Assembly (NCBI RefSeq): GCF_028728065.1
Contig: NZ_CP117812.1
Coordinates: forward strand, 2,170,001 to 2,234,000
Direction of reading: 5' to 3'
DNA: 64,000 nucleotides
Source of the DNA: Lentisphaera profundi
GTDB lineage: Bacteria; Verrucomicrobiota; Lentisphaeria; Lentisphaerales; Lentisphaeraceae
A model generated the notes under the pieces. It saw only the letters and a list, made by a program, of their open reading frames with translations. It did no database searches and was not told the origin of the DNA. Below are positions 1-64,000 of this stretch, piece by piece. The position numbers and the translations under genes were made by a program. The number at the start of each line of letters is the position of its first letter. Within the stretch, counting starts at the first letter, position 1.

Positions 1-88
1 CACTAATAATGTGCATCCAACCAAGATACTCAGGCCAAGTACCACAATTCCAGCGCGCTGGGAAGCGACTGATATCAAAAAAATTCAT
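1..88 (-). CDS. 5' end of a probable membrane sensor (histidine) kinase, partial
   Basis: Reading leftward from an ATG at 88-86, the frame stays open to the window edge and gives 29 residues, beginning MNFFDISRFPARW and continuing NCGTWPEYLGWMHIIS. The pattern D-x-x-x-F-P-x-R-W-x-C-G-x-W followed by L-G-W-x-H-I-I-S is, from memory, the usual N-terminal opening of membrane-bound hybrid sensor kinases in planctomycetes and relatives, placed just before the first membrane helix. Only the first residues are present, so no kinase domain can be seen and the assignment rests on this opening alone. No clear Shine-Dalgarno sequence precedes the ATG. Confidence 0.5.
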   Translation of the reverse strand, partial: MNFFDISRFPARWNCGTWPEYLGWMHIIS

Positions 89-125
89 CAAGGTTTTTTA
101 ATCTCTACTACTAAAGGATTACAAA

Positions 126-323
126 TCAAATAATTACAGTAATAATATACTCGTCTACCTTAGGATTCCTAATAAATGAATTGCTGTTCAGCGGCAAAGA
201 CTTATAAGAATAATTAAGGGGCAGGCTTTTTATAATTCTTTGGCCGAGCTTAATCGAGGCTTCCTCGCTTGCCCAGAAACACTCATAAGTACCATCGGAT
301 TCAATTTGGAGAAGCGCTGCCAG
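126..323 (-). pseudogene. possible gene remnant in the 89-462 gap
   Basis: The stretch between the partial sensor gene and the nrfA terminator has no complete gene. On the minus strand a frame from 323 to the TGA at 128-126 is open for 65 codons and reads like protein (for example DGTYECFWASEEASIKLGQR), but it begins straight after two stop codons and has no start codon or ribosome site. It could be the decayed tail of a gene or chance. The rest of the gap shows only short GC-rich stretches, including a small CCAGC/GCTGG hairpin near 440-452. Confidence 0.2.
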
Positions 324-462
324 TTATCATGTCAAATAGAGCTTAAAGTCGCTGCATAGAATGTCGGAGCACATCTTGCGATTCGGATTGACTTCCCCTT
401 GATCGGGGTGATATTCGCCTCTTTCAGCCGAGGGGTTTTCCAGCTTTGCTGGGCAAACAAAA

Positions 463-486
463 AAAGCCCTCACAAAGGAGGGCTTT
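463..486 (-). terminator. intrinsic terminator of nrfHA
   Basis: A perfect 9-bp stem (AAAGCCCTC at 463-471, GAGGGCTTT at 478-486) with a 6-nt loop. On the minus strand it is followed by a T run (TTTTTTTGTTTG). It lies 20 bases past the nrfA stop codon. Confidence 0.9.
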
Positions 487-506
487 CGAATAGATCTTAA
501 GTATGA

Positions 507-1988
507 TTATTTATACTGACTTTCACGTTCTTCAGTTTTCTTCTTCCAGACGGGTAAAACTTTTTCTTTGAATACTTCTTTCTCTGCATTCATTTTTTTC
601 ATATCATAGCCTAAGTATGCTTGGGCTTTAGCCTTGGTGGATACATCTGGCATTGGCACTTCATCTGTATGACCTAATGCATTGAGTACACGGACTAATT
701 TCAAACGAGCATCTGCCGCTTTTAATATACCTGTGGAAACAACTCGACCCATTTCAATAGGTGCATGAAAACTTCCGCCATGACTCGCCGCTACAAAATC
801 CCAACGCCATTGGGCATGACGAATATCTTGTAAAATCGGCTTCATATCAACTTCTTTAGCTCCTTTTTTCCATGCAAAGGCGGCTTCAATATGCGCTTTC
901 ACTAATAGACCTTCTAACTGCTGACGATTCTCAAGAATTTTATCCTGACGTTCATATACATTTTGGTAGAATTCACTCTCGCTCTCGCGGTGACAAACTT
1001 GGCAAGTATTTTGTACATTAGCCAAAGGACTACGAATTTGGTGGTCAGAAAACTTAACTCCACCTTCAGTCGTATAAGGCATGTGACAATCAGCACAGGA
1101 AACTCCACGTTGACCGTGAATACCCATCATGTGTACTTCATAGCCAGGATGCTGAGCCTTCAACATCGGCGCTTTTGAGAGAGGGTGTATCCAGTCATGA
1201 AAATTAATTTCATCATAATACTTTTCCATATCTTCTACAGAAAAACCATTATCCCAAGGAAAAGTCAAATAGTTACCATCTTTCGCAAAATAGTATTCAA
1301 CGTGACACTGAGCACACACAAGTGAACGCATTTCTTGATGTGTTGCATCCTCGATATCTCTACCTTGACGTTCAAAGGCTTCAACTAAAGCAGGACGAGT
1401 AATTGTTAGCTTCATCGTCTTTTCATCATGACAGTCAGCACAGCCAATAGGATTAGCTATCTCGTGACCTTTATCATGCCACTTACCTTTATAAAACTCT
1501 TTGGCTCCGGTCACATTCATCACACGAGGAACATCTGGGCTTTTACAGGCCCAACAAGTTGCTGGCATCGGTCCGTCACCTTCTTTCATTGGCGCACCTG
1601 TTCTCAAGGTATCCTGAATATCTTCTACCGCATGCATATGTCCACGAGGTGAGTTATAATCTTTAGAGAAGCCATAGCCGGCCCAAAGAATCACAAACGC
1701 AGGGTTTTCAGCAAGCATATCAACTTGATCACTACCATTGTGTTTAGTTTTAACATCGCCCTTCATAGTGGCTTTCCAACCCTCATATTGCTTAGGATAG
1801 TTTTTTGCCCATTTCTCACTTCTAGGTTCATAAGGCATCACATCTGCCCCCACCATATTCATGCGCACAGCTTCTACCTTGCGTTCATTAATATTTGAGA
1901 ACAATAGGCCTGCAATAACAACAAGAACTGCTGTTAGCACAAAAACAATCCAGGGATTAAACCCCTTTTCGCTTCCTTCATTACTCAT
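507..1988 (-). CDS. nrfA: Ammonia-forming cytochrome c nitrite reductase NrfA
   Basis: Catalytic pentaheme subunit of dissimilatory nitrite reduction to ammonium; it takes six electrons from NrfH in the periplasm. The 493-residue protein has one N-terminal hydrophobic helix (about 13-30) that could be signal or anchor. The active-site heme motif is CWACK at 145-149, in which lysine replaces histidine as is diagnostic for NrfA. Four ordinary CxxCH motifs follow: CADCH 183, CAQCH 225, CADCH 298 and CQVCH 329. Length and heme order match the family. The ATG is preceded by GGAG at good spacing. It lies 8 bases downstream of nrfH in the same operon and is followed by a strong terminator. Together these indicate anaerobic nitrite respiration or detoxification. 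Confidence 0.97.
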   Translation of the reverse strand: MSNEGSEKGFNPWIVFVLTAVLVVIAGLLFSNINERKVEAVRMNMVGADVMPYEPRSEKWAKNYPKQYEGWKATMKGDVKTKHNGSDQVDMLAENPAFVILWAGYGFSKDYNSPRGHMHAVEDIQDTLRTGAPMKEGDGPMPATCWACKSPDVPRVMNVTGAKEFYKGKWHDKGHEIANPIGCADCHDEKTMKLTITRPALVEAFERQGRDIEDATHQEMRSLVCAQCHVEYYFAKDGNYLTFPWDNGFSVEDMEKYYDEINFHDWIHPLSKAPMLKAQHPGYEVHMMGIHGQRGVSCADCHMPYTTEGGVKFSDHQIRSPLANVQNTCQVCHRESESEFYQNVYERQDKILENRQQLEGLLVKAHIEAAFAWKKGAKEVDMKPILQDIRHAQWRWDFVAASHGGSFHAPIEMGRVVSTGILKAADARLKLVRVLNALGHTDEVPMPDVSTKAKAQAYLGYDMKKMNAEKEVFKEKVLPVWKKKTEERESQYK

Positions 1989-1996
1989 ATTTTCTC

Positions 1997-2554
1997 CTAT
2001 TTCTTTTTAAGCCAATCGGCAATTTCTGTTTTCATTAAAGAGGTATTAGCTTTATGATTAGCCGATAAACTACGCACATCACCGTGCGGTACTTGACGAT
2101 GGCAATCCCAGCAATAGCGATCTGTTCCTTCAGGTGATACCACATGAGTCTCACCTAAATGAGTCGCATGACATCTTAAGCAATTTTGCTGTACGACTTT
2201 CTGTCCCGCCTCTAACATTTGAACGGTTTGGTGCTGCTTCTTTCCCCGGAGGGTAAATAAGGTCGCATGGCGCATACCATCCTTAGCTTTAAATAAATAT
2301 TTATTTAATACACTATCATGAGGAACGTGACAATCATTACACACAGCCACTTCTCTATGAGAACTATTACGCCAACTCGCGTGCTGTGGTCCCATTACAT
2401 GACAATTCATACACGTGGCAGGGTCGTCAGATAGATATGAAGCCGCATTAGATACGTAAAACAAATCAATCAGCAAGCCCACAAGTACGCCAGCTACAAT
2501 TGCTGCTGGTAATTTCCACCCTTTGGGCGGAATTAATTTCCTAAGTATACTCAC
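1997..2554 (-). CDS. nrfH: NrfH, NapC/NirT-family tetraheme quinol dehydrogenase
   Basis: Membrane-anchored electron donor to NrfA; oxidises menaquinol and passes electrons to the nitrite reductase. The 185-residue protein has one membrane helix (about 16-34) and four heme-binding motifs: CMNCH 48-52, CNDCH 72-76, CLRCH 125-129 and CWDCH 148-152. This is the normal number and order for NrfH. Translation seems to start at GTG (2554-2552), since no ATG lies in frame before the helix. It is the first gene of the nrfHA operon; the AT-rich upstream region holds three phased copies of AATTATTAA that may be regulatory. Confidence 0.93.
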   Translation of the reverse strand: MSILRKLIPPKGWKLPAAIVAGVLVGLLIDLFYVSNAASYLSDDPATCMNCHVMGPQHASWRNSSHREVAVCNDCHVPHDSVLNKYLFKAKDGMRHATLFTLRGKKQHQTVQMLEAGQKVVQQNCLRCHATHLGETHVVSPEGTDRYCWDCHRQVPHGDVRSLSANHKANTSLMKTEIADWLKKK

Positions 2555-2570
2555 CTATAATATCCATACT

Positions 2571-2639
2571 AATTATTAACACTGCTTTAATATACCCACT
2601 CAATTATTAAGATAATAACTTTCATTTATTAATTATTAA
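2571..2639. promoter_or_regulatory. three phased AATTATTAA repeats upstream of nrfH
   Basis: AATTATTAA occurs at 2571-2579, 2602-2610 and 2631-2639, with starts 31 and 29 bases apart, close to three helical turns each. All lie between the nrfH start and the ahcY terminator. They could be sites for a nitrite- or oxygen-responsive regulator, but the motif is AT-rich in AT-rich DNA and may be chance. Confidence 0.3.
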
Positions 2640-2652
2640 ATAAATACAAAAA

Positions 2653-2684
2653 AAAAGATCCTGAAATCACTTTCAGGATCTTTT
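2653..2684 (-). terminator. intrinsic terminator of the metK-adenosine kinase-ahcY operon
   Basis: A perfect 14-bp stem (AAAAGATCCTGAAA / TTTCAGGATCTTTT) with a TCAC loop, followed on the minus strand by a long T run. It lies 16 bases past the ahcY stop codon. Confidence 0.92.
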
Positions 2685-2700
2685 AAAAGCTTCTACTTAT

Positions 2701-4128
2701 TTAGTAGCGGTAATGCTCAGGCTTGTAAGGACCATCAACTGGAACACTGATGTAGTCAGCTTGTTCCTGGCTGAGTGTCGTGAGCTTAGCTCCGAGCTTG
2801 CCGAGGTGAAGTCGTGCTACTTCTTCGTCCAGCTCTTTGCTAAGGCGGAAAACACCAACTTTACGGTCAGCATTTTTAGCGATATCAATTTGAGCAATCG
2901 TTTGATTTGTGAAGCTGTTAGACATCACGAAACTTGGGTGACCCGTAGCGCAACCGAGGTTGATTAAACGGCCAGCTGCCAAGAGGTAGATGCTATTGCC
3001 ATTAGGGAAAGTATAACGATCTACTGGACCACCTGGAATATCATCAGTCTTGATAGATGTTTTAGTAACGCCAGGCATTGCTTCGAGTTCGGCAATCTGA
3101 ATTTCGTTATCAAAGTGACCTATATTACAAACGATCGCTTGATCTTTCATTTGGCTCATATGCTTAGCCGTGATAATGTCTTTGTTACCCGTAGTCGTAA
3201 CGTAGATATCTGCAACTGGAAGCGCGTCTTCTACTGTTGTTACTTGGTAACCAGTCATACAAGCCTGGAGAGCACAGATTGGATCAACTTCAGAAACAAG
3301 AACACGTGCGCGTTCGTTTACGAGTGATTCAGCAGAACCTTTACCAACATCACCGAAACCACAAACCATGGCAACTTTACCTGAGATGAGAACATCCATT
3401 GCGCGTTTGATACCATCACAAAGTGAGTGACGGCAGCCATACACGTTATCGAATTTAGATTTCGTTACTGAATCATTTACGTTGATCGCTTGGAAAAGAA
3501 GCTCCCCTTTTTCTTCCATCTGAATAAGACGGTGAACGCCCGTAGTTGTTTCTTCTGAAACACCAACGATTTTTGGAGCAATCTTTGTCCAGTGACCAGG
3601 ATGTGAAACAAGTACACGCTTGATAAGGTCGAACACAACTTGCTCTTCTTCGCTACTGGCAGGACCTTCAAGGAAGTCAGTATCACCACTTTCCGCTCTT
3701 ACACCAAGGTGAATAAGCATTGTTGCATCTCCACCGTCATCAACGATCTGATCAGGACCAGAACCATCATTCCAAGTCAATGCTTTGAAAGTACAGTCCC
3801 AGTATTCTTCTAAAGTTTCGCCTTTCCAAGCAAAAACAGGCACGCCAGTGACTGCAATTGCCGCAGCTGCGTGATCCTGAGTTGAGAAAATGTTACATGA
3901 ACACCAACGAACATCTGCACCAAGTGAAGTAAGTGTTTCAATAAGTACTGCAGTCTGAATTGTCATGTGGAGTGAACCCATGATCTTAAGACCAGCTAGA
4001 GGTTGTTCTTTACCATACTTCTCACGTGTAGCCATAAGACCTGGCATCTCGTGCTCAGCGATATCAAGTTCTTTACGACCGAATTCTGCGAGCGAGATAT
4101 CCGCTACTTTATAATCTTCATTTGACAT
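2701..4128 (-). CDS. ahcY: Adenosylhomocysteinase (S-adenosylhomocysteine hydrolase)
   Basis: Hydrolyses S-adenosylhomocysteine to homocysteine and adenosine, removing the product inhibitor of methyltransferases. The 475-residue protein has the NAD-binding Rossmann motif around 250-270 ([17 protein letters not shown]), the family signatures [10 protein letters not shown] and [18 protein letters not shown], and the conserved C-terminal ending PYKPEHYRY. Length fits the bacterial form with its internal insertion. It is the last gene of a leftward operon after metK and an adenosine kinase-like gene, so three successive steps of SAM turnover are made together. A 61-base gap separates it from the kinase, and a strong terminator follows. 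Confidence 0.97.
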
Positions 4129-4189
4129 ATTATTTACCTTGTTTTATTAAAAAATTTGTGACCTTCACTAATGAAAGCCTCATTTGATA

Positions 4190-5173
4190 TTATTTCTTTA
4201 AATCTACTAATGTTTGATTGATGCGGTCCCATCCTGCTTCAGGAATGACTGCACCCATAACCTGCACAACTTCCGAACCAATTTTGTGGGCCAACTTAGT
4301 ACTTTCTTCAAGACTCAAGTCATGCGCTAAGCCATAGAGGAAGCCACTTGCCCAAAGATCGCCTGCGCCAGTCGTATCTATAGCTTCAACTTTGTGAGCA
4401 CCAACGAAGACTTTTTCGCCATCGCGTTGTACCCAAGCACCATCCGCACCGAGCTTTACGGCGACAATTGAACAATGTTTTGCCAAGCTCTCGATTGCCG
4501 CATGGGGATCATCACTACCGCAAAATGCTTTCGCCTCTTCTTCGTTAGCAAAAACCATATCAACATAATTCTCGAGAAGCTCTGGAAGCACGTCTTGATT
4601 AGCGTTTACCACTTCAAAAGAAGCCAAATCAACACTCACGGTACAACCTGCTTCTTTTGCTGCTTTGAAAGTTTTGAGAGCTAAATCGCGATTGAAGAGC
4701 AAATAACCCTCTAAATGCACGTGGTCTTGCCCTTTAAAATCTTCTGCCGTAACTTCTTCAACGAGAAGACCCGCCGCCGCTCCGAGATAAGGACGCATAG
4801 TTCTCTCTGCATCTGGAGTCACAAGACTGAGACATGTTCCTGTAGGAGTTTCTGGACAACGCTTGAATGCGTGATCCGAACCTCCTGCCTTAACAAAGGA
4901 ATCTAAGAAATATTGCCCGCGTTCATCGCTACCAATTTTTCCGAGAAAAGCACCTGATACACCTAGGTTTAATAAACCAACAATCGTATTCGAAGCCGAA
5001 CCGCCCGTAGCGAGCTCCTGTTCCGGTACATTGGCCAGCAAGTTTTGAAGCTGATCAAACTCAACCATGCACATACCGCCTTTATCACCTTCAATATTAT
5101 CTACGTGCTCATGTGAAACACGTGCCAAAATATCAACGAGAGGCGAACCAACGCCCATGATTTTTTTAGACAT
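4190..5173 (-). CDS. PfkB-family kinase, probable adenosine kinase
   Basis: 327-residue ribokinase/PfkB-family sugar kinase. It has the substrate-side signature GGSASNTIVGLLNLG (about 58-72) and the ATP/anion-hole signature DTTGAGDLWASGFLYGL near residue 268, with the catalytic aspartate in DTTGAGD. The family phosphorylates sugars or nucleosides. Because it lies between metK and ahcY in one operon, its likely substrate is adenosine released by AhcY, giving AMP. That is an inference from context; ribokinase or fructokinase activity cannot be excluded from sequence. The start is 2 bases after the metK stop codon. Confidence 0.85.
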   Translation of the reverse strand: MSKKIMGVGSPLVDILARVSHEHVDNIEGDKGGMCMVEFDQLQNLLANVPEQELATGGSASNTIVGLLNLGVSGAFLGKIGSDERGQYFLDSFVKAGGSDHAFKRCPETPTGTCLSLVTPDAERTMRPYLGAAAGLLVEEVTAEDFKGQDHVHLEGYLLFNRDLALKTFKAAKEAGCTVSVDLASFEVVNANQDVLPELLENYVDMVFANEEEAKAFCGSDDPHAAIESLAKHCSIVAVKLGADGAWVQRDGEKVFVGAHKVEAIDTTGAGDLWASGFLYGLAHDLSLEESTKLAHKIGSEVVQVMGAVIPEAGWDRINQTLVDLKK

Positions 5174-5175
5174 GA

Positions 5176-6360
5176 TTAAGCGATACCAGCTGCAGCTTTG
5201 AGTGCTTCAACTTTGTTAGTTTGCTCCCAAGGGAAAATTTCACGACCGAAGTGACCATAAGCAGCGGACTGCTGGTACTTCCAGCCTTTAGGAGTTTTGA
5301 GACCGAGTTCTGCGATAAGATCAGCTGGCTTCATTGAGAAAACTTCATTAACGATCGCTTCGAGTTGAGTATCATCATCGAGCTTACCTGTACCATAAGT
5401 ATCAACATTCACTGAGATTGGGTAAGGAACGCCAATAGCGTAAGCTACTTGAATTTCACACTTATCTGCAAGACCAGAAGCCACAATATTCTTGGCTACA
5501 TAACGGCTATAGTAAGCAGCTGAACGGTCAACTTTTGAAGGGTCTTTACCTGAGAACGCACCGCCACCATGTGAGCCAACGCCACCATAAGTATCCACGA
5601 TGATTTTACGGCCAGTAAGACCAGCATCACCATGAGGTCCACCAATGATGAATTTTCCTGTCGGGTTGATGTGATAAGTAATTTCTTCTTTGAGGAGTTC
5701 TGCAGGAATAACTTCAGCCACAACTTCGCGAACTACTTTTTGGAGCTGAGCAATATCCATCTCAGCAGTATGCTGATGAGATACGACGATTGCTGTTACC
5801 GCAACTGGCTTGCCGAGTTCGTAACGAATAGAAACTTGACTCTTTGAATCGGGAAGCAAGAACTTGTACGCAGAATCATTCTTGCGAAGATCCGCTAAAC
5901 GCTCAAGAATTTTATGCGAGTAATAAACCGGGGCTGGCATTAGAGCTTCGGTTTCGTTTGAAGCATAACCAAACATCATGCCTTGATCGCCTGCTCCTTG
6001 CTCAGTATGTAGACCCGCGCCTTCATCTACGCCCTGTGCGATATCCGCTGATTGTTCGTGGAGGCGAACTTGAACTTCACAAGTATCAGCGTTAAAGCCG
6101 ATACCATTGCAAGTATAACCGATTTCGCGAATTGCCTGACGCGCTACCGCTTCGTAGTCCACATTAGAATTAGTAGTGATCTCACCAGCAACAACAACGA
6201 GGTCCGTTGTCACTAAAGTTTCGCACGCAACGCGGCTATTAGAATCGCCTGCAAGACATGCGTCAAGGATTGCGTCTGATACTTGATCAGAAATTTTATC
6301 GGGGTGACCTTCAGAAACTGACTCCGAAGTGAAAATGTGTGTGGCGTGAATTTTACTCAT
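5176..6360 (-). CDS. metK: S-adenosylmethionine synthase
   Basis: Makes S-adenosylmethionine from methionine and ATP. The 394-residue protein shows the N-terminal [16 protein letters not shown] motif (about 18-33), the [12 protein letters not shown] hexapeptide-region signature, and the glycine-rich P-loop-like [19 protein letters not shown]. Length and motif order are normal. First gene of the metK-adenosine kinase-ahcY operon. The leader holds a promoter-like TTGAAA-N16-TATATT whose -10 overlaps an inverted repeat also found upstream of the MetF-like gene at 59741. No SAM or SAH riboswitch was recognised in the 117-base leader. Confidence 0.98.
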
Positions 6361-6378
6361 TTAAATATTCCATATTTA

Positions 6379-6400
6379 TATATTTGCATAAACGAATATA
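6379..6400 (-). promoter_or_regulatory. metK operator candidate overlapping the -10 box
   Basis: On the minus strand the sequence is TATATTCG-TTTATG-CAAATATA, an inverted repeat with one mismatch and a 6-bp spacer. A -35-like TTGAAA lies at 6422-6417, 16 bases before TATATT (6400-6395), so the repeat covers the -10 and start region, where a repressor would act. The same half-site and spacer occur upstream of the metF-like gene. Confidence 0.5.
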
Positions 6401-6477
6401 TGTAAAATACAGAACTTTTCAAACGAGTTTAATAAAACTTAAAGATTTTCTTTTCGGCGCTTCATAATTCGCCTTAT

Positions 6478-6837
6478 TTATTCGTCAAAAACACCGGACT
6501 CCATAGCTTCACGCGCCTTAACAGTACAAGAATCAATAGCATTAAGGGCTTCTGCGTTACCACGTTCAGCCAAAGACTGTATAGCATTCAATACTGCAAA
6601 CGGGGGAACATGCGGCTCTTCTTTCGTTCCGCGTGAATAAAGAATCAAGGCATCTAAAAAATCACCTAAGACTGAATCTTCCATCTTTTTAAAATTCTTA
6701 TGCGTCGGAGCAACCATAAAGGCCCCTACCTGACTCGATGTGACATCGTAACCTGCCAATTCAAAAATATCCAAGATATCTCTTTTTTGTAAATTAAATG
6801 CGATTCCAACTTTCTTTAAGACTGTATTTGCTTCCAT
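6478..6837 (-). CDS. DUF1456 (YehS-like) protein
   Basis: 119-residue protein starting MEANTVLKKVGIAFNLQ. The stretch LQKRDILDIFELAGYDVTSS and then LGDFLDALILYSRG matches the DUF1456 family pattern, in which two similar helical units are normally present; here only the first is clear. The function is unknown. A longer frame extends upstream to 6993, but the start at 6837 is preferred because AAGGA precedes it at suitable spacing and the extra 52 residues look non-conserved and basic. The gene faces left, divergent from ftsK and 117 bases before metK. Confidence 0.7.
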   Translation of the reverse strand: MEANTVLKKVGIAFNLQKRDILDIFELAGYDVTSSQVGAFMVAPTHKNFKKMEDSVLGDFLDALILYSRGTKEEPHVPPFAVLNAIQSLAERGNAEALNAIDSCTVKAREAMESGVFDE

Positions 6838-7001
6838 GATTTCTTCCTTGATTTTCTGATTTAATTCCACACAGTAAATCAATACTGAGAAAAATCCATA
6901 AAAAAACTTTTTTTGAGTCACAAGAGGCTTAGCTATCCTTTCTTTTTGAGCAAGACAAATTACTTTATCCAAAGCAATTTTAATTCGAGCCAATTATTTC
7001 C

Positions 7002-9443
7002 ATGGAAAGTCCAAATACCCTCTTCCACAAAACCAAAGAGCGAGGTTTACACACCTTAATTTTCACCCTCCTCCTCATGGTCTTTATTTCAGTCATTTCA
7101 TATACCCCTTCTGACATCAGTGCTATTACTGGCGGCAAGCTGGAACATCAATACTCTAATCTGTTTGGCGCCTTAGGTGCCCGAATTTCTTATTTCATGT
7201 TTTTAAGCTTTGGACTTGGCGCATATCCTATCACCATACTCATTTTCTCATCCGCAGTTCGACGACTCCTCAACCTCAATATCCACAAAACTAACTGGAT
7301 TTACTTTCTTTCGATCATATTTTTCGCCAGCGGCATTTCTACATGCCTCGGCTGCTACCCCGACTTCATGCCTAGCTTATGTAAAAGCCTCAATATCTCA
7401 CAAATCCCGGGTGGTGCACTAGGTAGCCTACTGGCTAATCCAGAACACGGCTGGCTTTATCACATCTGTAATCGACTTGGTTGCGTCATCTTATCCCTAG
7501 CACTCATCTCATACAGCCTTTATGTTTTCATGAGCTTTGATTGGCCTAAACAACATACTGAAAAAGTCGACGCCGATGATGAGCCATCATTCACTCCCAA
7601 CAACTCAAATACTATACAAGATGAAGAAAAAGAAAAAAATACTTTTGCACAACTCAAAAATACCTTGGCATCTTGGTTCCAAACTAAACACGATGAAAGC
7701 GATGCTCTGCAAGAAGTCTCTAGCGAAGCTGCACCTGAGTACCTTCCTGCTGTAAGTGAAGAGATCTCAACCCTCGAAAAAGCCCCAGAACCTAGCCCGC
7801 GAAAAAGCTCCAAGAAAAACAAAGAAGCCTTAGGTGAACAAGAGCTCCCCTTAGCAGATACGCTTCCTCTTGAAGAAAACTTAGATCATATCATTGAAGA
7901 TGAAAAACCCCACGAAATCTTCTCGGGTCAACTCACTGAACCTCAACAATCCACTCAAACCACTCGCTACAAACTTCCCTCTCTTGATTTACTCACTAAC
8001 GGCGACTCCGAAATAAAAATCAGTCCTGAAGAAGTGCAGAGGAAAAAAGACATCATTCAAGAAACTTTAGAGCATTTCAAAATCAAAGCTCACATGGGCG
8101 AAGCTTTCCCTGGCCCACGTATCACTCTTTATGAAATCATTCCCGACAAAGGTGTGCGCATCGAGAAAATATCTAGTATCTCTAATAATCTATCCATGGA
8201 ACTCCAGGCTCAAATGGGCATCCGGATTATCACCCCCATCCCTGGACGACGCTCAGTTGGTGTAGAAGTCCCGAATGACGAGGCTTCGAGTGTTTGGTTA
8301 CGAGCTATGGTTGAGACTAAAGATTTCAAAAATTCTGATGCTATGATCCCCATCGTCTTAGGTAAAGATATATCTGGCAACACCTCTGTAATGGATTTAG
8401 CTCGCGCACCTCACTTACTTATTGCCGGCGCCACTGGTGCAGGTAAATCTGTGTTTATGAACTGCTTAATTATGAGTTTGCTCTATCGCTTTACTCCAGA
8501 TGAATTAGAACTTATCTTGGTCGATCCGAAAAAGGTAGAATTTGCGCCCTACGCAAATATCCCTCACCTCGTCTGCCCTATCATCACTGAAGCCGAACAA
8601 GTCCCCTCAGCTCTACGTTGGGCATCATTCGAGATGGATGTTCGCTACGACCTCTTAGCTGCTGTTGGTGTTCGTAACCTCAGTGATTTTAATAACAGAA
8701 AGAAAAAGCCAACCGAACCTACTGAAGACAAAAATGGTAACTCCATACCTGAAAAACTGCCTTTAACGGTCATCATTGTAGATGAAGTCGCCGACCTCAT
8801 GAGTAACAAAAACACACGTGCTGAAATTGAAAACTCTATTAGCCGTATTGCCGCAAAAGCTCGTGCGGTGGGTATCCACTTAGTCTTGGCAACTCAAAGT
8901 CCTCGTACCAATGTCATTACTGGGGTTATCAAAGCAAATTTCCCTACTCGTATCGCTTTCCAAGTGAGCTCATACACTGACTCCATGACTATTCTCGACG
9001 GCAAAGGCGCCGAGCAACTTCTTGGCCGTGGCGATATGCTTTTCAACCCACCAGCATCCTCTAATCTCTTACGTATTCAGTCCGCATGGACTCCTGACGA
9101 AGATATAGAAAAAGTGGTCGAATTCATTTCAAAGCAACAATCACAACGCTTTAAAGATATTGTAAAAACAGGTTCTGCTGAAATCGCAAACGGCACCGAC
9201 GGAGAAGATTATGCCAGTGATGACGAACAACAAGATAGCATCATTTCACAGGCCATGGACATCATCCGACGTGATAAAAAAACCTCCATCTCTTACCTAC
9301 AGAGAAAAATGCGCATCGGATACAATAAAGCTGCCAATATCATTGAAGAATTAGAAGACATTGGATTCCTAAGTGCCGCTGACCATACTGGCAAACGAGA
9401 AATATTAGACGACATCTACAAAAACCCCGAGGAGCCCTCATGA
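7002..9443 (+). CDS. ftsK: FtsK/SpoIIIE-type DNA translocase
   Basis: Hexameric ATP-driven DNA pump at the division septum that clears and resolves chromosome termini. The 813-residue protein has an N-terminal membrane domain of about four helices (within 1-180), an acidic, low-complexity linker (about 185-330), the alpha/beta motor with Walker A GATGAGKS at 476-483 and Walker B-type TVIIVDEVADLM, then the C-terminal gamma winged helix (about 735-805: SYLQRKMRIGYNKAANIIEELE), which in the family reads the KOPS polarity sequence. All parts needed for a working translocase are present. It opens a rightward run with the RodZ-like gene (4-base overlap) and pgm. Confidence 0.95.
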   Translation: MESPNTLFHKTKERGLHTLIFTLLLMVFISVISYTPSDISAITGGKLEHQYSNLFGALGARISYFMFLSFGLGAYPITILIFSSAVRRLLNLNIHKTNWIYFLSIIFFASGISTCLGCYPDFMPSLCKSLNISQIPGGALGSLLANPEHGWLYHICNRLGCVILSLALISYSLYVFMSFDWPKQHTEKVDADDEPSFTPNNSNTIQDEEKEKNTFAQLKNTLASWFQTKHDESDALQEVSSEAAPEYLPAVSEEISTLEKAPEPSPRKSSKKNKEALGEQELPLADTLPLEENLDHIIEDEKPHEIFSGQLTEPQQSTQTTRYKLPSLDLLTNGDSEIKISPEEVQRKKDIIQETLEHFKIKAHMGEAFPGPRITLYEIIPDKGVRIEKISSISNNLSMELQAQMGIRIITPIPGRRSVGVEVPNDEASSVWLRAMVETKDFKNSDAMIPIVLGKDISGNTSVMDLARAPHLLIAGATGAGKSVFMNCLIMSLLYRFTPDELELILVDPKKVEFAPYANIPHLVCPIITEAEQVPSALRWASFEMDVRYDLLAAVGVRNLSDFNNRKKKPTEPTEDKNGNSIPEKLPLTVIIVDEVADLMSNKNTRAEIENSISRIAAKARAVGIHLVLATQSPRTNVITGVIKANFPTRIAFQVSSYTDSMTILDGKGAEQLLGRGDMLFNPPASSNLLRIQSAWTPDEDIEKVVEFISKQQSQRFKDIVKTGSAEIANGTDGEDYASDDEQQDSIISQAMDIIRRDKKTSISYLQRKMRIGYNKAANIIEELEDIGFLSAADHTGKREILDDIYKNPEEPS

Positions 9444-10765
9444 GCACTGAAGACGACAATTTATTCGAGCAAGAGCTCCCCCTCTACAACGAGACTCCCA
9501 AGCCACTCATCCTGAAAAAAGAACCGTCATCTTTGACTATTAAAGATAGTCCATATAATGACCAAGAAGAAGCAACACCTACGCAAAACACCTCTGGACT
9601 AACTATAAAAAGTCCTGCCAAAGCTGCTTCTATTGAATCCACTGAACAGCCACGCTCAGCTTTGAAAATAAAAAAAACAGACGACCCCAGCCCTACTCTT
9701 CGGATTAGAGCATTTTCTTCAGAAGAAACTGTCGAGCCAAAAAACATATCTAAGCTCTCCCCACAAACATCAGCTTCACCAGAACCCGATGACCTAGATC
9801 ATGAGAACGCACCAGAGACTCCGTCGCATTCATACAGTGAAGAGAGTCACTCACCCAGCATTAAAGCATTACACATTAAAAACCCTAGTAATTCAGATTC
9901 TATCAAAAACTTAGAATACAATAAACCTGTTCCCGAACCAGGTGAGCACGCACCTCAAACAATCATCCTCCGCAATAAACCCTTACCTGGCGCACGTAGT
10001 AAACTTGCTCTCACAACGGTCGAGCCCGTCGATGACCAATACTTAAGTAACTCACTAAACACTCCTCCCCCTCACATTCAGGAATTAGAAGAATACGAAG
10101 AGGTTCTCAATACTGCAGCCCAAGAGAGTGTATTTGAATTAAGTAATAACGAACTCAATGACCAGGAAAATTCTGCTAGCGACACACAAGAAGAACTCTT
10201 CAATCAAATCCACACTGAGCCAGACACTGATAGCGCTCATAAAAAAAATTCTCCCACTATCTATGAAATGGAAGATGACTCCAGTATAGGCACGATGCTC
10301 ATGAGCGCGCGTCAGAAAGCGAGCTTTACTATTAAAGAACTCGCTAGAAGAACCAACATCAAAGAAGCTTATATCATTGCTCTTGAAGAAGAGAATCGTT
10401 CTAATCTTCCAGATCCCATCTACACAAAAAGTTATATCAAAAACCTTTGTCATGAGCTGGAAATCGAATACCCTAAAGCATTAAAACTCTATGCAAATCT
10501 ATGTGGCGAAGAATTTGATACTCAGTACAATATTGCCCAAAGAGGTCCAGATAAATACGCGAGTAAACCTGCGAATTCCACTCTACAAAAATGGAGTGCC
10601 ATTGTCGTGATCTTTATAATTCTAGGTCTAATAACCTTCGGCTTCACTGCCAAACATTTCTACTCTCCATTACCAGTATTCAAAGAAAATGAACAAGTCA
10701 ACTTAAATGATTTTCATCAAAAAATCATTATCCCCACTCCAAGATTAAACGTCCCCAATAAATAG
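9440..10765 (+). CDS. RodZ-like helix-turn-helix membrane protein
   Basis: 441-residue protein with a long acidic, Ser/Pro-rich N-terminal region (1-280) that looks disordered and includes repeated short LxIK-type pieces (SLTIKDS, GLTIKSP, ALKIKKT, TLRIRAF). An HTH_25/Xre-type domain follows (about 283-350: IGTMLMSARQKASFTIKELARRTNIKEAYIIALEEE), with one membrane helix near 384-405 and a short exterior tail. RodZ links MreB to the cell wall machinery and has the order HTH, then helix, then periplasmic domain; here a long N-terminal extension is added and the exterior part is very short. The ATG overlaps the ftsK stop by 4 bases. Confidence 0.72.
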   Translation: MSTEDDNLFEQELPLYNETPKPLILKKEPSSLTIKDSPYNDQEEATPTQNTSGLTIKSPAKAASIESTEQPRSALKIKKTDDPSPTLRIRAFSSEETVEPKNISKLSPQTSASPEPDDLDHENAPETPSHSYSEESHSPSIKALHIKNPSNSDSIKNLEYNKPVPEPGEHAPQTIILRNKPLPGARSKLALTTVEPVDDQYLSNSLNTPPPHIQELEEYEEVLNTAAQESVFELSNNELNDQENSASDTQEELFNQIHTEPDTDSAHKKNSPTIYEMEDDSSIGTMLMSARQKASFTIKELARRTNIKEAYIIALEEENRSNLPDPIYTKSYIKNLCHELEIEYPKALKLYANLCGEEFDTQYNIAQRGPDKYASKPANSTLQKWSAIVVIFIILGLITFGFTAKHFYSPLPVFKENEQVNLNDFHQKIIIPTPRLNVPNK

Positions 10766-10774
10766 GTCATAAGC

Positions 10775-12400
10775 ATGTCTATCCATCCTCAAGCAGGAAA
10801 ACTCCCTAAAGCAAATCAACTCCTCAATATTGAAGAATTACTATCCGCATACACTACACTCAAATTAGATTTAGCTCCCGTGAGCTTTGGCACTTCCGGA
10901 CACCGCGGAAGCTCCCTCAAATCCTCTTTCAACGAGACTCATATTCTCGCCATCACACAAGCCATTTGCGAATACCGCAAATCTCAGGACATCAATGGCC
11001 CTCTATATATCGGCATCGATACCCATGCCCTATCAAAACCCGCACTACTCTCTTGCCTTCAAGTCCTTGCTGCCAATGACGTAGAAGCTCTTTACCAAGA
11101 GGATTTCGGCGTCACACCTACACCCGTAATTTCCCACGCCATACTCACCTGGAATCAAAAGAACGATTCTTTGGCCGACGGCATCGTCATCACCCCGTCT
11201 CATAACCCTCCCGAAGATGGTGGCTTTAAATATAATTCAATTGATGGCGGACCGGCGAATACCGATATCACTACTTGGGTAGAAAACCGCGCCAACGAAA
11301 TTATTGCCGGAGCACTACTTGACGTCAATAAAATAAGTCAAGAACAAGCTTTAAGTTCAGCCAATATCAAGGCCTACGATTATATCCCAAATTACGTGAA
11401 CGACCTTGAGAATGTTATCGACATGCAAGCTATTAAAGACGCAAAGATTAAAATTGCTGCTGACCCCTTAGGCGGTGCTAGCCTCCCTTACTGGCAGCCT
11501 ATTATCGATAAATATGGCTTAGATATTACCGTAGTTAATAAATCAGTTGATCCAACTTTTAAATTCATGAGCTGTGATCGCGATGGCAAAATACGTATGG
11601 ATTGCTCATCTCCATGGGCAATGAGTTCACTGATTAAACTAAAAGATCAATACGATATCGCTTTTGGCAACGATCCCGATAGCGATCGTCACGGTATTGT
11701 CACTCGCTCATCTGGCCTACTCAACCCCAACCATTATTTATCTGTTGCCATCCTCTATCTTTACCAAAATCGTTCACAATGGGATCCTCAATTAGAAATC
11801 GGTAAAACTTTAGTCAGCTCCAGCATGATTGACAAAGTTGGCACTGAACTCAAACGAACCGTATGTGAAGTTCCAGTCGGCTTCAAATGGTTTGTTGATG
11901 GTCTCGTAAACCACAAAATCGCCTTTGGCGGTGAAGAAAGTGCCGGTGCATCATTCCTAAGGAAAGACGGTTCTGTTTGGACCACGGATAAAGATGGCAT
12001 CATCCTATGCTTATTAGCAGCAGAAATCCTCGCTGTCTCCAAAAAAGACCCAGGCGAACTCTATACTGAACTCACAAAAAAGCACGGTTCACCCATTTAC
12101 GCACGCATCGATGCCGCCGCTAGCCCTGAACAGAAAAATAAACTCAAACAGCTCTCACCAGAGGATATCAAAGCCGACTCACTAGCTGGCTACCCCATCC
12201 TAGAAAAATTAAGTCACGCCAATGGAAATGGCGCCGCTATAGGAGGCCTCAAAGTGACCACAGAAGCTGGCTGGTTTGCTGCAAGACCATCAGGAACAGA
12301 GGACATCTACAAAATTTATGCTGAAAGTTTCATCAGCGAAGATCACTTAAAAGAGCTTCAGCAAGATGCTCAAAACATCGTTGATAACGCTATTAGCTAG
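10775..12400 (+). CDS. pgm: Phosphoglucomutase (alpha-D-glucose phosphate-specific)
   Basis: Interconverts glucose 1-phosphate and glucose 6-phosphate for glycogen and envelope sugar synthesis. The 541-residue protein has the phosphoserine motif TPSHNPP with the active serine at 142, the metal-binding loop GNDPDSDRHG, the sugar-binding GGEESAGASF and the phosphate-binding RPSGTED near the C-terminus. This arrangement and length fit the bacterial Pgm subfamily rather than PgcA or GlmM. It lies 9 bases after the RodZ-like gene and is followed by cutA with a 1-base overlap. Confidence 0.95.
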   Translation: MSIHPQAGKLPKANQLLNIEELLSAYTTLKLDLAPVSFGTSGHRGSSLKSSFNETHILAITQAICEYRKSQDINGPLYIGIDTHALSKPALLSCLQVLAANDVEALYQEDFGVTPTPVISHAILTWNQKNDSLADGIVITPSHNPPEDGGFKYNSIDGGPANTDITTWVENRANEIIAGALLDVNKISQEQALSSANIKAYDYIPNYVNDLENVIDMQAIKDAKIKIAADPLGGASLPYWQPIIDKYGLDITVVNKSVDPTFKFMSCDRDGKIRMDCSSPWAMSSLIKLKDQYDIAFGNDPDSDRHGIVTRSSGLLNPNHYLSVAILYLYQNRSQWDPQLEIGKTLVSSSMIDKVGTELKRTVCEVPVGFKWFVDGLVNHKIAFGGEESAGASFLRKDGSVWTTDKDGIILCLLAAEILAVSKKDPGELYTELTKKHGSPIYARIDAAASPEQKNKLKQLSPEDIKADSLAGYPILEKLSHANGNGAAIGGLKVTTEAGWFAARPSGTEDIYKIYAESFISEDHLKELQQDAQNIVDNAIS

Positions 12401-12702
12401 TGCAATTATTCTACACCCCTTGCTCCAACAAAGAAGAAGCTAAAAAAATAGCTTCTTCTTTGCTGAGTGAAAAACTGATTGCCTGTGCAAACGTCATCCC
12501 AGGAATTAATTCTTTATATATCTGGGAGGGCGAGCTTCAGGATGTAGAAGAAGTAATTCTTCTGCTTAAGTGCAAGCAAGAATCTGCCAATGACGTCGAA
12601 AGCCGAATCTCTCAACTCCATTCCTATGACTGCCCATGTATCCTGCAGTTCACACCCGACAAGGTGAACCCAGCATTCAGCAAGTGGCTAAATGATAATT
12701 AA
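12400..12702 (+). CDS. cutA: CutA divalent ion tolerance protein
   Basis: 100-residue trimeric CutA1-family protein, linked in other bacteria to copper tolerance though its molecular role is unclear. Typical features are the N-terminal YTPCSNKEEAKKIASSLLSEKLIACANVIPGINSLYIWEG pattern (here in part) and the VILLLKCKQE strand. It starts at GTG (12400-12402), whose G is the last base of the pgm stop codon, so the two are probably translationally coupled. Its stop codon overlaps that of the facing gene by 4 bases. Confidence 0.9.
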   Translation: MQLFYTPCSNKEEAKKIASSLLSEKLIACANVIPGINSLYIWEGELQDVEEVILLLKCKQESANDVESRISQLHSYDCPCILQFTPDKVNPAFSKWLNDN

Positions 12703-13757
12703 GATTTACTATCTCCGGAGTGCTTGCGCAATTCGTGAAGCAATCTCTTCGCTTTTGGATGCCCGGAATCAGCTGCAGACTGAAGGTACATTTTGCCACG
12801 ATTTATTTCTTGCTTAACCGCATACTTGCCAAATATTAAAATCTGACCTAATTCAAACTCTGCGGGAACCCATTGTTGATTGGCTGACTTTTCTAAATAA
12901 GAAACACCCGTCAACCTGAACTCTCTCATGTTATACTTTTTTAGTCGCATACCATATGTAAACTGAAATTCTGAAACTCCACGATCGGCTAAATTCTTTT
13001 CTAAAAGCAGCTGCTGTTCACGGCTTGGCAAAAGAAATAAGTGCTTATCTCCCACTTGTGCTAAGCGTAACTTCATCTTCATCGCACCAACAGAATAGTT
13101 CTCTACTGCTGACTCTAAGTAGCCAATACCTTTCTTCGCACTAGCCTCGACAATCATTCCCTTAAGATAAAACTTCGCATATTCATAAAGACAAGGGCCA
13201 TCATAATTATCTGCTCCAAGCTTAAAATAAGACAAGGCCTTATGCGGACTCCGCAGAGTCCCCCAACCAGAAAAGCTCATTTTCCCTAAATAGTAATTAT
13301 TCTCAAACTCATCTTTCTTTGCGCGCGCCTCAAAGTAATCCCATGCTTTTTCAAACATTTTATCTGGATTCTCATCTTCAAATTTTTTAACTCTGGATTC
13401 CACTAAGAGTTTGGCAAGCGCATAATTGCAACGCTGCTCTCCAAAAATAACTCCACGTCGATACCACTCCGCAGCCTTTTTATATGACTGACGATAGCCA
13501 TAGCCTTCCTCGTAAAACTGGCCAAGCTCATAACAAGCCGCTCCATTGCCTTGACTAGCAGACATCATAAACTGCTCTGCCGCATTAATAAAACTCGGTT
13601 CAAGACCCTGACCATTTTTATACAGCAGACCTAATAAGAGTTGAGAATACTCATCACCCTTTGCCGCACTATCTTTAAGGTCTTTAACACCAAAAGACTG
13701 TGCAAAACATGAAAGACTCAAAAACAAGAGTCCAAAGGCCAAAATTCTTTTATTCAT
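12699..13757 (-). CDS. Secreted Sel1-repeat (SLR/TPR-like) protein
   Basis: 352 residues with a signal peptide (MNKRILAFGLLFLSLSCFAQS, cleavage near 20) and about seven Sel1-like repeats of roughly 36 residues, recognisable by pairs such as AAKGDEYSQLLLGLLYKNGQG and GAACYELGQFYEEGYGYRQSY. Such helical repeats act as protein-binding scaffolds; the partner is unknown. It is convergent with cutA, the two stop codons overlapping by 4 bases with no terminator between them. The upstream hairpin at 13780-13802 separates it from the gene before it. Confidence 0.85.
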   Translation of the reverse strand: MNKRILAFGLLFLSLSCFAQSFGVKDLKDSAAKGDEYSQLLLGLLYKNGQGLEPSFINAAEQFMMSASQGNGAACYELGQFYEEGYGYRQSYKKAAEWYRRGVIFGEQRCNYALAKLLVESRVKKFEDENPDKMFEKAWDYFEARAKKDEFENNYYLGKMSFSGWGTLRSPHKALSYFKLGADNYDGPCLYEYAKFYLKGMIVEASAKKGIGYLESAVENYSVGAMKMKLRLAQVGDKHLFLLPSREQQLLLEKNLADRGVSEFQFTYGMRLKKYNMREFRLTGVSYLEKSANQQWVPAEFELGQILIFGKYAVKQEINRGKMYLQSAADSGHPKAKRLLHELRKHSGDSKS

Positions 13758-13779
13758 TTTTTATCCTAAAACAGGAAAA

Positions 13780-13802
13780 CCGCAATTCAAAAAAAATTGC
13801 GG
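13780..13802 (-). terminator. hairpin terminator after the gene at 13831
   Basis: An 8-bp stem CCGCAATT / AATTGCGG with a short A-rich loop, followed on the minus strand by TTTTCCTGTTTT. It lies between two leftward genes. Confidence 0.6.
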
Positions 13803-13830
13803 CTAGCCTTAAATTCAATGTTATTTTTAC

Positions 13831-14619
13831 TTACTCAAGTTCGCTTTGAACTACCCAATCACCAGATTCAGGTTTCACGACAATACGCTCATCTGTAATC
13901 GCTGCAGCTATTTTACCACCTGCTTTTTTTCCAAGTATTAAACCCAATATAATACCAACAAGACCAACTCCAGCTGCAATACCGATACCAATACCACCAC
14001 CAATAACTGCTCCGCCAATACCTCCGGCCATGGCCACAACTCCACCAACAATACCTGCTTGGCTACCACTTCCTAAATCCTTGATTTCACAAAAGATAAC
14101 TTCTTCAGAATCTTTAACTTCGCTTTCAATATATTTTGGAACATTCCTAACTGGCTTGCGCTTCTTAGGTGTCTTCTTTTGGGCAACAGGCGCTGGTGCG
14201 GCTTGACTTGGAGCTGGTGCCGCGGCTCGTACTGGCGCTGGTGCTGGACTATTTAATTCGCCCTTTGTAGGAATCACAAATTCAGCTGCACAATCAGGAC
14301 ACTCAACTACGGCTCCATAAAATTCATCCGATACTATAGGAAAACTCGCTGGACAACTCACACAATATACCGTGCCATTTTCCACATTAGCTTTTTGCAT
14401 TGAAGGGGGCGCCACTGGCTGTTGCGGGGCTTTACTCTCGTCGCCTTTCTTCGTTTGCATCATACTCATACTTTTACGAGAAAGGATAACTGTACGTGTG
14501 TCACCAAAATCGTTCGCACTATCTCCACTAGGTCGAATTCCACTTCTCGGGGCTGGAGCAGCAGATGTTGAAGCTCCTGGGCGCGGTGGACGTGGCGGGC
14601 GTGGTATGTTGTCACTCAT
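13831..14619 (-). CDS. Zinc-ribbon protein with glycine-rich membrane segment
   Basis: 262-residue protein of unknown function. It opens with a Pro/Arg/Ala-rich disordered region, followed by a compact four-cysteine ribbon (CVSCP at about 83 and CPDC at about 107) of the MJ0042 or zinc-ribbon kind, then an Ala/Pro-rich linker. A strongly hydrophobic Gly/Ala stretch (about 192-232: GGVVAMAGGIGGAVIGGGIGIG onward) could form a membrane hairpin like glycine-zipper proteins. The C-terminus is a short hydrophilic segment ending WVVQSELE. Such a layout suggests a membrane-attached adapter, but no function can be assigned. It is divergent from tolQ. Confidence 0.6.
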   Translation of the reverse strand: MSDNIPRPPRPPRPGASTSAAPAPRSGIRPSGDSANDFGDTRTVILSRKSMSMMQTKKGDESKAPQQPVAPPSMQKANVENGTVYCVSCPASFPIVSDEFYGAVVECPDCAAEFVIPTKGELNSPAPAPVRAAAPAPSQAAPAPVAQKKTPKKRKPVRNVPKYIESEVKDSEEVIFCEIKDLGSGSQAGIVGGVVAMAGGIGGAVIGGGIGIGIAAGVGLVGIILGLILGKKAGGKIAAAITDERIVVKPESGDWVVQSELE

Positions 14620-14688
14620 ATATTATCTCACATTTATTTTTGACAAAAAATCTATACGGCTCATTTTCCATGAAAGATGAGCTCAAAC

Positions 14689-14713
14689 TGCTGATAATAT
14701 TACCATATCAGCA
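14689..14713. promoter_or_regulatory. inverted repeat between divergent genes
   Basis: TGCTGATA (14689-14696) and TATCAGCA (14706-14713) form a perfect 8-bp inverted repeat with a 9-bp centre, placed in the 241-base gap between the zinc-ribbon gene and tolQ. It may be an operator; there is no T run that would make it a terminator. Nothing else is recognised in the gap. Confidence 0.35.
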
Positions 14714-14860
14714 ATTGTTATTCAACTAGAGCAAAGCCCTTTTTAAGCCCTCAACAAGAATTTATGCTAATAAATCTCTTGATTTTAATCTCCAAAGACT
14801 TAATATCAGATAATTAAGCGCTTCTTACCTTAACTAAAACTTAAAAACAAAGTCCAAAGT

Positions 14861-15571
14861 ATGTTTGACGAAAGCTCTCCTTATTACTATTTCCTAATGT
14901 CCGACAACTTTGGTCGGTTTATTGTTCTACTCCTTTTCCTTGTCTCTATTCTCTCTTGGTTTTTAATGCTTGAGAAATGGATCGAAGTCAAAACGGCCTT
15001 AACTAATGCCTTTGATCTAAAGCGACAACTTCAAGATCGGGGCTCATGCCTTTTAAAGTGTACTCAGCAATTTGGCTCCGATAACCCTATTGGAAAAATC
15101 TACACCTCAGGTAACCACCAACTTATTTCCCTTTTACATACTAATGAGCATGAACTTTTATCATTCGCTCATGAAAATTTACTCCCCCGACAAATCTCCT
15201 CCATAGAAATAGAGTCAATTCGTAAATCGATGGAACAAGCCGTGAACGACGAAATCCTCCATTACGAAGGAAAAATGAGCTCTCTCTCGACGATCGTATC
15301 TGTCAGCCCTTTCTGCGGACTCCTAGGCACTGTATACGGTGTCATGACCTCCTTTGGCGGAATGGCGGAACATGGTTCGGCAAATATCGCAGCAATTGCC
15401 CCAGGCATTGCTGGCGCACTCTTAACCACTGTCGCAGGCTTGCTTGTTGCTATCCCTTCTGTAGTAGGCTACAATTTACTCACCGCAAAAATTCGCACCT
15501 TAATTTCACATATGGATAATTTTACCGATTTTTACGTCGGTAACCTTACCCTTCATCGTGTGAAGAAATAA
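14861..15571 (+). CDS. tolQ: TolQ/ExbB/MotA-family proton channel protein
   Basis: 236-residue inner membrane protein with three helices: about 18-40, 148-170 and 182-205. The conserved SPFCGLLGTVYGVMTSFGGMA and IAPGIAGALLTTVAGLLVAIPSVVGYN are the channel-forming signatures. With TolR/ExbD it forms the proton-driven motor that energises the TonB/TolA-like protein. First gene of a three-gene set, with 1 and 6 bases between members. Whether the set works as Tol-Pal or as ExbBD-TonB cannot be decided from sequence; no pal or tolB is in view. Confidence 0.88.
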   Translation: MFDESSPYYYFLMSDNFGRFIVLLLFLVSILSWFLMLEKWIEVKTALTNAFDLKRQLQDRGSCLLKCTQQFGSDNPIGKIYTSGNHQLISLLHTNEHELLSFAHENLLPRQISSIEIESIRKSMEQAVNDEILHYEGKMSSLSTIVSVSPFCGLLGTVYGVMTSFGGMAEHGSANIAAIAPGIAGALLTTVAGLLVAIPSVVGYNLLTAKIRTLISHMDNFTDFYVGNLTLHRVKK

Positions 15572-15572
15572 A

Positions 15573-15965
15573 ATGTCGAGGCGTCATCGCGAGAATACGG
15601 TTTTATCAAATATTGATGTCACCCCTTTAGTCGATATTACCTTTATCCTACTCATCACTTTCATGGTCACTATGCCCGCCATGGAAAACCGCATTAAATT
15701 GCCTCAAATGACTGATCAAGCACCCCCTCAACCCGAACAAGAAACTACCGTTTGGTACAATGCTGATGGAGAAGTCATTATCGAAGACGTAAAGCTCACC
15801 CTCGATGAACTTGAATCCTATATCCGTAACATGAATACAGACAATAAAATCTTCACGGTAAAAGCCGATGAAGGCCGCCCTTACGGAGAAGTCATTTCAG
15901 TCTTGCGCTCGATAAAAAAAGCAGGTATTAGCGATGTTTCACTTGGCACATCTAGCGAGAATTAG
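15573..15965 (+). CDS. tolR: TolR/ExbD-family protein
   Basis: 130 residues with one N-terminal membrane helix (about 15-36) containing the conserved V-T-P-L-V-D-I-T-F motif, whose aspartate (D20) is the proton-carrying residue in the family. The rest is a small periplasmic domain with the usual VKADEGRPYGEVISVLRSIKKAGI segment. Works as a motor partner of the TolQ-like protein encoded directly upstream. Confidence 0.9.
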   Translation: MSRRHRENTVLSNIDVTPLVDITFILLITFMVTMPAMENRIKLPQMTDQAPPQPEQETTVWYNADGEVIIEDVKLTLDELESYIRNMNTDNKIFTVKADEGRPYGEVISVLRSIKKAGISDVSLGTSSEN

Positions 15966-15971
15966 AATATA

Positions 15972-16826
15972 ATGAAGGAGCATAAAAAGAAACGTCGCAA
16001 ATCCATCTTGCTCTTTTCCGTAATCATCCACGGCCTTGTCCTCATATCTATTTTTATCTTACCCTTTTTTAAGAAAGAACAAAAAACAGTGACCGAAAAT
16101 TCAATCGATGTAAGCGTCGATCTCAGCCAACTGAGTACCGAAATTCCCACCCGAAACCCCGCGCCAACACCAGATCCCATTCCGGCAAGACCTGAACCCG
16201 AACCCACAAGACCCAAGCCCCCCGAACCTAAAAAAGATCTTGATAAACAAGCACAAGAAAAAGCGGCTCAAATAAAAAAAGACGCTCTTCGCCAAGCTGC
16301 AAAAGAGCTCGAGGCCAAAAAAGAACGTGACCGTAAGACTAAAGCCAAACGCGACTTACAGAAAAAAGCCGATTTAAAAAAACAAAAAGATGCCGATGCC
16401 AAAAAAGAGCGCGATCGTCAAGAGCGCGCCAAACGAGAAGCTAAAAGAAAAGCCGACATCAAAAAACAGAAAGATGCTGATGCGCGTAGATCACGAGAAC
16501 GAATTGCAGCGGCAAAAGCACATGCCGGGCAACAATCAAAACTCAATAATCAGTACAAATCATTATTAAGTGCAGGCCTCGTACAACAATGGAATCGCAT
16601 TTACCTTGATAGCGGCATTAGCACCACCGACCGCGTAACCGTTCAAGTCACCATTGATCGATCGGGAAAGGTCATCAGTAAAAGAATCATCAAACTTGCA
16701 AAAAGTGCCGCACTCAACAGAGCTGCTAAAACTTTCCTTGCAGGCTTAAGCAAACTCCCCACCTTCCCTAAAGGTATGGATTCTAAACAAATTACCGAAA
16801 CATTTACTCTAGGTCGTAGAATATGA
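15972..16826 (+). CDS. TolA/TonB-like energy transducer
   Basis: 284-residue protein: one N-terminal membrane helix (about 12-32), a proline-rich stretch (about 56-80), a long Lys/Glu/Ala-rich helical region (about 80-185) like the TolA stalk, then a C-terminal TonB-type domain (about 195-284) with GLVQQWNRIYLDSG and VQVTIDRSGKVISKRIIKLAKSAALNRAAKTF. The long charged helix favours TolA, while the C-terminal domain pattern is shared with TonB. It probably spans the periplasm and is driven by the TolQR pair. The hflX start overlaps its stop by 4 bases. Confidence 0.82.
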   Translation: MKEHKKKRRKSILLFSVIIHGLVLISIFILPFFKKEQKTVTENSIDVSVDLSQLSTEIPTRNPAPTPDPIPARPEPEPTRPKPPEPKKDLDKQAQEKAAQIKKDALRQAAKELEAKKERDRKTKAKRDLQKKADLKKQKDADAKKERDRQERAKREAKRKADIKKQKDADARRSRERIAAAKAHAGQQSKLNNQYKSLLSAGLVQQWNRIYLDSGISTTDRVTVQVTIDRSGKVISKRIIKLAKSAALNRAAKTFLAGLSKLPTFPKGMDSKQITETFTLGRRI

Positions 16827-18127
16827 GCATAAGTGACGAAAAGAAACTCGACAAAGATAACACGGCTTTTTTAGTTGGCGTTTATAAAAAAAATGACGAA
16901 AAAGAAGAATGCGATCAACTCTTAGAAGAACTAGAAGAACTCATGGACACCATGGGCGTAGAGGTCGCCGGTAAAAAGGCGATTCGAAACCAAAAACCTA
17001 GCGCCCGTTTTCTGCTAACTTCAGGCAAAGCTGAAGAGCTTTTTCACAATGCCATGGAAGCTCAGGCAGGCATCCTCGTTTTCGATGCCGATATTAGCCC
17101 ATCACAGCAAAGAAATATGGAACGCGAATCTGGGCTAACAGTTATTGATCGACGTGAAGTCATTTTAGAAATTTTCTCACAACGTGCCACAACCCGCGAA
17201 GCAAGACTACAAATTGATCTCGCTCGCTCAGAATACGACCTCCCAAGACTCGCCCGTGCATGGAATCACCTTTCTCGCCAGCGTGGTGGAGCCAACATGA
17301 AAGGCGAAGGCGAACGCCAATTCGAGCTCGACCGGCGCATGGTTAGATCTCGTATAAGCCAGTTACAAAAAGAGCTAGAGAAAGTCCGCTCTCAACGTGC
17401 AACTCAACGTAAACAACGTCGAAAAAAACCCGTGCCAAACGCGGCTATTGTCGGCTACACAAATGCAGGTAAATCCTCTCTACTCAATTGCCTAACTGAT
17501 GCAGATATATTGGCGGATGACAAGCTATTTGCGACATTGGATCCTACGACCCGGAGAATCACACTCAGCAACAATCAAGACTTACTTTTAACCGACACCG
17601 TAGGCTTTATCCGCAAACTTCCACATGACTTAGTCGAAGCCTTCAAAGCCACTCTAGAAGAAACCGTAGTAGCCGATTTCCTGATACATGTTGTAGACGC
17701 CTCAGACCCCGATGCCCTCCAACAAATGGAGACAACGTTTAAAGTTTTGAACGAATTAGAGGCCGGCACCAAAAAAACCATCATTGCTTTTAATAAAATC
17801 GACCAAGTTGAGCACACTGCGACACTCGCCTCCTTGCGAAGCGCTTATCCAGACTGTATTTTTATGTCAGTGAAATCAGGCCAGGGAATCGAACAACTTC
17901 AAGAACGTATGTGCGAGCTTATAGAACACACTCTTTTTGATGTAGAACTCCACATCCCTTTTGACCGCTTCGACCTCATGGCCTTAATTCATCGCCAGTG
18001 CCACATTCACGTAGAGAAATATGAAGATGACTTTATCTACGTTAATTGTTCCGCACCAACTGACATGAAAAATGAAATTAAGGATTATATTATCAATGAC
18101 ACCCTCCCGAACACGAACAGCTGTTGA
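16823..18127 (+). CDS. hflX: GTPase HflX
   Basis: Ribosome-associated GTPase that splits stalled or stress-hibernating 70S ribosomes. The 434-residue protein has the N-terminal HflX domain with GKAEEL and the region RIRLARSEYDLPRL-like (here QIDLARSEYDLPRLARAWNHLSRQRGG), a coiled segment, then the G domain: G1 GYTNAGKS at 211-218, G3 DTVG and G4 NKID. All nucleotide-binding motifs are intact. It is in the tol operon by a 4-base ATGA overlap, and the kinase gene that follows overlaps its 3' end. Confidence 0.95.
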   Translation: MSISDEKKLDKDNTAFLVGVYKKNDEKEECDQLLEELEELMDTMGVEVAGKKAIRNQKPSARFLLTSGKAEELFHNAMEAQAGILVFDADISPSQQRNMERESGLTVIDRREVILEIFSQRATTREARLQIDLARSEYDLPRLARAWNHLSRQRGGANMKGEGERQFELDRRMVRSRISQLQKELEKVRSQRATQRKQRRKKPVPNAAIVGYTNAGKSSLLNCLTDADILADDKLFATLDPTTRRITLSNNQDLLLTDTVGFIRKLPHDLVEAFKATLEETVVADFLIHVVDASDPDALQQMETTFKVLNELEAGTKKTIIAFNKIDQVEHTATLASLRSAYPDCIFMSVKSGQGIEQLQERMCELIEHTLFDVELHIPFDRFDLMALIHRQCHIHVEKYEDDFIYVNCSAPTDMKNEIKDYIINDTLPNTNSC

Positions 18128-19769
18128 TATTCTAAAAGACGTCCAACCCGACGTCAATAATCGTTATCAAGTAAAGTCAGACCTTGGCAAAGGTGGAATG
18201 GGGACCGTCGATGCGGTAAAAGATACACAACTCGATCGTATACTTGCCATGAAAACCCTTTCCCCTAAACACGCAAAAAGCCCTTCAACAGTCGAATCAT
18301 TCTTAAAAGAAGCCCGTTTCACCGCACAACTTCAGCACCCAAACATCATCCCCGTTCATGATGTAGGCACCTCGCCAGATACGAATGCACCCTTTTATAC
18401 AATGAAGTTAATTGAAGGTGAATCGCTGCTCGAAGTCATCATTAAGCTCAAAGACCAAGACCCCATATATGAAAAAAAATATAGCTTATTTGAACGCTTA
18501 AACCTATTCCGAAAAGTCTGTGATGCGCTCGCTTATTCACACTCACGCGGAATCATTCACCGCGACATTAAACCCGCCAATATTATGTTAGGTCCCTATG
18601 GTGAAGTCCTGCTCGTGGACTGGGGCTTAGCTAAGCACATTGATGATGATGAAAAGATCAATGCCCTAAGCACAACCGGCTTCGAAGACTCTTTTTTAAC
18701 TCATGACGGCATCATTAAAGGTAGCTTGGCCTACCTTTCCCCCGAGCAAGCATTCGGGAATATCAGAGAAATCGACCGTTTAACAGACATCTTTTTACTT
18801 GGCGCTACATTATATCACTTACTCACCTTAGAAGCTCCCTATAATTACACCGAAGTCGCTAAGCTCCTTAACCATGCCGAAAATGCAAAATATCTCCACC
18901 CTTTAGAACAACCTGGCTGCGACAACCTCCCCTTGCAAGTAACTGATATCATTACTCAGGCCATGTCAAGAAACAAAGATGACCGCTTCCAATCGGTTGA
19001 AGAAATATCCAAAGCTATTGACTACTACTTAAGTGGCAAGCACGCCAGTAGCATGAGGATTTTTAAAAGAGGCGAAATGCTGATCCACAAAGACAGCAGT
19101 GGTACCGAAGCCTACGTAGTCACATCTGGACGAGTGGAAATTTATCATGATGACAACGACAAACGCAATGTCCTCGATATCTGTGAACGAGGCTCTATTA
19201 TTGGTGAACTATCGCTCCTCACTGGCAAAAAACGCTCCGCAAACGCTATCGCAATGGAAAAAACCTCTGTACTTATCATAACGCGACAAATGATGCTTGA
19301 TGAATTAAATAAAATGCCCCCTTGGCTGGAGAAGACTCTCTCATCACTAGCTTTTAAATTACTCAACACCAATAGCGATATCCACCCATTCATTAGCGCC
19401 AGTTGCGCCCTTCCCGTCACGATTCAGACTTACTACATCTTCATGGAAATGCGCTTTCAAGTCATCTCCGAGAGCGGCGAAATCCCCGGCTACACTCGTG
19501 AACAACTATCAAAATTAATCGCGGACAACTTAGGCCTCCCACCCGAAAGAACCGAAGGCGCGATTAATACACTTGTTCAAAAACAAGTATTAGAAGTTGA
19601 CTCACTGGGCATAATCACTCCTATTGACTTAAGCGAACTCAAAGCACTGATTAAATTCATTGAAATGGAAAACTCCAGAATGAAAGACACCAGTACCATC
19701 GGCCAGGACATCCCGGTTTCTAAAATCCGGAAATTCACAGAGACCTATAGAGCACTAAATAGTATCTAG
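18096..19769 (+). CDS. Ser/Thr protein kinase with cyclic-nucleotide-binding domain
   Basis: 557-residue cytoplasmic kinase. Kinase domain about 24-310: glycine loop GKGGMG 31-36, ATP lysine K53, catalytic HRD 155-157, DWG 175-177 (in place of DFG) and SPEQ 215-218. A Crp-type cNMP-binding fold follows (about 320-405: GEMLIHKDSSGTEAYVV, RGSIIGELSLLTGKKRSANA). The last 130 residues are helical, with a stretch (GYTREQLSKLIADNLGLPPERTEGAINTLVQKQVLEV) resembling the winged helix of Crp/Fnr regulators. There is no membrane helix. I chose the ATG at 18096, which has AAGGA upstream; an earlier ATG at 18072 is possible. Either way the gene overlaps hflX by over 30 bases. Confidence 0.88.
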   Translation: MTPSRTRTAVDILKDVQPDVNNRYQVKSDLGKGGMGTVDAVKDTQLDRILAMKTLSPKHAKSPSTVESFLKEARFTAQLQHPNIIPVHDVGTSPDTNAPFYTMKLIEGESLLEVIIKLKDQDPIYEKKYSLFERLNLFRKVCDALAYSHSRGIIHRDIKPANIMLGPYGEVLLVDWGLAKHIDDDEKINALSTTGFEDSFLTHDGIIKGSLAYLSPEQAFGNIREIDRLTDIFLLGATLYHLLTLEAPYNYTEVAKLLNHAENAKYLHPLEQPGCDNLPLQVTDIITQAMSRNKDDRFQSVEEISKAIDYYLSGKHASSMRIFKRGEMLIHKDSSGTEAYVVTSGRVEIYHDDNDKRNVLDICERGSIIGELSLLTGKKRSANAIAMEKTSVLIITRQMMLDELNKMPPWLEKTLSSLAFKLLNTNSDIHPFISASCALPVTIQTYYIFMEMRFQVISESGEIPGYTREQLSKLIADNLGLPPERTEGAINTLVQKQVLEVDSLGIITPIDLSELKALIKFIEMENSRMKDTSTIGQDIPVSKIRKFTETYRALNSI

Positions 19770-19888
19770 GCTCACACTTATCGGGATAATCACCTACTTC
19801 AGAATTAGATGAAACTCGATGACCATGTTTCAATAAACATTCTTGGCTAAGTCGATACTTATCAATAAAAAAGAATCATGGCCAATAA

Positions 19889-19914
19889 AAAAGCCTCCTA
19901 AAAAGGAGGCTTTT
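19889..19914 (-). terminator. terminator between convergent genes
   Basis: A perfect 10-bp stem AAAAGCCTCC / GGAGGCTTTT with T runs on both strands. It serves the FKBP gene on the minus strand and probably also the kinase gene on the plus strand. Confidence 0.88.
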
Positions 19915-19934
19915 CATAATCTAAATGAACTTAA

Positions 19935-20705
19935 TTACTTAACAATTTTAAGTAATTCAACTTCAAAAATAAGATCGGCGTTAGCAGGGATTGGACCCTG
20001 ACCATTTGGCCCATAAGCAAGATTAGAAGGAATGTAAAAAACATACTTCGCGCCTGGCTTCATAAGTTGTACACCTTCAGTCCAACCAGGTATCACACCA
20101 TTAAGAGGAAACTCTACTGGCGTACCACGCTGTACCGAACTATCAAAAACTGTACCATTAAGCAACTTACCTGTGTAATGAACTGAAACTGTGTCAGTTG
20201 CTTTCGGATTCTCACCAGCGCCAGCAGCTAAAACAACGTACTCCATTCCGGATGCAGTTTTAACGACAGCTTTGTCACCAAAAGCGTCTTTTTTTGCTGT
20301 TGATGAAAGACCTTTTTGTTCTTCTGCAAATTTTGCAGCATCAGCAGCTTGGCGCTTTTGCATCTCAGTACGCATCACGTTCATGGCTTCCATAATTACT
20401 GGCTCTGCATAAAGCGTATTCTTTTTCCCTTCGACTCCAGCCTGGATACCTTTTAGGAACTCAGCTGAATCCATTTCTTTTGCTTCAGAAAGTCTTTGGC
20501 CGAGGTTAATGCCTTCATTATAACTAATAACCTTACTAGCTTTTTCGAAAGTCATTGTAGATTTTTCTACATGAGGTTTTCCTGCATGAGATGCGTGATC
20601 ATGTGCTGGCTTAGCAGCAGCCGCTTTGGCTGGCTCTTGAGCAAAAACTGAACTCATCGCCATCAAACTAAACGCAGCAGTTGTAAAAAAGAACTTACTG
20701 TTCAT
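19935..20705 (-). CDS. Periplasmic FKBP-type peptidyl-prolyl isomerase
   Basis: 256 residues with a signal peptide (MNSKFFFTTAAFSLMAMSSVFAQ, cleavage about 23), a His/Ala/Lys-rich linker (about 25-48), an FKBP_N dimerisation region (about 55-145; YNEGINLGQRLSEAKEM) and a C-terminal FKBP domain (about 165-256) with VSVHYTGKLLNGTVFDSS, GTPVEFPLNGVIPGWTEGVQLM and PSNLAYGPNGQGPIPANADLIFEVELLKI. Same design as FkpA/Mip: it helps fold envelope proteins by prolyl cis-trans isomerisation. Stands alone with its own terminator. Confidence 0.93.
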   Translation of the reverse strand: MNSKFFFTTAAFSLMAMSSVFAQEPAKAAAAKPAHDHASHAGKPHVEKSTMTFEKASKVISYNEGINLGQRLSEAKEMDSAEFLKGIQAGVEGKKNTLYAEPVIMEAMNVMRTEMQKRQAADAAKFAEEQKGLSSTAKKDAFGDKAVVKTASGMEYVVLAAGAGENPKATDTVSVHYTGKLLNGTVFDSSVQRGTPVEFPLNGVIPGWTEGVQLMKPGAKYVFYIPSNLAYGPNGQGPIPANADLIFEVELLKIVK

Positions 20706-20819
20706 ATTTTTTTCCTAATATTTTGTTTTCAGTTAAAATGTAGATCGTAAAAACTAACGGTAAAACATATTTAAAATAGTCCTAATATCAAATTTTTATC
20801 CAAACAGAGATAAAATCCT

Positions 20820-21413
20820 ATGTCAAACGAATCTCATACCACCGATTTCTGTAAGGGTCAGATTATTTATCACCCTAAGTGGCTTACACCCAAAAATAGC
20901 AATAAGTACCTGAGTCAGCTCAAACAATCGCTTCCATGGAAAAGTGACAAGATACGCTTCATGGGCAAGCAACACTCCATCCCAAGGCTTCATGCATGGA
21001 TCGCTGATAGCAACATCAACTATTCATACTCTGGCATTTCTCTCGAGATTAACCCGTGGTCGACAGCAACAAGAGAATTGAAAATGCTCTGTGAGCAATC
21101 CTGTCAACACTCCTTTAACTCAATGCTCGCCAATTACTACCGCAATGGCAAAGATTCCAATGGCTGGCATGCAGACAATGAAAAAGAACTGGGTCAAAAC
21201 CCTCTTATTGCCATAGTTAGCTTTGGCCAAGTACGAAGACTCTCCATAAGATCCAATGATAACCACAAAGAAAAACTCGACTACGATCTTGCTAATGGCT
21301 CCCTTATAATAATGAAAGGTGAACTTCAACACCAGACTCAACACTGTCTCAGAAAAACCCAAAAAGATTGCGCTGAGCGCATCAGCCTAACCTTTCGCCT
21401 AACAAACGCTTAA
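20820..21413 (+). CDS. AlkB-like 2-oxoglutarate/Fe(II) dioxygenase
   Basis: 197-residue protein of the AlkB family, which removes methyl groups from alkylated bases in DNA or RNA. Metal ligands H117 and D119 (NGWHADNE) and probably H175 (QHQTQHCL), and the 2-oxoglutarate arginines R187 and R193 (ERISLTFR) are all present. IPRLHAWIAD and NYYRNGKDSNGWHADNE match the ALKBH2-like bacterial branch rather than classical E. coli AlkB. It is a single gene between the FKBP and aldo/keto reductase genes. Confidence 0.9.
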   Translation: MSNESHTTDFCKGQIIYHPKWLTPKNSNKYLSQLKQSLPWKSDKIRFMGKQHSIPRLHAWIADSNINYSYSGISLEINPWSTATRELKMLCEQSCQHSFNSMLANYYRNGKDSNGWHADNEKELGQNPLIAIVSFGQVRRLSIRSNDNHKEKLDYDLANGSLIIMKGELQHQTQHCLRKTQKDCAERISLTFRLTNA

Positions 21414-21495
21414 TAAATAAGTAAAGATTTTCCGCCCCACTTTTAATTAGCTTAGGTCTCTTTATTTTAAATCATATTAATTTCAAGGAGCTTTT

Positions 21496-22659
21496 ATGAA
21501 CGTACCAACTCGTCGCTTTGGGCGCACCGAAATACAAATCCCCATTTTTTCATGCGGTGGCATGCGCTATCAACAAAGCTGGGAAAGAAACGACCAGAAG
21601 AAAGTCGAAGACGATAATCAAACCAACCTAGAAAACACCCTGCTCCGCAGCTTAGAACTCGGCATCAATCATATTGAAACCGCTCATGGCTACGGCACTA
21701 GTGAATATCAAATAGGGAAACTACTCCCAAAACTCGATCGCAATTCCTATATCTTACAAAGTAAAATCCAGCCTCATGCTGACGTCAATGATTTCCAAAA
21801 GGATTTTGAAGATAGTATGAGCTGCCTACAGGTTGATCATCTCGACCTCATGGGAATCCACGGTATCAACAATCAAGAGCGCCTTGACTGGACACTGCGC
21901 AAGGGCGGCTGCTTAGATCGCGCTAAAGAATGGAAAAAACAAGGACGCGTTAAGCACATTGGCTTTTCTACTCACGGCTCACCTGACATCATTATCCAAG
22001 CGATTGAAAGCGGCGAATTCGACTACGTAAACCTTCATTGGTATTACTTCATGCAGAAAAACCATCCTGCCGTAGAAGCCGCAAAGAAACATGACATGGG
22101 AGTCTTTATCATCAGCCCTAGCGATAAAGGTGGCAAGCTCTACGAACCACCACCAATCCTCTCTGACCTCTGCGCACCACTGTCACCGATGATGTTTAAT
22201 GATCTATTCTGTCTGCAAAACCCCCTCGTTCACACCATCAGCCTCGGCGCAGCACGCCCATCTGACTTTGATGAACACCTAAAAATCATCCCTCACCTTG
22301 AAGACCGTACCACAGTTGCGGACATCGCAAATAAAATTGACTCACGCCTCAAAGAATTCCACGGAGTTCAATGGATGGCAGAATGGGATCAAAATCTTCC
22401 GGACACCCTAAAAACCCCAGGTCAAATCAATACCTATGATATCTTGCGCTTTTACAATCTAGGCACTGCACTCGACATGACTGCCTACGGTATCATGCGC
22501 TATGCTCTACTTGGCCAAAAAGATCATTGGTTTCCCGGAGAAAAAGCCAATGACATTCCCGAAAAAGATTTACTCTTGTCTTTGACTCATCATCACAATC
22601 CTAAGAAGCTGATCGAATCACTCAAAATCGCACATCAAATGTTCGAAGTGAAAAATTAA
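21496..22659 (+). CDS. Aldo/keto reductase family protein
   Basis: 387 residues with the AKR barrel from residue 1 to about 270: RRFGRTEIQIPIFSCGGMR at the start, the catalytic-region GINHIETAHGYGTSEYQIGKLL with the conserved Tyr (Y56), VDHLDLMGIHG, and RVKHIGFSTHG. It carries a C-terminal extension of about 110 residues without a clear ferredoxin cysteine cluster, so it is not the Fe-S-bearing type of AKR. NAD(P)H-dependent carbonyl reduction is the family activity; the substrate is unknown. GGAG at good distance supports the ATG at 21496. A terminator follows. Confidence 0.88.
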   Translation: MNVPTRRFGRTEIQIPIFSCGGMRYQQSWERNDQKKVEDDNQTNLENTLLRSLELGINHIETAHGYGTSEYQIGKLLPKLDRNSYILQSKIQPHADVNDFQKDFEDSMSCLQVDHLDLMGIHGINNQERLDWTLRKGGCLDRAKEWKKQGRVKHIGFSTHGSPDIIIQAIESGEFDYVNLHWYYFMQKNHPAVEAAKKHDMGVFIISPSDKGGKLYEPPPILSDLCAPLSPMMFNDLFCLQNPLVHTISLGAARPSDFDEHLKIIPHLEDRTTVADIANKIDSRLKEFHGVQWMAEWDQNLPDTLKTPGQINTYDILRFYNLGTALDMTAYGIMRYALLGQKDHWFPGEKANDIPEKDLLLSLTHHHNPKKLIESLKIAHQMFEVKN

Positions 22660-22723
22660 GCAAACTTAATTTTTGCCATAAACCACCCAAAAAACGAAAA
22701 AGGCCAAAAGAGCTAATTTTCGT

Positions 22724-22758
22724 AAAAAAGGCCCGGAATTGATTTCTAGGCCTTTTTT
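22724..22758 (+). terminator. terminator of the aldo/keto reductase gene
   Basis: Stem AAAAAAGGCC (22724-22733) / GGCCTTTTTT (22749-22758), ending in six Ts. A competing stem with ACGAAAA/TTTTCGT lies just upstream. Confidence 0.82.
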
Positions 22759-22887
22759 ATGCGAAAAATGGCCAATTACACCCTCTCCGTCTACTTAGAC
22801 AAATAGAAAAATCGGTATTTTAAACTAGAGTCAATTTTGATAGTACACTTTTGATTTTTAGTTTTAATAAAAGAGAGAATTATTTCT

Positions 22888-25398
22888 ATGTCAGACGAAG
22901 TAGAAGACCCAGCAGAGTACGGCGCAGATAGCATTTCTGTAATGAAAGGCTTGGAAGCTGTCCGTAAACGTCCTAGTATGTACATTGGCGACACCAATGA
23001 ACGCGGTTTACATCACTTGGTATACGAAGTCGTTGATAACAGTATTGACGAAGCCCTCGCCGGCCACTGTAATAATATCACGGTTAAACTTCACATTGAC
23101 AACAGCGTCACAGTCATTGATGACGGTCGTGGTATCCCTGTTACAATGCATGAAGAAGAAGGCATTCCCGCGGTTGAACTCGTACTCACTAAGCTTCACG
23201 CTGGCGGTAAATTCGACAAAGACTCATATAAAGTATCTGGCGGCCTTCACGGCGTAGGTGTTTCCTGTGTAAACGCTCTCTCAGAATGGATGGAAGTCAA
23301 AGTTCACCGCGAAGGCGAGCTTCATTTTATTCGCTTCGAACGCGGCATCACCGAAACTAAGCTCAAAACTATTGGTCACACGACGATCACAGGTACTGAA
23401 GTCATCTTCAAACCTGACTACGAAATCTTCACTGAAACACTCATTTACAAGTGGGACATCCTCGCTAACCGTCTCCGTGAATTAGCCTTCCTCAATCCTG
23501 GCATAACGATCAATTTCATTGACGAACGTTCCGAAGACGGCGAAAAACGCGAGACTTTCTTCTTTCCCGGCGGCATCGGCGAGTTCGTCAAGCACCTCAA
23601 CGACGGCAAAACGGTCGTTACTGACACTGTTACCTTTTCGACTGAAAAAGATGGCGTCACTGCCGATGTATCCTTTCAGTACCACGATGGCTACCAAGAA
23701 AATATTTATTCTTACTGTAATAATATTCACACGATTGAAGGCGGAACTCACTTATCAGGTTTCCAAACAGCCTTGACCGCTTCAATTAATTCCTACATGA
23801 AGAATGACTCCAAGTTCAAGAACGAGAAAAACGTTTCTGGCACTGATGTACGCGAAGGTCTCACCGCCATTATTTCAGTAAAAGTTCCGGAACCTCAATT
23901 CGAGGGTCAAACCAAAACCAAGCTGGGTAATAGTGACGTCCGTACAATCGTGCGTGCTATTGTAACAACTAGTTTTAATGAGTTCTTGGAAGAAAATCCT
24001 AAGGCTGCAAAAATCGTCGTCGAAAAAGCTCTCTTAGCCAATCGCGCTTCGGCCGCAGCCCTACGTGCACGCCAATTGATCCGCAAAGACAACGTACTCG
24101 AGGGTTTTGCCGACGCAGGTAAACTCTCTGGTTGCTCAAGTAAAGATCCCGATAAATGCGAGATCTTCATTGTGGAAGGGGACTCAGCCGGTGGCTCAGC
24201 TAAACAAGGACGTAACTCCGAAGTTCAGGCTATCCTGCCCCTCCGCGGTAAACTCATCAATGTTGAAAAAGCACGTATTGACAAAGTTTTTGCAAATACG
24301 GAAATTGGTTCACTCATCAGTGCTATCGGTTGTGGCGTAGGCAACGAATTTGACGTCTCCAAAGTTCGCTACAAAAAAATCGTCATCATGACGGATGCGG
24401 ACGTGGATGGCTCTCATATTATGACTTTACTCTTGACTTTCTTCTTCCGTCAAATGAAACCACTTATTGAATCTGGTTACATTTACGTGGCTCAACCGCC
24501 TCTTTATAAGGTAGTACGCCGTAAGCGGGAAGAGTATATCAAAAATGATGCCATGCTCAACAACTTCCTTCTCGAACTCGGTGTCGATGGCATTACCCTT
24601 GAAAACAAACTCGCTGGCAACACACTTTCACCTCGTGAAACGAATGAAATGCTCGCCCTTATCAAACGCACACTTGCAGTTGGCAAAGGCCTCGAGAATC
24701 ACGGTGTGACACTCGAAACTTACCTCGCTAACGTGAGCGATGATGGCGCCTTGCCAATCGCTCGTATAGGTGTTCGTGAAGATGACGGTACTTACTCCAT
24801 CTACTTCCCAAAATCACAGGAAGAAATTGCCCACCTCACTGACGAAGCCACTGAACGCCTCAAGCCCATCGCGGTTTTTGTTGATCCAGATGCTCCTGAG
24901 CCAGAACTCGATGAAGAAGGTAATCCCATCATCGACGAGAACGTAGAAGTTGAAGAAGTAGGACTTCACCCTTCAATCGAGATCAATGAATTGCACGAAC
25001 GTTCACTCATTGCTGAGATCCGCGAAAAACTTCAAGCCCTCTCACTCGACCTCAAGCATTTCCTCGCGCCCGAAGACGCTCTCGCAGACCCCATCTTCAA
25101 CCTCACCGATGGCAGTAGCGACAATCCCATCTTCAACCTTATCGATCTCTTCGAAGCAGTTAAAGCTGAAGGTTCACAAGGTCTCAAGCTCCAACGCTAT
25201 AAAGGTCTTGGCGAGATGAATGCGGACCAACTCTGGGAAACAACTATGGATCCACACCGCCGTGATTTACTTCAGGTTACAATGGAAGACGCTGTTGAGG
25301 CCGAACGCATGTTCTCACTCCTCATGGGCGACGTAGTTGAACCCCGTCGTCACTTCATCGAGAAGTACTCAACGACTCTTAAAGAATTGGATGTATAA
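22888..25398 (+). CDS. gyrB: DNA gyrase subunit B
   Basis: ATPase subunit of gyrase, which introduces negative supercoils. The 836-residue protein has the GHKL ATPase region (VVDNSIDEA, DDGRGIPV, GLHGVGVSCVNALS), the transducer domain, and the TOPRIM region with FIVEGDSAGGSAKQGR and MTDADVDGSHI. The C-terminus has QRYKGLGEMNADQLWETTMDP. An acidic insertion near residues 668-695 (PEPELDEEGNPIIDENVEVEEV) breaks the TOPRIM-tail region and resembles the repeat at the end of GyrA. gyrA follows after 12 bases. Confidence 0.97.
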   Translation: MSDEVEDPAEYGADSISVMKGLEAVRKRPSMYIGDTNERGLHHLVYEVVDNSIDEALAGHCNNITVKLHIDNSVTVIDDGRGIPVTMHEEEGIPAVELVLTKLHAGGKFDKDSYKVSGGLHGVGVSCVNALSEWMEVKVHREGELHFIRFERGITETKLKTIGHTTITGTEVIFKPDYEIFTETLIYKWDILANRLRELAFLNPGITINFIDERSEDGEKRETFFFPGGIGEFVKHLNDGKTVVTDTVTFSTEKDGVTADVSFQYHDGYQENIYSYCNNIHTIEGGTHLSGFQTALTASINSYMKNDSKFKNEKNVSGTDVREGLTAIISVKVPEPQFEGQTKTKLGNSDVRTIVRAIVTTSFNEFLEENPKAAKIVVEKALLANRASAAALRARQLIRKDNVLEGFADAGKLSGCSSKDPDKCEIFIVEGDSAGGSAKQGRNSEVQAILPLRGKLINVEKARIDKVFANTEIGSLISAIGCGVGNEFDVSKVRYKKIVIMTDADVDGSHIMTLLLTFFFRQMKPLIESGYIYVAQPPLYKVVRRKREEYIKNDAMLNNFLLELGVDGITLENKLAGNTLSPRETNEMLALIKRTLAVGKGLENHGVTLETYLANVSDDGALPIARIGVREDDGTYSIYFPKSQEEIAHLTDEATERLKPIAVFVDPDAPEPELDEEGNPIIDENVEVEEVGLHPSIEINELHERSLIAEIREKLQALSLDLKHFLAPEDALADPIFNLTDGSSDNPIFNLIDLFEAVKAEGSQGLKLQRYKGLGEMNADQLWETTMDPHRRDLLQVTMEDAVEAERMFSLLMGDVVEPRRHFIEKYSTTLKELDV

Positions 25399-25410
25399 GG
25401 ATAAATAACC

Positions 25411-28050
25411 ATGAGCGATAATCAACAAGATTTTTCTACAGTCACTCCTCAGGGTATTGAAAAGCTCCTCTCGGACGCTTACCTCCAATACTCAATGTCA
25501 GTTAACGTTGGCCGTGCCATCCCAGATGTTCGTGATGGACTCAAGCCTGGTATGCGCCGCGTACTCTTTGCAATGGATAAACTCAACCTCCGCAAAAGCA
25601 GCTCCTACATGAAGTGTGCTCGTGTAGTTGGTGATGTTATTGGTAAATATCACCCGCACGGTGATGGTTCCGTCTACGATACAATGGTTCGTATGGCTCA
25701 GGACTTCTCAATGCGCGGTGTTCTCATTGATGGCCAAGGTAACTTCGGTTCCATCGATGGTGACTCAGCGGCGGCTTACCGTTATACGGAATGTCGTATG
25801 GAGCGCCTCGCAGAGGAGCTTCTCACGGACCTCGACAAGAACACGGTTGACATGCAGCCTACTTTCGATGGTAGCCAAAATGAGCCCACTGTACTTCCTG
25901 CGCGTTACCCTAACCTACTCGTCAATGGTACTACTGGTATCGGCGTGGGTATGGCTACAAGTATTCCTCCCCACAACTTGGGCGAGGTTATCAATGCTAC
26001 AGTAGCACTTCTCGAACAGCCTTCGATCACTATTGAAGAAATGATGCAGCACCTTCCGGGTCCTGACTTCCCAACTTCAGGTATTTCAATCGGTTTTGAC
26101 GGCATTCGTCGCCTTTATGAAACAGGCCGTGGCGGTGTTCACCTCCGTGGTCGTGCCGAAATCGTTGAAAAGAACGGTAAAGAGCAAATCATTATCACCG
26201 AGATTCCTTACGCTGTTAATAAAGAGAACATGGTTAAAAAGATTGCCGACTTGGTGAACAACAAAGTCATTACTGGTATTTCTTCGCTTAACGATGAATC
26301 ATCTTCACGTGTAGGTATTCGCGTTGTTGTTGGTATCAAAACCAACGCTATGGCTACGGTTGTTATCAACCAGCTCTACAAACACACGCAACTCGCAGTT
26401 TCAATCGGTTGCCAGTTCCTCGTTGTAGATAACAAACAACCCAAGACCCTCAACCTCAAGCAACTTCTCCAAGCTTACTTGGATCACCGTCTCGAAGTTA
26501 TCACACGCCGAATCAAGTTTGAACTCGAAAAAGCTGAGCGCCGGGCGCACATCTTAGAAGGTTTACTCAAAGCCGTAGACCACATTGATGAAGTTATCAA
26601 AATCATCCGTGGCTCAAGCAACCGTGAAGATGCTCACAACCAACTCAAAGAGCGTTTCGAACTCTCCAACGAGCAGGCCAAAGCAATTCTCGACATGCGT
26701 CTCGGTCAACTTACTGGCCTAGCAATTGACGAACTAACTGCTGAGTACGAAAAACTCATGAAAGAGATCGCTCATTACCGCGAACTCTTAGCTGACCGTC
26801 AACTCCGTCTCGACGTAGTGAAAGATGAGCTCATCGAAGTTCGCGATAAATTTGCTGATGCGCGTCGTACTGAAATGCGTCCTGGCGAAAGAGATATCAA
26901 TTTCGAAGATCTCATTGCTCGTGCTTCTGCAACTATCACGATTTCTAACGAAGGCTACATCAAGCGTGTACCTACCGATATCTACCGCACTCAGAACCGC
27001 GGCGGTAAAGGCGTTAAAGGCATGGAGACTAAGGACGAGGATTTCGTAAAAGATCTCACCACGGCCTGTACTCATGACTACATCATGTTCTTCACCAACT
27101 TGGGCCGTATGCACTGGCTCAAAGTTTACGACATCCCGGAAGCCACTCGTACTTCCAAAGGTAAAGCAATGGTCAACCTCCTCGAATTCGAGAAAGGTGA
27201 ATTTGTCCGCGCTATTATCTCTGTCGATAAAGTAGACGACGAAGATCGCTTCATCATGATGGCGACTCGTAATGGTGTTGTTAAGAAAACTGCTCTCGCA
27301 GCCTTCAAAAACATGCGTAAAAAACCAATTAAAGCCATTGTTATGGACGAAGATGATGACCTCATCGAAGCCAAACTTACTGACGGCAATAAAAAAATCA
27401 TTCTCTCAACTCGTGATGGTATCGCTTGTCACTTCAGAGAATCAGATTGCCGTACGCAAGGTCGCGTAACTCGTGGTTGCCGTGGTATCCGTCTCTCAGA
27501 GACAGATAAACTCGTCGCCATGTCTATCGTTGAAGAAGGCGAAGATATCCTCGTTGTAACTTCCAAAGGCATGGGCAAACGCTCTTGTGTCGATGATTAT
27601 CGTCTAACTAAGCGTGGCGCCAAAGGTGTTCGTAATATCAAACTCAAAGAAGGCGACCACGTCGTTGAGGTAATGATGATCGAAGATACCGATGAAATCA
27701 TCATGACCACTATCGAAGGCATCATGGTTCGTATCTCGGCTGAGCCAATCCGTTCACTCGGACGTGCTTCACAAGGTGTCACTATCATGAAATTCAAGAA
27801 AGCCTCTGATGTCATCATTTCCGCTTCACGTGTAGTCGAAGTCGAAGGCGACAAGAAAGAAGAATTGGATGAAGATGGTCAGCCCATTGTAAAGCCTGTT
27901 GAACTCGACGAAGATGGAAACCCCATTGTAAAGCCTGTTGAACTCGATGAAGATGGTCAGCCCATTGTAAAAGAAGAGTCCGCTGAAACTACGGAAGCTC
28001 CTTCCGAAGAAGCTGAATCAAATGAGTCCAAAGACGATTCAGAAGATTAA
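25411..28050 (+). CDS. gyrA: DNA gyrase subunit A
   Basis: DNA-cutting subunit of gyrase. The 879-residue protein has catalytic Tyr125 (AAAYRYTE), the quinolone-region HPHGDGSVYDTMVRMAQDF (81-99), a coiled region, then the beta-pinwheel C-terminal domain with the GyrA box variant QNRGGKG, which identifies gyrase rather than topoisomerase IV. Gly86 stands where E. coli has Ser83, while Asp90 matches Asp87. The last 75 residues are a very acidic tail with 2.8 tandem copies of a 13-residue unit (ELDEDGQPIVKPV). A strong terminator follows. Confidence 0.97.
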   Translation: MSDNQQDFSTVTPQGIEKLLSDAYLQYSMSVNVGRAIPDVRDGLKPGMRRVLFAMDKLNLRKSSSYMKCARVVGDVIGKYHPHGDGSVYDTMVRMAQDFSMRGVLIDGQGNFGSIDGDSAAAYRYTECRMERLAEELLTDLDKNTVDMQPTFDGSQNEPTVLPARYPNLLVNGTTGIGVGMATSIPPHNLGEVINATVALLEQPSITIEEMMQHLPGPDFPTSGISIGFDGIRRLYETGRGGVHLRGRAEIVEKNGKEQIIITEIPYAVNKENMVKKIADLVNNKVITGISSLNDESSSRVGIRVVVGIKTNAMATVVINQLYKHTQLAVSIGCQFLVVDNKQPKTLNLKQLLQAYLDHRLEVITRRIKFELEKAERRAHILEGLLKAVDHIDEVIKIIRGSSNREDAHNQLKERFELSNEQAKAILDMRLGQLTGLAIDELTAEYEKLMKEIAHYRELLADRQLRLDVVKDELIEVRDKFADARRTEMRPGERDINFEDLIARASATITISNEGYIKRVPTDIYRTQNRGGKGVKGMETKDEDFVKDLTTACTHDYIMFFTNLGRMHWLKVYDIPEATRTSKGKAMVNLLEFEKGEFVRAIISVDKVDDEDRFIMMATRNGVVKKTALAAFKNMRKKPIKAIVMDEDDDLIEAKLTDGNKKIILSTRDGIACHFRESDCRTQGRVTRGCRGIRLSETDKLVAMSIVEEGEDILVVTSKGMGKRSCVDDYRLTKRGAKGVRNIKLKEGDHVVEVMMIEDTDEIIMTTIEGIMVRISAEPIRSLGRASQGVTIMKFKKASDVIISASRVVEVEGDKKEELDEDGQPIVKPVELDEDGNPIVKPVELDEDGQPIVKEESAETTEAPSEEAESNESKDDSED
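27862..27972 (+). repeat. 39-bp tandem repeat in the gyrA tail
   Basis: Units at 27862-27900 and 27901-27939 and a partial third at 27940-27972. Each codes for ELDEDG(Q/N)PIVKPV. Units differ only by a few, mostly silent, changes. The repeat keeps frame, so copy number can vary without harming the reading frame. Confidence 0.9.
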
Positions 28051-28089
28051 TCACTTCTAAGTCATTGCGCCCCACCGGGCGCAACCAAT

Positions 28090-28121
28090 AAAAAAGGCGC
28101 TCACTTCGAGCGCCTTTTTTT
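28090..28121 (+). terminator. terminator of gyrBA
   Basis: Perfect 13-bp stem AAAAAAGGCGCTC / GAGCGCCTTTTTT with a 5-nt loop and a T run, 40 bases past the gyrA stop codon. Confidence 0.95.
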
Positions 28122-28379
28122 ATTCCTGTCACTATAAATCTAGAAATGAATACTTCTGCAAAATCTGAATTGTTCGTAAGCTACGGCTAAAACGAGCGAT
28201 GGAATTATCAAAAAAAACTACCTGAGAATTCACCTTAGTCAAGATCAATCACCGTACTTCGTAAGCTACTAAAAAAGGATTTGTAACCTTTATAGTGGGT
28301 CAATCTAAGTAGATCAGGATACAGCCTGAGGGAAACTGCAGAGCTCTGTAGGGTCAGAGTAAAGTCCTAAGGTCTTTGT

Positions 28380-28504
28380 TCAAACTCGGATTCGGTATAA
28401 CGCCACTCGCTGCGCTCGCTATTTATTCCGATTCAGTTTGATCTTCAGTTGTTTTTCTAGCGAAATGCTTCGCCAGCGGGCAGAATTGAATGAATTCGAA
28501 TTCA
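28380..28504 (+). promoter_or_regulatory. structured leader of the ISL3 transposase
   Basis: Three inverted repeats precede the transposase start: TCAAACT...GATTCGG (28380-28395) pairing with CCGATTCAGTTTGA (28428-28441); GCGAA/TTCGC (28460-28473); and a perfect 14-bp palindrome TGAATTCGAATTCA (28491-28504). They could limit transposase expression from outside transcripts. That role is inferred. Confidence 0.45.
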
Positions 28505-28546
28505 ATGATAACGTCTTAGATCAACACTAATAAAAGCAGACTCAAA

Positions 28547-29770
28547 ATGACTACAGAAAAATTCTATGAACAACTATTGGGTGTGAGATTGCCTTGGAAA
28601 ATTAAAACAGTTGACTTGTCAATCATAGATGAAAGAGTCGATGTTTATGTAGAATTCCAAGGTAAAGCACAATGTCCTAAATGCGACAAAGAAGCTAGTA
28701 TCCATGATTATGCAAGTAGTCGTTCATGGAGGCACTTAGATAGTTGTCACATGAAAACATTTCTTCATTGCCGCCTTCCTAGAACAAAATGCGATAGATG
28801 TAAAGTGAAAACTTTGGCTCCGAGTTGGTCAGTTGCAAGCAGCAGATTCACCTTAATGTTTGAATCCTTTGTGATTAAAGTTTTGCTTGCAACAAAGTGC
28901 GATACCCAAACCGCAAAAATCCTGAAATTGACTCAGAAAGAAGTCTTGAGGATTAAAAATAATGCCGTGGATCGTGGCCTGAAGCGTAGGGGAGAGTTAG
29001 AGGCTCCTGAAGTCCTCGCGATTGATGAAAAATCTTACGGTCAAGGTCAAAAATACATAACGGTACTTGTCGATCATGACAATGATAAAGTTGTAGAGTT
29101 AAGGCCAGATAGAACCGAAAAAGAAGTGGCCAAGTTATTACAGTCCTATACAGAAGCTGAACGCCAAAAAGTAGAGTCGATCACTATGGATATGTGGAGT
29201 GCATTTAAGACAACATCAGAAAAATATTTAGAAAATGCTCTAATAATTCATGATCGTTATCATATTGCTTCTCATATGGGAAAAGCATTAGAAACAACTC
29301 GGAGGGTTGAACAGAATTCACTAAAGGAAGATGAGAAAAAGAGTTTAAAAGGAATGCGCTTTTGTTTGCTAAGATCTATTGATAATAGAACGGAAAAAGA
29401 CTTCACTAAGTTAGTTGGCTTTGAGTCGGGAAACTTGGATACCGCAAGAGTTTTTATGATGAAGGAGATGCTACGTGAACTTTATGAATCTCCCCTAACT
29501 GCCATGGAGGCACAAATATATTTCACCTCATGGATTGCTTTGGCTCGGGAGCAATCTATTGCGGGATTAACTCGTGTAGCTAAAACTATTGAAAACCATT
29601 TAGAGGGGATTTGCAATTATTTCCACAAGCGCTTGACCAACGCCATCGCCGAAACTAAAAACGGCTTTATTCAAGAATTAAAAACACGTGCCAGAGGCTT
29701 TATGAATTGGCGTAGATATCGTATTAATATCCTATTTCATTTTGGGAAACTCGATCTTGACCCACAATAA
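28547..29770 (+). CDS. ISL3-family transposase
   Basis: 407-residue DDE transposase. An N-terminal zinc-finger-like region has CPKCDKE (about 43-49) and CDRCKVK (about 84), typical of zf-ISL3. The catalytic domain shows the first Asp in VLAIDEKSYGQGQKYITVLVDHD, a second in SITMDMWSAFKT followed by HDRYHIASHM, and the Glu region toward the C-terminus. The frame is full length without stops, so the element may be active. Confidence 0.95.
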   Translation: MTTEKFYEQLLGVRLPWKIKTVDLSIIDERVDVYVEFQGKAQCPKCDKEASIHDYASSRSWRHLDSCHMKTFLHCRLPRTKCDRCKVKTLAPSWSVASSRFTLMFESFVIKVLLATKCDTQTAKILKLTQKEVLRIKNNAVDRGLKRRGELEAPEVLAIDEKSYGQGQKYITVLVDHDNDKVVELRPDRTEKEVAKLLQSYTEAERQKVESITMDMWSAFKTTSEKYLENALIIHDRYHIASHMGKALETTRRVEQNSLKEDEKKSLKGMRFCLLRSIDNRTEKDFTKLVGFESGNLDTARVFMMKEMLRELYESPLTAMEAQIYFTSWIALAREQSIAGLTRVAKTIENHLEGICNYFHKRLTNAIAETKNGFIQELKTRARGFMNWRRYRINILFHFGKLDLDPQ

Positions 29771-29879
29771 AAGTCATAGAGCCCTAAAAATAAAAAAGAC
29801 AGTCAATATGAGTGCCTTTTCATTATAGTCGCTAATAGCTTAAGCTCTTCTTATTATCAGCTGAATCAGGCCTCCTGCT

Positions 29880-30032
29880 TTAACTTCGAATTTTCTTAGA
29901 AACCCCTGGGCTAACCTTTTCTATATCCGCTTCTCTTCTGCCAGCGTAAGTATTAAGCAAGAGATCTAAAGAAGTCACGGTTGGTTTCATCCACTGCCGT
30001 TTACTACCCGCTCGGTCAGCTATTTTTTTCAT
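29880..30032 (-). CDS. 50-residue ORF coupled to the giant surface protein gene; RiPP-leader-like
   Basis: A 50-codon frame whose ATG (30032-30030) overlaps the TGA of the 1238-residue protein gene as ATGA, which suggests translational coupling. The peptide is basic. It contains KRQWMKPTVTSLDLLLNTYAG (11-31), fitting the pattern (K/R)xWxKPxVxxLxLxxxTxxG that resembles leader regions of lasso-type and related RiPP precursors (aromatic-x-x-P-x-hydrophobic, then T and G before the core). No RiPP maturation enzymes are in view, so a function as precursor is only a suggestion. The ISL3 element begins 89 bases beyond its stop codon. Confidence 0.45.
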   Translation of the reverse strand: MKKIADRAGSKRQWMKPTVTSLDLLLNTYAGRREADIEKVSPGVSKKIRS

Positions 30033-33000
30033 ATAAAACTCACCGCAATATCAGTCTGAATCTGGACTTCTGCAAAAATAGCTCCCACATTATATGAATA
30101 AAGAGTATAGCCACTATCTGGACCTGTAACTATATCCGTAGAAATATAATCACCACTTAAGCCATCAATTGTCACTGAATCTGAACTATTACCATCTATT
30201 TTCATAACAGATCCACGATCAGAGTATTCTGCCATAGACCGTAAATCTAAGCCTAAAACATAATCTGTATTATTTCCAGTCTGCATATCTATCTTTTCAA
30301 TGCTTTCCAAACGGTTTTCGATATTTGTTAAATCCAAACTACCATTATTATCCATATCGAGACGAAGTGTATCATAACCCGAGCCACCATCTATTTTCTC
30401 AAAAATACCCGAACTTATCTCTATCGTATCATCGCCTGCACCTGCACTTACCGAATCGAGTATGCTAACATCAGAAAATATATTATTACTAGAATCTCCT
30501 ACAAAATTATCTTTAATAAAAACTCCATCACCACTTCCAGAAGTATAATTTGTTATCTCCGCAATATAATTGCCACCAAAAATTAAATATGTATCACCTG
30601 CACTCGATCGTGTCAATACATTATCAGGATCAATATTACCAGTGACAAAGTACTCCCCTATCAGAATATCATCAAAACCATCGCCATCGACATCTCCGGC
30701 ATAATCAACTTCTGCGGCCTGTGCTTCAGTATCATGAATCCCTTCAAGTATGACACCATAAAAATCACCATCTTCCAAGCTATAATCATTGGGTAATGCA
30801 CTTCCGAAAATTAAATAAACTTTTCCCTCTAAATCCACAGATAAGTCATCATAAGGCCCTGAACTCGCAAATAGTATATCATCAAAACCATCGCCATTTA
30901 CATCTCCCACAGCAGAAAGCTCGAGCCCCGCATAATCACCCGCTCTTTCACTCTTAATCAAGATTCCCGTACCATTATCCGTAACTGTCGTTGGATCGAT
31001 TTCATTTAAATTAGTCTCAGATATAGTTTCGCTACCAAAGATGACAAATATATTGCCTTTCTCATTATTTGTGTATGTATACTTACTTTCGTCATAATCA
31101 TAAACAAAATTAATCGCTTTGCCCGGAGAACCTAGCAGTATATCAGCAAAGCCATCTCCATTGAAATCGCCTGCCGAACTCACATCACTACCCACCATTT
31201 CTAAGCCATCAGTATTGCCTTCAGTATCCTTCCCAAAAAGCTTAAAGCCATCCTCAGAGCCTAATGACCCTAAGTTTAATGCACTAGAATTCTCGCTACC
31301 AAAAATGACATAGGCGGCGCCAAAGCCTTCGCCTCTCTCACCATAAACATAATCCGCATAAGGGGCTCCGATAATAATATCATCAAAGCCATCACCATTC
31401 ACATCTCCGGCTTCTGCCACTGAATAGCCTGCAAAATCACCCGCACTCCCACCTTGTATCTCTAAAAAATGCGAGGAGTTACTTTGTGTCAAATCTAAAT
31501 CAGTAGTATAATCATCATCGCCGTATACGACATAGACCGCTCCCGACCGACTACCATTCGCATCATGTAAATCCGCACTTATCAAAGCATCGGCATAACC
31601 ATCGCCATTAAAATCACCTGCACTTGTCACTTGCCAACCCAGGTCATCATTGGCAAACTCACCTTTAATAACGAAACCTAGGTCATTGGTAACCAAGTTT
31701 GCAAGATCTAAATTATTGAAAGCTGTCTCTGTTTCTGTTCCGTAAATCACATAAGCTGCGCCAGAATTATTGACGGCGCCATCCGCATTCCTGGCTCCTA
31801 GCGCAAAGTCATCTATGCCATCGCCATTAAAGTCGCCAAGGGCACCAACTTCCGCAAGTTTATCACCGTTAGCAATGCCATTTATTTTGACTCCTATATC
31901 GCCATTATTGTAGGTTTCATCTACATTCGTTAAATCCGTGTAATCAAGATCATCTGCACCAAAAATAAGATAAACGGCACCGCTGTCGGAGCTATGATAG
32001 GCTGACCCTATAAGGAAATCATCAAAGCCATCGTTATTAACATCTCCCACTCCTTCTATATACTCTCCGGATCTATCGCCAGCAACTTCACCAAAAAAGT
32101 CCACGCCTCTTATCTCGTCATCTGTGGCACCTCCAGGAGCCCCGGGAAGATCTGCATCCACAAAACCATCCAATTCTTCCACTGCGTCAGAAGCTACTGC
32201 TTCATCCACAACGGCCTTAGGTGTTGCAAAAGCATTGAAGTTTTCATCATCTCCGCCAGAGTCAGTAATGTTTTCACCATCAATTGGCGAGTTGTCGACA
32301 TTGATTACTCCAGAATCAACCGCATCCAAAGTATCACTACCATCACCAGTATTGTTACTTGCTTGAGGATCTCCATTTTCATCTACGACAAAATTGCCTT
32401 CAAAAACCGAATTGCTAACATTTATAACAGTATTATTATTTTCTGAATTCAGGGCACTACCTTGTTCACCTGAATTCCCCACAAAAGTAGAACTATTTAT
32501 ATTAGTTATTCCACCTTCAGCATTAATAGCTCCACCTTCCGTATTATTACTATCTCCTTCCGTTACGGAATTATCGGTAAAACTACTAGCCTCGATCGTT
32601 AATACACCAGGTCCATCTTTATCTATCGCTCCGCCATCATCTCCTGCTGTATTTGAATCAAAATCGGAACCCACTATGACCATCTCTACACTTGAACTGT
32701 GAGTCGATATAGCTCCACCATCATCGCTTGCTTCATTATTAGTGAAATTAGAATTCAGAATAACTAATTCCCCTAGATACACATCTAGAGCCCCCCCATT
32801 GTCTCCCGAATTGTTATTATTAAAAGTAGTATTTTGAATTAAAAGATTACCATCTTCCATTTGAATTGCACCACCATCGTCATTCGCAGTATTACTATCA
32901 AAAATACTATTTTTTATAATGACATTCCCATCACGCATCTCGATTGCACCACCATCACCACCATCACCCGAATACGCATTCCGAAAGACAAAACCATCAA

Positions 33001-33745
33001 AAGAGGTCGTTTCATTCGAGGATAAATCTAAGTCGAATAACTGCGCATTACCAGCACCATCAAAAACTACTTCTCCCCCACTACTATTAACAAATAGTAC
33101 ACTCTTGTCAAGTATTATTTCACTACTAAAATTGATTGTCACTGCGCTATTAAAAACCAGTGTGTCACCATCATTAATATTATTATTAATGAAAGTATTA
33201 AGGTTGTTTGATGTATTTCCCCCAGTGTACTCAACCTGTGCCAACTTTAACTGAAATTGATCATAAAAACCTTGGTCAAATAACTCCACTGCTTCAATCT
33301 CTCCAAGATGATTTTCCAATTCGCTATCACCACCATATTTAGCTGCACCAGTCACATCGTCAGAAGCCGCCACATCCATTCCTGTATACCCTGCTAGGGA
33401 TTCTAAAAATACCGTTTCGCCAGCCATATCACAGCCATACACCAATAAATCCGCGCCATCTGCACAGGCAGCCTGCCACGAATTCAATTCTTGCTCATAG
33501 GCATCGACATTATCCTTACCCAAGGACTCGCGTCCCAGACTCAATGAACCATTTTCGGCATGGGAAAAAAGGTGAATGGCTTTTAAACCGGTAAAACCTT
33601 CCAGGAAATCACTGATCTCAGCTAAGGCACCTTCTTCACCAGACAAGACTTTAACTTCTACGTGCGCAGGTACTGACCCCATAATCTGAGTAAAATTAGG
33701 GATTTTGGAATCGATAACTAAAACTTCTGTAACTTCTTCGCTCAT
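30029..33745 (-). CDS. Giant DUF4347 / Pmp-like / FG-GAP surface protein
   Basis: 1238 residues, very acidic, without a signal peptide. Domain order: DUF4347 (about 5-165; LVIDSKIPNF, GLKAIHLFSHAENGSLSLG, DLLVYGCDMA); a right-handed beta-helix region (about 170-470) with repeated GGAI...NSxFxxN units like chlamydial polymorphic membrane proteins; seven FG-GAP/integrin-alpha repeats (about 555-1065; GDxNGDGxDDxLIGA with calcium-binding D-x-N-x-D-G); and a C-terminal part with SAGAGDDTIEISSG and IDGGSGYDTLRLD, like type I-secreted calcium-binding proteins. Probably exported by a type I system and used in adhesion; no exporter is in this window. The TIGR03032 gene lies 326 bases upstream and a small coupled ORF overlaps its stop. 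Confidence 0.85.
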   Translation of the reverse strand: MSEEVTEVLVIDSKIPNFTQIMGSVPAHVEVKVLSGEEGALAEISDFLEGFTGLKAIHLFSHAENGSLSLGRESLGKDNVDAYEQELNSWQAACADGADLLVYGCDMAGETVFLESLAGYTGMDVAASDDVTGAAKYGGDSELENHLGEIEAVELFDQGFYDQFQLKLAQVEYTGGNTSNNLNTFINNNINDGDTLVFNSAVTINFSSEIILDKSVLFVNSSGGEVVFDGAGNAQLFDLDLSSNETTSFDGFVFRNAYSGDGGDGGAIEMRDGNVIIKNSIFDSNTANDDGGAIQMEDGNLLIQNTTFNNNNSGDNGGALDVYLGELVILNSNFTNNEASDDGGAISTHSSSVEMVIVGSDFDSNTAGDDGGAIDKDGPGVLTIEASSFTDNSVTEGDSNNTEGGAINAEGGITNINSSTFVGNSGEQGSALNSENNNTVINVSNSVFEGNFVVDENGDPQASNNTGDGSDTLDAVDSGVINVDNSPIDGENITDSGGDDENFNAFATPKAVVDEAVASDAVEELDGFVDADLPGAPGGATDDEIRGVDFFGEVAGDRSGEYIEGVGDVNNDGFDDFLIGSAYHSSDSGAVYLIFGADDLDYTDLTNVDETYNNGDIGVKINGIANGDKLAEVGALGDFNGDGIDDFALGARNADGAVNNSGAAYVIYGTETETAFNNLDLANLVTNDLGFVIKGEFANDDLGWQVTSAGDFNGDGYADALISADLHDANGSRSGAVYVVYGDDDYTTDLDLTQSNSSHFLEIQGGSAGDFAGYSVAEAGDVNGDGFDDIIIGAPYADYVYGERGEGFGAAYVIFGSENSSALNLGSLGSEDGFKLFGKDTEGNTDGLEMVGSDVSSAGDFNGDGFADILLGSPGKAINFVYDYDESKYTYTNNEKGNIFVIFGSETISETNLNEIDPTTVTDNGTGILIKSERAGDYAGLELSAVGDVNGDGFDDILFASSGPYDDLSVDLEGKVYLIFGSALPNDYSLEDGDFYGVILEGIHDTEAQAAEVDYAGDVDGDGFDDILIGEYFVTGNIDPDNVLTRSSAGDTYLIFGGNYIAEITNYTSGSGDGVFIKDNFVGDSSNNIFSDVSILDSVSAGAGDDTIEISSGIFEKIDGGSGYDTLRLDMDNNGSLDLTNIENRLESIEKIDMQTGNNTDYVLGLDLRSMAEYSDRGSVMKIDGNSSDSVTIDGLSGDYISTDIVTGPDSGYTLYSYNVGAIFAEVQIQTDIAVSFI

Positions 33746-34028
33746 ATATTTTTCTATATTAGATTTATGCTAAATGTTTGTTAATCATATACTAAAAACC
33801 ATGTCAAATCAATAAGCTTATACTAAAAAGTACTTTAATAACTTCCTCCCAAAACAGATATCTCAAAAAAAATGAGTTGAATTTAAAGACCTGTAAATCA
33901 GCGTAACCACGATAGCTCGCATTTTATACATCTTAAAATCCTATGACTTGGTTTGACTTAGTAAGATAAACACAAAAAAATTAAGATCGCTACTGCGAAT
34001 ACGCTTTTTTATTTGTTTTTCTTAAAGT

Positions 34029-34049
34029 GAGCCTTTTTGAAAAAGGCTC
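34029..34049 (-). terminator. hairpin after the TIGR03032 gene
   Basis: Perfect stem GAGCCTTTT / AAAAGGCTC with a 3-nt loop, 23 bases past the stop codon at 34072. The T run lies inside the stem and not after it, so strength is uncertain. The rest of the 33746-34071 gap is AT-rich leader of the giant gene with nothing recognised. Confidence 0.5.
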
Positions 34050-34071
34050 TTACCGCTTCATAAACATCCTC

Positions 34072-35148
34072 TTAAGGCGCGATCCTCACCACTCTGCGAA
34101 TCTCATCTTTCTGAGTACCAACCACATAAGAAGATTTTACTCCCGGCAAGGTGACCACATCGTAAAGCTCATTGATAATTCCATCAATATTTAAGCTATG
34201 AGGCAAGGAACCATCACGTAGGTCAATCACTTGTAAGCCACAACGCGCCGTCACCCCCTTTTCAAGTAAACGTTCATTGAGCTCTAGGCCATTAAATGAC
34301 TTATTATCACGCGGTTGCGACATTCCTGCCACGGCATAATCCCCCGTAAAGGTCAAACCCCTTAAGTAGCCTGGAACAAAACAGATGGGGACAAATTCTT
34401 TTTTCTCTAAATCCACATAACCAAACTCACCTTTCCCTGAATTATGCACATAGAGCTTGCCCTCGTACCATCGTGGTGAGTGAGGCATCGAAAGCCCCGA
34501 GCACACAATTTCATCTGTCTCAATATCAACAATAACTCCACCATCTCTACGATGCTCTCTCCATCCTTCATTGACATCCGTTTGAGAAATCGCTGAAACA
34601 TATTTAGCTTTGCCATTTACCATGGCCAGGCCATTTAAATGGCAACGATCTTCCGGCGCTAATCGGCTCAACCATTTCGGCTTCCAATAGGGCTTAAAGC
34701 TATACCCTTCTTCTAAAGTAGCTACACAGCCAAATAAGCAGTTAATGAAATAGAGTTTCCCATCATCTGCAACTGCCATGTCATGAATATCTAAATCACC
34801 CGTTGTCCACGATCGTGTGGGCAAGTAAAGTTTATCATACTCTTTATCATGAACCTGCCCCTTTTCCAAAATGTTATCAAACTGCCACAACTGCCACAGA
34901 GAACTAAGATATAAGCGATCATTTGTGTCCGTACACAAGCCCATGACACGATTAAACGTCCGTTCAAAAACACTTAATTTTCCATCGCTTTTTGTACCGA
35001 TAAAGAAAAGTTTTCCTGCTTGATAGGTACTAAAAGAAAAACTACAGTCCTGATCACTCATCCAACTCATCCACTGACGCGAGGCATTAATTTCCAGTTT
35101 CTTTTCTTGACTTCTCACTTCATTCGAAAGGTTTTTCTTATCCATCAT
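34072..35148 (-). CDS. TIGR03032-family (DUF4915) protein
   Basis: 358-residue protein whose repeated strand-type segments (GKLFFIGTKSDGKLSVFERTF, NDRLYLSSLWQLWQF, LDIHDMAVADDGKLYFINCLFGCVATLE, HSPRWYEGKLYVHNSGKGEFGYVD) match the beta-propeller-like TIGR03032 family. The function of the family is not known to me; members often sit near genes for large repeat-rich surface proteins, as here. There is no signal peptide. The start could be at either of the first two Met codons. Confidence 0.8.
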   Translation of the reverse strand: MMDKKNLSNEVRSQEKKLEINASRQWMSWMSDQDCSFSFSTYQAGKLFFIGTKSDGKLSVFERTFNRVMGLCTDTNDRLYLSSLWQLWQFDNILEKGQVHDKEYDKLYLPTRSWTTGDLDIHDMAVADDGKLYFINCLFGCVATLEEGYSFKPYWKPKWLSRLAPEDRCHLNGLAMVNGKAKYVSAISQTDVNEGWREHRRDGGVIVDIETDEIVCSGLSMPHSPRWYEGKLYVHNSGKGEFGYVDLEKKEFVPICFVPGYLRGLTFTGDYAVAGMSQPRDNKSFNGLELNERLLEKGVTARCGLQVIDLRDGSLPHSLNIDGIINELYDVVTLPGVKSSYVVGTQKDEIRRVVRIAP

Positions 35149-35400
35149 AAAATCTTTGGCTATATTTTTATCATAATTGGAAGGCGTTAATCCATATTCA
35201 TTATATTAAGTCAATAGACTAAAGCAAAATGAATTAGCCGTCAATTATATCCTTCTGCACCTTAAAACAGTCATTTTTATAAATCATACCATTAATTAAG
35301 TACCCTCACTGCCTTTTCCTTCATTTATAAATCAGAGAAATAAATTTTACTTTGTGGATGCAGGCCTTAGAGTGCTAAAATTAAATTATTTAAGTAAACC

Positions 35401-36357
35401 ATGACTGACTACCTCGATATCTACAAAGACGAAATTGATTGCGACGCGATTCGCGAACTTCGCAAAGAGCCCACACGTATAATGAACTCCAAGGGCAACA
35501 AGCCTTTACTGGAGCTCATTGAACAACTCCCCGCATTAAAATTTGAGGATAATGACTTTACCAAAAAAGCGGTTCGCTTTGGCCAAAAAGAAGATTTAAC
35601 CGAAAGCCAAAGAACTGAACTAAAAGAACAACTCAAACAACTCATTCCCTGGCGCAAGGGTCCTTTCGATATTGCTGGAATTGAAATGGATACAGAATGG
35701 CGCAGTGACTACAAGTGGGACATGCTCGAAGGCTACTTACCCGACATGAAAGGCCAACGCATTTGTGACATTGGTGCAAATTCCGGTTATTATATGTATC
35801 GCATGCTAGCGGATGAACCAGAATTCATCCTCGGCTTAGATCCCACCGTAAAGTATTTCCTACAGTTCCAAGCCCTACAAAAACTCACTGCCGAAAACTG
35901 CTTGCATTACGACGCCTTTGGAATGGAGCATCTCACTCACTTCCCCAAGTTTTTTGACACAATATTCTGCATGGGCATACTCTACCATCATCCCGATCCT
36001 GTAGGCATGTTGCGGATTATGAATCAAAGCATGAGATCTGGCGGCGACATCATCATTGAAAGCCAAGCCATCCCTGGCGACGATCATGTCGCACTCTTCC
36101 CAGACGATACCTATGCCTTAGTCAAAGGCACCTATTTTGTACCAACGGCTAATTGCTTGATTAACTGGCTCAAAAAAGCTAAGTTTGTCGATATCGAGTT
36201 TTTTCACTCTCACCCCATGAGTTCAAATGATCAGCGCAAAACGGAATGGATGCCCTTCCGTTCCTACGAAGATTTTGTCAATGAAGAAACCGGCTTAACT
36301 GTAGAGGGTTACCCTGCTCCCATTCGCATTTATTTACGCGCCAAGAAAAAAGCTTAA
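35401..36357 (+). CDS. cmoB: tRNA U34 carboxymethyltransferase CmoB
   Basis: Converts 5-hydroxyuridine at tRNA wobble position 34 to 5-carboxymethoxyuridine using carboxy-SAM. The 318-residue protein has the CmoB N-terminal motif LIPWRKGPFDIAGIEMDTEWRSDYKWDML and the SAM-type loop ICDIGANSGYYMYRM, then FDTIFCMGILYHHPDPVGML, the hallmark of CmoB. cmoA, which makes carboxy-SAM, is not in the window. First gene of a rightward operon of six; the next ATG directly follows its TAA. The 252-base gap upstream shows no recognised site. Confidence 0.95.
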   Translation: MTDYLDIYKDEIDCDAIRELRKEPTRIMNSKGNKPLLELIEQLPALKFEDNDFTKKAVRFGQKEDLTESQRTELKEQLKQLIPWRKGPFDIAGIEMDTEWRSDYKWDMLEGYLPDMKGQRICDIGANSGYYMYRMLADEPEFILGLDPTVKYFLQFQALQKLTAENCLHYDAFGMEHLTHFPKFFDTIFCMGILYHHPDPVGMLRIMNQSMRSGGDIIIESQAIPGDDHVALFPDDTYALVKGTYFVPTANCLINWLKKAKFVDIEFFHSHPMSSNDQRKTEWMPFRSYEDFVNEETGLTVEGYPAPIRIYLRAKKKA

Positions 36358-38940
36358 ATGATTAGGGCTTTATCCAGTGTCAAGGCGATCGAAGCCCCTT
36401 TCTTTAACTGGACGCTTGCCCTGCTTCTGCTTTTCGGTTTTCCACTTGCTATTATCGCCCCCCAAGGCCTAGCCCTAGATTCTCAAGAAGTGCTCAAGTT
36501 ATTTAACGCCAAAAACTTGGCTTTAAATGGCTTTCGCTTTCATATACCCGCCATTGCGATCTCCGCATTTTTAAGTTTCTCCATACTGATCTCTTCGAGT
36601 CAATTTAGAATTAAAAATAGCCTCGAGAAAAAGCTTATCATTTTTGCCTCTATTTTTCTTGGCACCACACTCATATCGGCTTACATACACAAATCTAGCC
36701 CTTTCGAAACTCTATCAATGTGTGCTTTTGTGCTCGTCCCTTTAGCTATCTCGCAATTCCCAAAATCACATAATCCTCTACCGATATTTATGGGCCTCTA
36801 TTATTGGATAAATATCACTTTCTATTTCTTTTTGAGTTCTCCCACGGGAATTTCTGCCAATAAAAACTGGCTCATTGCCGGCATCGTCGCAAGCAGCCCC
36901 TGGGCCATTATCTTATTGCGTAAATCGCTCTATAAGTTCCTTTTTTTACTCCCAAAACAAATCCGCAATCCCCTTTCAAGCTTACTCGCCCCGCTCTTGG
37001 TCTGGCTCATAACTTTCAACTGCCTTATGCGCTTAAACTCACGCGCTTCTTGGCTGGCCTTCTCATTAATTCTCTGCTACTTTTTCTATCGTAATTTTAG
37101 TAGCTTGTATAAAAAACTACTCTTAACCCTGCTCTGTATCATTTCACTTACGAGCATTTATTTCTTCAGTACAAATTACAACAAGCTCACACACAATGAG
37201 CTTCGCCCACTTTTATGGCAAGGGACTGCAAAAATGATTGAACAAGCGCCTTTGCTTGGCTCTGCAGGCCCAGGTCAGTTTAACAACACCTTCCCCGAGT
37301 TCCGACTCCCTGCCCAACTCATGCTACCCATTGCAGCCCCAAATAGTTCTCATCCTCACAATGAGCCCCTACGTATTGCGAGCGAAATCGGGCTTCCTGG
37401 CTGCCTTGCGCTCATTTGTTTTTACCTGCTAGTTTTCAAATCTACTGGGCGTAAAAACTACGCTAGCCTTCACGCCGTCTTAGTCTTAGCTTGCTGTAGT
37501 TTATTTGATAAATTATTAATCGAAAATGCGACCTGCTTACTCTTTCTGATTAACATGGGACTCTTGCTCCCCACACAAAATCAAACACGGACTCCGAGTC
37601 AAAAAAAACTACTCCCCTTCAAGCGTACACTAGCAATGCTCATTATCTGCCTGGGATCTTTTATTGCTATCAATACAACAAAGGCATCTTGGTTTTATCG
37701 ACTGGGCTTCAATGACCAACACAGAGCCTTATTCAGCCTAGATGAAAAACAAAAAAAATCTTATTGGGATAAATCTTTTCAATCCTATGCAAGTGCAGCC
37801 GTACATGCCCCCTACAACACCAACTATAATTATCATGCCGCTAATGCCGCCCTCATGGGTTTGCGGAATGAGCAAAAAGCAGCACCATTTCTTAGTAGCG
37901 TAATTGAACGCGCACCCCAGTATATCAATATCAATCGTTTACTCTCTTACTATCAAGAGCTGCACTATTATAAATCTCAGAACCCCAAAGATAAATCTCG
38001 CTTTTTAAAATTAGCTATACAAGCAAATGCCAAAGAATTACAAGTGAATGGCATGCGACTAAGCAATATTAGTGATGGCCTACTCTTTGCTCTGCGTCAT
38101 CAATTCATCCCCTTGGCATTTCAGACTCAAAAACTCTTTAAAACTCAATCCGTTCGACTGGCTAACTACCTCTTCCCAAAGGAGCTCAAACCCACCCTAG
38201 ATCAATGGTCACAAGCACTTAGCAAAGACGATCAAGCACAAGCGATTACCTACGCGAATCAATTGCATCAGATCAAAGGCTTGCGCTACATTGATCCACT
38301 CTATATCCAAAGCGCTCCTCCGTCATTCAAAAAAACATCCCCACTTGACCCCAGTAAATTCACCAAGGCTGATTTCCTATTTTGGCGTGAACTCATTGCT
38401 CTACGCAAAGAAATGGATCAACACAAAAGCTTTGTTGCCTTTTGTCAGCATCAGCTCCAAAATATAGAACTCAATAAGTCCCTCTCTTTTTATTCCCCAG
38501 AAGAAGTCTTAATAAAGCAGAAAGCCAATCCCATTGCTCTCTTAAGCTTTTTTGCTCAATGCGCAAATATTCTTGGACGTCCGCATCTCATTCTCGAAAC
38601 TGCACAAGGAGAAAGCTTTATTCTCATTCAAAATGGCGAGAATTCCATCTTTATTAACGCTCAAAAAAAACACCTCAACATCATCCCCCACCAAAGCATT
38701 AGCTCACTTCTAAGCAAAAAAAAGTTGAAAAGTAGCTTTTTCTGTTCTCCTCAGTCCTTTTTCTCTGCGAATACCTATCTCTTTTCCCTTTACAATTCGC
38801 AGTTCAAGGAGCAAAGTATATCTCTTAATACTCCTTCACTCAACTGGATGGTAAGTAAACAAGCCTTAGGTAATAATCCTGCTCTCAAGATTCGCACCGA
38901 AAGTTTTTATCACTTAGCTCAACAAATCAAAGATTTTTAG
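36358..38940 (+). CDS. O-antigen ligase/polymerase-type membrane protein
   Basis: 860 residues. The first half (1-460) has about 11-12 membrane helices with the Wzy_C/O-antigen ligase pattern: a large loop holding GSAGPGQFNNTFPEFRLP and the motif SSHPHNEPLRIASEIGLPGCLALI, where the His of HNEP is typical. The C-terminal 390 residues are soluble and helical with TPR-like pieces (SYASAAVHAPYNTNYNYHAANAALMGL). This design, ligase fused to TPR, occurs in large envelope polysaccharide enzymes. The substrate is unknown. It is joined to cmoB without a gap. Confidence 0.82.
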   Translation: MIRALSSVKAIEAPFFNWTLALLLLFGFPLAIIAPQGLALDSQEVLKLFNAKNLALNGFRFHIPAIAISAFLSFSILISSSQFRIKNSLEKKLIIFASIFLGTTLISAYIHKSSPFETLSMCAFVLVPLAISQFPKSHNPLPIFMGLYYWINITFYFFLSSPTGISANKNWLIAGIVASSPWAIILLRKSLYKFLFLLPKQIRNPLSSLLAPLLVWLITFNCLMRLNSRASWLAFSLILCYFFYRNFSSLYKKLLLTLLCIISLTSIYFFSTNYNKLTHNELRPLLWQGTAKMIEQAPLLGSAGPGQFNNTFPEFRLPAQLMLPIAAPNSSHPHNEPLRIASEIGLPGCLALICFYLLVFKSTGRKNYASLHAVLVLACCSLFDKLLIENATCLLFLINMGLLLPTQNQTRTPSQKKLLPFKRTLAMLIICLGSFIAINTTKASWFYRLGFNDQHRALFSLDEKQKKSYWDKSFQSYASAAVHAPYNTNYNYHAANAALMGLRNEQKAAPFLSSVIERAPQYININRLLSYYQELHYYKSQNPKDKSRFLKLAIQANAKELQVNGMRLSNISDGLLFALRHQFIPLAFQTQKLFKTQSVRLANYLFPKELKPTLDQWSQALSKDDQAQAITYANQLHQIKGLRYIDPLYIQSAPPSFKKTSPLDPSKFTKADFLFWRELIALRKEMDQHKSFVAFCQHQLQNIELNKSLSFYSPEEVLIKQKANPIALLSFFAQCANILGRPHLILETAQGESFILIQNGENSIFINAQKKHLNIIPHQSISSLLSKKKLKSSFFCSPQSFFSANTYLFSLYNSQFKEQSISLNTPSLNWMVSKQALGNNPALKIRTESFYHLAQQIKDF

Positions 38941-38943
38941 TTC

Positions 38944-40406
38944 ATGACTCAAGATGACGAACAGTTAAATATTAATTTTAACGAAAGCAACCCCTTCCAA
39001 GATGCACTTGCTGGCGGAAAATTCTCAGTGATTATCGAACTTGCCCCTCCTCTAGAAGGAGAAGGCGATAGCGACAACATGTTTACACTAGAAAAAATTG
39101 CCGAAGAATGCTCGCGACACCAAGAAATTGTCGGGGTTTCAGTGAGCGATCGCACGGATGGCCCCACACATATGTCGTCTTCGAAATTAGCTGAACGTCT
39201 AAGTCGTATTTCCAATAAACCTGCCATCTCCCACATCAGTGGACAGGGACATGACCAAGCCAGCTTTGAAGAAGAAGTTGCCAGTGCAAGCTCCGCGGGA
39301 ATCAACAACCTTTTACTCCTTAGTGGCACCTTAAAAGAAGGCGAAGATAAGTACTTCGAAAGTACAGAACAACTTAGATCCTGTTCGGCCAAATGGGCTA
39401 AAATCAATACTGGCGCCGCAGTCAATCCCTTTAAATACTCTGTAAATAGTAGCTTTGCTCAATACCTTAAAATGATCCAAAAAATCAACTCTGGCGCAAA
39501 ATTCATCACCACTCAAGCAGGCTTGGATATGAGAAAATATGATGAGGTGCTCCGCTTTTGTACTCATCGCGAAATTACCGTGCCTCTTATTGCGCGCCTT
39601 TCACTCATCTCCCACGACTGTCTACCCATGATTACCAATCTCCAAATGGAGCCTGGCGTCCCCCTCTCTCGTGAAATATCCTCTTTGATCCTACGTGAGC
39701 TCAACGAGGCCCAAGACCATTCTTCCTTTATGAATATACAGTTGCGCCGACTCTGTCTACAAATTAATGCCTGCGCACTCATGGGTTATAGTGGTGTACA
39801 AATCAAAGGTATTAAAAACGCGGTTGAACTCCATCAAGTCATGATTCGGATGAGAACTTGCATGGAAGAAATCATCAGCCTCGAACAATTTTACCAAGAA
39901 TGGGATACACTCAATCAATCCGTCTCATTCTCCCCGGGAAGTAGCATCCTCCAATCATTGCCGAACCAAGATATCAAGAGCTCCAATGTCGCTCAAACTG
40001 GCACTTATTATATTTATAAGAAATCAGAAATGCGTCCCGTCGATGAATCCTTATCGAGTGATAATACTGATGACTTAATCTACGCTGAATTTAATCACCC
40101 CTCAGAATTTGAAGTGTTTCGTACTAAACTCGCGAAAAAACTCAATCTTGATGAAAAAGACGGCTCTATTGCCCGCCTTCTCAAAAAAACCTTAACCGGT
40201 GTTTCTGGTAATGGCCCTGCAGACTTAGTAAAAACTCAATTTACTGATTTGAGTACTTGCCCAAAAAACTTATCCATGGCAGCTGTGGCGGTAGCACAAG
40301 TACCGACCTTTGCGAAGATGGCAAAAGCAATTGCATTCATCTCGAGCGCATTGGCATGGCCGCATCTCTAAATCAGCTTGATCTCCTGGAGCATCCAAGT
40401 GACTGA
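38944..40406 (+). CDS. Methylenetetrahydrofolate reductase-like protein with MTHFR_C domain, requiring a -1 frameshift
   Basis: The N-terminal 300 residues are a MetF-type barrel (FSVIIELAPPLEGEGDSDNM, VSVSDRTDGPTHMSS, INNLLLLSG, FITTQAGLDM). The rest is an MTHFR_C-type domain. In the starting frame the protein runs to a TAA at 40371 (475 residues), and after CPKN becomes unrelated Ala-rich sequence. Slipping back one base at A AAA AAC (40263-40269) joins CPKN to LIHGSCGGSTSTDLCEDG and then KSNCIHLERI, which matches the family pattern CPKNxxNGPCGGSxxGxCE...C.W, and ends at TGA 40406 (487 residues). The new stop overlaps the thiL start, as expected of the intact gene. It is either a programmed shift, a mutation or a sequencing error in A6. 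The family reduces folate C1 units or acts in corrinoid methyl transfer. Confidence 0.82.
40263..40308 (+). promoter_or_regulatory. slippery heptamer A AAA AAC and downstream hairpin
   Basis: The heptamer lies in the proper phase for -1 slippage (codons CCA AAA AAC). A hairpin GGCGGTA (40287-40293) / TACCG-A-CC (40301-40308) starts 17 bases later, further than the 5-9 usual for stimulators. The heptamer is seen directly; its use is inferred. Confidence 0.4.
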
Positions 40407-41301
40407 GGATGATTTCCTAAAAGATCTCTTTTCTAAACTCCCCACCGGCGACTCTAATCTTACGGTCCCAAATGGAGATGACACTGCCGCTTTTCGTTCC
40501 ACTACTGGCATGCACACACTTATTGCCTGTGACCAACTGATTGAAGGCCGTCACTACCTCAGCGACACTCCCCCCAAAATTTGTGGTGCAAAACTATTAA
40601 AAAGAAACCTAAGCGATATCGCTGCTATGGGCGGAATACCTAAATACGCCGTCCTAAGCTGCAATGTCAATAATGATTGCCCCGAGCAATGGCTAAAAGA
40701 TTTTCATCAAGGCTTACTCGACTGCGCACAGCAATACAATGTGCAACTCATTGGAGGTGACTTAGCCTCTAGTCCTGGCCCCAATGCTTTTAGCTTAACG
40801 ATTACCGGAGAAAGTTCGCAACCGATACAACGCAGTGGCGCAGAAGATGGCGACCTCCTTTTTGCTACGGGTGAATTCGGACTCTCCTTCCCAAGTGAAC
40901 ACCACTTACATTTTACTCCTCGCATTAAAGAAGGGCAGTTTCTTGCGAACTTCGCAAAAGCCATGATTGATTTGACTGATGGCTTACTACTCGATTCTCA
41001 GCGCCTCTTAAACGCCTCCAAACAGACCTTAGATCTTCAGCTCTTCAAAGAACTAATCCCCCCCCGCTCTCACCACCAAGAACTCGCTTCTTTTCAAGAA
41101 ATCCTCACTGATGGTGAAGACTATGAACTCATTTTTGCGATTCCCGCTAATCGTGAAATCGAACTCCAAAACAGCTGGCCCTTTGAGACAAAACTTAGTA
41201 AAATTGGAGAGTTCAAAAAAGGCACTGGAAAAATCTACGATAACGAGCACCTTCTCTTAGATATACATACAAATAAAGGCTTTGATCATTTCCAATCATG
41301 A
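40399..41301 (+). CDS. thiL: Thiamine-monophosphate kinase
   Basis: Phosphorylates thiamine monophosphate to the active diphosphate. The 300-residue protein has the ThiL/PurM-type signatures GDDTAAF, LIACDQLIEGRHY, LKRNLSDIAAMGGIPKYAVLS, LIGGDLASSPGP and FQEILTDGEDYELIFAI. The start is best placed at GTG 40399: GGAG lies 7 bases upstream and it overlaps the stop of the frameshifted MTHFR-like gene, whereas the alternative TTG at 40378 has no ribosome site. It overlaps tsaE by 4 bases. Confidence 0.93.
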   Translation: MTEDDFLKDLFSKLPTGDSNLTVPNGDDTAAFRSTTGMHTLIACDQLIEGRHYLSDTPPKICGAKLLKRNLSDIAAMGGIPKYAVLSCNVNNDCPEQWLKDFHQGLLDCAQQYNVQLIGGDLASSPGPNAFSLTITGESSQPIQRSGAEDGDLLFATGEFGLSFPSEHHLHFTPRIKEGQFLANFAKAMIDLTDGLLLDSQRLLNASKQTLDLQLFKELIPPRSHHQELASFQEILTDGEDYELIFAIPANREIELQNSWPFETKLSKIGEFKKGTGKIYDNEHLLLDIHTNKGFDHFQS

Positions 41302-41720
41302 TTTCTAATTCTGAACAAGAAACCGCAACTATTGCTGCGGACTTCGCAAAAACGGTAAACTGCCCAAGCGTCATCACTCTCTGTGGTGACTTAGGCGCAG
41401 GAAAAAGTTGCTTTGCTCGTGCTTTCCTACAATCGCTAGGCGTTAAAGGCCCTATCACTAGCCCTACTTTTAGCCTCGTTAATTTATATCAAAGCGAAAA
41501 TGGCGTGCAATTAGCCCACATGGATCTTTACCGTTTAGAAGATGATGAACAAGCCTACCAAGCAGGCATTGAAGAAATATTGCACGACTCAAACACCATT
41601 TCATTAGTAGAATGGCCTGAGCGCCTTTCTTGGATGCTCCCCAAAGACATCCTCCAAATCAAGATCACTCACCAGAGCGAAACTAGCCGACTCATTGAAC
41701 TCCCGGAATCCTCCTTATGA
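41298..41720 (+). CDS. tsaE: tRNA t6A biosynthesis ATPase TsaE
   Basis: ATPase that drives the TsaB-TsaD complex making N6-threonylcarbamoyladenosine at position 37 of ANN-decoding tRNAs. The 140-residue protein has Walker A GDLGAGKS, the following SPTFSLVNLY, the Asp-containing HMDLYRLEDDEQ and the C-terminal LVEWPERL motif. It overlaps thiL upstream and tsaB downstream by ATGA, so tsaE and tsaB are made together. tsaD is not in this window. Confidence 0.95.
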   Translation: MISNSEQETATIAADFAKTVNCPSVITLCGDLGAGKSCFARAFLQSLGVKGPITSPTFSLVNLYQSENGVQLAHMDLYRLEDDEQAYQAGIEEILHDSNTISLVEWPERLSWMLPKDILQIKITHQSETSRLIELPESSL

Positions 41721-42394
41721 TTGCTTTACTCGACACCGCAACTGACACCGCTGTTTTTGCACTCATGAAAAATGGCGAAACACTTTTTCACGCTGAAAAA
41801 ACAGGACGCTTCGGCGCCTCAGTCATCTTACCTAAAATGATCGAGTCTGCAAGTGCACAAGGCCTCAATATGGCCGATGTAACTTCGTGGCTAGTCGGCA
41901 AGGGCCCAGGAAGTTTCACTGGTACCAGAGTGGGCATAGCCTTTGCCCATGGCCTTTCAACTGGCTTTGGCACACTCATGAAAGGATCTAATAGTGGCTA
42001 CACTTTCCTCGATCACGCTCTTAAGCAAAACTCCGAGGCAAAATCAATTGCAGTCTTACACGATGGCCGTAGAGATGAAGTCATTGTCAATATTTTTCAA
42101 TTGAAAAACCAACAATGGATAGCCGTCGAAATATTCATCTGTAAAATTATTGAGATCGCCGAGAAGACAGCTTCCATCGATGCTTTGGTAAGCCCCATGC
42201 CTTTCGAAAAACTAAGTGAAGTCAATCACTCTAGTCAAATCATCTGTGATGTGAAGCCTCACATCCAAGGCTTATGCAGAGACCAGAGCATTGAACCTAG
42301 TAATGCTAGTGACGAAGCCCTCGGTCTTCATCCCATTTATGTACGCCCTGCCGTTTTTGTCGAGCCGTTAAAAACGCGGAATCCGCAAATATAA
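41717..42394 (+). CDS. tsaB: tRNA t6A biosynthesis protein TsaB
   Basis: 225-residue inactive ASKHA-fold partner of TsaD. It begins MIALLDTATDTAVFAL and has VGKGPGSFTGTRVGIAFAHGLS, the characteristic TsaB signature. Last gene of the operon that starts at cmoB. A hairpin that may terminate both this gene and the facing RDD gene follows. Confidence 0.93.
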   Translation: MIALLDTATDTAVFALMKNGETLFHAEKTGRFGASVILPKMIESASAQGLNMADVTSWLVGKGPGSFTGTRVGIAFAHGLSTGFGTLMKGSNSGYTFLDHALKQNSEAKSIAVLHDGRRDEVIVNIFQLKNQQWIAVEIFICKIIEIAEKTASIDALVSPMPFEKLSEVNHSSQIICDVKPHIQGLCRDQSIEPSNASDEALGLHPIYVRPAVFVEPLKTRNPQI

Positions 42395-42420
42395 AAGCCT
42401 GATGGAATCTACCAGGCTTT
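42394..42420. terminator. bidirectional terminator between tsaB and the RDD gene
   Basis: Stem AAAGCCTG (42394-42401) / CAGGCTTT (42413-42420). The T-rich tail is clearer on the minus strand (TTTTATATTT), so it mainly serves the RDD gene. Confidence 0.6.
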
Positions 42421-42446
42421 AGTATATAAATCGCTTTTTGATTTTA

Positions 42447-42947
42447 TTAAATGGCGACTACTTTTGTCCCACCTGCATAATCATGGCCACAGCGCTTGGC
42501 TCCACCAAAGATAATGAGGATATTGATCATCGATAAGATTTGCCCAATTACAGGAATAAGACCCAGAAAAAAGTAAACTGAGTAACGCTTAAGTAGCGGA
42601 CCGCTCAATCCAGCAGGCTCTCCATCATTCATCACAATTTTTGTTTTGACAACTTTTTTGCCAATGGTCTGGCCATTGCTAGATAAAAACTTAAAATTAA
42701 TCAGCACAAAGACGATTATACCTACAACTGTGATACCCGCCGTATAGGCGAAGCTCGGCTCACGCCCCTCTGTTACACCATCAAAACCACCAGTGAAGTA
42801 CATCAGTGGCAAGGTCACACAACTCATAATGACTCCATCTATTAGAGAACCCATAAAACGCTGACTTCGTGACGCCAAATTAAAATTGATATTGCTATCA
42901 TCCAAAACCTCTGCCTGAGGTGCCGCATAAATATTGCTTTCTTCCAT
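42447..42947 (-). CDS. RDD-family membrane protein
   Basis: 166-residue protein with three probable membrane helices (about 36-54, 68-90 and 126-148). SRSQRFMGSLIDGVIM contains the R-x-x-x-x-x-I-D of the RDD domain, and SSNGQTIGKKVVKTKIV is its other conserved part. RDD proteins are small membrane proteins, some linked to ion transport; the role here is unknown. It faces tsaB. The 216 bases upstream show nothing recognised. Confidence 0.85.
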   Translation of the reverse strand: MEESNIYAAPQAEVLDDSNINFNLASRSQRFMGSLIDGVIMSCVTLPLMYFTGGFDGVTEGREPSFAYTAGITVVGIIVFVLINFKFLSSNGQTIGKKVVKTKIVMNDGEPAGLSGPLLKRYSVYFFLGLIPVIGQILSMINILIIFGGAKRCGHDYAGGTKVVAI

Positions 42948-43163
42948 TTTTCACTCCATATATTATTTCTGTAATTAGAACTACTCAACATGATCGCTCT
43001 AATTAAAAAGTCTTGCTCTAAGTAATTTAGCTCGATAAAAATTCATCCAAGTTTTATCTTTTCCTCCCAAGAACAAAAACGCAGAGACAAGTCCAGTAAT
43101 TCAGATGATATATATATTTATAAGGATTCCATTAGCTGATCTCATGCTACATTAATATCTTAT

Positions 43164-44528
43164 ATGAAAATAGCTTTTGACATAGCAAAATTCCTCACGA
43201 CTAAGGCATTAAAATTCCTGCTTATTGTCGTACTCATCCTTGCCTCAATACATCTAAAAAATGAAATCACCAAATGGTATAAACAACGTGATCTTCATCA
43301 ATTTGAAATGGAAACATTACGAGTAAAGATCGCTTCCTACGAAGAAGAAAAACTAAGTCTACTTAAGTCTATGAAGCTCGGCAAGAAGAAAATGCAGGAA
43401 CAATTCACCCTACAAAAAAAACTGCACCTTGCCATTAAGCGCCACAATGATGATCCTCCCTTATTTTTCCTACTCGACGAAAGAGCACAATGGGAAGCCG
43501 AGCTCAAATTACTGGAAGCCTCCCTAGCAAGTTCCGAAGCCCTGCAAAAGCAACTTTTTAAGCTTTCGCGCGAAGCTCGAAAAACCCAAGCCACACTGAA
43601 GAGTACCACTTTAAATCAAAGCCTGAAACTGCAACAAATGACAGAAAAGTGGCATCAGTATAATTGGTTTGAAAAACATGTCAAAACAATTACCGGCACC
43701 ATCTTATCAATCGCACTTTTACTACTGCTCGCACCTTTCCTCAATCGTTTATTTTGGTACTTCCTTCCTGGTGCATGGGTGGAAAACCAAGCTCCCTTCC
43801 AGTTAAACCCCAAAGGTGAATCGAATGAAATAACTTTTTGGAGTGACTCTAACAAACAGATCAAAATCCACTTAGAGCCCGATGAAACTATTTCGGTAAA
43901 GCAAGATTGCTACAATAGCTTTGATGAACACCTAGCGCGCAAAAATCGTTTTTTGTGGGATCGCTCAGCATGGATCATTTCATATTCTGCCGAAATGATT
44001 AATATGACTGATTTTCATAATCCCGATACATCTCCACGACAAATCACCCTCATTGCTCCTCAAGCAGAAGATGAACTTTGCAAAATCACCTTAAAGGATT
44101 GCCAAGGATTAATCCTAAAACCCAGCCAAATCATTGCCACCAAAGGCAACATAAAGCTCAGGACTAAATGGAACTTTTTCAGTATCCATAATTGGTTACG
44201 ACTCGTCTTTAGACATATTATTTTTTCAGGCACAGGAGAAATCTTTCTTTATCTTCATGGAGGAGGCAATGAAATCAGCGCTGATAGCCTGAGAATCAAA
44301 GAAGATAAACTAGTGGCTTATCAAAGTTCATGCCCCGTTGGTCTTGTTCGCAATGAAAACCTTTGGCATTACCTCTTAGGCAAATGTAACCTCTTTGACT
44401 ATCGCTTTAATTCGGATAAATTTATCCTTATGCAAAATCAATCGTCGCCACTTCACACACATAAAACTCCCGGCGAACGATTTTTTGACACTATTTTAAA
44501 TACTATCGGTAAATTTCTCGGATTTTAA
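43164..44528 (+). CDS. Membrane coiled-coil protein of unknown function, upstream of an atypical kinase
   Basis: 454 residues: a membrane helix (about 13-30), a charged coiled coil (about 38-155), a second helix (about 178-200), then a beta-rich domain (about 215-454). Within it, RHIIFSGTGEIFLYLHGGGNEI resembles the core of AIM24/DUF124 proteins, but I would not rely on that. Its stop codon lies 3 bases before the kinase gene at 44532, so the two should be co-expressed and may act together at the membrane. No function can be assigned. Confidence 0.6.
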   Translation: MKIAFDIAKFLTTKALKFLLIVVLILASIHLKNEITKWYKQRDLHQFEMETLRVKIASYEEEKLSLLKSMKLGKKKMQEQFTLQKKLHLAIKRHNDDPPLFFLLDERAQWEAELKLLEASLASSEALQKQLFKLSREARKTQATLKSTTLNQSLKLQQMTEKWHQYNWFEKHVKTITGTILSIALLLLLAPFLNRLFWYFLPGAWVENQAPFQLNPKGESNEITFWSDSNKQIKIHLEPDETISVKQDCYNSFDEHLARKNRFLWDRSAWIISYSAEMINMTDFHNPDTSPRQITLIAPQAEDELCKITLKDCQGLILKPSQIIATKGNIKLRTKWNFFSIHNWLRLVFRHIIFSGTGEIFLYLHGGGNEISADSLRIKEDKLVAYQSSCPVGLVRNENLWHYLLGKCNLFDYRFNSDKFILMQNQSSPLHTHKTPGERFFDTILNTIGKFLGF

Positions 44529-44531
44529 TAA

Positions 44532-46697
44532 ATGGCTAATGACGACCTAGACCTACAAGCGGGTTTCGAAAAAACTTCGGAATTAATGGCCAATTTCTAT
44601 CACGAAGAGAAAAAAAATCCGCCTTCGAGAATTCAAGAACTCAACATCCCTCTTTCCCCTATTCCTGATGGCAAGTTCGAAACAAAACAGCAAATCGATA
44701 CAGGGGGAATGAAAGACATCTTTGAAGTTGTCGATAGGGATACAACTCGTCACCTGGCCATGGCTATCCCAAAAAGTAATAATAAAGAAGATTGGAATGA
44801 TTTTATTTTCGAAGCTCGCATTACGGCTTTACTAGAACATCCCAATATTGTTCCCGTACACGACATAGGCCTTTATGAAAACCAACCCTGCTTCACCATG
44901 AAACTCATCAATGGGGATACACTGACCCAAATCATCAAACGTTTTAGCCAAAACAATAAGCAAGTTCCCTCTACTCTCCATGACTTAATTAATATCTTTC
45001 TCAAAGTGTGTGATGCTATTGCTTACTCTCACTCAAAAGATGTCTTGCACCTAGATTTGAAACCCGATAATATCCGTATCTCAGATTATGGTGAAGTGCA
45101 AGTTTTAGATTGGGGCTTAGCTCAATTCTACAAAACGAGCGATTTCCATACTCATTCACATACACAAGAATTGAGTATCATTCACCAGACAGACACCAGA
45201 GCCCTTGAAGGCATTATTCTTGGCAGCCCTGCTTATATGTCTCCAGAACAAGCATGTGCGGACAACGCAAGCCCTCGTAGCGATATCTACTCGCTAGGCG
45301 CCATCCTTTATTCCATCATTACTTTTCAACCTCCTTTCATTGACGATGATTACCGCAAGGTTTTACAAAAAACCATGAAAGGAGAATTCCCTAAGCCAAG
45401 TGAACTCAAACTAAATTGGTCTGTCGACCCTGGCTTGGAAGCCATTTGCTTAAAGTCCATGGCTATCAAAAGTCGTGACCGCTATAAATCCGTCCTTGAT
45501 CTAGCCGCCGATTTACGAAAATGGAATAGTGGCTATGCGCCTCTAGCTCTAAACGCTCCACCGCTTCATTTGACTAAATTATTCTTAAAGCGCAACCAAT
45601 TCCTGCTCAGCTTATGCCTGAGCTTCCTTATCATTATCTTGGCCTTTACCGCGCTGTCCTATAACAACTTAAGTAATAGTGAAGAAATAGCTCAAAGCAA
45701 TGCTCAAAAGGCTTCCGAAGCCTTAGAAGATTTAGAACTCACACAAAAAACTAGTCGTGATAATTTCCGCAAGCTCATGAACAGTAGAGTGAAAGTCCAA
45801 CAAACTATTGATAAACTTCACGAAGTCTCAGAAGAAAAAGTTACCATTGCCCAAATTGCAGCAGACCAATTTATTGAAGATGCCCTAAGCTCTCTACGTC
45901 TTGGGGCTTTCAATAAAGCTAAAACTTACGCCGTACAGGCTCAATCTTTGGCCCCAGACTATCTTTCAGTCATTGCTTTATTCGCAAAAATCAACCTGCT
46001 CGAGCTCAATATAAACGAAGCCAATAAATACCTCCTCCAAGTCAACACCACTAAATACCTATCTTTTGATCACAGTAAAATACGCAAAGGAAATAACGAA
46101 GAAATCATCCGTTTAATCAAAACACTTCAAAAAGACAAATCCTTAAGCGGATTACAGAATGTCGCTTTTCTCAGTCTTAAAAAAATCAACTTATCGACTA
46201 AAAGTAAAATCAACATCTTCAAAAAAACTCTTCTGGGTAAAAACGATATTCTGACAAGTACTAGTCTGATAACAGCTCAAAGTAATTTTCCCCTCTTCAC
46301 TTTATCGATATTACCCATTGAAAAACTGATCTGTAAAACACACATCAAGTCACTCAATAAACAGGTGCAATCTTTGAAGAATATATCTTATTTAGAGCTA
46401 AATGGACAAGTTAATGTCCCCTTTCGTCAGCTTACACTCATCAACAATATTAAAACTATTCGACTCGTAAACTGCCAAGTAAATTCTTTCATTTGGTCCA
46501 GTAAGAAGGATCGCGAGTCTCTAGAACATCTCATTCTAATTGACACCCCGCTAGCAGACTACTCACCACTAGTCAAAATTAGTAGCTTAAAGAAACTCAC
46601 TGTTTCTAAACCGACTAACCTGAAAAAAAATTCAGTTTCTGTAATTTTATTAAAGGAACACGGAATCAAACTGGACTTTATCCAAACTCCGAATTGA
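44532..46697 (+). CDS. Membrane Ser/Thr kinase homologue lacking the beta-3 lysine (WNK-like layout)
   Basis: 721 residues: kinase domain (about 50-335), membrane helix (about 357-375), coiled coil (380-445), TPR-like helices and C-terminal leucine-rich strands, the same architecture as the kinase at 55650. The nucleotide site is changed: the glycine loop reads DTGGMK (56-61), with Lys61 where the third glycine should be; the beta-3 lysine is Ala78 (LAMAI); HRD is HLD (173-175). D175, K177, N180 and the DWG aspartate (193) are kept. Lysine in the glycine loop with none in beta 3 is the layout of eukaryotic WNK kinases. It could be active in that way or a pseudokinase. Its 3' end overlaps the facing sigma gene by 20 bases. 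Confidence 0.87.
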   Translation: MANDDLDLQAGFEKTSELMANFYHEEKKNPPSRIQELNIPLSPIPDGKFETKQQIDTGGMKDIFEVVDRDTTRHLAMAIPKSNNKEDWNDFIFEARITALLEHPNIVPVHDIGLYENQPCFTMKLINGDTLTQIIKRFSQNNKQVPSTLHDLINIFLKVCDAIAYSHSKDVLHLDLKPDNIRISDYGEVQVLDWGLAQFYKTSDFHTHSHTQELSIIHQTDTRALEGIILGSPAYMSPEQACADNASPRSDIYSLGAILYSIITFQPPFIDDDYRKVLQKTMKGEFPKPSELKLNWSVDPGLEAICLKSMAIKSRDRYKSVLDLAADLRKWNSGYAPLALNAPPLHLTKLFLKRNQFLLSLCLSFLIIILAFTALSYNNLSNSEEIAQSNAQKASEALEDLELTQKTSRDNFRKLMNSRVKVQQTIDKLHEVSEEKVTIAQIAADQFIEDALSSLRLGAFNKAKTYAVQAQSLAPDYLSVIALFAKINLLELNINEANKYLLQVNTTKYLSFDHSKIRKGNNEEIIRLIKTLQKDKSLSGLQNVAFLSLKKINLSTKSKINIFKKTLLGKNDILTSTSLITAQSNFPLFTLSILPIEKLICKTHIKSLNKQVQSLKNISYLELNGQVNVPFRQLTLINNIKTIRLVNCQVNSFIWSSKKDRESLEHLILIDTPLADYSPLVKISSLKKLTVSKPTNLKKNSVSVILLKEHGIKLDFIQTPN

Positions 46698-47265
46698 GAT
46701 AAGCTATCTCTTCTTGCAAACGATCTTGCACACGTTTTTTATAAACATAAATCGAACTTTCACTCACTCCTATCTCCGCCGAAATCTGTTCAACTCCAAC
46801 ACCCTCGATGCTGAGTAAAAATGCGCGACAAACTCCCTCACTGAAGTGTTTTTTGACTTTTTCCCAAGCTAAATTTGAGATATAGGTTTTCCACTCTTTT
46901 TCAGCAATGGCTTCAATTTCTGGCGCACTAACTGATTTATCGAGTTCCGCACTTGAATCAGGGAGCTTACTAAGGGAAAGATTTTTACCACGCAAAAAGT
47001 CACGTACTTGATTTGCTGTCACGGTATATAACCAATTACGAAATTTACCTCGATAATTATCATAACTAAAATCAGGAAGCTTTTTCCATAATTTAATCAG
47101 TACTAACTGAACTATCTCAAGGGCGTCATGGTGATTGAGTTCCATACGTCGAACTACATTGTAGATATACTGCCTGTAGGTTGCAACGAACTCTTCCCAG
47201 GACTTTTCGTCATACTGATCCTTAAGACGAATCAGCATTGTCTTTCTAGTATTCCATTTATCCAT
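46678..47265 (-). CDS. ECF-type RNA polymerase sigma factor
   Basis: 195 residues starting MDKWNTRKTMLIRLKDQYDEKSWEEF, with sigma region 2 (VRRMELNHHDALEIVQLVLIKLWKKLPDF, FRNWLYTVTANQVRDFLRG) and region 4 (AFLLSIEGVGVEQISAEIGVSESSIYVYKKRVQDRL). The opening W-x-T-R-x-x-x-x-x-R-L-K-D is typical of planctomycete-type ECF factors linked to kinases. The start at 47265 is preferred to an upstream TTG. It faces the kinase at 44532 and overlaps its end. The desaturase terminator lies directly before its start, so its promoter must be close or inside that region. Confidence 0.87.
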   Translation of the reverse strand: MDKWNTRKTMLIRLKDQYDEKSWEEFVATYRQYIYNVVRRMELNHHDALEIVQLVLIKLWKKLPDFSYDNYRGKFRNWLYTVTANQVRDFLRGKNLSLSKLPDSSAELDKSVSAPEIEAIAEKEWKTYISNLAWEKVKKHFSEGVCRAFLLSIEGVGVEQISAEIGVSESSIYVYKKRVQDRLQEEIAYLNSEFG

Positions 47266-47273
47266 AAACAAAA

Positions 47274-47297
47274 AAGGGAAGCGCGATGGCTTCCCTT
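47274..47297 (-). terminator. terminator of the desaturase gene
   Basis: 9-bp stem AAGGGAAGC / GCTTCCCTT with 6-nt loop, followed on the minus strand by TTTTTTGTTT. It ends about 9 bases before the sigma factor ATG. Confidence 0.85.
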
Positions 47298-47308
47298 ATC
47301 GTGTATCC

Positions 47309-48460
47309 TTAACCGAGTGCCGGTGCAGAATGAGGATTAACAAATATCGAGTTAACCGCTGCACAGAACTCATCTCGCTTGGCGAGCAGTGCTGTCTGAA
47401 GATCACCTACTTGAGATTTAGAATCTTGACAAGTTTTACTTTTGCGACGTGCAGCCGTCCACGCCTCTAATGCTTGCTTCCATTCTTCATAAGTCGTTTC
47501 TAACTTACTTTTAAGCTCAGGAGTATCTTTAGTTTTTAACTGCTCCATGGCAGCCTCTAAAGATTGAACACCCCAGAACTCTTGTCTCTTGTGATTGATC
47601 TGCCATTTCTGCATGCGTTTAAGCTTCGAAGTCATTCCTAATTTTGAACCCGTCCAGATAATCCACTTTGAAGGATCAAACTGCCAAGCGCGAACACCAT
47701 TGCGGTAATCTGATTGAAAAGTATGGTGGAAGTTATGGTAACCTTCGCCATAAGTCACAAGTGCTAAGAAAAAGTTATCACGTGAAGTGTCCTTTTTCGC
47801 ATAAGGCTGTGCACCCCAGATGTGAGCGAGTGAGTTAATAAAAAAAGTAAAGTGATGGTTAAGAACGAAGCGCAATAAGCCTGCAACTAAGAACATGGCT
47901 ATCATACTGTGTATCATACCATTGGGGTGAGGATCAAGAACATGACCAATGTAACCAATAGCAACAGGCAAGATAAAATTACCGACTACGAGTATGGGCA
48001 TGTAGTACTTCTCTTGAAAGACACAAATTTTATTGGCTAAGAGGTCTTTAACATTACCGTAATCTTTATCAGTACGAGTATCTTGGAAGATCCACAAAAT
48101 GTGTGAAAACCAAAAACCTTTTTTCGCAGAGTAAGGGTCTTTATCATTATTATCTACAAATTTATGGTGGTCGCGGTGATCACGACTCCAAGCGATAATT
48201 GAGTTTTGAGCTGCAACCGCACCCCAAAAAGCAAACCAAGACTGAAAAAGAGCATTAGCTTCATAAGTTTTATGAGACCACAGACGGTGATAACCAACAG
48301 TTATGCCAGTTCCTGTGAAGACCATGAAAAAACCAAACACCGTCCATTCAAAACCAGTAAACCCGTACTTCATGCCGTACCATGGAACGACTGTACATGC
48401 GAGAACAAAGGTGAGACTAAGACTTATAGTGTTCATCCAATTATATTTTTTTTCTGTCAT
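47309..48460 (-). CDS. Acyl-CoA/acyl-lipid delta-9 fatty acid desaturase
   Basis: 383-residue membrane diiron enzyme that introduces a cis double bond into saturated acyl chains. The three histidine boxes are HRLWSH (58-63), HRDHH (95-99) and HNFHH (about 236). Four membrane helices are arranged as in stearoyl-CoA-type desaturases. A C-terminal region of about 100 residues beyond the usual end is charged and helical. The ATG at 48460 is preferred to one at 48511, as GGAG lies 8 bases upstream and the protein then begins MTEKKYNWMN. It likely serves membrane fluidity. Confidence 0.9.
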   Translation of the reverse strand: MTEKKYNWMNTISLSLTFVLACTVVPWYGMKYGFTGFEWTVFGFFMVFTGTGITVGYHRLWSHKTYEANALFQSWFAFWGAVAAQNSIIAWSRDHRDHHKFVDNNDKDPYSAKKGFWFSHILWIFQDTRTDKDYGNVKDLLANKICVFQEKYYMPILVVGNFILPVAIGYIGHVLDPHPNGMIHSMIAMFLVAGLLRFVLNHHFTFFINSLAHIWGAQPYAKKDTSRDNFFLALVTYGEGYHNFHHTFQSDYRNGVRAWQFDPSKWIIWTGSKLGMTSKLKRMQKWQINHKRQEFWGVQSLEAAMEQLKTKDTPELKSKLETTYEEWKQALEAWTAARRKSKTCQDSKSQVGDLQTALLAKRDEFCAAVNSIFVNPHSAPALG

Positions 48461-48591
48461 ATATTTCTCCAAATTTTTAATTGTTTTACTCCCTTTTCTT
48501 TTTATCCACATATAATCATTCTAGAAAAGGACGCATTGCAAGATAGTATAAACTTCGTTTTTCTCAAGCTCTTTTAAGAAATACAATCGAC

Positions 48592-48740
48592 TTATGAAGA
48601 GCAGGAAACCTCAATCTTTTCTCCCCACAAAGGCGGGAAGTCACTACACTCCTCATTTTAGGATTGCTCTGCAAAAGTTTTAGAGCTAAGGGCTAACAAA
48701 TTATTCACCTCTGAACAATCGCCTGTTTCAGCTTTTGCGA
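48592..48740 (-). pseudogene. 3' part of a selO (ydiU) remnant
   Basis: Read leftward in one frame this gives AIAKAETGDCSEVNNLLALS, then SKTFAEQS, a TAA stop at 48660-48658, and then NEECSDFPPLWGEKIEVSCSS with a TAA at 48594-48592. The last part matches the end of SelO/YdiU proteins, which AMPylate targets and end in ...PPxW...SCSS. The in-frame TAA and the missing N-terminal 400 residues show a dead gene. The other half lies beyond the IS66 element. Confidence 0.8.
48733..48740. repeat. 8-bp target duplication, left copy
   Basis: TTTTGCGA, identical to 50694-50701, flanking the IS66 element. Confidence 0.93.
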
Positions 48741-48813
48741 GTAAAGGGCAATTTGAACCATATCCCGAGGGAGAGTAGTTGAATTAGAGTCTGGGCTTAC
48801 CCCAGGAGATACA

Positions 48814-49125
48814 ATGTTAGAATATTTTAAAGATCGTAAGTTAAAACTACATCCCGAACCCGTGAACCTCCGCAAAGGCTTCAATGGCTTAACCGCGTTA
48901 AGTAATCTGGAAAATCTCTTTGCAGGAGATGTCTACCTTTTCATAAATCGACGGCGTAATTTATTGAAAGGTCTCTACTGGGATGAAGGTGGTTTTTGTA
49001 TTTTCAATAAACAGTTGGAGCGCGGAACTTTTAGCGACATGTCCGAAGCTAAAACTGAGCTTAGTTTTCGGGAATTTCTGCTAATGATCCACTGCTGTAA
49101 AGGGGCCTATTTTAAGATCAAATAG
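48814..49125 (+). CDS. tnpB: IS66 Orf2 protein TnpB
   Basis: 103-residue accessory protein of IS66 elements. It has the family core PVNLRKGFNGLTAL, DVYLFINRRRNLLKGLYWDEGGFCIFNKQLERGTF. Its exact role is unknown, but it is needed for transposition in characterised IS66 members. It precedes tnpC by 31 bases. Confidence 0.92.
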   Translation: MLEYFKDRKLKLHPEPVNLRKGFNGLTALSNLENLFAGDVYLFINRRRNLLKGLYWDEGGFCIFNKQLERGTFSDMSEAKTELSFREFLLMIHCCKGAYFKIK

Positions 49126-49156
49126 CCTGGTTTTATAGCTGAAAAATCATGGGGTT

Positions 49157-50644
49157 ATGCTATATTATTTCATGACTAAAACTATCTCAGACCTCACCAA
49201 AAAAGTTGTGTTTTTAGAAGAGGAAAACACCTATCTAAAAGCCCAGCTGTATGGTCGTAAAAAAGAGACTGTAGTCTTTGATAACTCAGATACTTTTCCT
49301 GAGTGGACTGAATACCTTAAGGATCTGGGCGATTCAAATTCACCAGAAAGAGATGAAGAACCCAAAGTAAATACCCTAAAAAAGAAGAAGAAACGCAAGC
49401 CCTTTACGCATTTCAATTTCCCTGAGAATGCTGAACGCGAAATTAAAATCATTGATTTGCCCGAAGATGAAAAAGTTGATCCCATAACTGGTGTAGAACT
49501 GAAACTCATGGGATTCGATACATCAGAAAAACTTGTTTATGTTCATGGTCGTTACAAAGTCATAGAGACTCGTGTACGTAAATACAATATTCCAAATAAG
49601 CCCAAGGCAGGAGTTATCTCCGCTCTAGTTCCCAGCCATCCGATAACAGGCTGTCGTGCTGATGTGAGCTTGTTGTCACATATACTCATTTCAAAATATG
49701 CCGACCATTTACCTCTTTATCGTATCGAAGAGCAATTCAAACGAGATGGACTTACTATTGCGCGACAAACGCTTTCCAACTGGGTTCTCCAGTTAGGAAA
49801 AACTCTCCAACCTTTAGGTGATTTATTACGAGATCAAATTTTAAACTCATCAAGAGTTTTTACAGATGACAGCCCTGTTAAGCTTCAAACAAAAGGTAAA
49901 GGTAAGCTTCAAGAAGGTCGGATTTGGGTTTATGTCGGCGGCGATGGTCCAGACCCTCCTCTCGTTTGGTTCGAATTCACCAAAGACCGTTCACACTCCC
50001 ATACATTAGATCGAATGAAAGACTTTCAAGGAGTTTTTCATGCCGATGCTTTTGCTGCGTATGAAAAAATGGATAAGCTTGATGGTATCGATTGGCAGGC
50101 TTGCTGGGCTCATGCCAGGCGTAAGTTTTTTGACACACCCAATCCAAACGAATTCTGTAAACAAGTGCTTATTTTGATGGATAAGCTCTTTGAACTCGAA
50201 CAGGATGCTTGGGCGCTTGGTACTTCGGCAAAGCGACAGAGCTTTCGCAATAGGAAAACAAAGCCTTTTGTTGAAGCTCTATTAAAGACGATTCAAGATC
50301 ATTACTACAAAGCATGTGAGCCCAAAGGCAAACTCAAAACGGCAATGGAGTACCTACTTAAACGGCAAGAAGCATTTAAAGCTTTTCTTGCTTATCCGGA
50401 TGCTCGCATAGATAACAATGTGAGTGAACGCGCTATTCGTCCGCTTACTATTGGTAGAAAAAACTGGCTTTTCTTCGGCAGTGAAAAAGGCGGCCAAGCG
50501 GCTGCCAATATCATCTCCTTAATCCAGACTTGTCGTAAGCTGGGTATCAATCCAAAAGAATACTTAGAGGATGTGCTCAGGAGAATCATTGATCACCCAA
50601 AAGAAAATTTAATGGAACTCCTACCACAAAACTGGAAGAAATAG
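49157..50644 (+). CDS. tnpC: IS66 transposase TnpC
   Basis: 495-residue DDE transposase. N-terminal leucine-zipper-like helix (VFLEEENTYLKAQLYGRKKE), an IS66 central domain (HPITGCRADVSLLSHILISKYADHLPLYRIEEQF, TLSNWVLQLG), first Asp in VFTDDSPVKL, second in VFHADAFAAYE, and Glu in DNNVSERAIRPLTIGRKNWLFFGSEKGGQAAA. Complete, with no internal stop. The start may be here or at an ATG 15 bases later. Confidence 0.95.
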   Translation: MLYYFMTKTISDLTKKVVFLEEENTYLKAQLYGRKKETVVFDNSDTFPEWTEYLKDLGDSNSPERDEEPKVNTLKKKKKRKPFTHFNFPENAEREIKIIDLPEDEKVDPITGVELKLMGFDTSEKLVYVHGRYKVIETRVRKYNIPNKPKAGVISALVPSHPITGCRADVSLLSHILISKYADHLPLYRIEEQFKRDGLTIARQTLSNWVLQLGKTLQPLGDLLRDQILNSSRVFTDDSPVKLQTKGKGKLQEGRIWVYVGGDGPDPPLVWFEFTKDRSHSHTLDRMKDFQGVFHADAFAAYEKMDKLDGIDWQACWAHARRKFFDTPNPNEFCKQVLILMDKLFELEQDAWALGTSAKRQSFRNRKTKPFVEALLKTIQDHYYKACEPKGKLKTAMEYLLKRQEAFKAFLAYPDARIDNNVSERAIRPLTIGRKNWLFFGSEKGGQAAANIISLIQTCRKLGINPKEYLEDVLRRIIDHPKENLMELLPQNWKK

Positions 50645-50693
50645 ACTTTTTTTCGAAATAGGCATTCAAATATTCAGCTCAATTGACGCTTAC

Positions 50694-50701
50694 TTTTGCG
50701 A
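50694..50701. repeat. 8-bp target duplication, right copy
   Basis: TTTTGCGA, directly after the IS66 right end and identical to 48733-48740. Confidence 0.93.
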
Positions 50702-50843
50702 TAGCTTCCTGCAAGAGGTAAGTTCTTAAAATATACTTAGGGGTAATTCCCTTCATCTTATACCTCTGCGCAGAAACGCCTAAGCTTTCATAACTCAAGC
50801 ACTTTTTATAAGCGACACACAAGCTCTTCACTTCCACATAGAC
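50702..50843 (-). pseudogene. 5' part of the selO (ydiU) remnant
   Basis: In the same frame as the piece at 48592-48740 once the IS and one target copy are removed. It includes RYKMKGITPKYILRTYLLQEA, matching the SelO motif NPKYxLRNYLAQxAI. Upstream, a TAA at 50846-50844 closes the frame, and the larger N-terminal kinase-like part of SelO is missing. The stretch 50847-51078 up to the next gene contains nothing I recognise beyond short open pieces. Confidence 0.7.
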
Positions 50844-51078
50844 TTAAAACTCAATTTTTCGGGTGCTCTAAATGCTCCATGGCTAGGAGCTACCAATCTA
50901 AAACCACCCTTTCCCCATGAATAATTTCTTGAGAGAGCTCGGTCTTTAACCCTGCTGAATCTAAGCCTACTGACACGGCTTAAGGCTTGCTTAGACTAAT
51001 GAAAATGATCAAGTTTATAAAGCGCCTTTGAACTCAGTGTTAATAGAAAACCCTATCCTTGAATCCATCGAGCCAAGC

Positions 51079-51786
51079 TTATTTCTTAAAGACTTGCAAA
51101 CTTGCTATATCATCGCCATAAACAATTTGAGATTCAAATTTCACTCCCTTCCACACATAACGTCGCAAAAGGATTTTTGGCCTCGTTTTAAAGAGATCTT
51201 TATCATCCTCAAAAGCCATTCCCCACAAATACTCTTTACTCGACAAGACCTGAGTAGGCAAAGCTTTTTGATTCCTTAAGCACGTACCCTGAACAATGCC
51301 CTTTTTAAAATTCTCGAAAGCTTGATCTAAGCCCTGCAGGCCCCCGCCATAAACTATTAGTGAATCGCCCACAACTCCGTGCTCAATCCCTAAATAACGC
51401 GCCTTCAAGAATAGCGGATTGGGCGCAATACCCAAATAACTGAACTGCTCCTTAAAGACTCCTTGTTCAGTATAGGAAAGCTTTGGACTATTGAGTTTAA
51501 TCCCCTGCTTGGCCACATCGAGTAAAAGATTATTTTTTCCCACAAGAACTAAAAAATCCTTCGTATAATAAGTGAAAAATTTCTTTGCATACTCATCCGT
51601 CACTAACATATCTTCTGCTAAAAGAGGATTCGTCTGAGCAAAAAAAAGTGCCATTTTTTTGAGAATCTTCATCTCCGCTGGCGTAGCTTGCGCAGAGTGC
51701 ACAATCTTAATCTTTTCTGCAGCCGGCCATTGAGCACAGATAGTACTAGTCATTAAGACCATACAAATAAGTAGGTAGACTCTCAT
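51079..51786 (-). CDS. Secreted protein of unknown function
   Basis: 235 residues with a signal peptide (MRVYLLICMVLMTSTICAQ). The start ATG at 51786 overlaps the upstream stop as TAATG, so I prefer it to the ATG 12 bases further on. The rest alternates helices and strands (HSAQATPAEMKILKKMALFFAQ, DSLIVYGGGLQGLDQAFENFKKG) with no known domain. Last gene of the four-gene operon begun by the sigma factor at 55573, so it may belong to the regulon of that factor. Confidence 0.7.
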   Translation of the reverse strand: MRVYLLICMVLMTSTICAQWPAAEKIKIVHSAQATPAEMKILKKMALFFAQTNPLLAEDMLVTDEYAKKFFTYYTKDFLVLVGKNNLLLDVAKQGIKLNSPKLSYTEQGVFKEQFSYLGIAPNPLFLKARYLGIEHGVVGDSLIVYGGGLQGLDQAFENFKKGIVQGTCLRNQKALPTQVLSSKEYLWGMAFEDDKDLFKTRPKILLRRYVWKGVKFESQIVYGDDIASLQVFKK

Positions 51787-53693
51787 TATTCGCCCCACTC
51801 AAATTCACTTTTCATCGATTGATAAATATCTAGTAAGTACATTTCTCGAGATTTCTTAAACTCGCTTACTTTTTCTTGTTTGCTTGCAGCCGTACTCAGC
51901 TCATAATCCATCACTTCCAACCATTCCGAAAAAGCCCTCTGCTCAAAACGATCTTTCAAAATCGGACTTTCTTCCGCTTGGAAAAATCTCCAATTAACTT
52001 TTTGTTGATTTACCTTCGCAGCAATCAGCTTATCTCTAAAATATGGATAAAGATACAACCCTAAGGGAACTCCATCCGGCATGAGTGTCCACAGTGTTAA
52101 GTCATCATCATTTTTACGTAAAGCATTGAATTTAGTGTAGGCATCTGCTGGATCACAGGCTAAAAAGTAAGCCAAGAGCTCGGACAAATCAGGTAAGTTT
52201 GATAAATCTAATACGAGCGGCTTAGCAGTCTTTTTTTCAAAAACGAAGACCTCAGGCGAAAGTCCTGGCATACCTATTTCAAAATCGCTTCCCTTTGCTA
52301 GGTCTACTACAAGCTCTGCCTGCTCACCTTTTTTTATGAGCTCATCAAATATCTTTTTATTCCCCACATAAAGGACACAGCTTTCAGTTTTCATTGATGC
52401 CAATTCTACTCTCACACCCTCATCTTCAAAGGATAATTGATAGGCATGCGCTGGTGGCTTTATTTCAAATTTTTTCACCACGCCTTTCTCTATATAAGGT
52501 TTAAAGACCTGACCTCGAAGCTGCACCTCTAGAGTATTCTTACCTAAATTAAGATTTTTTAGCTTAAGCCCTTCTGGCCCAATCAATTCCACTCTACCAT
52601 TAACTTTCATCAAAGTCGGCACCAATAACTTACCTTTGCTCCAAAAAGAATTCGGCGCGCCGCCTTTCTTTCGAAACAATAAATTGACGCCTTTATCTAA
52701 ATCCTCCTGTGAACACACAAGCTCAGCCTGTAACTTTATCGAATCGAATTTTGAACCCTTAAAAAGTAATTTTTGACCACTATCTGAATAAAGCCCCGAA
52801 TAAAGCGATGATTCATACAACCATGGTTTGCCATCAAGAGTGAGCCATTTTAGCGCTGCCTCATCAGGAAGCATTTCCTGAAAATTAATTAAAGCAGTAT
52901 CCGAGCCCATCAACCAACTCTCACTCTCATAAATCAATTCATTCTGCCCCTCTTTCAAGAAACCCCTGGCGAGAACTTGAGGATATTTCATTTCATGACC
53001 ATTAATAACTATTGATTTAATGTCACTAGGAAAATCAAGACGATACAATTTATTGGAATCGACACAGTCATACAATCTTTTATAGATAAAACTTTTTTCA
53101 TTGCGGAGCTTCATTTGACCGGGAGAATCCACCGCTTGCCATTTTTGTTTATCTACACCAGCGACTACACTGCCTCCTCGCACCCATTCAAATTCAGAAT
53201 AGACATTTGCCCATACCAAAGCTCGATGAGCTCGTCTGGATGAGAATCGTAAAATAATATTTTCATAAAAAGCCGGCAATGTCGATAAATCAAATACCAA
53301 CTTTCCCTTACCTACTGCCAAATGACGACCTTCATTCAAAAGCTCGATAACAACATGATCATCACTGAAAATTTCTAAAAAACCTTGTTCGGGAAAACTC
53401 TCCACTGGCCAGCGGTAAAAAACTTCTCCACGAGCTAAATACTCACCCTTTTCGCTCCAGATTTTATAACCTCCCGCCCCCGACTGTACCCCTTTGGAAA
53501 AAACTTCACCACCTACCCATGACTCAAAGCTACTACCATAAGGAGCCGCCACACGGTCAAAATAAATGGCTTCCACATCTAGCGAATCATTTATCGCTCG
53601 ATCAACTCGACCTCCATTAGGCAATAAACTGACTTGAGCAACAAGATGAAATGAAATACAAACAAAAAAGAAAAAACTCCTCACTGAATCCAA
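51786..53693 (-). CDS. Large secreted protein of unknown function
   Basis: 635 residues with an N-terminal signal-type segment (RSFFFFVCISFHLVAQ). The first 170 residues are beta-rich (YGSSFESWVGGEVFSKGVQSGAGGYKIWS, FLEIFSDDHVVIELLN) and recall carbohydrate-binding beta-sandwich domains such as NPCBM, but this is weak. The rest holds more beta-type segments and a helical C-terminus. It overlaps the sugar dehydrogenase-like gene by 13 bases and is coupled to the next gene, so the three exported proteins probably work together. Confidence 0.7.
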   Translation of the reverse strand: MDSVRSFFFFVCISFHLVAQVSLLPNGGRVDRAINDSLDVEAIYFDRVAAPYGSSFESWVGGEVFSKGVQSGAGGYKIWSEKGEYLARGEVFYRWPVESFPEQGFLEIFSDDHVVIELLNEGRHLAVGKGKLVFDLSTLPAFYENIILRFSSRRAHRALVWANVYSEFEWVRGGSVVAGVDKQKWQAVDSPGQMKLRNEKSFIYKRLYDCVDSNKLYRLDFPSDIKSIVINGHEMKYPQVLARGFLKEGQNELIYESESWLMGSDTALINFQEMLPDEAALKWLTLDGKPWLYESSLYSGLYSDSGQKLLFKGSKFDSIKLQAELVCSQEDLDKGVNLLFRKKGGAPNSFWSKGKLLVPTLMKVNGRVELIGPEGLKLKNLNLGKNTLEVQLRGQVFKPYIEKGVVKKFEIKPPAHAYQLSFEDEGVRVELASMKTESCVLYVGNKKIFDELIKKGEQAELVVDLAKGSDFEIGMPGLSPEVFVFEKKTAKPLVLDLSNLPDLSELLAYFLACDPADAYTKFNALRKNDDDLTLWTLMPDGVPLGLYLYPYFRDKLIAAKVNQQKVNWRFFQAEESPILKDRFEQRAFSEWLEVMDYELSTAASKQEKVSEFKKSREMYLLDIYQSMKSEFEWGE

Positions 53694-54838
53694 TCCATTA
53701 TTTGATAAATAGTTCCATCTTTAAAACTCATCATATAAAGCTCGCCACCTGAGTCTTCTGCAAAACTCGCAATCTGTAGACTTTTACCTTTAATCCTGTG
53801 AGACTCAACAATTTTATCGCTCTCTTTTTTCAAAAGCCAATAGGCTCCCGAGGCGAAATCGCTCATCACATACCAACCATACATTTTTTTAATTGCCTGC
53901 CCACGATAAACGTAGCCACCAGTTATTGATAAGCCTTCCTTTCTAGGATACACAAATATGGGATCAGTAAACCCCCCATCCTCCATACCAGGATTTGATG
54001 GTTTCCTTTGAAGGCTTTTGTTTTTTTTGCTTGACTTCTTCTTATTTTTTTTCACATAGACGTAAGGCTCGTATCCCTCACGAACATTCCATCCATAATT
54101 CGAGCCAGCATTAATGATATTGACTTCTTCAAATTTATTTTGTCCCACATCCCCACACCAAATCTCTTGAGTTTTTTTATCAAAAGAAAAACGCCATGGA
54201 TTCCGTAGCCCCCAAGCAAAAATTTCTTTCTTTGCATCAAGGTCTGAATCCACAAAAGGATTATCTCTAGGAACGCTATAGTCATCTTGCCCTAAAACAT
54301 CTATACGTAAAATACTTCCATGTAAGTTTTCGAGGTTTTGGCCATAGCCCTTGGGATCACCTGCAGAACCACCATCTCCTACACCTACATACAACTTTTT
54401 ATCTGGACCAAAAGCTAACTGACCACCATTGTGATTACCATAGGGCTCTGCTATAGATAATAATTTTACTTCGCTATCCAAATCAATCTTGTAATTCTGA
54501 AGATTAAAACGTGCTACAATTGATCGCCTAGGGTGCTTATAAGAATAATAAATATAAACGTGATGATCACTCTCAAAACTAGGAGATTTCACCATGCTCA
54601 GTAAACCCTCTTCATTGGCCGTACCCAAGCGCTCCGAAATATCTGCCACCAAGGATTTATTTTTCCCTTCTTGGCAAAACCATATCTTCCCGCGCTGCTC
54701 CAATACATACCAGGCATTATCGCCTGCTTCAAGCAAAGCAATCGGCCTTTCAAAGGTTTTTTTCTTAAACAATGCCTTTAACTTTAAATCGCCTCCCAAG
54801 AGAGAAAAACTCAAAAATATCAATAGTACGTATCTCAT
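53681..54838 (-). CDS. Secreted PQQ-type glucose/sorbosone dehydrogenase-like protein
   Basis: 385 residues with a signal peptide (MRYVLLIFLSFSLLGG) and a six-bladed beta-propeller of the GSDH family: ANEEGLLSMVKSPSF, HNGGQLAFGPDKKLYVGVGDGGSAGDP, NLHGSILRIDV, FAWGLRNPWRFSFD, WCGDVGQNKFEEVNII and SNYGWNVREG are all signature pieces. Relatives oxidise sugars with pyrroloquinoline quinone, but many members have unknown substrates. It carries a Lys-rich insert (about 260-275). It follows the sigma gene by 12 bases. Confidence 0.9.
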   Translation of the reverse strand: MRYVLLIFLSFSLLGGDLKLKALFKKKTFERPIALLEAGDNAWYVLEQRGKIWFCQEGKNKSLVADISERLGTANEEGLLSMVKSPSFESDHHVYIYYSYKHPRRSIVARFNLQNYKIDLDSEVKLLSIAEPYGNHNGGQLAFGPDKKLYVGVGDGGSAGDPKGYGQNLENLHGSILRIDVLGQDDYSVPRDNPFVDSDLDAKKEIFAWGLRNPWRFSFDKKTQEIWCGDVGQNKFEEVNIINAGSNYGWNVREGYEPYVYVKKNKKKSSKKNKSLQRKPSNPGMEDGGFTDPIFVYPRKEGLSITGGYVYRGQAIKKMYGWYVMSDFASGAYWLLKKESDKIVESHRIKGKSLQIASFAEDSGGELYMMSFKDGTIYQIMDWIQ

Positions 54839-54850
54839 ATAAACAGTCCT

Positions 54851-55573
54851 CTATTTTTGTAAAAGAGTAATTAAAAAATGTAATTCTTCCTGCACCTCTG
54901 CCGGATCATTCAGTGTATCTGCGACCAACTTTCGTAAAACCTTTGAAAAATCCCGACGCAAGCGGTGTACCGCTACTGTAAAGGCATTTTCACTCACCCC
55001 TAAAATATCTGCTCCCTCTTTTAAACTCGCCTCACTATCGCCATTTAAATAGGGCTTCATAACTCCCCAACGCTCCGAATCTCCACGCGTGATAAAACGT
55101 TCTTCTAATTCGGCCATTGCATTTTCAAGTAAAGTTAATGCCCAAGCACGCTGATAAGCCTCATCTGGTCCCAATTCACTAAAATCCTGTAGTGAATACT
55201 CCGCCGCTTCATAATCAACCTTAATCTGGTCTCCACCTCGTTTCTGAGCCTGCCCACGCTGCCATTCATTCTGCATAAATCTCTTAAATAAAGTGAGTAA
55301 AAAATTCCTAAAACGTCCCTTCTCTGCATCCGCACGCTGCAATACATCACGTTCAAGTAAATAAGCAAAAAAACCCTGACTCAAATCTTGTGCATCTTCC
55401 GCACTACTACCTGAACGCCTGGCAAAAGCATAGAGTGGATGCCAATATCGACGGCAGAATTCGGCGAGCTCGCTACTCTCACCTGCACTTGCTTTTAAAA
55501 TCAAACTCCAGCTAGTAGGATTGAAACCACGACCCGCTGCATTTATATTTTCTTGATATTTTGTATCTGACAT
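54851..55573 (-). CDS. ECF-type RNA polymerase sigma factor, divergent from a kinase
   Basis: 240-residue sigma factor of the group found with Ser/Thr kinases in planctomycetes and relatives. Region 2: FCRRYWHPLYAFARRSGSSAEDAQDLSQGFFAYLLERDVL, GRFRNFLLTLFKRFMQNEWQR. Region 4: EGADILGVSENAFTVAVHRLRRDFSKVL. It is longer than typical ECF factors because of a spacer between regions (about 110-165). It heads an operon with three exported proteins and is divergent from the kinase at 55650, 76 bases away, a usual arrangement for a kinase-controlled sigma factor. Confidence 0.92.
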   Translation of the reverse strand: MSDTKYQENINAAGRGFNPTSWSLILKASAGESSELAEFCRRYWHPLYAFARRSGSSAEDAQDLSQGFFAYLLERDVLQRADAEKGRFRNFLLTLFKRFMQNEWQRGQAQKRGGDQIKVDYEAAEYSLQDFSELGPDEAYQRAWALTLLENAMAELEERFITRGDSERWGVMKPYLNGDSEASLKEGADILGVSENAFTVAVHRLRRDFSKVLRKLVADTLNDPAEVQEELHFLITLLQK

Positions 55574-55649
55574 GCTGTAAGCTTCTCTAAAAATTTTGTA
55601 ATTATAGATATCTAGAATTAAACTTATCCCAACTCTTTAAGGATACCTC

Positions 55650-57824
55650 ATGAATAGACCCCCAAATTCAAATTCCGACAAGTCCGCTGACTTGTTGAAA
55701 ATGGCTTTACTAGATGAAGAAGAACAGGACCGATACTTAATCTGTGACTCGATCGCTTCCGGGGGCATGGGCATGATCTACCGAGCGTACGATAGCCACA
55801 CCGAAAGGTATGTCGCTTATAAAGTTATCCATCCCGAGCTCCAAAAGAACAAAGCCATCTTTGAACGATTTACCTATGAGTCAGAAGTCGCTGCACGCCT
55901 CGAACACCCCAATATCATGCCTGTTTATGATGCCGGCTACGATCTTGATGGTCGACCATTTTATACGATGAAACTACTTAAAGGGCAAACTTTAGCCAGC
56001 TTAATCCATAAGCTCAAAGAAAATCAAAGCTCTTCTAGTTTCGAAAACATGCTAGAAATTCTCATAAAAGTCTGTGATGCTATTTCTTGTGCCCATGAAC
56101 AAGAGATCATTCATCGTGACCTCAAACCCGACAATATCATGATTGGTAATTTTGGCGAAGTTCTCGTTCTTGATTGGGGACTCGCAAAAATCCCACAAAG
56201 AAAAGAACTTGCCATAGATAGCTTAGCCCCCTCAGTACCTACTGAATTCAGCCAAATGGGTGCCGTCATTGGCACCCCCGCATATATGGCGCCTGAGCAG
56301 GCCAAAGGTCAAGAAGTCGACGCTCGCGCAGACATCTATTCTCTAGGCGCACTCCTACAAACTATGCTAACCTTTGACCCTCCCATCCAGGGAGATAATA
56401 CTGAAGAAATTCTATCTCGAGTTTCAACAGGCAAAATCACAAGACCCCACGCCAATGATTTACTCCCTTCTAGCTTAGGAGAAAAAAACCAACGCATCCC
56501 CCGCTCCGCCCTCGCAGTTATAAAAAAATCTACACAATTAGATCCTGACAATCGTTATCACTCGGTTGCGGACCTTGCCCAAGAACTTAAAAAAATCCTT
56601 GGCGGATTCGCAGTAAAAGCAGAAAATGCCGGCGTGATTCGCCTCTCATTACTACTTATGCAAAGACATAAAATAGTTGCCATCGTTACGTCCATTTTTA
56701 CGGTCTTATTTATTACTTTCGGCGTGAAATCTATCAACGCCATTCATCAGGAAAGGGATTTTGCTCAAGAACAACACGAGATTGCTAAATTCAACTACTC
56801 CGAAGCCCAAAATGCTCTGAATCAACTGAAAAAAAGTGCGGCAATTTACTTATCTCGTGCACGCTACAATATTAGTCGTGGTGATTTTGATTCTGCACTC
56901 ATGGATGTAGAAACTTATCTAAAACTCAACCAGCACAACTCAGAAGCTTATCTTCTTTTAGGCCGTATTAATCAAGCTCAGAAAAATTTTGCGAAAGCCG
57001 CGAAAGCCTTTAAACAAGCTCAAAAATATGGCGATAAAAGTGCTCATGCTTCTAATAGTCTGAAAATTGCTTCGAGCGCCCAAACATGTGTGGAAGCTCA
57101 CGGGCATCTCGCTGAAAATGAAATTTTTTCTATTTACTGTCAGTTAATTTCTAATGCTCAAATCCCGGAAGCTTCTGCTTTCCTTGATGATCTACTCAGC
57201 AACGAAGAGTTTTCTAACCGAGTCTTTAGTGAACTTTTTACTCATACCAAACTACAGGGCAGCTTAAAATTCTGTCCCAAAGGCTTGCTTCATATGCGTC
57301 TAGATACAGAAAATATTGACTTCACGCCATTACGCTTTTTCAAAAAAGCCATTTTTGGGACTTTAGCCCTGCCCGATACACTACTCACATCCCTCAAACC
57401 AATTGAAGGCTTGGCCATTGTCTCTTTAGATATCCGAGGCACGCAAGTATCTTCCCTTGTACCCTTACACAACTCGACGATTTACAATCTTTTTATCGAC
57501 GACACCCTCATCGAGGATCTCTCTCCTTTGAAAGGCCACAAGCTCAACATCCTCTCCATTCGCAACATCCCCATTGAGTCATTAGAATCCCTGCAGCACA
57601 TTGACATTGCTCATCTAGACATAGCTAACAGCCCTCTGAAAACACCAGACTTGAAATACATCAAACATATCCCTTCTCTAGTCATGCCCATATCTTGGCG
57701 CGCATCTGTACTAGAAAACACCTTCCCAAATAATACAAAAATCATCTGGGCACAAAAATCGCAAAACTCAGATATGGAACGCGATAGATTTAAAATTAAG
57801 CAAAGTATATTTTCTCACTTATAA
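55650..57824 (+). CDS. Membrane Ser/Thr protein kinase with TPR and leucine-rich segments
   Basis: 724 residues. Kinase domain (about 30-320) with glycine loop ASGGMG (36-41), ATP lysine K58, HRD 155-157, KPDN and DWG (175-177), so it should be active. Membrane helix at about 341-360, then a coiled coil, TPR-like helices (about 395-470; DVETYLKLNQHNSEAYLLLGRINQA) and short leucine-rich strands (about 545-700; FIDDTLIEDLSPLKGHKLNILSIRNIPIESL). AAGGA precedes the ATG. It is probably the sensor for the divergent sigma factor. It is a paralogue of the kinase at 44532. Confidence 0.93.
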   Translation: MNRPPNSNSDKSADLLKMALLDEEEQDRYLICDSIASGGMGMIYRAYDSHTERYVAYKVIHPELQKNKAIFERFTYESEVAARLEHPNIMPVYDAGYDLDGRPFYTMKLLKGQTLASLIHKLKENQSSSSFENMLEILIKVCDAISCAHEQEIIHRDLKPDNIMIGNFGEVLVLDWGLAKIPQRKELAIDSLAPSVPTEFSQMGAVIGTPAYMAPEQAKGQEVDARADIYSLGALLQTMLTFDPPIQGDNTEEILSRVSTGKITRPHANDLLPSSLGEKNQRIPRSALAVIKKSTQLDPDNRYHSVADLAQELKKILGGFAVKAENAGVIRLSLLLMQRHKIVAIVTSIFTVLFITFGVKSINAIHQERDFAQEQHEIAKFNYSEAQNALNQLKKSAAIYLSRARYNISRGDFDSALMDVETYLKLNQHNSEAYLLLGRINQAQKNFAKAAKAFKQAQKYGDKSAHASNSLKIASSAQTCVEAHGHLAENEIFSIYCQLISNAQIPEASAFLDDLLSNEEFSNRVFSELFTHTKLQGSLKFCPKGLLHMRLDTENIDFTPLRFFKKAIFGTLALPDTLLTSLKPIEGLAIVSLDIRGTQVSSLVPLHNSTIYNLFIDDTLIEDLSPLKGHKLNILSIRNIPIESLESLQHIDIAHLDIANSPLKTPDLKYIKHIPSLVMPISWRASVLENTFPNNTKIIWAQKSQNSDMERDRFKIKQSIFSHL

Positions 57825-57905
57825 TCAGCCCATAACTATACCTGAGCTATCTTTAGACGAATTACTCGAGTCACGCGCTCTAAGCTACATCTCCAGACAC
57901 AAAAG

Positions 57906-57934
57906 ATAATCCAACTAAGAACTAGCTGGATTAT
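57906..57934. terminator. weak hairpin between convergent genes
   Basis: ATAATCCA (57906-57913) and TGGATTAT (57927-57934) between the kinase at 55650 and the VOC gene. T-rich tails are short on both sides. Confidence 0.4.
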
Positions 57935-57959
57935 TTATAGACAGGAAATACTGGGGTGA

Positions 57960-58316
57960 TTATTGAGGTTTTTGTGCCAAGGTAAAACGATTGCCTTCTG
58001 GATCAGAAAAGGTCTCAGCTTTCAAACCCACTGGTGGCGCCGCAATTTTAAGTGGAGAAAAGCCTGCATCTAACAACTGCTCACGAATCTCGCTGTAATT
58101 GGCTGTGTAATAAACCCACATCGTGTTACAACCTTTTTGTGAACAAGCATTTGGCTGCTGACGAACACCTAAAACCAAACCATTGCTTAGTTGAAACTCA
58201 ACCCAGTGATTAGAATCAACGACTGGAGCGCCCAACATCAATGTATCACGATAAAATTCACGGGCTCTATCTAAATCATCAACGCTGATGATGATACCAT
58301 AATTTCTTTCGTACAC
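57960..58316 (-). CDS. VOC-superfamily (glyoxalase-like) protein
   Basis: 118 residues with one full VOC fold pair: YGIIISVDDLDRAREFYRDTLML at the start and LGVRQQ...TMWVYYTANYSEIREQLLDAGFSPL...ETFSDPEGNRFTLAQK at the end. The fold serves glyoxalases, dioxygenases and resistance proteins. The substrate is unknown, and metal ligands are only partly clear. Single gene. Confidence 0.88.
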   Translation of the reverse strand: MYERNYGIIISVDDLDRAREFYRDTLMLGAPVVDSNHWVEFQLSNGLVLGVRQQPNACSQKGCNTMWVYYTANYSEIREQLLDAGFSPLKIAAPPVGLKAETFSDPEGNRFTLAQKPQ

Positions 58317-58410
58317 TTAAGTGCTCCTTTATTTTTTCATTTTAGGACGAAAATCCTGATTGATCGGCTACTTTAAAGCAACTTATTCAAATAACAATAA
58401 GGTTTTGTTA

Positions 58411-59277
58411 ATGTCCCGTTCGAAATTGCTTGCTAAGCGAGAAGAGAAGCTCCTAAAAATACGCCAGCAACTCATTACTAGCTTCACTTGGCTACTTTGC
58501 CTAGCTATGGTACTGGGGACTCTTCTATTATTAGTTTCTGGTATGCGCTTACTTTTATTAAGTTCAAACCCCCAGTTCACTCTACAAAACATTGAGATAA
58601 AAGGCAATACCCACATCACTCCAGATGAAATTATCTATGCTCAACTTGCAGAGATGGAAGTATTGGAAAACAAAATCAATATCTTCCAAGTATCGCCTTC
58701 AAAACTTCGTGAAAAACTCGAACAAAACCCTGCTATACAAGAAGTTCTCATTGAAAGAGTTTTACCCAATACGCTCTCTATTTCAATCACGGAAAAACAA
58801 GCCCGTGCACAATTTGTCGTAGATGGCAAAGTATATCTTGTGAGCAGTGACTCCACACTGCTACCTTATGGTGATAATCAGCAAGCTTACCTGCCACTCA
58901 TCGCTATTAAAGTGGATGGGAAACTTGAGCTCGGTAAAAAAATCAATACTGAAGATAACCAAGCCGTTTTTGATTTCTTAAGCTATTACGATAGCTACGC
59001 CATCAGGCGCAATGGTGAAACTTTCTTCCCTTCTCAAATTTTTAAAGTCGCACGCGTAAGACAAGATCCAAAAGGTGACCTCGTTCTTTTTCTTAAACAA
59101 TCGGGAATTAGTGATGATTTTAAAATCGCTCGCCATAATGTCCTGCTCAAATTGGATAGCTCTGAACTTGCCTTAAGCCTGGAAAGAGCTTGTACTTTTT
59201 TGATCGAAAACCGTCTCGCTGGTAAACCCATAAATAAATATATTGATGCTCGATCTCACAGGGTATTTGTCGAATGA
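58411..59277 (+). CDS. ftsQ: Cell division protein FtsQ-like (POTRA)
   Basis: 288 residues: a basic N-terminus, membrane helix (about 20-43), POTRA domain (about 50-125; FTLQNIEIKGNTHITPDEII, LREKLEQNPAIQEVLIERVLPNTLSISITEKQARA) and the beta FtsQ domain. FtsQ bridges early and late divisome proteins. The ATG at 58411 has AAGG at good distance, while an earlier TTG has none. Unusually it is not in a mur-fts cluster but is coupled (ATGA overlap) to a Fur-family gene. Confidence 0.83.
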   Translation: MSRSKLLAKREEKLLKIRQQLITSFTWLLCLAMVLGTLLLLVSGMRLLLLSSNPQFTLQNIEIKGNTHITPDEIIYAQLAEMEVLENKINIFQVSPSKLREKLEQNPAIQEVLIERVLPNTLSISITEKQARAQFVVDGKVYLVSSDSTLLPYGDNQQAYLPLIAIKVDGKLELGKKINTEDNQAVFDFLSYYDSYAIRRNGETFFPSQIFKVARVRQDPKGDLVLFLKQSGISDDFKIARHNVLLKLDSSELALSLERACTFLIENRLAGKPINKYIDARSHRVFVE

Positions 59278-59672
59278 AAAATAATCAAATTGGCCTAAGA
59301 AAAACTAAGCAAAGAGAACTGGTTCTCGGTGTCATCTCCTCTGCCCCAGGACCTGTGTCCGTAAACGAAATCGTACTGCTCCTAGAACAATGTAGCCACA
59401 ACATCGGTATCGCTACTATCTACAGAACCGTGAATCTCTTAATGGATAACGAACTCATTCAATGTGTTCGTTTGCAAGATGCCATTCAACGCTATGAACC
59501 AACCAACATCCCTCACCATCACCACTTTCATTGTAAGCAATGTGATAAAGTCTATGACCTAGAAGGATGTTATCTGCACCTTGATAATCCTATCTTAAAA
59601 GAAGGTCACCAAGTCTCATCTCACGAAATTACTTTTAGAGGCATCTGCAAAGACTGCGGAAAAAAAGCCTAA
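59274..59672 (+). CDS. Fur-family transcriptional regulator
   Basis: 132 residues: a winged helix (GPVSVNEIVLLLEQCSHNIGIATIYRTVNLLMDNELIQ) and the metal-binding HHHHFHCKQCDKVYDL with a second CxxC (CKDCG) at the C-terminus, so a structural zinc site is present. Fur, Zur, PerR and Mur cannot be told apart from this. It lies between ftsQ, with which it overlaps, and the MetF-like gene 69 bases further on. Confidence 0.93.
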   Translation: MKNNQIGLRKTKQRELVLGVISSAPGPVSVNEIVLLLEQCSHNIGIATIYRTVNLLMDNELIQCVRLQDAIQRYEPTNIPHHHHFHCKQCDKVYDLEGCYLHLDNPILKEGHQVSSHEITFRGICKDCGKKA

Positions 59673-59702
59673 GTTCACTTGAATAACTTAAAAGTGATTA
59701 CA

Positions 59703-59721
59703 ATATTCGTATATTCGAATA
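59703..59721 (+). promoter_or_regulatory. operator candidate of the metF-like gene
   Basis: ATATTCG-TATATT-CGAATA, an inverted repeat (TATTCG/CGAATA) with the same 6-bp spacer as the one upstream of metK. A -35-like TTGAAT (59679-59684) and -10-like AATATT (59702-59707) put it over the -10 region. Confidence 0.5.
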
Positions 59722-59740
59722 AACAGATATAAAGAAGCTA

Positions 59741-60508
59741 ATGACTAAAATTTCTATTGAACTTGTTCCCCATGCCGCCGAAGAAATCACTTCGGAACTC
59801 TCTGGTATACAAGCAGCCTTTCCTAAAGTAAACACTGTAAATATCCCTGATATTGTGCGCCTTCCAACTCGAAGCTGGGAAGCCTGTGGCTACTGCGCTC
59901 CTATGCTTGAACGCGATATACCGCACTTACGCGCCTGTGACTTCGACCTCAATCAGCCACAGCTCATAAGCGATATCATGGAGAAATACAATTTTTCTGA
60001 AGTCCTACTGGTAGGTGGCGACATCTTTGAAGGACGTGAACATTTTGAGACTACAACAACCGATTTTATTAAATTTTTCAAAGAGCATTATAAGACGGTT
60101 AAAGTCTATGGCGCTATTGATCCCTATAGATCAGACTTTGAAAGTGAAATGAGTTATGTCCACGAGAAGATTGACGCGGGTATCGATGGCTTCTTCACAC
60201 AACCATTCTTTGATCTCGGCCTCTTAAGCAAGTGGATCAAGGCTCTAAAAGATCACACTGTGTATTGGGGCTTAAGTCCTGTCCTAAGTGAAAAGAGTCA
60301 AGCTTATTGGGAAAAGCGCAACCTCGTGAATTTCCCCAAAAACTTTGAACCTAATCTCGAATGGAATGCTCAATTTGCCGCCGATGCCATACAAATAATT
60401 GATCAATTCAATTCATGCCTCTACTTCATGCCTATTCGCATTCCTGTAGTCGATTACCTCAATGCGATTATACCTAAGAGCAAGATTTTAAAAGATCTCT
60501 TAAGCTAA
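59741..60508 (+). CDS. MetF-like methylenetetrahydrofolate reductase family protein, short form
   Basis: 255 residues, beginning KISIELVPHAAEEITSELSGIQ and KVNTVNIPDIVRLPTRSWEA, the pattern of the short MetF branch. LLVGGDIFEGREHF and GIDGFFTQPFFDLGLLSKWI follow as barrel strands. It probably reduces methylenetetrahydrofolate for methionine synthesis, though the branch is less well studied. It does not have the MTHFR_C part found in the larger relative at 38944. Its promoter region carries the operator also seen at metK. Confidence 0.82.
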   Translation: MTKISIELVPHAAEEITSELSGIQAAFPKVNTVNIPDIVRLPTRSWEACGYCAPMLERDIPHLRACDFDLNQPQLISDIMEKYNFSEVLLVGGDIFEGREHFETTTTDFIKFFKEHYKTVKVYGAIDPYRSDFESEMSYVHEKIDAGIDGFFTQPFFDLGLLSKWIKALKDHTVYWGLSPVLSEKSQAYWEKRNLVNFPKNFEPNLEWNAQFAADAIQIIDQFNSCLYFMPIRIPVVDYLNAIIPKSKILKDLLS

Positions 60509-60681
60509 GCTCAAATCCACTCATCATTGCAGTCTAAAGGCCCTACGCCTGTATGACTAAAAGCAGTGAGAGTGATGATTTAAATCCATTTTACGCCGTT
60601 CTTTTCATATCCTAAAGAGCACACAGCTAAATAGATGAACTCCATTCAGATATGAAATATAAGTGGCGACTCCTGTCGCTA

Positions 60682-61665
60682 TTATTGCTTCATTTGCATG
60701 AAAGGTAACAAGCGTTCCGAAAGCATAAAATGCCACTCAGAAAGAGTTTGTTTAATACCGTCATAATCTTTGGCACCACTTAGATCCGCATCTGTATTTA
60801 AACGCATTCGACATTTAATAAGCTTTCCTTCTCTAGCAAGAAGCTCCAAAGTATAAATTCTCCCTACATGATCAACAAACTCTAAACGCTCTCCTTGAAA
60901 ATCTAGTTTCTTAATCGGACGAGCTACTTCCACATCTAAATAACGAGCTTGAAAAATTTGCGACATGAAACTATAGGCCTGCTTATCCGTCATCTTACTT
61001 AATTCTGTAGGGTACTTAAACTTAAAAGGCTTGCTAAGATAACTGCGTCCAGCCTGCCATATCAAACGCTCGCGGCTATAATACGACACCGATAAGACAG
61101 CTTTATAATCTGGCAGAAATTTACGCAGCCAGACACGAGGATCTGCCTGGGTATTTCTCAAGATTTGTGTGGAAATAAAGATACCCTGATTCTCAGGATC
61201 TAAGTAATATCGACCCGCGGCCTTTCCGCCCTGTGCATGAGATTTTCCTAAATGTAATTTTTTATGGCTACCATCTTTATAATTCAAACTCAACTCAACG
61301 GGTCTTTCATTCAGTAAATCTGATTGCTCATCAAGGGCATAAAACTTCTTATCCTCACTTCTTGCATCTACCGTTTGAGCTACTTTCATATTTTTTAAAT
61401 CGATAATTACATCATTGATTTGTTTTTGGTCGGCAATAAAATCAAAGCGATTTTTTACCACCCAATCACCATCAACTTGATGGAGCTCGGTTTTTAAGGG
61501 CCCTTGCTCAAGAACTAATGAATCCAATTCTTTTACATCATTAAATATCACTTGCCCTGGTGTGAAAAGATCTCGATTAATCCCTTCATTTTTACGGGTC
61601 ATGAAAAACAAAAGTAATAAACCGATACTAATGAATAAAACTTTATATAGCTGCTTTAATTTCAT
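60682..61665 (-). CDS. DUF4340 protein
   Basis: 327 residues with one N-terminal helix (about 8-22), then exterior domains of the DUF4340 kind: VKELDSLVLEQG, GDWVVKNRFDFIADQKQINDVIIDLKNMKVAQTV, RPVELSLNYKDGSHKKLHLGKS, QILRNTQADPRVWLRKFL. Such proteins are usually beside GldG-like ABC components, as here (4-base overlap), and probably form one envelope complex. The 173-base gap at 60509-60681 shows only a short GCGAC/GTCGC hairpin near 60666-60679. Confidence 0.87.
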   Translation of the reverse strand: MKLKQLYKVLFISIGLLLLFFMTRKNEGINRDLFTPGQVIFNDVKELDSLVLEQGPLKTELHQVDGDWVVKNRFDFIADQKQINDVIIDLKNMKVAQTVDARSEDKKFYALDEQSDLLNERPVELSLNYKDGSHKKLHLGKSHAQGGKAAGRYYLDPENQGIFISTQILRNTQADPRVWLRKFLPDYKAVLSVSYYSRERLIWQAGRSYLSKPFKFKYPTELSKMTDKQAYSFMSQIFQARYLDVEVARPIKKLDFQGERLEFVDHVGRIYTLELLAREGKLIKCRMRLNTDADLSGAKDYDGIKQTLSEWHFMLSERLLPFMQMKQ

Positions 61666-64000
61666 GCGGCTCTCCGTTTACATTTCCAAGCTAAAAAAGC
61701 TCTAAATAACAAGATCAGTAGGACAATCACTGGCGGTAAATAGAGATTCCAATAAAAGACTTTTTTCTCAAAGGCAATTGAATTGGCCTTGAGTCCTGAT
61801 TCAATTTCTTTTAAGCGTTCATCTGTTCTAGCACGATCTTCTTTCTTTTGAGTCAAGGTTTGCTTCTCTTCATCATTCAAAATTAATTGCCTCACCATTT
61901 TACTCTCCAATAAACTAACCGTACGACTTGCCTGAGCATGTTCTAATTGCAAAGCCTCAATCTCATCTAACTTGGATTCATACTGATTGATCTGACGCTG
62001 ATAAACAGTGGAAAAGTTTCGACGCTTATAGCGACGACCACGTAAACCAAGTAGACTGCCTTCATTCAATTCACTATCTAAAATATTGAGGAAAAATACT
62101 GTATTATCACTAATAGAAACACGTTCACGACGACCATCGAATAAGTGCTGAATATTTGTCTGGAAACTATCGTGAAGCATATCTGCGTCACTGACGAGAA
62201 TCACTTCCGCGTCTTTAGTTCCCTGTTTTAAATGTTTATCACTAATAACGCCCTTAGGCAGGTACTTTTGAAAGGCACTTTTTAACTTTCCTTTCACACG
62301 TATCGCTAAAATTTTAGGATCCGTTTCATCAGTGATTTTATGTAAGCTCTCACGACTCTTTAAAGCGTCTTGCCTCTTAATACCTAAATTATTTCGACTA
62401 CTCTTCATTAAAATATCATATTCCAAGCCTTTCACAGGACGATAATCTAAGTAGCCCGCATAGGGAACATGCAACTTATTCACGTTCGTAAAGAAAGGCT
62501 CATCCATCTTTAAGTTCTCTGGCGTTAAACTGAGCATAAAGGGATTTTCTTTTCCTTTTACCGGTGTTTTTAAATCTTTATCCGCCACCAATTCTTCAGG
62601 TACATAACGCACACCCCAAGCTTCCGAGAAACCAAGCAGAGAACTCATCTGTGACATCCGTCCCTTGTGACTCACGCCCTTGTTAAACTTAGCTTCTACT
62701 AAAGAGAAATTATCTAAAAAACAAAGAATTTTACCACCCTTCATTAAGTATTGATCCAAGGCATACATCGTCTCTTCAGATAAAGTATCTGGATGAACTA
62801 ATACAACCATTTTTACCGTATCTGGAATAACTCGAACTTTAGCCGGCATCTGCAAGAGAGTATAATCGATGCGCATATCTGTGACAATTGACCATTCAGG
62901 CTCATCTTTAATACGTCCTGAACTAGGATCTGCTTGCATCCCTACGACAGGTAGCGACGACTGGAACAAAATCACCGGCTTTTCTTTTTTCTGAACCGCA
63001 TACAATAAACGCGTAACATTAAGCTCCATTTGATCTTCTTCATCTGAAGTAAATGCCGGGATTGTCATCACTTTATCTTGATAGGATAAAGCCACACCCA
63101 GATACATCTTTCCCTGCCTTCCCAACTTAATTTCACTCAAGCCATCGAATCTTGCTGAGGTCTCACCAGGACTTCCCACTTGTGGATCAATTACATCTAG
63201 TTTAAGTTTGCCATTTGATTCTTCGGCATACTCACGTAATAAATCTTCTACACGACGAGCTAAGGCTTTTTGCTCCATGCTTACCGCTGGATTACTACGA
63301 GAAAAATAAAAACGAATACGCCCTGGGCTTTCCATTTTTTTAATCGCATTTTTGCTCGAATCACTAAGCGTATAGAGATTATCTTCTGATAAATCGATTC
63401 GTAAGGATACATTTCTAAAAGTCAGGTTGAGAATGACCACACTCACAAAAACAAGGGCTATAACTGCCGCTGTAATAGGTTGGTTGAGTTTATGAGAAGC
63501 TTTACGGCAACGTAAAATAGCCACTGTACTGCCCAAGCCAAACAGCATAATACTGAAGAAATAAATGAAGTCACGTAAATCAAATACCCCTCGTGCTAAA
63601 CTCGCTATATGAGGAATGATACTAAAGAAAATCAAAGTCTCGACTACATCTTGAGGTAAAACACTATTGAGAATAGCTTCTATCCCCAATTGCTGCATCC
63701 CAGCGACCATAAATATCAGCATCAGCAAGAAACTACATATATAACTCGTGACCTGATTTTGAGTCAAGGAGGAGCAAACACCACACAGAGCGAGGCACAT
63801 ACCGCCCAACAATAAGCTGCCACCATAACCAGCAATTAGTCTGCCCGTATCAGGTTCACCCAAATAATAGCTCGTAATCACCATCGGGAAAGTCAATAAT
63901 AAGGCAGTCGCTAAAAAGGCCCAAGCAGCGAGAAATTTCCCTATAACCGCCTGCCACACTGTTACCGGCATCGTCAATAATAATTCTAAGCTTCCGACCC
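61662..64000 (-). CDS. GldF/GldG-like ABC transporter permease-auxiliary fusion, partial
   Basis: The frame is open to the right edge, so the N-terminus is missing; the last bases read VGSLELLLTMPVTVWQAV, a normal ABC-2 permease loop. The remaining part has several permease helices, then a large exterior region of the ABC_transp_aux/GldG kind (NLTFRNVSLRIDLSEDNLYTLSDSSKNAIKKM, VLVHPDTLSEETMYALDQYLMKGGKILCFLD, VILVSDADMLHD), a coiled coil (about 700-745 of the visible part) and a last membrane helix. In Bacteroidetes the two parts (GldF and GldG) are separate; here they are fused. The ATPase should lie beyond the window. Confidence 0.87.
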   Translation of the reverse strand, partial: VGSLELLLTMPVTVWQAVIGKFLAAWAFLATALLLTFPMVITSYYLGEPDTGRLIAGYGGSLLLGGMCLALCGVCSSLTQNQVTSYICSFLLMLIFMVAGMQQLGIEAILNSVLPQDVVETLIFFSIIPHIASLARGVFDLRDFIYFFSIMLFGLGSTVAILRCRKASHKLNQPITAAVIALVFVSVVILNLTFRNVSLRIDLSEDNLYTLSDSSKNAIKKMESPGRIRFYFSRSNPAVSMEQKALARRVEDLLREYAEESNGKLKLDVIDPQVGSPGETSARFDGLSEIKLGRQGKMYLGVALSYQDKVMTIPAFTSDEEDQMELNVTRLLYAVQKKEKPVILFQSSLPVVGMQADPSSGRIKDEPEWSIVTDMRIDYTLLQMPAKVRVIPDTVKMVVLVHPDTLSEETMYALDQYLMKGGKILCFLDNFSLVEAKFNKGVSHKGRMSQMSSLLGFSEAWGVRYVPEELVADKDLKTPVKGKENPFMLSLTPENLKMDEPFFTNVNKLHVPYAGYLDYRPVKGLEYDILMKSSRNNLGIKRQDALKSRESLHKITDETDPKILAIRVKGKLKSAFQKYLPKGVISDKHLKQGTKDAEVILVSDADMLHDSFQTNIQHLFDGRRERVSISDNTVFFLNILDSELNEGSLLGLRGRRYKRRNFSTVYQRQINQYESKLDEIEALQLEHAQASRTVSLLESKMVRQLILNDEEKQTLTQKKEDRARTDERLKEIESGLKANSIAFEKKVFYWNLYLPPVIVLLILLFRAFLAWKCKRRAA

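Follow-up and report, generated by a model that had tools for sequence, protein, structure and literature searches.

The window analysed here, a stretch of 64,000 nucleotides from Lentisphaera profundi, contains on its minus strand an operon headed by metK (5176..6360), which encodes an S-adenosylmethionine (SAM) synthetase (TIGR01034, 543 bits). It is followed by a gene for a PfkB-family (adenosine/ribokinase-like) kinase (4190..5173, minus strand; PF00294) and by ahcY (2701..4128, minus strand; PF05221, 480 bits), encoding S-adenosylhomocysteine (SAH) hydrolase, and this gene order, metK-pfkB-ahcY, is kept in relatives. The metK promoter reads TTGAAA-N16-TATATTCG-TTTATG-CAAATATA on the minus strand (6422..6379), with a predicted -35 box, TTGAAA, at 6417..6422 and a predicted -10 box, TATATT, at 6395-6400. 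TTGAAA or TTTACA is found at the matching -35 place in the genomes G001 (L. marina), G002, G004 and G005. A predicted SahR-type operator of 20 bp, ATATTCGTTTATGCAAATAT on the minus strand (6380..6399), overlaps the -10 box, and a second, weaker copy of the palindrome (6372..6391, minus strand; score 14.0) overlaps it with a shift of 8 bp.

On the plus strand, a metF-like gene (59741..60508) encodes a divergent protein of 255 aa from the methylenetetrahydrofolate reductase (MTHFR) family (PF02219, 37 bits), which scored far under the TIGR00676 cut-off and matched solved MTHFRs weakly. Directly upstream lies the gene of a Fur-family protein (59274-59672). The metF-like promoter (59679-59728) has the form TTGAAT-N17-AATATTCG-TATATT-CGAATAAACAGAT, its tail being also given as CGAATAAA; the predicted -35 box, TTGAAT, occupies 59679..59684 and the predicted -10 box, AATATT, 59702-59707, both on the plus strand. 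The predicted SahR-type operator at this promoter, the 20-bp sequence ATATTCGTATATTCGAATAA (59703..59722, plus strand), is the best site of the whole genome under a model that contains no sites of the genus, and a second copy, ATATTCGAATAAACAGATAT (59711..59730, plus strand), overlaps it with the same 8-bp shift.

Both promoters thus share a 20-bp near-palindrome, similar to ATATTCG-N6-CGAATAT, which covers the predicted -10 box. A sequence-only reading of this DNA had proposed a common operator at the two genes, and its description of the sequences was accurate, as was its placing of the operator over the -10 box; the operator begins 39 bp upstream of the metK ATG and 38 bp upstream of that of the metF-like gene. 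The claimed layout of ATATTCG with an inverted partner after 6 bases also holds, with one mismatch in each partner half-site relative to a perfect inverted repeat. The bare pattern recommended for a genome scan, TATTCG-N6-CGAATA, proved to be of no use. With up to two mismatches it occurred at 271 places in the L. profundi genome (G000; 5.46 Mb, two contigs) versus 357 for the reversed control, and its six occurrences in the window, versus 2.8 expected, are not informative. As it gave no discrimination, full-length models were used instead, the informative motif being 20-26 bp long, and with these the distribution is non-random. When a matrix was built from four metK sites, none of them from the genus, 59703 (21.8), 6380 (19.9) and 59711 (17.2) came out at the top of the window, the next score being 10.7.

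The same specificity was seen genome-wide. One model, R1, contained the window's own sites, so that its ranking of them was circular; a sequence-only model, R2, was therefore built without genus sites, from seven sites all lying outside Lentisphaera. The three best R2 matches in the whole genome were those before the metF-like gene (E 0.00175), metK (0.027) and metH (0.037), and these were the only sites with E below 1, the fourth match having E 1.96. Among seven genomes of the class that lack the regulator described below, the best R2 match had E 0.10-1.34 in five, and two gave none. On the basis of the three best sites we define the regulon of L. profundi as metK-pfkB-ahcY, metH and the metF-like gene, the metH site lying 55 bp before a MetH of 1204 aa (L264:3923-7537). 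The shared sequence might also be no more than an extended -10 promoter element rich in A+T, or have arisen by chance, as the palindrome is AT-rich, overlaps the -10 box and, in its bare form, is no commoner than the reversed control. We consider this very improbable, given that a model trained elsewhere picks three methyl-cycle promoters from the genome, that no comparable site precedes metK in the 75 scored genomes that lack the regulator, and that the positives include a genome whose metK upstream region has only 31% A+T.

Two other candidate sites were rejected. The fourth R1 site in L. profundi (G000 C1:1182380, L265:4381; E 0.67) lies inside a frame of 709 aa and is absent among R2 matches up to E 10; it is taken as a chance match or as a site of unassigned role. 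A weak operator-like site within this 709-714-aa frame occurs in both G000 and G001 (C1:2546791, L275:3792), with E of about 0.7 under R1. The other rejected site, G023:C489:909 (E 0.18), is likewise within a reading frame.

SAM and SAH riboswitches are common at SAM-cycle genes of other bacteria, according to PMC4239095, and such an element could be imagined to control metK and the metF-like gene. Its likelihood is close to nil: in the window no Rfam family reached its gathering score, there was no relevant match around metK, and the operators end 18-19 bp before the start codon, which leaves little room for a leader.

The metK operator is strong in five of the six genomes of the family and weak in G003. 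The metF-like operator is kept in all three genomes of the genus, with a weaker copy in G002, and was seen in none of the three other genomes of the family. The conservation in relatives that the first reading called for is thus found throughout the family for metK and only within the genus for the metF-like gene. Its idea of a repressor-type regulon for methionine and SAM gained further members: besides metH of L. profundi, the operator stands before metH in G001, G002, G004, G005 and G023, before metE in G003 and G005, and before a canonical metF in G023. The metH operator of G001 consists of two overlapping copies.

The metH genes themselves differ. Methionine synthase is split in L. marina (G001, L316:2949-6703; 350 + 896 aa), where the operator precedes the split gene, and in G005 (L268 / L306). 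The single 1204-aa MetH of L. profundi has a divergent activation domain, with a Met_synt_B12 score of 68-71 bits versus 430 in G001, and two kinds of MetH therefore exist inside the genus Lentisphaera.

A search for ArsR-type helix-turn-helix (HTH) proteins in the genomes of the family, G023 and G024 found one protein common to all, in frames of 309-375 aa; further proteins with an ArsR-type HTH are also encoded in L. profundi. The gene of this candidate regulator lies outside the window (G000:C2:2350577-2351518, L087:8578-9519) and encodes 313 aa, with an ArsR winged helix at the N-terminus (PF01022, 50.6 bits) and the fold of a class I methyltransferase at the C-terminus (Methyltransf_31, 61.7 bits). 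The methyltransferase motif DLGxGTG is conserved, which supports the presence of a SAM/SAH pocket. The AlphaFold structure of its orthologue in L. marina (L105:6001-6939; pLDDT 90.9) contains both the HTH and the methyltransferase elements. A fold search adds little: its matches were either single methyltransferases or winged-helix ones, of which Rv2258c with SAH ranked best (TM about 0.5). A gene of the KamA family (lysine-2,3-aminomutase-like) of radical SAM proteins (L087:7545-8570) lies 7 bp ahead of the regulator gene, a spacing that suggests co-transcription.

With an alignment of eight orthologues as query, the ArsR-methyltransferase was detected in 12 of the 197 genomes of the class. 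For 87 genomes, the 150 bp ahead of metK were scored with a matrix made from seven sites of G000, G001, G002, G004 and G005. Those 87 comprise the 12 regulator genomes and 75 controls, taken from the 176 genomes with metK and without the regulator (metK was found at threshold in 188 of the 197); G011, G026, G034 and G038, all lacking the regulator, were dropped before this count as their metK match starts inside the gene. The regulator genomes occupied ranks 1 to 12 (24.5 down to 12.6), and the best control reached 10.1. The matrix included no site from seven of the 12 positives. By a naive estimate, such a separation has a probability of 2.6e-10, a value that ignores the shared ancestry of the 12 genomes, which belong to five families. 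In four of the positives (G003, G024, G050, G071) the metK site is weak and diverged (12.6-15.5). When the matrix was made from three sites found in other phyla, all 12 positives were still among the 17 best of the 87 (p of about 6e-8), and a matrix of ATATCAA-type sites gave no separation, ranking them from 2 to 54 of 87. A different palindrome, ATCCGCTAATGCGGAT, of the ATC-N10-GAT form, occurs within 150 bp upstream of metK in G020 (L044), an 84% complete genome in which no ArsR-methyltransferase was found.

Could the palindrome be bound by some other factor, such as the Fur-family protein or another ArsR protein, with the ArsR-methyltransferase merely co-occurring? The Fur-family gene adjoins the metF-like operator, and local regulators often act on their neighbours. 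Moreover, the ArsR-methyltransferase gene is unlinked to all of its presumed targets in Lentisphaerota: neighbours encoding AhcY, MetK, MetH, MetF or MetE were seen at none of 11 loci (L105-L112, L281-L283), several of which are short contigs. However, a Fur neighbour leaves the sites at metK, metH, metE and the canonical metF of other genera unexplained, the metK operators that score best are exactly those of the genomes encoding the ArsR-methyltransferase (12 of 12, versus none of the 75 controls above the lowest positive), and its homologues in other phyla adjoin ahcY, metH or metF behind palindromes of the same frame. We therefore find another factor unlikely, and the ArsR-methyltransferase is the protein that we assign to these sites.

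The overlapping copies deserve a separate comment. A shift of 8 bp recurs at the metF-like gene, metK, metH of G001 and metF of G023, and the offsets -8 and +24 show an excess of ATAT, with means of 2.8 and 2.2 of 4 letters over 20 sites, the unphased flanks giving 1.4. In Lentisphaerota, the whole of phase 0 (1.66) does not exceed phase 6 (1.74), so that only the nearest boxes are enriched and the 8-bp phasing of ATAT boxes is suggestive only. MetJ is a ribbon-helix-helix protein with boxes of 8 bp, and the phased boxes might be read as met-box-like repeats of a repressor of this type; the first reading had compared the regulon to MetJ or SahR in its logic. The feedback logic of methionine and SAM is indeed common to both and, loosely, so is the 8-bp phase in some operators, but MetJ (PF01340) was detected in none of the 12 operator genomes, with the E. 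coli control positive. This refutes the known MetJ, and a SahR-type palindrome, being of the form ATAT-N4-ATAT-N4-ATAT, would by itself produce an 8-bp phase. A MetJ-type repressor is thus highly improbable, and it is the SahR half of the comparison that stands.

SahR proteins are fusions of an ArsR HTH with a SAM-methyltransferase, as can also be read from an annotated Sinorhizobium meliloti homologue of SahR length. The Lentisphaera regulator has the same architecture. According to PMC4239095, SahR binds a 20-bp palindrome upstream of SAM-cycle genes, has a core regulon of sahR, ahcY, metH, metF and metK, and shares with SamR the consensus ATC-N10-GAT. In Lentisphaerota, the predicted targets are metK, ahcY, metH, metF and metE, and homologues in other phyla stand beside ahcY, metH or metF; the likeness is one of homology and synteny, drawn from genome loci and annotated homologues.

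There are also differences. Most Lentisphaerota sites have ATT-N10-AAT in place of the ATC-N10-GAT given in PMC4239095, with the same length and outer ATAT boxes, and the half-sites are ATATTCG/ATTCC instead of the ATC type. This lowers the case for a canonical SahR operator, not that for the regulon. The first reading did not recognise the motif as that of a known factor, which is correct as regards the altered half-sites; as the operator keeps the 20-bp SahR frame and a gene of the SahR family co-occurs with it, the factor is not of an unknown kind. Furthermore, SahR is autoregulated and linked to its targets in other phyla, whereas the Lentisphaerota gene is unlinked and no operator was seen at it in the loci scanned. 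Its helix reads QPxxSRHLA, unlike QSRxSRHLK of the delta-type homologues, and the phylum falls outside the proteobacterial set presented in PMC4239095. The same paper describes SamR of Xanthomonadales, a SahR-like regulator of a methionine regulon including metK, metF, metE and metH; its motif, however, has 24 bp, and ahcY, which is in an operon controlled here, is not a SamR target.

Computation established the operators and showed that they are specific genome-wide, that they co-occur with the regulator gene, that homologues of this gene are syntenic with ahcY, metH or metF in other phyla, and that the 20-bp frame is shared. In our opinion, the metK and metF-like sites are very probably operators of a SahR-type ArsR-methyltransferase regulator, presumably a repressor that answers to SAH. 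PMC8877191 describes SahR as a repressor of the ArsR family that, in Desulfovibrio, binds in a SAH-dependent manner. By analogy with it we infer physical binding, repression rather than activation, SAH as the effector and the direction of the response. A regulator dimer sitting across the -10 box on its 20-bp palindrome would block RNA polymerase at the promoters of metK-pfkB-ahcY, metH and the metF-like gene. With a rise of SAH (or of the SAH/SAM ratio), SAH would enter the methyltransferase pocket and the regulator would leave the operator; AhcY, MetH, the MTHFR-like enzyme and MetK could then clear SAH, an inhibitory by-product, and regenerate SAM.

Outside the phylum, we listed the best 80 homologue matches, so that counts by phylum are lower bounds. 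Among these, the top-scoring ones are loci of Desulfohalobiaceae/Desulfobacteraceae, and many of those from Desulfovibrionales adjoin ahcY; 20 full-length homologues include 13 adjacent to ahcY and five adjacent to metH. In the protein tree, the branch nearest to Lentisphaerota is that of Krumholzibacteriota, with ahcY adjacent, and the two form one clade (support 87/94). The homologue on S. meliloti pSymB has 1023 bp, the length of E. aridi sahR, and ArsR-metF as annotated neighbours; the annotated orders are ArsR-metF-homocysteine methyltransferase-metH in Novosphingobium and ArsR-ahcY-metH in Leptospira. At least 8 of 10 palindrome pairs were found in 10 of the 24 loci outside Lentisphaerota (L114, L117, L119, L120, L121, L128, L130, L312, L314, L315), and no convincing palindrome at L115, L118, L129, L131, L132 and L313. 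The palindromes include ATATCAAGATATCTTGATAT in Aminicenantes (L119) and Leptospira (L314) and ACATAAAGATATCTTTATGT in Methylobacterium (L315); with the Lentisphaera operators they have the frame ATAT-N4-ATAT-N4-ATAT in common and differ in the inner letters, their half-sites being mostly of the ATATCAA type.

The inner letters vary together with the presumed recognition helix. GQSRxSRHLK/R goes with half-sites of the ATATCAA type, SQPRxSRHLK of alphaproteobacteria with ACATAAA, and QPxxSRHLA/G/S (or SKHLG) of Lentisphaerota and Krumholzibacteriota with ATATTCG or ATTCC. The correlation is exploratory, since the operators of other phyla were chosen as the best palindromes in one frame, and it possibly reflects a single event, as the altered class forms one clade. 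The altered residues, numbered 49 and 56 in L. marina, are within helix 48-60 of the AlphaFold model, which we take as the recognition helix.

We suggest, tentatively and at somewhat less than an even chance, the following joint reading. SahR would be a SAH sensor of many phyla, and the Lentisphaerota/Krumholzibacteriota branch a natural specificity switch, in which the change from QS..SRHLK to QP..SRHLA/G (positions 49 and 56) goes with that from half-site ATATCAAG to ATATTCG/ATTCC in an unchanged 20-bp frame. The 8-bp phased copies would let more than one dimer register per promoter, and the 255-aa metF-like protein would be the working MTHFR of the genus. As this divergent MTHFR shares its operator with MetH, it may supply the latter with methyl groups, which suggests the short protein as the enzyme feeding MetH in Lentisphaera. 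Lentisphaera proper has only divergent proteins of the MTHFR family (255 aa and 475-488 aa), and canonical MetF is present in G023, G024, G049 and G071.

The second kind is represented in the window by a protein of 475 aa whose MTHFR domain is divergent (38944-40371, plus strand; PF02219, 50 bits) and which is encoded among cell-wall and tRNA-modification genes; no operator was found near it. Homologous matches in other genomes of the class are frames of 476-555 aa.

PMC4239095 and PMC8877191 treat SahR in Proteobacteria. Among open-licence papers on regulation in Lentisphaera/Lentisphaerae, none deals by title with the SAM cycle. What we predict is a SahR-type regulon whose operator is altered and whose regulator gene is unlinked, in a phylum outside those that these two papers cover. 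The SAM cycle of this phylum, for which we found no regulator described, can thereby be given one, together with its operator and full regulon, and SahR-type control with a conserved 20-bp geometry is indicated well beyond Proteobacteria. The operator letters and two recognition-helix residues that shift together offer a testable case of repressor/operator co-change.

Two further observations concern other phyla. In Leptospira interrogans (L314:3935-8840), the ArsR-methyltransferase gene, ahcY and metH follow a perfect ATATCAAGATATCTTGATAT palindrome, an apparent SahR-type operon in a spirochaete. At three Planctomycetota loci (L122, L123, L125), the ArsR-methyltransferase gene lies beside metH with two overlapping operators of the ATATCG type, shifted by 8 bp, and the protein has a variant recognition helix, GQSRTSTHLTLL.

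Follow-up and report, generated by a model that had tools for sequence, protein, structure and literature searches.

Genes and residues at the locus

The window, a stretch of 64,000 nucleotides from the genome of Lentisphaera profundi, encodes a Ser/Thr kinase of 721 residues, preceded by the gene of a membrane protein and followed by a convergent gene for an ECF sigma factor (Table 1). The membrane protein, whose type the initial annotation had left open, has an AIM24-type domain. It also adjoins the kinase orthologues of two congeners, with 64-65% identity, and is a probable co-transcribed accessory of the kinase. Both congeners keep the succession of AIM24-type membrane protein, kinase, sigma factor, and desaturase; in them, the kinase orthologues are 76-77% identical to the window protein and the sigma factor is 90-94% identical. 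Identity between the kinase orthologues reaches 88-95% in the kinase domain and 64-72% in the C-terminal part, which is the pattern expected for a conserved output combined with a diverging sensor. No dN/dS ratio is given for these orthologues because their synonymous sites are saturated.

Table 1. Coordinates of the genes and sequence features in the window
Feature	Coordinates	Strand	Remarks
Membrane protein with AIM24-type domain	43164..44528	+	AIM24 8e-10; ends 3 bp upstream of the kinase
Lys/Ala (WNK-like) membrane-anchored Ser/Thr kinase	44532..46697	+	721 aa; Pfam Pkinase 1.5e-32
Glycine loop D56-T-G-G-M-K61 (DTGGMK, residues 56-61)	44697..44714	+	Lys61 codon at 44712-44714; codons read
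Ala78 codon, replacing the β3 catalytic lysine	44763..44765	+	Codon read; PknB alignment
Glu94, helix αC	44811..44813	+	200/200 members; helix in AlphaFold2 model
Catalytic loop HLDLKPDN, residues 173-180	45048..45071	+	HRD Arg replaced by Leu
DWG metal-binding motif, residues 193-195	45108..45116	+	Asp in 196/197 members with a residue there
Predicted transmembrane helix directly after the kinase domain	45600..45656	+	Kyte-Doolittle 2.75
C-terminal region, presumably an envelope-side sensor	45657..46694	+	Without Pfam match; faster evolution than in the kinase domain
Partner ECF sigma factor, convergent	46678..47271	-	Sigma70_r2 2.8e-13; 3' ends overlap the kinase by 20 bp
ECF gene next to the canonical sibling, diverging from that kinase	54851-55573	-	Near the kinase at 55650..57824
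Canonical Gly/Lys, HRD sibling kinase (L043)	55650..57824	+	Comparison; same membrane-receptor layout

In the alignment with PknB, for which a solved structure is available, Lys61 occupies the third-glycine position of the glycine loop (a Ser in PknB), and Ala78 that of the β3 (VAIK) lysine, which is therefore missing from this protein. These two residues correspond to positions 55 and 72 of PKA. Both assignments had been proposed in the initial annotation and are borne out by the open reading frame, the codons, and the PknB alignment, and the retention of D175, K177, N180, and the DWG aspartate, together with the replacement of HRD by HLD, is likewise seen in the sequence. The description of the loop as a change of the third glycine holds for Lys61, but it is incomplete, because the first glycine has also gone (Asp56). 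The protein thus shows the WNK-type arrangement, with K61 at position 55, no Lys at position 72, and the αC residue E94 kept. At the same time, it falls under the formal definition of a pseudokinase (at least one of the VAIK Lys, HRD Asp, and DFG Asp lost) through the absence of the VAIK lysine, with both Asp residues kept. The missing VAIK lysine is apparently compensated by Lys61, and Glu94 is the expected salt-bridge partner of this residue.

Predicted structure and kinship

An AlphaFold2 model of the kinase, run on an alignment of 81 sequences and without ATP (pLDDT of 89, pTM of 0.89), shows Lys61 opening β2, Ala78 inside β3, and Glu94 in αC; a Lys61-Glu94-phosphate geometry is putative. 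The protein kinase fold is present, as is the corresponding domain, and the closest solved fold among the matches listed is PknB, with a Z score of 31.9 and 1.7 Å over 252 residues (28% identity by Foldseek and 32% over the VIA alignment). PknB, PknA, and StkP lead among the sequence and fold matches listed, and WNK entries are absent from the top rows of these matches. Because the closest relatives among these matches are of the PknB type, the similarity to WNK kinases is read as convergence, and a kinship with the WNK family finds no support among the matches listed.

The likeness to PknB-type kinases extends to the layout of the protein (kinase, one transmembrane helix, and envelope-side region) and to an APE-like motif (SPEQ), in addition to sequence and fold. 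The differences reside in the Ala at β3, the Lys at the third glycine, and the HLD and DWG motifs; in addition, none of ten proteins scanned has a PASTA domain. A hydrophobic segment lies about 24 residues past the kinase domain in 165/165 testable family members. The C-terminal parts of the relatives vary, and include TPR, leucine-rich repeats, and an F5/8 type C domain, none of which was recognised in the window kinase. The paralogue L034 (869-3085), which carries the Lys/Ala pair, ends in such an F5/8 type C (galactose-binding-like) domain, a sequence feature that gives a hint of carbohydrate sensing.

The displacement of this charge is already known from WNK kinases and, as an Arg, from a CAK subfamily. 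In WNK, Lys233 sits at position 55 and replaces Lys72, and a survey from 2007 described WNKs as the one functional ePK family that lacks Lys72; in the CAK-chloro subfamily, the positive charge has shifted from 72 to 55 outside WNK, in the form of Met72 and Arg55 (PMC1821047). The Lys/Ala family shares with WNK kinases the move of the Lys from 72 to 55 and the retention of the αC Glu. It differs from them in having Ala rather than Cys at β3, in the loss of the HRD Arg, and in the DWG motif, and also because its members are bacterial, membrane-anchored, and sigma-paired, WNK not being the closest among the matches listed. The same charge shift is shared with CAK-chloro, but the latter has lost the αC Glu and belongs to the choline/aminoglycoside-kinase family, not to the protein kinases.

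Family members in the genome of L. profundi

The genome of L. profundi (two contigs, 5.46 Mb) yielded 96 matches to the 721-residue kinase, nearly all of which were aligned. At positions 61 and 78, 55 of these kinases have Lys/Ala, while 30 show the canonical combination of Gly, Ala, or Ser with Lys. The window kinase had originally been presented as an exception to the two canonical kinases encoded nearby, a contrast that is real within the window but does not extend to the genome, where Lys/Ala is the majority state. Two additional kinases carry Lys/Val. One of them (L076, 905-2809) is a degenerate relative, with HNTLDTTN as its catalytic loop and a GWK motif, and its sequence indicates that it is likely a true pseudokinase and a natural contrast to the rest of the family.

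The coupling between both positions is perfect, as mixed states (both lysines, or neither) are absent among the aligned kinases of this genome. An apparent Gly/Val combination in L080 arises from the misalignment of a canonical AMK motif. The initial annotation had indicated that a Lys61 not conserved among homologues without the β3 lysine would speak against its proposal; with the misaligned L080 set aside, Lys61 is found in 57/57 such kinases of this genome (55 with Ala and two with Val at position 78). The two classes are best told apart by columns 61 and 78, and in third place by the Arg of HRD, which becomes Leu, and Lys61 is the sole Lys/Arg that is invariant in the Lys/Ala class and absent from the canonical one.

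Two other kinases of this genome deserve mention. L065 is a Lys/Ala kinase split across two overlapping reading frames, and by its sequence it is probably a frameshifted copy. The third kinase of the window (18072-19769) is canonical, with Gly/Lys, and its C-terminal half appears by eye to be cyclic-nucleotide-binding-like.

Distribution, conservation, and origin of the Lys/Ala pair

Four DNA patterns of equal spacing were compared over one set of 288 genomes of the phylum. The Lys/Ala pattern was found in 71/288 genomes, with 45 matches in the genome of L. profundi and 41 in one congener, and the Gly/Lys pattern in 161/288, while the Lys/Lys pattern appeared in 0/288. The Gly/Ala pattern gave 16 single matches versus 8 for the reversed control, and 0/10 of those inspected were kinases, so that these matches are near the reversed-pattern background. 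One Lys/Ala match, that of genome G069, looks spurious, because it corresponds by eye to a P-loop-like protein. A longer Lys/Ala pattern, run on 84,980 species genomes, retrieved at least 120 loci, and the fact that all of those listed are kinases indicates that the motif is not due to chance. The titled matches among those listed belong to Lentisphaerota, Kiritimatiellota, Verrucomicrobiota, and Planctomycetota. Because Lys and Ala formed part of the selection of these loci (at least 120), the evidence that they provide is limited to residues outside the pattern.

A total of 200 family members were collected. Lys61 is present in 200/200, part of the set having been selected on this residue, and Glu94 is invariant (200/200). 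The positions of the catalytic loop, which lie outside the selection, show D in 199 members, K in 198, N in 198, and the Leu of HLD in 192. H173, D175, K177, N180, and D193 are kept in at least 98% of the members with a residue there, and Gly195 almost throughout. Position 78 is Ala in all but two members, which have Val, and loop position 56 is variable (A, G, D, N, or S). The near-invariance of Lys61, the αC Glu, and the catalytic residues in 200 members argues against decay.

Trees built with the trait columns removed group the Lys/Ala kinases in one clade or nearly so, and need 1 to 3 changes. The coupling therefore amounts for the most part to a single rearrangement that has persisted over deep divergence, and not to many replays of it. 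The median end branch measures 0.65 changes per column, and Lys/Ala is fixed across at least four PVC lineages. Several independent origins, or a reversal, were also considered, and they are unproven since no more than 1 to 3 changes are required. The trees place the canonical window kinase L043 close to the Lys/Ala clade or, with modest support, within it; if it is nested there, it would represent a double reversal.

Linkage to ECF sigma factors and other partners

An ECF gene of one single family is located at 500 bp or less from the kinase gene in 100/117 pattern loci among the matches listed. In the genome of L. profundi, the same is true for 41/55 Lys/Ala kinases versus 3/30 canonical ones (Fisher p = 1e-8), figures that represent a lower bound because the flanks were short at some loci, and in other genomes an ECF gene at this distance was found for 0/29 canonical kinases. 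The ECF gene is mostly encoded directly upstream on the same strand, and it is convergent in the window. Across 38 pairs of the L. profundi genome, the distances between kinases and those between sigma factors are correlated (r = 0.76; 0/2000 permutations as high), which indicates that kinase and sigma factor multiply and diverge as a unit. This linkage and co-divergence lend support to the early proposal of a separate signalling system that includes an ECF sigma factor.

The arrangement is that of the ECF43 modules PknT-EcfP and PknS-EcfK, in which the ECF gene adjoins a gene for a membrane Ser/Thr kinase, and the kinases PknT and PknS activate the neighbouring sigma factors by phosphorylation (PMC8999054; PMC13147305). 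A phosphorylatable Thr (QTTA/STTA) takes the place of the acidic σ2.2 motif in ECF43 (PMC8999054; PMC13147305). In contrast, the sigma family linked to the Lys/Ala kinases keeps this motif, with a consensus D-a-e-D and with D-A-L-E in the window, in place of such a Thr, so ECF43-type activation was rejected. The mechanism in which phosphorylation supplies a missing charge does not carry over, and phosphorylation, if it is the signal, must act at another site. One of these sources also states that groups ECF59, ECF61, ECF62, and ECF217, with planctomycete models, are predicted to be kinase-regulated, ECF62 and ECF217 having Rhodopirellula models (PMC8999054), and a Lys/Ala kinase-ECF pair occurs in R. 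sallentina (L116). A relocated-lysine arrangement of the kinase goes unmentioned for these ECF-kinase systems in the parts accessible of both sources (PMC8999054; PMC13147305). The sigma linkage could also reflect binding rather than phosphorylation, or the sigma factor could have the kinase gene among its targets.

In four gut-type Lentisphaeria (loci L283, L284, L285, and L288; genomes G009, G012, G033, and G074), a Lys/Ala kinase is encoded directly downstream of tig-clpP-clpX. This is the sole Lys/Ala kinase found by the pattern in those four genomes, and it consists of the kinase domain and a C-terminal membrane anchor, with no sensor region. Its placement suggests a link to ClpXP proteolysis, and this context implies that the Lys/Ala family has partners besides the sigma factor.

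Proposed function and alternative explanations

According to these data, we favour, with a probability of roughly 0.6, that the protein is a membrane-anchored PknB-like receptor kinase with a relocated lysine, likely active, which controls the neighbouring ECF sigma factor. In this large PVC family, the lysine that binds the phosphates of ATP would have moved from β3, where an Ala is now found, to the third-glycine position, and Lys61 would pair with the αC Glu in the way that Lys233 does in WNK kinases. ATP would be used through this residue, and the kinase would most likely be active. The C-terminal region, on the envelope side, would sense a signal that the single transmembrane helix would relay to the cytoplasmic kinase. 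The kinase would in turn control the adjacent ECF sigma factor, most likely by phosphorylating it, and a dedicated regulon would be switched on through this sigma factor. A broader reading, to which we lean with somewhat less assurance, is that of an independent, bacterial WNK-like move of the lysine, dominant in this lineage (about 55 paralogues) and associated one-to-one with ECF sigma factors, which would constitute an active layer of signalling counted as dead by VAIK-based surveys.

Some bacterial pseudokinases act as scaffolds (PMC12599244), and the Lys/Ala proteins might similarly bind ATP while being catalytically silent, in which case Lys61 would keep a nucleotide-dependent switch, and the domain would hold and release the sigma factor like an anti-sigma factor. 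This explanation, which is unlikely though it deserves consideration, is consistent with the loss of the HRD Arg in most members, and neither the sigma linkage nor the co-divergence needs phosphorylation. Nevertheless, silent kinases usually lose one of the proton-acceptor Asp, the catalytic Lys, the Asn, or the metal-binding Asp, and all four are near-invariant in 200 divergent members; moreover, L076, which did lose its catalytic residues, reveals the appearance of decay in this family. The family as a whole is unlikely to consist of pseudokinases. The pair could also have been merely inherited after a neutral founder event, in which an ancestor lost the β3 lysine and happened to have a Lys in the loop, given that 1 to 3 changes in the trees reduce the perfect association to few independent events. 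We regard this as improbable, because both residues are fixed over very diverged members and at least four PVC lineages, while position 56 varies.

The possibility that these proteins are active enzymes of another chemistry, such as AMP transfer, was raised by the rearranged pockets of SelO and SidJ, which changed their chemistry (PMC12599244). This seems very improbable for the Lys/Ala family, since it retains the metal-binding Asp, the catalytic Asp, and the activation segment in the form seen in phosphotransfer kinases. Finally, the swap of residues is the same as in WNK1, which would fit a relative of the eukaryotic WNK kinases acquired by horizontal transfer and endowed with a sensitivity to chloride or crowding. 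At their chloride site, WNKs carry DLG where the Lys/Ala family has DWG, and the binding of chloride inhibits their autophosphorylation. Such a transfer is hardly credible considering that PknB, StkP, and PknA are the best sequence and fold matches among those listed, and that the family shows Ala and not Cys at β3, HLD and not HRD, and DWG.

With respect to previous work, a study of the PVC kinome from 2024 made the canonical Lys a requirement for counting a kinase as functional (PMC11032199), a filter that would discard the Lys/Ala family. A review from 2025 names other bacterial pseudokinase families without mention of these phyla (PMC12599244). No report of the Lys/Ala family was found in the open-access literature, and an earlier one may exist outside it. 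If the kinases are active as favoured above, a large part of the kinome of Lentisphaera and its relatives is concealed by the canonical-Lys filter, and the family would represent a second, bacterial solution to set beside WNK, with hundreds of natural sequences. The family makes it testable which changes accompany the move of the lysine (Ala at β3, HRD to HLD, and DWG), and its numerous kinase-sigma pairs could serve for studies of specificity.

Possible mobile elements in the window

Near the kinase-sigma locus, at 48814-50644, two genes resemble by eye an IS66-type transposase module. They have no match at the loci of the two congeners, and therefore are probably a recent insertion. Another gene of the window (28547-29770) appears by eye to encode an ISL3-type transposase.
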